Shown: piece by piece, positions 1 through 23,669 of the stretch
Layout: every line of letters begins with the position of its first letter
How positions within the stretch are numbered: the first letter of the stretch is position 1
Assembly: GCF_000003605.2 (NCBI RefSeq)
Contig: NW_003124897.1
Span: 317,251-340,919 of the forward strand
Length of the DNA: 23,669 nucleotides
DNA from: Saccoglossus kowalevskii
Lineage: Eukaryota > Hemichordata > Enteropneusta > Harrimaniidae
Direction of reading: 5' to 3'
Notes under the pieces: model-generated
Told to the model about the DNA's origin: nothing
What the model saw: the letters and a program-made list of their open reading frames with translations, nothing else
The model's database searches: none
Position numbers and translations under genes: made by a program

Positions 1-747
1 CCCCAGGTAGTACAGCACCCTAGTCTAGCTTACCCCAGGTGGTACAGCACCCTGGTCTAGCTTACCCCAGGTGGTACAATGCCCTGGTCTAGCTTACCCA
101 AGGTGGTACAGCACCCTGGTCTAGCTTACCCCAGGTGGTACAGCACCCTAGTCTAGCTTACCCCAGGTGATACAATGCCCTGGTCTAGCTTACCCCAGGT
201 GATACCATGCCCTGGTCTAGCTTACCCCAGGTGATACCATGCCCTGGTCTAGCTTACCCCAGGTGATACCATGCCCTGGTCTAGCTTACCCCAGGTGGTA
301 CAGCACCCTGGTCTAGCTTACCCCAGGTGGTACAATGCCCTGGTCTAGCTTACCCCAGGTGGTACAATGCCCTGGTCTGGCTTACCCGGTTGGTACAGCA
401 CCCTGGTCTAGCTTACCCGGTTGGTAAAATGGCCTGGTCTAGCTTACCTCGTTGGTAAAATGCCCTGGTCTAGCTTGCCCAGTTGGTACCATACCCTGGT
501 CTAGCTTGCCCAGTTGGTACCATACCCTGGTCTAGCTTACCCAGTTGGTACCATACCCTGGTCTAGCTTAGCCGGTTGGTACCATACCCTGGTCTAGGTT
601 ACCCGGTTGGTACCATACCCTGGTCTAGCTTACCCCGAGTGGTACAACACCCTGGTCTGGCTTACCCAGGTGGTAGCAGATCCTGGTCTAGCTTACCGCA
701 GGTGGTACAACACCCTGGTCTAGCTTACCCCAGGTGGTACAACACCC
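1..747. repeat. Minisatellite, 31-32-bp unit, about 23 copies
   Basis: Direct tandem array whose units share the invariant part CCTGGTCTAGCTTACC. The consensus of the left block contains CCCCAGGTGGTACAGCAC. Variants occur in runs: GATACCATGC units cluster near 165-290, and GGTTGGTACCATACC / AGTTGGTACC units (31 bp) near 380-630. The original type returns at 640-747. Runs of like variants suggest local homogenisation by slippage or unequal exchange. The array is cut by the window start, so its true length is unknown. Confidence 0.97.
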
Positions 748-1227
748 GCTAAGATTTCCTCAGGTGCTAGGATTATTGAGGTTTTACACCAGGAAGTAAA
801 GAAATTAAAATCATCTGACTATTATTTAAATACCATAACTTTTCCAAAATATCAAATATGACAAAAATTGATTGGGCAGTTTAATAAATAGACTTCTATG
901 ACTGTCCAATCAGAGACATTTTCTTATAATCACAGAAATTATTATTGTTAACATAAAAGCAACCATCTACATGTAGGTATTCAAAAAAGGAAGTTCTGAC
1001 AGTTATTTCATTATAATTTGTTTGTGTGGAAGGGTGTTTGAGTTTTCATGTTTACTTAAACACTCAAAAAAGAAAGCAAAAATTAAACTGAAACTATGAT
1101 TTTAAATAGTTGTTTTGTTTTTATTTCCATATCAACAGAAGAAGTGTTATAGCAAAAACCAATAAAAAATTCAAGATATTAATGTTACAAACTAAAAATA
1201 ATACATCAGTTTCAGTATATTTAAAAG
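748..1227. other. AT-rich intergenic or intronic DNA, nothing recognised
   Basis: No open frame, splice-flanked conserved peptide or clear repeat was recognised between the minisatellite and the pearl-like element. If the CaMKII gene continues leftward, this is part of its intron 6. Confidence 0.5.
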
Positions 1228-2387
1228 TAAACAAGCAGCCTGTCGGCTGAGATAGCTCCGCTGTTAGCAATGCACATTTCAATTAAAGAACTGAAGATAT
1301 CATTAGAAAATGAACAATATGTATAGTATCAAAGCAAAGGACCTTGCTGTTTTCAACAAGAATTCAAAAATATCACTTTTCACCAAAAATGACAAAAATA
1401 ATCATCAAAATTAAGTAATTGAAGATATCACCACGAAATTAACAAGGTCCACATGTAATACCTATATATGTAATATAAAAGCAATCAGACTTGCAGTTTT
1501 TAACAAGAAGTCGAAAATCTCACTTTTTACCAAAAATGACAAAAATATTTACCAAAATTAGAGAATTGAAGATATCATTACAAAATGAACAAATCTGAGA
1601 GAGGTCCACATGTAGTACCTATATATGTACTATCAAAGCAATTGAACTTGCGGTTTTTAACAAGAAGTCGAAAATATCACTTTTTACTAAAAATGACAAA
1701 AATATTCACCAAAATTAGAGAACAAAAAATATCATTACAAAATGAACAAATCTGAGAGAGTTCCACATGTAGTACCTATATATGTAATATAAAAGCAATC
1801 AGACTTGCAGTTTTTAACAAGAAGTCGAAAATCTCACTTTTTACCAAAAATGACAAAAATATTTACCAAAATTAGAGAATTGAAGATATCATTACAAAAT
1901 GAACAAATCTGAGAGAGGTCCACATGTAGTACCTATATATGTACTATCAAAGCAATTGAACTTGCGGTTTTTAACAAGAAGTCGAAAATATCACTTTTTA
2001 CTAAAAATGACAAAAATATTCACCAAAATTAGAGAACTAAAAATATCATTACAAAATGAACAAATCTGAGAGAGTTCCACATGTAGTACCTATATATGTA
2101 ATATCAAAGCAATTGGACTTGCGGTTTTTAACAAGAAGTCGAAAATATCACTTTTTACTAAAAATTACAAAAATATTCACCAAAATTAGAGAATTAAAGA
2201 TATCATTACAAAATGAACAAATCTAAGAGAGGTCTACCCAAGGTACATATACACCAAGTATCAAAGCATTCAGGCTTGTAGTTTTCAAGAAGTCAAAAAA
2301 GTAAAACATTGACACAAGACGACGGACGCCGCCGGACAATCACTCATATGATAAGCTCCGCTCGACAAAGTCGACAGCGGAGCTAAA
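1228..2387. mobile_element. Pearl-like non-autonomous element, copy 1, with 157-bp tandem core
   Basis: The left end has a small hairpin (CAGCC-TGTC-GGCTG, 1235-1248) followed by TAGCTCCGCTGT. The right end has a GACGACGGACGCCGCCGG tail and a strong hairpin (2354-2384) ending AGCGGAGCTA, the inverted form of the left TAGCTCCGCT. Between them lies a tandem core: the TGACAAAAATA landmark recurs with its G at 1538, 1695, 1852, 2009 and 2166, exactly 157 bp apart, after a shorter first unit at 1391. The left end recurs at 21846, defining a dispersed family. Bivalve 'pearl' elements have this plan (conserved ends, core of repeats of about 160 bp, no coding capacity), so the class assignment follows that known family. 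Whether it moves as a Helitron-like element is not decided by this sequence. Confidence 0.8.
2354..2384. repeat. Terminal hairpin of pearl-like element
   Basis: AGCTCCGCT and AGCGGAGCT form a 9-bp inverted repeat. An inner CGAC/GTCG pair flanks an AAA loop, leaving a two-base bulge. It sits at the right edge of the element just before AAAAATT. Confidence 0.8.
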
Positions 2388-2533
2388 AATTCCAATCTCA
2401 GATATTTAAAAGATTGTACCTGATTGGCTACCTAACTCTAACACGTAACAGTTAGACCAATCGGAGAGCAGCTTGTTTGTCAACTGAAATTTCTGATATT
2501 TATCACTGTAAAAGCGTAAAGTAACCCCCTTAC

Positions 2534-2606
2534 CTTCAAGTCTCGATGAATGACACAGCTTTTATGGATGTATTCTACTGCCTCAAGTATCTGCTGAATG
2601 CAGTGA
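2534..2606 (-). CDS. CAMK2: CaMKII exon 6b, divergent alternative HRD catalytic-loop exon
   Basis: Second version of exon 6, downstream of 6a. It starts HCIQQILE, continues [11 protein letters not shown] and ends HRDLK. Of 24 complete codons, 17 encode the same residue as 6a. The seven changes are S>A, D>E, H>Y, C>I, N>S, G>C and V>I, all in the C-terminal half of helix alpha-E and the turn before the catalytic loop. The reading frame is intact, HRD and the catalytic Lys are kept, and many codons differ synonymously, which argues for an old copy under selection rather than a pseudoexon. The acceptor is TTCTCTTGCTTGTAGCAG/T, a possible NAGNAG tandem site. The donor AAG/GTAAGG is stronger than that of 6a. 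Length (73 bp) and phase are identical to 6a, so either can join exon 5 and exon 7. Confidence 0.93.
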
Positions 2607-2661
2607 CTGCTACAAGCAAGAGAAAACTGATGCTAAAAAATAACATCTAAAAAACACCCAC
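2607..2661 (-). other. 55-nt spacer intron between the alternative exons 6a and 6b
   Basis: On the minus strand the spacer runs from GTGGGT (donor of 6a) to TAGCAG (acceptor of 6b) and is T-rich, with two internal TTTTTTAG stretches. At 55 nt it is near or below the lower size limit for efficient intron removal in most animals. The donor of 6a and the branch-point region of 6b would be too close for both to be occupied by spliceosome components. This steric arrangement is a recognised mechanism for mutually exclusive exons. The branch point itself was not assigned. Confidence 0.8.
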
Positions 2662-2734
2662 CTTTAAATCACGATGAACAACCCCGTTTTTATGGCAATG
2701 GTCCACGGATTCAAGGATCTGCTGAATACAGTGA
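2662..2734 (-). CDS. CAMK2: CaMKII exon 6a, canonical version of the HRD catalytic-loop exon
   Basis: First of two tandem versions of exon 6. It begins HCIQQILE, continues [11 protein letters not shown] and ends in the catalytic-loop motif HRDLK, whose Asp is the catalytic base in protein kinases. The [11 protein letters not shown] wording matches animal CaMKII as known from vertebrates and flies, so this is probably the ancestral or constitutive form. The acceptor is TTGCTTGTCTTGCAG/T and the donor is AAG/GTGGGT. The length is 73 bp, as in vertebrate exon 6. It follows a 1060-bp intron and lies only 55 nt before the second version. Because 73 is not a multiple of three, skipping or doubling it would shift the frame. 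The plus-strand open frame over this interval is a shadow. Confidence 0.95.
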
Positions 2735-3794
2735 CTGCAAGACAAGCAAACATGAACACAAGATCAAAACGACACAAAAAGCACGTTACATCACCACGTG
2801 GCGAGCGAGCTTGGGAAGGATACCAGGATGAGGAAAAAGAATGTTTCAGGAAACCAGGAGACACAGTGGATGGGAAATAAACATCAAATCCTTGATATAC
2901 AAGTAGTAAAAACAAGAATCAACTTATTTTCTGAGCATGTTGAAGCCATTTCAATTCTTTAATTGCTAAGGGCAAAATAAAAAAAAATCTTGGTCAAAAT
3001 TGTTTTCTAAAATCAATGTATGCAGACAGGTTCTTATTTTATTTTAAAACTGTCACCGAATTTGTGATTTGTTTGAGATTTACTTACATATTTACTAAAA
3101 TTCATGCACAAAAAAGCTGCGACACATGTGGTTACCAAAAATATTTTGTTTATCTGACCCAAAAAAGATTACATATTCTGTCACTTAAACAAGTTTGATA
3201 GATTCAGCATCAGTGTTGCTGGTCACGCTCAAGATTGATCCTCATCAAAACACAATTTAATTTTCATGGAATACATTGTATAATCATTCGGTAGCGAGAT
3301 GCAGTGGGGTATAAATCACCATGACAACCATTTGACATGCACGTGATACAGTAAAACAGCATGCAATAATATTGTATAACCACAAATATTGCCATAGACT
3401 AGGAAATCAGTTGCTTGTACAACATTTGATTGAAAAAAAAACCCAGTGATGTGACAGAAATTCACTGGTTGCGAAACGTGCTGGGTTGTTGTCTGTTAAC
3501 GCAACTAGGAAGGAATTGGGACCAACAGTGTACTTATTTAAGCTTTGAAATACCATACTTCAAAAATACCATGACCCCTTAACTGTTAGATAATTGTTGT
3601 AAGTCAGTCCCTAGCTGTTACTATTGGTACATGGTTAGGGTGCCTTATGTTGAAATGTATTATGTCCCTTAGATCAGAGAAACTTTGTAACAATGCTTGT
3701 GACCCCTTAGGTTTGAGATATTGGCACTCTGATATGACCCCTTAGGTCAGTAGAATTAGTGATTATACACATAGATAGACATGTAAATACTAAC
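2735..3794 (-). other. CaMKII intron 5 (1060 bp)
   Basis: Intron between exon 5 and exon 6a, AT-rich, with no coding signal. It contains several spaced copies of a short TGACCCCTTAGGT-like motif (around 3571, 3663, 3699 and 3736), which look like a decayed short repeat. Small open frames at 2674-2880 (+) and 3016-3198 (+) have no recognisable product. Confidence 0.75.
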
Positions 3795-3860
3795 CTAGCG
3801 TCTGCTTCACTATAGTACTCCCTGGCTACTATGTCTTCAAATAGCTCACCTCCGGTTACC
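3795..3860 (-). CDS. CAMK2: CaMKII exon 5 (kinase domain, helix alpha-D and start of alpha-E)
   Basis: Second visible exon of the minus-strand CaMKII gene. The translation contains [19 protein letters not shown], one of the most conserved CaMKII signatures: the GGELFEDI glutamates after the hinge, then helix alpha-D. The acceptor is TTTTGCAG after a T-rich tract that is an A17 run on the plus strand. The donor is AG/GTTAGT, slightly off consensus (T rather than A at +3). The exon is 66 bp, as in vertebrates, and ends in phase 2: the closing AG is completed to AGT (Ser) by the first T of either version of the next exon. The downstream choice between two alternative exons therefore leaves the junction codon unchanged. 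Confidence 0.96.
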
Positions 3861-3869
3861 CTGCAAAAT

Positions 3870-3886
3870 AAAAAAAAAAAAAAAAA
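3870..3886. repeat. A17 homopolymer forming the polypyrimidine tract of CaMKII exon 5
   Basis: On the coding (minus) strand this is a T17 run ending 10 nt before exon 5, directly ahead of ATTTTGCAG. It serves as the polypyrimidine tract of the 3' splice site. Homopolymers of this length are prone to length change. Confidence 0.75.
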
Positions 3887-4183
3887 CGATAATTATTAAA
3901 TTCAGTTCAGTCCACTTTTGTGAGCTTCCCTAAGAGGAAATGAGAATATTAAAATCAACAATATTCAAATGACGAAAAAGGAAGTCCCAGAAGAGATATG
4001 TACCAATAATGTATGTGAGTGACACTTTTTTAAATTTTAATAACATAACGATAAATACTCCCAAATATCATCAGACACATGAAACTTAAATAAACCTATA
4101 TTACTTTTCGTAAGTGTACCCTCTAAACAGAACTGATTTTGTAGGGTTCGTAGGTCACAATGCAATTTCATAAATCAAGTTGG

Positions 4184-4197
4184 GTCACCTTGGTAAC
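4184..4197. promoter_or_regulatory. X-box (RFX-type) palindrome in intron 4
   Basis: GTCACCTTGGTAAC fits the RFX consensus GTNRCC-(N0-3)-RGYAAC with a 2-base spacer. Binding or function is not shown. Similar CCATGGTAAC-type sequences occur elsewhere in the window and may belong to repeats. Confidence 0.4.
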
Positions 4198-4248
4198 TGC
4201 TGGGGAAAGAGGTACATTTAGTCAATAAAAAACAAGCCATGCATGTCA

Positions 4249-4471
4249 CAGTCCCCATTAGTTATAAAATTTAAGCTATATAGTTTTGTATATAGTAATA
4301 CACTTTGAACATAAACAACTTGGAGACATGGACCCAGAAACTGATGCTTCAATATGATGATTTTTTTGACATGATTTGATTGACTTTCAGTCATCTTGCT
4401 CTGGAACAGCACCAATTAAAAAAAAATGGCCACCAGTAGGCCATTTTGAATCCAGTCTCTGAACGGAGACT
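4249..4471 (+). mobile_element. Decayed short copy of the AGTCCCCGTT-ended repeat
   Basis: It begins AGTCCCCATTA after CAC and ends TCTCTGAACGGAGACT. It includes ATGGCCACCAGTAGGCCATTTTGAATCC, split here as ATGGCCACCAG and TAGGCCATTTTGAATCC, which parallels ATGGCTGCCAG and TCGGCCATTTTGAATC in the large element at 17072-18190. Same ends and same core motif, but only about 220 bp long, so probably an internally deleted or ancestral short form. It lies within CaMKII intron 4. Confidence 0.6.
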
Positions 4472-4898
4472 AATAAAGATTGAATCTGGCAAGAGTGAAA
4501 TTCTGAATGCATAAACACTAGATAGATATGATACTTTACTTTCTTCATTTTCACACTTATTTTTTTTATAAAATGTGAAATCTATAATTACCAAATTATG
4601 CAACTATAGTAAGTTGTTTTTGAAGATTACTATATCAATGTACGATTTTCTGTTGAGTCAACGACGGACCACTTAATGAGCACACATGAAACTATTTGTG
4701 TCATTAAAAAATCTCTGGCCTCACTGAAGTGTCATATTGGTTCAGAGGATACAAGCCAAGATGACAAGTCACTGACTCAAGATTGTACAGTTAATCATAA
4801 CTATGGTCAATTTTTTTTTTAACTGTTGATGAAAAAAATTGGTGAAATTTTTTCTCAATTAAACAAAGTTATAAACTCATAAAGTTGGATATACTTAC

Positions 4899-4953
4899 AG
4901 ATCAAAGACTAAGTAGTGGAATCCTTCCTCAGCAATACTATCATGTAGTCGAA
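4899..4953 (-). CDS. CAMK2: CaMKII exon 4 (kinase domain, N-lobe beta strands and hinge)
   Basis: Internal coding exon of Ca2+/calmodulin-dependent protein kinase II, a cytosolic and synaptic Ser/Thr kinase that forms dodecamers. Read on the minus strand, it gives [17 protein letters not shown], preceded by a split Val codon and followed by a split Leu codon. The vertebrate equivalent reads VRLHDSISEEGHHYLIFDL, so the match is near-identical (family sequence recalled, not searched). The segment covers N-lobe strands and the hinge that contacts ATP. The 3' splice site is TTTCAACTTCAG and the 5' splice site is CT/GTAAGT. The 55-bp length equals the vertebrate exon as I remember it. The final CT joins the first G of the next exon to make Leu. 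The preceding exon, expected to end in KHPNI, was searched for by eye on this strand and not found. Confidence 0.95.
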
Positions 4954-4962
4954 CTGAAGTTG

Positions 4963-4991
4963 AAACAAACAAACAAACAAACAAATAAATA
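4963..4991. repeat. (CAAA)n microsatellite next to the exon 4 splice acceptor
   Basis: About six CAAA repeats followed by TAAATAA. On the coding strand they are GTTT repeats that end about 10 nt before exon 4 and provide its pyrimidine-rich tract. Confidence 0.8.
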
Positions 4992-6480
4992 ATTGATCAT
5001 TTCAGAACATTCAATGCCCAATAAATTTGCTGATCTACTCATATATGAAACGTATACATGGCGTCTGATCTGTCAAAATACCACCTGTGAGCATGAATAA
5101 CATGTCAATAAATGATGCGTTGCTAGGAGACAACTAATGTATTGGATTATGTTGGGGAAAATACAGTCAATTTTAGACAAAATCAATCGTCTAATGTTGA
5201 TATGATGGAATATTTTGAGAAAAATATAATTAATTATATTTAATTTTGATTTGTTAAAATATGTAGAAAATAAGTTTCAATGCACCATTTGTGAACTTTC
5301 TTTGGTAAGACCATAACTAATGCACTGTTTTGTATTTCAAATTATTGTTTATATATGTATGCGATATGTGTGTGATGAACATATTGAATAAATTAAACTA
5401 AAAAATTACAGTCAGCATCCTTCATGATTGTTATCTTGTTGGAATATGTCGAGTAAAATACAATCGACAACTATTTTTGAATATTCAATTGTTAGAAAAC
5501 ATTGAAGAATTTCCGCAAAATAAATTTGAGCTTGATAAAATCCACTAGACTAGACAAACATATTGTTGTTCTCATTTTCACATAATATATTCATGAAGTC
5601 ATGATGGCAAATCATGAATTATTAATGCAATCATGGATTATTAAATATCAATAAATCTGATGAAATTATACAAGATAAAAAGATAATGAGACAGGATTCA
5701 TGCACTTCAATAGACTGTCAGTTTTCTATCAAGTCTCTGTTCAGGAGAAAGGGTTTTCTTCGTAATAGTGAATTACGACACCACTCAATCTCTCCAATTC
5801 AAGTCAAACTAATTACCAGGCATTCACCAGAACGTTGACTGATTGTTAACTTGTCTCAGAGTTGGTACAAAGAATCGCAAATAATTATTATTAGTAAATT
5901 ATCAATTATGAAGGCAAGCATCGATAATCGGAATGCCAGGTGGCTGCCAATATAAATAAGGCCAGAGAATTAAATTGTTTGTTTCGCACAGATAAAAATA
6001 CCTTTAAATGAATAGTTTCCCAACAACTAAAATGGCACAGGACGTCATCAGCAACTAAAAGATCATCATCTCCGTTGCTATGCCTACAGGGTCTGTGTAT
6101 TACCGTATGTTTCATTATGCACATGTACATTTGCCAGTCGACGGGCATACTGTTAATTCTACATCTTGCATTGCAAAGTTTGGCTTCTGTGGCAGTGTTA
6201 AACAGGGTTGATGTACGGCCTAGTTTTTATGAATTGAAGACAGATACCAAGGAGGTCTGTGAATTTGGAATTTGACTCTTAGTAGATGTAACTTTGAAGC
6301 AAATCAAACTTCATGAATAGCTGTCGCTAAGCATATCTGAAGACGTTAGATTCAGGTAAACAAAAAGTAAAATATCGACGGACACATTAATAACAGCTGT
6401 GGCATGGAAATAATTTCTCAAGGGCTTTGTACAGGCAATAAACTTCGTTGGAATACAGAACAAGTCATCAAAAATCACAG
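4992..6480. other. AT-rich intronic DNA, no gene recognised
   Basis: Long AT-rich stretch with short palindromes such as AATTAATTATATTTAATT near 5230. The open frames at 5906-6148 (-) and 6075-6275 (+) overlap one another and show no recognisable domain or consistent splice context. Confidence 0.5.
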
Positions 6481-6489
6481 CAAAGTATA

Positions 6490-6690
6490 AACCCAGTTGG
6501 GATTGAAAACGTCTTTATCGTCTGTGCACGCTGTCCTCGTTTGATCTCGTTCACACGCTGTACCACGTTCTATGATTACATCAGACCTAATTTTAGGATA
6601 ATCTTGTAATCGTGTCAAATACGATTAGCTGAGTGTCTCTTTCTGCCTGTAGCGGTACCTGACATAACACAAAGTCAGAACGACAGCCTG
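6490..6690. other. Moderately CpG-containing unique DNA
   Basis: This stretch (CGTCTTTATCGTCTGTGCACGC and on, here split as CGTCTTTATCG and TCTGTGCACGC) has more CpG and a more balanced composition than its surroundings. No open frame or known motif was identified. It may be a conserved non-coding element. Confidence 0.3.
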
Positions 6691-6889
6691 TGGCTATTTC
6701 CTTTCTCAGTTGTACAGTGAATGATGAATGATACATATGTAAGAACTTTCCAACAAACTAATTGGATTAGAAACCTTTTGAACTATGAAAAATATACTGT
6801 ATATCTTGCTTCCAGTACGGGGATTACTCCTAGGCCAAATTATTTTTTCCGACAAAATGAATTATTAGAATGCATTAATACATCAACCT

Positions 6890-7165
6890 ATGACAGATCT
6901 GTTGATCTACTGTAAAATACTTTATTTTAGATGGAATCAATTTTTGCTGAAAAAAATGTTGGGCGTTTTGTACATAATTTATTTTCCCCGATTTTTGATG
7001 TAAAATATAGAAAAACATGTATTATGGCTGGATTTTATTTTCACTGAATCATCCCTTCCGCATAAATAGCAAAAATAAGGTATTTTACAGTATGACAGAA
7101 CCGTTGACCTACAAAAGATCTGTTGGACAGATTTGTTGAACTACGACAGATCTGTTGAATTTTCA
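6890..7165. repeat. Degenerate short tandem repeat split by the MITE
   Basis: Units like TATGACAGATCTGTTGATCTAC occur immediately left of the MITE (about 6888-6908) and again right of it as TATGACAGAACCGTTGACCTAC and later GACAGATCTGTTGAA. Each carries the palindrome ACAGATCTGT or a variant. The MITE appears to have inserted between units. Confidence 0.6.
6908..7092 (-). mobile_element. TACTGTAAAATAC-ended MITE, copy 1 (inverted)
   Basis: It starts TACTGTAAAATACTTTATTT and ends GGTATTTTACAGTA, giving terminal inverted repeats. The interior CTGGATTTTATTTTCACTGA is the reverse complement of the matching part of the copy at 13211, so this copy is inverted relative to the other two. At 185 bp it has no coding capacity. 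It sits inside a short tandem repeat (see the entry at 6890-7165). Confidence 0.8.
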
Positions 7166-7576
7166 ACCATCCCTGATAAGTCTACAATTCATGCTACACG
7201 GAAAAGGATAGACAACATGGTAATGCGGAGTTTACATCATCATACATTTGTATTTACTGAAAAAATCCTCATGCTTACTTGAGCATAACAACAAACGTAA
7301 TCTGCATGTCCCACCAGTGCAGGATTTCCATAGGGAATTACCAAACTAAGAATACCCTCCATCCATAATCAGCAATAATAATGAATCAAGTGTCACATGA
7401 CAATTTGGGGTAGGAAATCCAGTTGTTAAAAATATTGCTAAAAAATCATTTTTATGGACAACTCTTTGCATAATTTATCAAAAGCAGAGAGGTTGTCACC
7501 TGCACAAATGCAAGAGTTGGGTCCTAGTCAATGATAACGACACTAAAAATGCAAAGGCTCATGGGTAGGCAGAGAC
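7166..7576. other. Unique AT-rich DNA, nothing recognised
   Basis: No coding, RNA or repeat signal was identified in this stretch between the MITE and the 22-bp minisatellite. Confidence 0.45.
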
Positions 7577-8319
7577 AGACAATAGCCAGGTGGGGGCAGG
7601 CTGCTGCATAGCCAGGTGGGTGGCAGGTGGGGGCAGGCTGCCACATAGCCAGGTGGGCAGCAGGTGGCAGCCCAGCCAGGATAGCTGGGTGGGTAACACT
7701 AGACAGCCGGGTGGGTGGGTTGCACTAGACAACCAGGAAGGTGGCACGAGACAGCCAGGTGGGTGGCACTAGATAGCCAGGTGGGTGGCACTAGACAGCC
7801 AGGTGGGTGGCACGAGACAGCCAGGTGGGTGGCACGAGACAGCCAGGTGGGTGGCACGAGACAGCCAGGTGGGTGGCACTAGACAGCCAGGTGGGTGGCA
7901 CTAGACAGCCAGGTGGGTGGCACGAGATAGCCAGGTGGGTGGCACGAGATAGCCAGGTGGGTGGCACGAGATAGCCAGGTGGGTGGCACGAGACAGCCAG
8001 GTGGGTGGCACGAGATAGCCAGGTGGGTGGCACTAGATAGCCAGGTGGGTGGCACGAGATAGCCAGGTGGGTGGCACTAGATAGCCAGGTGGGTGGCACT
8101 AGATAGCCAGGTGGGTGGCACTAGATAGCCAGGTGGGTAGCACTAGATAGCCAGGTGGGTGGCACTAGATAGTCAGGTGGGTGGCACTAGATAGCCAGGT
8201 GGGTGGCACTAGATAGCCAGGTGGGTGGCACTAGATAGGCAGGTGGGTGGCACTAGATAGCCAGGTGGGTGGCACTAGATAGACAGGTGGGTGGCACTAG
8301 ATAGACAGGTGGGTGGCAC
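7577..8319. repeat. Minisatellite, 22-bp unit, about 30 copies
   Basis: From about 7745 the unit CCAGGTGGGTGGCACTAGATAG repeats in perfect 22-bp register, with two alternating sites (CACTAG or CACGAG; GACAG or GATAG). The left edge (7577-7745) is irregular, with longer units rich in GGGGGCAGGCTGC. Both strands are open for long stretches because 22 bp times three gives a 22-residue period; the resulting frames (7559-7747 and 7791-8099 on minus, 7590-7772 on plus) are not genes. It is strongly G-rich on the plus strand. Confidence 0.97.
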
Positions 8320-8579
8320 CGAGGATGTAAACAATTTTCATAGGTAACAACAGTGGGGATATAATTTTCATGATATGTACATTTAAACAAATGCCTCAGG
8401 ATGGCATATTTTTATGTACCCATTGTAATTATATAGTACATGTACATTTTTATCTGTCTTGGAGTCACAGTTCAATCTGTCAAAACAGGATACCTCATTT
8501 ATGTAAATGATATACTAATGTTTTTTTTATGTTTGGCAATTCAGAACAAACATGCACATTTTTTAATAGGTGATTTTCC
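8320..8579. other. AT-rich spacer
   Basis: Separates the minisatellite from the CpG-rich patch. Nothing was recognised in it. Confidence 0.4.
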
Positions 8580-8920
8580 GTACAATTACGAGATCTCGCG
8601 AGATGCATGAAAGACGCGCGTCGAACGTCTGCCGCAAAAATCGAACGATTTGATTTTGAACTCAAATTTCCTTATTTCATAGCTCACACCGACCAGCCGA
8701 TCTTCGACAGAGGAATATTGCTTCCGAATACCCTTACTTAATCGAAATTGCCTATCATCAAATGTGGACAGCACATTATTAAGCATGGAAATGTCCCCAA
8801 AATACTTTCGCGTTTGTCGAATCCCACGCGATGTTTGACGCCACTACGACGCTATGACCTTTGTTTGTCCTGTTTTTACGTTCGATTTCACGCATAACGC
8901 GTGATTCTCGCAGTGTATGG
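8580..8920. promoter_or_regulatory. CpG-rich patch, candidate promoter
   Basis: I count about 30 CpG dinucleotides in 340 bp, against very few in the surrounding kilobases. It contains the palindrome ATCTCGCGAGAT (8593-8604), whose core TCTCGCGAGA is a known animal core-promoter element bound by BANP. It also contains an inverted repeat TCACGC-ATAA-CGCGTGA near 8888. Overlapping small open frames exist on both strands: 66 codons on minus at 8586-8786, and about 44 codons on plus from the ATG at 8607. Neither resembles a known protein. A minus-strand transcript from here would run into CaMKII exon 4, so it could be an internal promoter of that gene or the start of a non-coding RNA. Confidence 0.5.
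8594..8603. promoter_or_regulatory. TCTCGCGAGA (BANP-type) element
   Basis: Exact palindromic decamer, extended by one symmetrical base each side, at the edge of the CpG-rich patch. In vertebrates this element drives CpG-island promoters when unmethylated. Conservation of its use in this organism is inferred. Confidence 0.55.
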
Positions 8921-10303
8921 AAAATGGTCTATTTCTTGATCATTTCTCATCATTACTTTCCGCTGCCTTAATTTACATCATTTGACATGAATACTGAAGT
9001 ATGAAATAATGATGAATTGTTCGTGTGTTTCAATTAAAAACTGTAAAACGACAACACTTCAATTTGTAATCTGCTAATTAAAACATTTCCGGATTTCACA
9101 GCAAGAGGGCACACAGCAATAAAACACTTGGTATATTATTTGTGGGTTTCTGTTAAATAAATATGAGCCAATGACATTCTTTGATTTGAAAATGGTGTTG
9201 GTACATGCACATTATCATATTTTACAAACACCAATTAAATTCAAATAACTTGATATGCGATAAAATCAATTTTTAAGCTCTACTGTTTGGCGCTTAATAT
9301 AAGTTTTTGAAATGGCATCAAAGAGAAAATCAGAATGAGAATAAAATATTTTATTTGGTGAACAAAACAACTAAATTGTCAATCAGTTAATTGATTATAT
9401 TTCAGCATTTTTGATTGCAACTTACAGTAACCTGGGGAACCAAAGAGGCATTTTTCAATTCAAACCTTTTCAATCAGAATTCGGTCTCTGAAATTCTCAC
9501 TTATACAGAAGTATGAATGGTAGCTATGTTACTAGAATTTCAATCAAAATACAGGCTGAATGCAAGCCTTCAAATATTGAAATAAATATGATCTAAATTC
9601 ACAGAAATGAAAAACCATAATAGTGATCAAATGTCATACAAGAGCAATTCTACACTGCTCGTCTTTGTTGTCTTGAATTGAACAGACAATCTCAGTTCTG
9701 TTTCCATTAATCAAACGTTTCTGTGGTTATAATGAGTGTTCATGACATTCTGTGATGTTAGTGGTCAAGTTTGGAACTCAAAATAGCCACAAACTTTAAG
9801 CTCTGGCGACAGTGTTTGATTGAATTAAACAAATTACCTCAAAACAGTTAATGCAGAGTCAGTCCAGTTGGAATATAATTTTTAAATAAAGAATATAATT
9901 GCAATTAATTTTAATTAACTTAGTGATTAATCAGATGCGTATTATCTACCAATGAGGGAGAATTATATATAAATTGGGGACATTATTGAATAACTGTAAA
10001 TGTTTCATACCAACAATATATAAATTTACAATCTCATTGTATATTGATCCCGAACAGCGCCCTCTAGTGTCCACATACACATTTGTTTTAACATTTTGTA
10101 CATTTTTAAAACTCGTTATATTTCCGCCAAATACAGTTTAGTTTGCTTTTATTACTAGAATAAATTCCCTTTTTGACATTAAAAATCCTCACTTTAAATG
10201 AGACATACGATTGCACAGACATTGCATTACTGTAAATTACACTGACAATCCAAACTTATTTTACAGCATTGTACGGATATTAGCATACTGCCGACTGATG
10301 CTG
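8921..10303. other. AT-rich intronic DNA, nothing recognised
   Basis: No open frame above background, no RNA gene and no clear repeat were identified. Confidence 0.45.
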
Positions 10304-10381
10304 CCCCCCCCCCCCATTCATTTTGACTATCCATAGAGGCTCTGGTGATCTGTTAATGTAAGGAGACCCCCCCCCCCCCCC
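10304..10381. repeat. Pair of poly-C tracts (C12 and C15)
   Basis: Runs of 12 and 15 cytosines (10304-10315 and 10367-10381) lie 51 bp apart in otherwise AT-rich DNA. On the minus strand they are long G runs, each able to contribute to a G-quadruplex. Exact run lengths may carry sequencing error. Confidence 0.85.
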
Positions 10382-10550
10382 GATTTTACTTGAGTGATAT
10401 CAGTTCTGTTTCCAAGAAAAACAATTTTATCACAAAGCTAGGTAATATAACATTGTTTGTTGTAATTATTTCAAACATGAGAAGTTAATAATATTATCAA
10501 GTAAAGCTTAAAACTAATTCACAAATTTGTGGTTAACAGGGAAAACGAAG

Positions 10551-10562
10551 AATGACGTCATT
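10551..10562. promoter_or_regulatory. Full CRE palindrome
   Basis: AATGACGTCATT contains TGACGTCA, the complete CREB/ATF binding site, within a 12-bp palindrome. CREB is a classical downstream target of CaM kinases, but a single site does not establish feedback. Confidence 0.45.
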
Positions 10563-11340
10563 GCAGACGACAGTCATCAATCACACAAATTAACCGCAAC
10601 CCACATAATCAATCACAATATGCTGTTTTCTTACAAAGTTCAAATATTTTTAGACAAATGTTGAGTAATTGATTAAGAAAACATCCGCAATTGATGATTG
10701 TTTATTTTAAGATAATGACATCAAACCAGAATAATTTAAGAATCTGTGACTACAGAATGATGATTTCTTTCAGCCTCAACAGGTTTAACTTAGAACTGAG
10801 TCCATCTATTGACAGTGCGAGATTCAGAATATAAAAATGTTCTAAAAAGAAAATACACAACGGAAGTATTTTAAATATTGACATAAAATCAATTCAGAAA
10901 TTGATTGATCAACTCGCAACAAATTTTCAAACAATGTTTATTCTAACGTACATATATAATGTATTTATTTTTGACATGAAATGAACAAAGCTTAACTGTT
11001 AAAGCATTATAAATTCTGAAGATACTAGAGCATAGATCAAACAGTTTCTATTACAAACATTTTTCATCATCAAAATTATTTCCACCAATTGTGAATTAAA
11101 TTGTTCGGCATTTTTATATATTTTTACTTTGCACCAAACAGAAAAAATTTCCCATTTAAAAAAAAATTGAAAAAATAATACAAGTTAAATTGGTGAAAAT
11201 TGACGAAAGTTTACTTAAAAGTTTAAAAACAATGAAACAACAATATTTCCAAATTTTGAAAAAAACAAATGATTTTTTTTTACTAAAACCAAATTTCCTC
11301 CTGGAAGATAAAATTGCAATAAGAACTTCCAAACCTTGAT
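10563..11340. other. AT-rich intronic DNA, nothing recognised
   Basis: Poly-A/T-rich sequence without recognisable genes. The section around 11140-11290 is very A-rich. Confidence 0.45.
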
Positions 11341-11344
11341 TTAA

Positions 11345-11525
11345 TAATCACCATTGGTCACCATGGTAACTCAAATGCATCTTCAGGTGGTTGGCAACCA
11401 CCGAGACTGATTTGTGGTTTTATTTTACATGTCATGGAACTACTTTCCACACCAAAAGAATCAAACATCCACAATACCGTTGATTTGGAAGCAAATCACC
11501 ATTGGTTGCTATGGTAAACATATAT
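11345..11525. repeat. Diverged duplication carrying X-box-like motifs
   Basis: The block AATCACCATTGGTCACCATGG (around 11348) recurs about 148 bp later as AATCACCATTGGTTGCTATGG (around 11496). The first holds GTCACCATGGTAAC (11357-11370), which fits the RFX consensus. The second is a weaker version, GTTGCTATGGTAAA. Confidence 0.5.
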
Positions 11526-12040
11526 CTCAAATTTTTTGCTTGGCATTCAGATATTGAATATTTAGTTTTTACGAAAATAATTTTTGAACCATCGATAGAT
11601 TCATAAAGTATTTTTCTCTAAAGAAAAAAAGTTTGAGTAATAAATACCAAAAGTTGATTTACTGGTACTTGTGACCTGATTATTAAATGATTGTAAAAAT
11701 TTTGAAAAAAACAACAAAAAACAGTGATTTATAGCCCTCTTTTTAACATGTATAAAGCCCTTGAATGACCTTTATATACCAGTTATCTACTGAGTGCAAT
11801 GTAACACTAGTCATAGCTAATGTGTTATTGACACTTATAAAGCAGCCAAGCATCACATTCAATACATGTAATTGCTTTGAGTAGGTGCATTTATATGACA
11901 AGCCATTCTTCAAAAACTACATTGGAAGCAATTTACTTATCTTTTTTAATATACAACTTGAGAATATTACAAGGGTATAATTACAGAAAACCTGATGTAA
12001 CTACCGAGTAAAGACATTATTCCATGCATTTTTTTCAACA
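11526..12040. other. AT-rich intronic DNA, nothing recognised
   Basis: No feature was identified. Confidence 0.4.
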
Positions 12041-12185
12041 ACATTTTATGACATCACAACATCCTATGACATCATCATTGGTGAAATCATCACAACAATC
12101 TACGACATCATCCCAATATTCCCTGAATGATATAACATTCAATGACATCATCATCATCATAATCATGATTATGATTATGATTATA
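12041..12185. repeat. TGACATCA-rich stretch ending in an ATC/ATT palindromic microsatellite
   Basis: Several spaced ATGACATCA-type motifs lead into (ATC)n and then (TGATTA)n. The junction is an 18-bp perfect palindrome, TCATAATCATGATTATGA (12157-12174), with imperfect extension on both sides, able to form a cruciform. Confidence 0.6.
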
Positions 12186-13210
12186 AATTCATAGATTTTA
12201 ATCAATACTATCTATCAGCGAGAGTAAAGTGTGCAAGATACAGATAAAATTGCTGATACTGAGTGTACTGATACTATAGAAATTTTAATTTGCCCAATTG
12301 TCCTTTTCTGCATTTTTTACATAATACTCTTCAATATTTCTAGAAATGAACCCTAATTTTAGAGCCAAGAGACAAAATTTGAGTCAATTTTCAGTTTTTA
12401 CTCAAAAAATTTTCAAATTATTTTTTTATGAATCTTCTGAAGGAAAGTGCAGACTATAACAGGACTATTTTGTGAAATTGTGATGAAAACAGAGAACTGG
12501 TGGTGATAAGGTTAAGCACTCACCATGGCATATTGATCATTGTTAGCAGCTCTTAGTTCCACTGACTGACAACCAATCACTCAGTAGTAAAGTATTACTA
12601 TTTATTTCATTATCGTCAGGTTACACACATACAGGTTACACACATAAAGTTGAGAAGTTTAGTGAGAGTTCACCATGAATGCTTGGATTGAAATGTTTAT
12701 GTTAATTTAAGATTAGTATAGAATATGTATTAATATCGATATTATCAACACCATGAATAAAATTGATCAATATTTAAATTGGCTATTATTCAGTACATCA
12801 TGCCACATCAGAAATAAATATACGTTTCCAATTCTAGCGAAAAATGTGTGCGTAGTTTAGACTTTTGAACTACTGCAGTTTTCCAAAAATAAACTCGCGT
12901 CATCTAATCACAAATTGGCAGGCTTCCTATTTTTTTTTTTTGCGTGATGCAAGGAACCAATAGAAAAAATGTACAGCACTACAGTCTATTAGCAATGGGA
13001 ACGTGTAATGTGTCTCTGGTTAAAAGCTGAGAATGAAATGAACAAATATGAAATATCACATTCATATTTTTTTAATTGAAAAAAATATATTCATGTATTT
13101 TGCCTATTTTTTTTTTAATAAAAATGATTATCACGCTGAAAAACCAAAATTATTAACGTCTCAAAACAGGAATATTGGTTCAAAATCAAACAAAACAATA
13201 CATATTGGTG
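12186..13210. other. AT-rich intronic DNA, nothing recognised
   Basis: Contains homopolymer T runs (12931, 13110) and a short direct repeat of GGTTACACACATA near 12620-12645. No gene was recognised. Confidence 0.4.
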
Positions 13211-13422
13211 TACTGTAGAATACTTTATTTTCGCTTGGAATTTATTTTCGCTATCTTGGCTGAAGGGATGATATCGTGAAAATAAAATCCAGCGAATATA
13301 CTTTTTTTCCTATATTTCATATTAAACTCATCAAAAATCAGTGAAAATAAATTCCATACAAAACGCCCAAACAGCCTTTTCATAAAAAATTAATTCCAGC
13401 GAAAATAAAGTATTCCACAGTA
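13211..13422 (+). mobile_element. TACTGTAAAATAC-ended MITE, copy 2
   Basis: 212 bp, beginning TACTGTAGAATACTTTATTT and ending AAAGTATTCCACAGTA. The first 24 bases pair with the last 24 with one mismatch. TTTTCGC/GCGAAAA blocks recur inside, so almost the whole element can fold as a hairpin. No coding capacity. The TA at each end suggests TA target duplication, as in Tc1/mariner-type MITEs; this is an inference. Confidence 0.85.
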
Positions 13423-13659
13423 TCATTTTACATACATGTAAGTTATGAACACAAATTGATATTTCTTTTACGTCTGATGCTTGTCAAGTTTGATTTATTG
13501 GTTACATAATCAATTGTAGTGAGTGGGAAATCTATTGGAAAGGACAGACTATCATGAGATTGATAGTACTATTTTTTGATATCGTTTTTTCTTTAGCTAA
13601 TGAACAGAAAATCAACATGTGCACATATCATAAATGTACGGTAGTTGGACAATGAAGCC

Positions 13660-13850
13660 TTGGCCAACTTAGTTGAGAACTAATTTGTACCTAAAAAATG
13701 GCTGCCAATACCAATGTGACATCATAGCCCACTTAGTTGAGAACTAATTTGTACCTAAAAAATGGCTGCCAATACCAATGTGACATCATGGCCGCCTTAG
13801 TTGGGCATTAATTTGTATTCAAAATATTGCTATCAACATTGCTGTGACAA
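13660..13850 (+). repeat. 64-bp tandem triplication
   Basis: CTTAGTTGAGAACTAATTTG starts at 13668 and 13732, and a diverged CTTAGTTGGGCATTAATTTG at 13796, exactly 64 bp apart. Units one and two are nearly identical and the third is diverged. Each includes an ATGGCTGCCAATACCAATGT-like part, which echoes the ATGGCTGCCAGT motif of the repeat at 17072. Confidence 0.9.
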
Positions 13851-15415
13851 AGGTAAATGCTTAAAAAAAAGCATGCTGGGGATCTCCCCCCCTAAAATCA
13901 AGCTGAACCCCTTTGTCTCAGCAAAGATGTGTATTTGCCAATTTTTCTGATAAATCAATCAATGATGCAAATCAGTGAATAAAATCTAACAGGAAGTACT
14001 GAAAAATCAAAACAAAATTTACCACATTGCAATCAGTGGTTGTGTGAGATTGAAGCTAATTCATCGGTTCCATTAACAGAATCAATCCCATTGAGCTGCT
14101 AGAACAGGAAATTAATTTGAAGCCTATGAAGTACAACATTTCCTGCGAGTGTGAATATTTGAATAGCTATGGATGGTCTGATATAGTGAAGAAAACTTCT
14201 ATTGCATATGACACACTGTTTTCTTACATTCTTAATTTTACTTATGAAACTAGTGAGCATAACCCACCACTGTGTGGACACATACTAAGGTACAAGCAAT
14301 AGAGTATTCAAATGATAATTAACACAAATTTAATGAGTTAACGAGTAAATTCAGATAAGATAGTCGTTTATTGTGAAAGAAAAAAAAGACGATGATAATC
14401 CTAAATCATATGGTTAATGCAGTTCAGGCCGAACTAAAACTTTGCATTATAGAATAGAATAGAACCTCCCATTGTATATAATAGAAAACTAATATCACCA
14501 TGGAAACTCATTAAATTATATGTCTATTTTGTTTTCACAATATTAGGATTCATATTGATAATATTAGTTGACCTTTTCATCTCATATTCACAAGCAAATT
14601 TTGAGATATGAAGAAATAATCTCACCATAGTAACTTGTGTAAAAATGCCTATTTTTACCATTTTCCCCATGACATTTCTGACTCTTATAACATTGTCTGG
14701 TGACCCCAATTTTTTTTTTTTTTTCATTTTTGCTATCCTGATCGCATGAACACATAATAATAAACGTATGATGACGATTACATATACTTCCCAGCTCGTA
14801 CCATAGACAAATGGTTGTAAACATAGATGAGGCCAAAATGTGTTGAAGAAAAGCATACTACAAAGATTTGTTTCCCTGAATGCCCAGACAGAAGGGCATA
14901 TGTACTAAACAATACGTTACATGTCAATATGCGTGACATAGCTAAAATTTGTTGGTCTGAATGTCTAGATTAAGGGCTCATACAACCAGTTAAGTCTATA
15001 GACAGCATCCATATCCCTCAAATCATATGGTGTTTGTTAGTCAATGGGCTCTCCCAATAGTTTATCTAAAACATGATGTTTACGTCAGCTGTTAGAATCA
15101 GGAGGGAATCTTTGGTTTATTGACTAGTATCAGTTACCTGTGTATGGGTATCTCTTGATTAGACATCGGACAAATCTGTTATTTGTTTACATCCACTTTG
15201 TACATGTTTGAGCTGGGAAAGATGTTTTTCTGGCCAGGAAATTAGAACAAACTTTTAATCTTTGTAACTTAATTTTTTTTTAGAAACTCACTAAAACGCT
15301 AACATTGTCGTCCATAGAAATGTACTTGTTAGATGTAGTTTGAGCTTGACATGAGAATATATGAACTAGCAGTGTTAGTACATATGAATATGGGTACAAC
15401 CAATGCCTTCTTGAT
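13851..15415. other. AT-rich intronic DNA, nothing recognised
   Basis: Overlapping small frames at 14099-14302 (both strands) and 14524-14856 (minus, two frames) lack codon structure or domain resemblance. The latter include the translation of a homopolymer T run as poly-Lys. Confidence 0.45.
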
Positions 15416-15417
15416 AT

Positions 15418-15473
15418 TTATAGTTAGTTATTTATTTATTTAGTTATTATTTATTTAGTTAGTTAGTTAGTTA
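15418..15473. repeat. (TTAT)n/(TTAG)n microsatellite
   Basis: Interleaved TTAT and TTAG repeats, ending in a clean AGTT-AGTT-AGTT-AGTT run. Confidence 0.85.
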
Positions 15474-16089
15474 ATATTTCCAAGAAAACTGTTCTTCACA
15501 TGATAGTACAAAAGATAGAAACAATATTTAACTGCACTCTTATGTGTGAACCTACTAGTTGAGCTGCTCTAATCTGTCACAAATTTTGGCACAGATGTCT
15601 GCTGTCAAAAAAAACAAACTCATCATTTGTATTTTGTGACTAATATAGTTATACCCGTAGTACGCCTAGGGATACGAAAGTTGCAGTAATTGCCTTAAAA
15701 ACACTTCAAAATGTTAGATAATTTCACTCACCAACTACACAAAGCAGAAAGTAGCACAAAAATAGCTGTCAATTTTGATTACGAGATCAAAGTTCAGACA
15801 TAAATGTACTCTACAAATAGGTATATTGATGTATCCTACTTCATATACAATCACGAGGATGCCTATCAAACACTGGATAAAATGATTACGTAAAATATAA
15901 TATAGGTTACATTTTATATTATAAAATATTTTCACATGCATACAAGTCAGCTAAAATTATTTTTGTTTTTAACTACACCACCATACTATCTGAATTAACA
16001 TTTTTTTCAAACAAAATCTCCTCCCAATATTCTTTGTAGTCCAATAACAGTATACCCTTAATTCAGAGGTATAACATCAGTTCCTAAAA
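15474..16089. other. AT-rich intronic DNA, nothing recognised
   Basis: The minus-strand open frame at 15735-15941 has no recognisable similarity. Confidence 0.4.
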
Positions 16090-16640
16090 AACAAGTAGTC
16101 TATTGAAAATACCTTTTTACCAAAAATGACAAAAATGGTCAGTGAATCAAAAAATTAAACTCATTATCACAAACAAAAACAAATCTGTCAGAGGTTCATT
16201 CAAGGTGTCTACATATAAATATCAAAGCATTTTGGCTGGTCGTTTTAAAGAAAAATTTGAAAATAGCATTTTTTACCAATAATGACAAAAATATCCATTG
16301 AAATTAGAGAAGTGAAGGTATCTTAACAAAATTAACAAGTCTGACTAATATCCACCCAAAGTGTCTACATATAAAATATCAACTTAAAGAAATTAGCCTA
16401 GCCATTTTTAAGGAGAAGCCAAAAATAGCATTTTTTACCCCAAAAATCCACTGAGATAAGAGAAATGAAGATATTGCCAATAAAGTATAGAGAAGCAATA
16501 TTAAAAAAAAAGTCAAAACTAGCATTTCTTACCAGAAATGACAAAAATATTTGATGACATCAGAACAAATCTGAGCGAGGTCCACCCAAGGTACAGGCGG
16601 ATTCGTCGTTTTTAAAAAGTTGAAAATATAAAGTCGATGA
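16090..16640 (+). mobile_element. Pearl-like element, copy 2 (decayed core)
   Basis: Core units resemble those at 1228-2387: TTTTTACCAAAAATGACAAAAAT recurs (split here as TTTTTACCAAAAA and TGACAAAAAT) with landmarks at 16128 and 16284, 156 bp apart, then a deleted unit near 16435 and another at 16540. It ends in GAGGTCCACCCAAGGTACA, like the right flank of copy 1. The conserved left end and terminal hairpin are missing or unrecognisable. Confidence 0.7.
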
Positions 16641-16937
16641 CTAACAATAATGAACAATCAGTATTACATGTATGTACATTGTCGACATAGCAGGGCTAAA
16701 AACCATTAGATAGCAAAATGTCAAATTATATTTAAAATAGTTTTATGGAAACAATTACCCTTTTGCGGCAGAAAAGTAAGCAGTAATTCCAAGATAACAG
16801 ATCAATCAAACACTCTCAAAATGCCGTTTCATATGAAAACTCATTAGTATGACCAAAAATATCTATCAGTCAGATAAAGTACATTTGACATTTTGAATTT
16901 ACTTTATCATTTTTCTTTTCTTCAGTAAAAGATATGG
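16641..16937. other. AT-rich intronic DNA, nothing recognised
   Basis: No feature was identified. Confidence 0.4.
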
Positions 16938-17047
16938 GACAATGGTGCAGGGCTTTGCAGATAGGAGACACTATCAAGAAAGTCCCAATGATGTTCCTTA
17001 ATAGAAGCCAAGACATTGGTGCAGGACTTTGCTGATGGGAAACACTA
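16938..17047 (+). repeat. 74-bp diverged direct duplication
   Basis: GACAATGGTGCAGGGCTTTG (16938) and GACATTGGTGCAGGACTTTG (17012) start 74 bp apart and continue alike to GAGACACT / GAAACACT. It lies immediately left of the repeat element at 17072. Confidence 0.75.
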
Positions 17048-17071
17048 AAAACAAGTCATTGAAAATGACAC

Positions 17072-18190
17072 AGTCCCCGTTAAATTTTGGAAAGTTCACT
17101 TTGTGCTCGTCATATTAAAGCAGAGCGGTTGTCGCGAGCCTGTCCTTGAAACTTGAGTTCCAAGTGGCGTATACAACAGATTGTTTATTTACATCAAAAC
17201 ACGTGTTCCGTGTAGTAGTATGGCCAAAAAAACAGCCGCTATTCGTCCATGTTTGATCTGATTATGAAACACACTGATATGTATGATGTATGTGCCAATA
17301 CCAATGAAAATGGTACATAAATTGTGGAAATATAGTAGTAAGGCCAAAAACTCAGATGGCTATCAATCAGCCATCCTTGACCAGATTTTGAAACAAATTG
17401 TCATGGACATGCATCCTAACATGTATAAAGTACATGTATGTGCCAAATTTGAATGAAAACTGACAGAGCACGCATTAAGAGATACCGCATAAAAAAAACA
17501 AAAAACAAGATGCCTGCCAGTTGACCACCTTTGATTCAATTGCGAAATAAATCGTCATAAACATGTATAATCTATGTACCAAGTTTGAATGACAACTGAC
17601 AAAACATGTCTAAAATACAACATTTTCAAAAAATAAGAGGGCTGCTAGTTGGCCATTTTGAATCGAATCGTTAAATCACTGCATGTGTATATGTCCCACA
17701 TAAGGTACTAGGCACATGCAAGGAATGAACAAAATCGGTCCACAGGATTCTGAAATATGACTCTGGACAGAATGAGGAACTCACGGATGGCCAGGGATAT
17801 GTATCCTAACATGCATGATCTATGTACTAAATTTGAATGAAAACTGACGAAGCATGTCCAAAATACAACATTTTCAAAAAACAAGATGGCTGCCAGTCGA
17901 CCATCTTTGATCCAATTGTGAAATAAATCGTCATGGACATGTATCCTAACATGTATAATCTATGTACCAAGTTTGAAATAAAACTGCCAAAGCATGTTCA
18001 AAATACACTATTTTCAAAAAACAAGATGGTTGCCAGTCGGCCATTTTGAATAAAATCGCTAAACCACTCCATGTGCATATGTCCCACATAAAGTACTAGG
18101 CACATGCAAAGAATGAACGGAATCGGTCCAGGGGATTCTGAGATATGACTCCAGACGGACGCACGGACGGACGGAGACCGAACGGGGACT
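17072..18190 (+). mobile_element. AGTCCCCGTT-ended repeat element with internal 388-bp periodicity
   Basis: Ends are inverted: AGTCCCCGTT (17072-17081) and AACGGGGACT (18181-18190). Inside, a composite unit repeats: ATGTCCCACATAA starts at 17691 and 18079, 388 bp apart. Each composite unit contains two subunits of about 136-140 bp with CATGTATAATCTATGTACCA and a TTTGAATGAAAACTGAC-type motif, then an AAGATGGCTGCCAGT / GGCCATTTTGAAT section. The right end carries a GACGGACGCACGGACGGACGG tail (two overlapping parts: GACGGACGCACGG and ACGGACGG). No coding capacity was seen. A short decayed relative lies at 4249-4471. Class unknown; probably a non-autonomous DNA element. Confidence 0.7.
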
Positions 18191-18858
18191 TAAAAGTACC
18201 CTGACAATTGTGACATGAGTGCATACGGTGAGTGTCGTGCCATGCTAATAAATGTATCACTGAATGTGATACCCCCTGCTGTGGTTACAACAATGGAAAA
18301 TCTTCATTTGCAAAAAAAAATTGTTACACTGTTTCTGATTTTGTTGAAAACTTTGATAAGGTCCAAGGCAATTGCTAAAAATTTTACAACCAATAAGCAA
18401 ACAAAAACCACAAGTGTGTCAATGTTTATATGAAAAAAATCACTTCAAGAATAATTGAAATGATTATATAATAGCATAGCTTATATAATGAGTTACATTA
18501 CTGTGTCCATATCAACGGCAAGGCCTGCACTGTATCAATCAGTGTGTCACACACAACAGCCAACTTTGCTAAAAATCACATTTTGACACCCAAGTACTTT
18601 CATTTAGGAATACCATGGTAATTTATTCATATTGTTATCAAAATTATAGTTGTATTGCAGACTAAAAACAAATCAACTTCAAACAATAATTTATCATCAA
18701 TAATTGATGTGAATGTACTAAAATATTAAAATATTTTTTTTTTTAGTTCACCACAGTATAGATACAAATATATACTTAGCATATGGATTTAGTCACTGTA
18801 TTGTACAGTACAGTACTACTAGATGTAATATATACTTCGGCAAAAGGCAAAAGGGGTG
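18191..18858. other. AT-rich intronic DNA, nothing recognised
   Basis: The plus-strand frame at 18215-18433 begins just after the repeat element and shows no known domain; probably chance. Confidence 0.4.
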
Positions 18859-18872
18859 GTTGCCATGGCAAC
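18859..18872. promoter_or_regulatory. Perfect X-box palindrome (RFX site)
   Basis: GTTGCCATGGCAAC, preceded by G, matches the optimal RFX-family site GGTTGCCATGGCAA in both strands. RFX factors regulate ciliary and neuronal genes in animals. It is the best match of several X-box-like motifs in this window. Confidence 0.55.
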
Positions 18873-21845
18873 AAATAAGCTTGTGAAATGTCAAGCTTCC
18901 CAGAGGAATAAGACACAGCCAAGCCATTCATCAGCGATTATATAATTGTAAATTGGGCTTTTTAGATGAAAATACATTTATCTAGTACAGTATACACAGA
19001 AAGATAAAATCTTTTGTGACAGGCAAGACCTTCTAGATCCTCGCAGAGCTGCCTGACAACAAAGAGAAGAGATCTTTATTTCAAGGGATCTGTCCTATCT
19101 AATTAGTTGGGAATGTGAGAAACATAACGTTTATATGGATTGTAAGGTTTTGAAGACAGAATAAACATCTGTGATAAATATAGGCTAAATAAACACCTGT
19201 GTTAAGGGAAGATCAAATAAGAACCTAACAGTATAGGTAAAAGTCTATGTATATGTGAGCCCCCTAGGTTAATCATTAAAAGACCTTAGTACAACCTGCA
19301 TAATGTACTACAAAAGAGACAGTTTTCCCAGAGTTCAATTTTGGTGATTTTATGTTGCAGGAATATTCACTAGGTTTGTGAAAGAAACAACACATTTTAT
19401 TCTAAAATGTCAAGTATTCACTAGGTTTTTATAATTCAGCTGTTTTTATAGCGAAATAAGCAAACTTAAAATCCAATCCATTAAATAATTCAACCCTAGA
19501 TAGTTAGATTCACCACCTATTTTGAAGACATCTCAGTTTACTTACACTAGAAAGCCAATAATACAGATGTCTGTTTCCCTGATTTGTTATCTAAGAACAA
19601 ATCCATAAGCAGTGATGAAAATAAAATTTGGTATGATGTTGATGCGAGTCAAAAGTATGGAATATTTAAATGATTGATAATAATTAACAAATTGATCTCT
19701 TTAAACTGAACACTTGGAACATAGTTTCATTCTATTCTACAGTTCCACCCATAAGACTGTTAGTATAAAGACAAGAAACACAAAAGCACCAAAAAATCCA
19801 AAAAATCCCTATCCTAATTTTTTTTAAACTTTGCAGGTTATATAACTTGCGTAGCAAAATATAGTTATGTTACCCAAATACCTTGGCAACTTTTGTGTTA
19901 ACCCTTTGTCGACTTTCGGCACCACCAACAAACTGATTGTGTACAGTCTGCTGCTCTTCACATGAAATGTTGATAAAAATCAAATCTTTTGATCAAAAAC
20001 TAAAAGCAACATGTGAAATTGACTGAAAAGTGTACAAAATATGAAAATATTTGCACTGAATTTTGAGCCAGAACATATCTGGGCACTCAAAATGGTTGAA
20101 GCGGGGAAGTAGCCACATTCGCTTGCAACAGATGGCCATAGCACAATGTTGTTTACAAATAAGTATCTACCATGAGCCTTTGCATTTGTTCGCGCAAGTT
20201 GCTATCGAAGCTTAGAATAAAATCCTTGTCCGTGCGTGCACTGGTGATGACCCCTCCATTTTGAGGACAAATGTAAAAATACAATTACTTGAAAAAAAAC
20301 TTGAAAGATGCGCTTCTGCTGAACTGATATTGATATCTTGTAATGGCATTATCATAATTACTATGACAAAGATGAATCCTCAACCTATTAAAAAAATACA
20401 AAGTGAATCAGAGATTTAATCTGAAGTTGCGGATTAAATAACGGCAAATATATAACAAGGGAAAAAAAAAAAGATTATTTTACTAGCTGAAGAGTTCCAT
20501 TAGTGTTGGAAATGCAAACATTGTCGTCAGCGTAAATATGAGGACCCGGGGGAGCGACTGTATCTTTATCGCTCAGTGATTGATGATAGATTCTAAATAT
20601 TTTAATAGTAACATGTAGCATCCTTGATAACATCTTTTGTAATTTCAAGACAGATATCTTCCTCTTCAAATATATTACAATTCTCATCACATCCTACCGG
20701 ATATTATTATTATAATAATTTTTTATCTAAAACAAAATATGACTACAACTGATAAAATGTTTGAAAAAACAACTTTTTTCTCCACCAAAATTATGTTCAA
20801 CATTTTCAAGCATTTTACTATGAATTTTCAGTTACCAGTAATTTTGAACCAAATTTACATAATTTTCCATTGTTTACAGGCCCTGATACAAATTTGTGAA
20901 AATATGGATATGGAACACCAAGAGTGACAAATAAAAAATATGCACTGTAAAGCAAACAAAGTATTCCTAGAATAAAATGATCATTTCACAAATACTTTTT
21001 TCATTTTATTATTATACTTCCAACATCTGCATCCTTTGGAACTAAAGTCTTTGATTAATGAGGTCACATGACGCTGACATTGCCCTTATGAATACATGAA
21101 ACCAATATAGCTAATAGATTCTAGATTTCTGAATTCATACAACAATCTTTTTTGCATGCAAAGAGAAATAATTGGTTAATAATAAACTATGCCTACTTTC
21201 AGCATTTCCTAAATGAAGCGTTTTGGTCAGAAATTTCTATTCTAAGTGTAAGTGTTTCTAACACTTGTAAGTGTATAGTAGGTTGGTTGAAATATCTTCA
21301 TCTAAAAGTTTGAGGTGCAGAAAGTAAAAAGATGCTATTTCAAAGGCATTAGGCAACAACTATGAAATCATTAGTGCAATTAAAACATTTTTGTGGTACT
21401 TCCACAAATTATGCAAGCAAGTCAAGTTTAGGTAAACAGTTTTGTGAGCTCAGATCAACTGTGGAATACAGAGCCTATGTAGATCATTCATGAGAAATAG
21501 AGAAAACCTCACGTATCCACAACAAGAAGTGAATGAGCACTGACTTCACCAAGAGAAGAAATTCATTGTAAATAAAAATCATCATGAATTATAAATACTA
21601 CAAAGAATAGGTGTGATGCATCGTGAGTAACAAGATTGTGATGTGATGCATTGTGGGAATATGGTATTAGTCAATATGGATAACTTCTAATGATACAGTG
21701 TGGGTAATAGGTAGAAATGGTATATGTTTTGCAATTTGGGGTAATAAGTGTTCTTACGCATTTAACAGGACAACAAAAGACTACAATACATCAGTATTTC
21801 TTGACAATGATGTAATCTAAAATGAAAAGTAAGAGTTTAGAAGAT
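18873..21845. other. Long AT-rich intronic stretch, nothing recognised
   Basis: About 3 kb without credible genes, RNA genes or repeats. Minor points are an A10 run at 20463, the small minus-strand frame at 20475-20690 and plus-strand frame at 20739-20927 (neither recognisable), and paired GTGATGCATCGTG / GTGATGCATTGTGGGAA sequences at about 21612-21659. Confidence 0.4.
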
Positions 21846-22135
21846 TAAACAAGCAGCCTGTCGGCTGAGATAGCTCCACTGTTAGCAATGCACATTTCAA
21901 TTAAAGAACAGAAGATATCATTAGAAAATGAACAATTTGTATAGTATCAAAGCAATTGGACTTGCTGTTTTCAACTATTCAAAAATATCACTTTTCACCA
22001 AAAATATTCACTAAAATTAGATAATTGAAGATATTATCATGAAATGAACAAATCTGAGAGAGGTCTACCCAAGTATCAAAATATTCAGGCTTGTAGTTTT
22101 CAAGAAGAAGTCGAAAAACTTAGACGACAGACGCC
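21846..22135 (+). mobile_element. Pearl-like element, copy 3 (short, about two core units)
   Basis: The left end, TAAACAAGCAGCCTGTCGGC followed by TGAGATAGCTCC, matches copy 1 almost base for base, fixing the family's left border. The core is reduced to little more than one unit before the conserved CAGGCTTGTAGTTTTCAAGA flank and a shortened GACGACAGACGCC tail. The terminal hairpin of copy 1 is absent. Comparison with copy 1 shows that core repeat number varies between copies. Confidence 0.85.
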
Positions 22136-22460
22136 AAATAAATTGCAGTGACAATGAACAACACCATGTTCAACTTATCACATAATGTGCCAACATACTA
22201 ATTCCCGATTGTGGCGAAACACATCATGATCTTTCTTTGATTTTTCCATACACAAAATAAACCAGATTACTTATTTGATATTAATTATTTTCATATATTT
22301 AAAAAAAAAAAAAATTGTAATCCAGACATGTAGCCAAAATTATATTATTTTGTCCAAATGAAAAAAACAAACAAACAAAACAGGAAAAACTAGTATTTAA
22401 AGAGTGTAATGATGATTCCCTTGCTGTCAGGATCAATGAAAGCAATAGGATGGACCTATA
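22136..22460. other. AT-rich intronic DNA, nothing recognised
   Basis: Contains an A-run at 22301-22314 and a short (AAAC)n run near 22366. No gene. Confidence 0.4.
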
Positions 22461-22663
22461 TACTGTAAAATACTTTATTTTTGCTTGGAATTGATTTTCG
22501 CTATTTTCGCTGAAGGAATAATTCAGTGAAAATAAAATCCAGGAGATATACCTTTTTTCCTATATTTTAAATTCAACTCATCAAAAATAAGTGATTAAAT
22601 TCATGAGAAACACCTAAAAAGTCTTTTCAGCGAAAATTTATTCCAGCTAAGTATTTTACAGTA
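22461..22663 (+). mobile_element. TACTGTAAAATAC-ended MITE, copy 3
   Basis: 203 bp, same orientation and internal order as the copy at 13211, ending AAGTATTTTACAGTA. It is flanked by TA on the left, supporting a TA target. Diverged by point changes and small deletions. Confidence 0.85.
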
Positions 22664-23149
22664 TGCTGCGAGGTAAATAATTTATACGAATTCATAATGA
22701 AGGGCAGTGCTTTGACATTATGCAATGTATCAATTATTATAATTTATTCATATTTTATACAAATATGACACTTTTATAATAACACCCTTTGGCAGCTAAG
22801 AAGAATAGGATTACTGTCACATTATACGGTTGTTTTTACACAACATTAAACTATATTGATATTAATATTTCTCATTAACTGGTGCATTAATATTGAATAC
22901 CATCTTTGATGCTATTGTCATAGATCATCTTAGATAACAGACTGCAAATGTAAGTTATTAATATGATTCTCAATTTCCAACAGGTTATGATGTAAATGTT
23001 AAAAAGAATTTCTGAAAAAATTACATAATTTATCCAAGTTCACAAAATGCCTTGACGCCTTCCAAAATAATGAAATATTTTCTTCAAACTTTAAATGTGT
23101 CTAGAATTTTTTTTAAATGTTTGCCTTGAAATTGGGTGCAACTAGAACA
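22664..23149. other. AT-rich intronic DNA, nothing recognised
   Basis: No feature was identified. Confidence 0.4.
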
Positions 23150-23669
23150 CTGTGCTACAGACACCATATAGACACATGTGTAATTTGTACACCACCAGGC
23201 CCCTGTGTAATACAGACACCATATATGGACATGTTAAGGAAACCTGTGTAATATGGACACCATAAGGAAACCTGTGTAATATGGACACCATAAGAACACC
23301 TGTGTAATATGGACACCATAAGAACACCTGTGTAATATGGACACCATAAGAACACCTGTGTAATATGGACAGCAAAAGGACACCTGTGTAATATGGACAA
23401 CATAAGGATACCTGTGTAATATGGACACCATGAGGACACCTGTGTAATATGGACACCATAAGGACACCCGTGTAATATGGACACCATAAGAACACCTGTG
23501 TATTTAAATATGGACAGCAAAAGGATACCTGTTTTGTATGAACACATTAGGTAAATCTGTGTAATATAGACACCATAGGGACACCTGTGTAATATGGACA
23601 CCTGTGTAATATGGACACCATTAGGACACCTGTTTAGTACAAACGCATTAAGGAAACCTGTGCTCATGT
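23150..23669. repeat. Minisatellite, 28-bp unit, about 18 copies
   Basis: The unit contains CACCTGTGTAATATGGACAC then CATAAGGA, in 28-bp register between about 23240 and 23500 (CCTGTGTAAT at 23299 and 23327, for example). Both edges are less regular, with truncated and expanded units. Three minus-strand frames stay open through it because three units make 84 bp, giving a 28-residue repetitive peptide; these are not genes. The array runs off the window end. Confidence 0.95.

Follow-up and report, generated by a model that had tools for sequence, protein, structure and literature searches.

Mutually exclusive alternative cassettes occur in the kinase catalytic domain of the Aplysia PKA catalytic subunit, in an invertebrate neuron; the 7a/7b pair of JNK1/JNK2 sits at subdomains IX-X, and the MAPK14 (p38) pair is a helical region distant from HRD. 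A literature search returned no paper on the Aplysia cassettes among the matches listed. Work on CaMKII treats it as a Ca2+ memory molecule, and its splice diversity is as a rule attributed to the linker, described as the usual site of CaMKII splicing in the relevant passages of PMC11088445 and PMC9772828, which support the statement of an earlier note on this DNA that CaMKII diversity comes mainly from there. Published exon pairs also lie within kinase domains. Exons 7a/7b of JNK1 and JNK2 are mutually exclusive within the Ser/Thr kinase domain and appear to affect kinase activity (PMC8746764), and homologous exons are found in the kinase catalytic domain of FYN (B/T; PMC9741552) and of MAPK14 (PMC4465641). 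In human CAMK2D, a tandem duplicated exon substitution was recorded in a 2022 paper as one of 236 curated cases, the duplicated region crossing the domain and lying partly beside the ATP site (PMC9741552), and the gene has four clusters of mutually exclusive exons (PMC5740500). The earlier note's impression that a switch in the CaMKII catalytic core had no described case is wrong for the kind, because kinase-domain pairs of CAMK2D, JNK, FYN and p38 have been published. No publication on an invertebrate CaMKII kinase-core exon pair was found in the literature search among the matches listed, and a word search of the accessible text of PMC7954323 and PMC7561204 found no mention of CAMK2.

The window, the whole 23,669-nt stretch of DNA that was analysed, lies in a 775-kb contig as a stretch without long N runs, flanked by two such runs. 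On its minus strand it contains two adjacent CaMKII exons of 73 nt, exon 6a (2662..2734), the canonical form, and exon 6b (2534..2606), the alternative form, separated by an intron of 55 nt (2607..2661, minus strand). Both span the CaMKII stretch HCIQQILE to HRDLK, start with (S) and encode 24 residues, with AG/GT borders (6a, TTGCAG/TCACTG...TTAAAG/GTGGGT; 6b, TAGCAG/TCACTG...TTGAAG/GTAAGG). The earlier note had described two such minus-strand exons with good splice sites, 17 common residues and identical phases, and the description holds: the exons were confirmed at 2734-2662 and 2606-2534, 17/24 residues are identical, and both exons continue exon 5 in frame, as EADA-S-HCIQQ. The copies differ at 19/72 nucleotides and 7/24 residues, the changed residues being, as 6a/6b, S/A, D/E, H/Y, C/I, N/S, G/C and V/I. 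The 6b acceptor, TAGCAG (2607..2612, minus strand), is seen in the sequence to be a tandem acceptor of the NAGNAG type, and its first AG, if used, would insert one in-frame serine before HCIQQ.

The exon pair forms a 79-nt direct repeat with 76% identity, the sole direct-repeat family in the 601 bases analysed. When the 572-Mb genome was searched in six frames with the 6a peptide, two matches were obtained at E <= 0.001, 6a and 6b themselves, and a search with the 6b DNA gave one, 6b itself. Among the CaMKII exons located by tblastn, exon 6 is the only one occurring twice, and a 26-base pattern with at most 2 mismatches revealed no retrocopied exon 5-6 junction in the genome. Mutually exclusive tandem-duplicated exons are recognised as adjacent homologous exons of equal length, with the same 5' phase and their own splice sites, and 6a and 6b have these features; their 3' phase into exon 7 we infer from the boundary HRDLK/PENLL, which is conserved in vertebrate CaMKII genes, because no exon 7 turned up in the window or elsewhere in the assembly.

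Exon 4 (4899..4953, 55 nt) and exon 5 (3795..3860, 66 nt) each have a single minus-strand occurrence in the window with AG/GT borders, and exon 4 joins exon 5 in frame. Further exons of the same CaMKII gene are present on either side, N-lobe exons upstream and, past the window in the downstream direction, a regulatory segment, a linker piece and a hub piece. Downstream on the same strand, tblastn pieces correspond to the autoregulatory segment, GAILTTMLATRNFS (E 0.013, 14/14), and to the C-terminal hub, GCPVTTQSEETRVW...HFHRSGAPS (E 3.7e-11). A CaMKII-type N-lobe and alpha-E are present in the 138-aa product of exons 1-6 with 6b, for which the top 22 PDB rows (E 1.1e-71 to 2.4e-65) are named CaMKII or calcium/calmodulin-dependent kinase, save 2bdw (K11E8.1d, hypothetical protein), which we take to be worm CaMKII; the next entry is 5ig1, CAMK/CAMK2, at E 6.6e-34.

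A CaMKII composite compared with the assembly gave no match off this contig above 58% identity among the 71 matches listed, with 90/133 candidates scored. Since off-contig identities stay at or below 58%, the gene is treated as the sole CaMKII gene found, in an assembly that is incomplete. The C-lobe exons, presumably exons 7 to about 11 in the numbering used, were not found in the assembly search, in which a C-lobe query gave 30 genome-wide matches, all on other contigs and with a best identity of 49%. An N run of 7,906 bases starts exactly at the low end of the window, where the C-lobe exons belong, and exon 7 probably sits within it. Elsewhere in the genome, three guanidino-kinase matches fall in one 1149-aa open frame (G000:C170:233117-235981, plus strand), which we take to resemble a three-domain flagellar creatine or arginine kinase. 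Several repeats were also observed in the window. Within 1343-2390, a 157-bp unit is present in five copies (92% match, 1445-2234), next to minus-strand AGCTCCGCTGTCGACTTTGTCGAGCGGAGCT, in a dispersed-looking element, and by eye a second, seemingly related element is present near 21850-22170. Two minisatellites fall in CaMKII introns by position, one at 1-747 (32 bp, 23.6 copies), which abuts an N run, and one at 7680-8319 (22 bp, 28.9 copies).

Our main reading, to which we assign a probability of about 0.8, is that exon 6 of this CaMKII gene was duplicated in tandem long ago and that its two copies would be spliced mutually exclusively. From their sequence, 6a and 6b are very probably used one at a time, and exclusivity probably has two causes, the short intron and a stop codon on joint inclusion. 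The steric limit for the distance from donor to branch point is near 50 nt, and a branch point less than about 50 nt from the upstream donor enforces exclusivity of OGDH exons 4a/4b and other pairs (PMC7969005). For a threshold below 50 bp, PMC5740500 counts 57 cases (9%), its legend giving 629 clusters. In the 6a-6b intron, six adenines in all are no closer than 21 nt to the 3' splice site, at +14, +16, +21, +28, +31 and +34 from the 6a donor, the last plausible branch adenine being at position 2628 (+34). Judged by adenine positions alone, all candidate branch-point adenines are therefore closer than about 50 nt to the 6a donor, and with an intron of 55 nt and every one of them within +34, joining of 6a to 6b is improbable. 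In so short an intron, the donor of 6a and the branch site for 6b would be too close together for simultaneous use.

In myosin-head genes of this genome, the smallest gap among 24 neighbouring exon pairs adjacent in the profile is about 105 nt, as estimated from profile matches with 63/64 rows entered; the omitted row corresponds to one more gap, of about 25 kb, and the estimate would overlook any very short intron that a single match spans. Two myosin-head matches, G000:C1210:1611383-1611583 and 1610819-1611040 (minus strand), are neighbours with overlapping profile positions (436-495 and 457-532) and are a possible further tandem exon pair.

The reading frame would act as a back-up. Inclusion of both exons, which the earlier note had claimed to be out of frame, does produce a stop within 6b, the product ending in ...HRDLKSLHSADT with SLHSADT as the last residues before the stop, and skipping of both shifts the frame owing to the 73-nt length, as computed with a placeholder exon 7. 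Either event would leave no kinase. The proposal that exactly one of the two exons must be used is well supported by the sequence, and the steric argument from the 55-nt intron, absent from the earlier note, adds to it. Each transcript would thus receive either the canonical 6a or a diverged but functional 6b, and a regulated choice would set the form by tissue or stage.

As to what selects between the copies, an ordinary guess would be a trans-acting tissue-specific factor. Docker/selector pairing was evaluated by duplex energy, which was reached by 43/200 shuffles for pairing with intron 5 and by 71/200 for pairing with 301 bases of the downstream intron; this gave no sign of unusual pairing. 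A 15-nt inverted repeat (2623-2637/3203-3217) connects the 6a-6b intron with intron 5, has arms of -16.3 kcal/mol and could loop out 6a. As an exon chooser through RNA pairing it was rejected, because the overall pairing of the two introns stays inside the shuffled range.

Three other readings were weighed against a pair of functional, exclusive exons. In the first of these, which we consider improbable, 6b is a decaying relic of the tandem duplication, seldom or never spliced in. The differences between 6a and 6b fall 5/2/12 by codon position. By NG86, 10.5/13.5 silent sites are changed (pS 0.78, saturated), compared with 8.5/58.5 replacement sites (pN 0.145); the saturated silent sites imply that the duplication is old, and yet 6b has kept its frame and splice sites intact. 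When 19 neutral changes were placed on 6a, a simulation that puts all changes on 6b, the mean was 12.2 amino-acid changes, and 0.085% of 20,000 runs gave at most 7 with no stop. A stricter neutral model restricted 6a to silent changes and left 6b free. In this model P depended on the substitutions per site on the 6b branch, being 0/4,000 at 0.8, 0.00025 at 0.6, 0.003 at 0.41 (half of 0.82, a value calculated by hand on the rough assumption that the silent difference is at least 0.5) and 0.036 at 0.3. The support for a relic comes from the shortest branch, 0.2 per site, at which at most seven amino-acid changes without a stop arise by chance in 24% of simulations (P 0.24); a constraint test for 6b alone has only 24 codons, and its outcome hinges on the neutral distance assumed. 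Against a relic, the protein encoded by 6b fits the Pkinase profile as well as that of 6a, scoring 116.4 bits with the same N-lobe compared with 115.7 for 6a. All 20 proteins made were run (6a, 6b and 18 controls). Putting random one-step residues at these seven positions gave control scores of 98.1-109.0 bits (14/14 below 6a and 6b), and neutrally mutated controls scored 82.4-98.9 bits (4/4 below both), so that the replacements seen in 6b suit the kinase profile better than those of 18/18 random controls. The exons are alike while their introns are not: upstream and downstream introns of 6a and 6b show no likeness beyond the splice sites, 161/300 and 215/300 shuffles, respectively, scoring at least as high as observed. 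With its conserved replacement sites, saturated silent sites and Pkinase fit equal to that of 6a, exon 6b does not have the appearance of a relic. Taken together, the site changes, the Pkinase fit and the unlike introns indicate that the duplication is old and that both copies have retained a protein sequence compatible with a kinase.

The stop created by joint inclusion invites another reading, that 6b is mainly a poison exon whose inclusion after 6a lowers the CaMKII level through nonsense-mediated decay. We regard this as very improbable, since a poison exon would have no need to preserve HCIQQILE...HRDLK or to encode, in frame with exon 5, a protein that resembles a kinase, whereas 6b does both, and joint inclusion is itself unlikely with a 55-nt intron. 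The switch might also yield a CaMKII that lacks kinase activity or is regulated in another way, such as a scaffold form, rather than a tuned active enzyme. The changes adjoin the catalytic loop, and G/C and H/Y are non-conservative, as such a form might require; HRDLK and the entire HCIQQILE are nevertheless kept in both copies, and in the alignment with the 138-aa product PDB 2bdw also carries tyrosine at the H/Y place, which makes this outcome unlikely. A pair of functional exons, used one at a time, remains the preferred reading.

With a query that included an assumed PENLL tail, the best phmmer match of 6a was PDB 5fg8 CaMKII at 54.2 bits, and 5fg8, which we take to be Drosophila CaMKII, reads SVNHCHQNGVV, close to 6a. 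With the same assumed tail, 6b scored 39.1 bits against 5fg8, 38.6 at best against alpha, 38.3 against beta, 37.2 against delta and 36.5 against gamma. Its lowest score with a CaMKII chain was 35.4 bits, compared with 36.2 for CaMK1G, again with the assumed tail, so the 6b peptide by itself is scarcely nearer to CaMKII chains than to CaMK1G. A gamma-type exon was considered as the source of 6b, but this is not supported: gamma chains do not score above alpha or delta chains, and they lie below 5fg8. Exon 6a or 6b would supply the last part of helix alpha-E together with the strand that follows and the catalytic loop with HRDLK, and from kinase structure the changed residues are presumably at the end of alpha-E, in the next turn and in the strand before HRD. 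Both kinase forms are probably active, because the invariant catalytic residues are retained in each. The seven changes are more likely to tune alpha-E packing, autoinhibition or partner contacts than to switch activity on or off.

If true, a second splice axis in the catalytic core would be a natural experiment on the role of alpha-E and the approach to the active site in autoinhibition and autophosphorylation, set in an animal in which one CaMKII gene was found. If the switch is common to human CAMK2D, alpha-E and the catalytic loop would be a control point used repeatedly in CaMKII, hitherto unappreciated and distinct from the linker. The finding also points attention to the human CAMK2D pair, and the remaining interest is in descent versus convergence.

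In comparison with the known systems, the Aplysia PKA cassettes differ from the CaMKII pair by the kinase concerned. JNK1 and JNK2 are MAP kinases, unlike the present case, and the FYN pair differs in covering the SH2-kinase linker plus the start of the kinase domain (PMC9741552). For the OGDH pair branch points were mapped, whereas for 6a/6b the comparison uses adenine positions. Human CAMK2D is alike in belonging to the same gene family and in having a tandem-duplicated exon pair in the kinase domain, and it is unlike in that the present pair occurs in an invertebrate-like genome with one CaMKII gene found. The description of the CAMK2D region fits exon 6 (alpha-E to catalytic loop), a likeness by region description, as the accessible text of PMC9741552 and PMC5740500 names no exon. 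That the same catalytic-core exon is duplicated and exclusively spliced here and in human CAMK2D, through retention from an early bilaterian or convergence on the same 24 residues, is a tentative suggestion that we hold at somewhat less than even odds. With 6a and 6b probably mutually exclusive, the CaMKII pair described here is a good new example of a recorded type of switch, and not the first.
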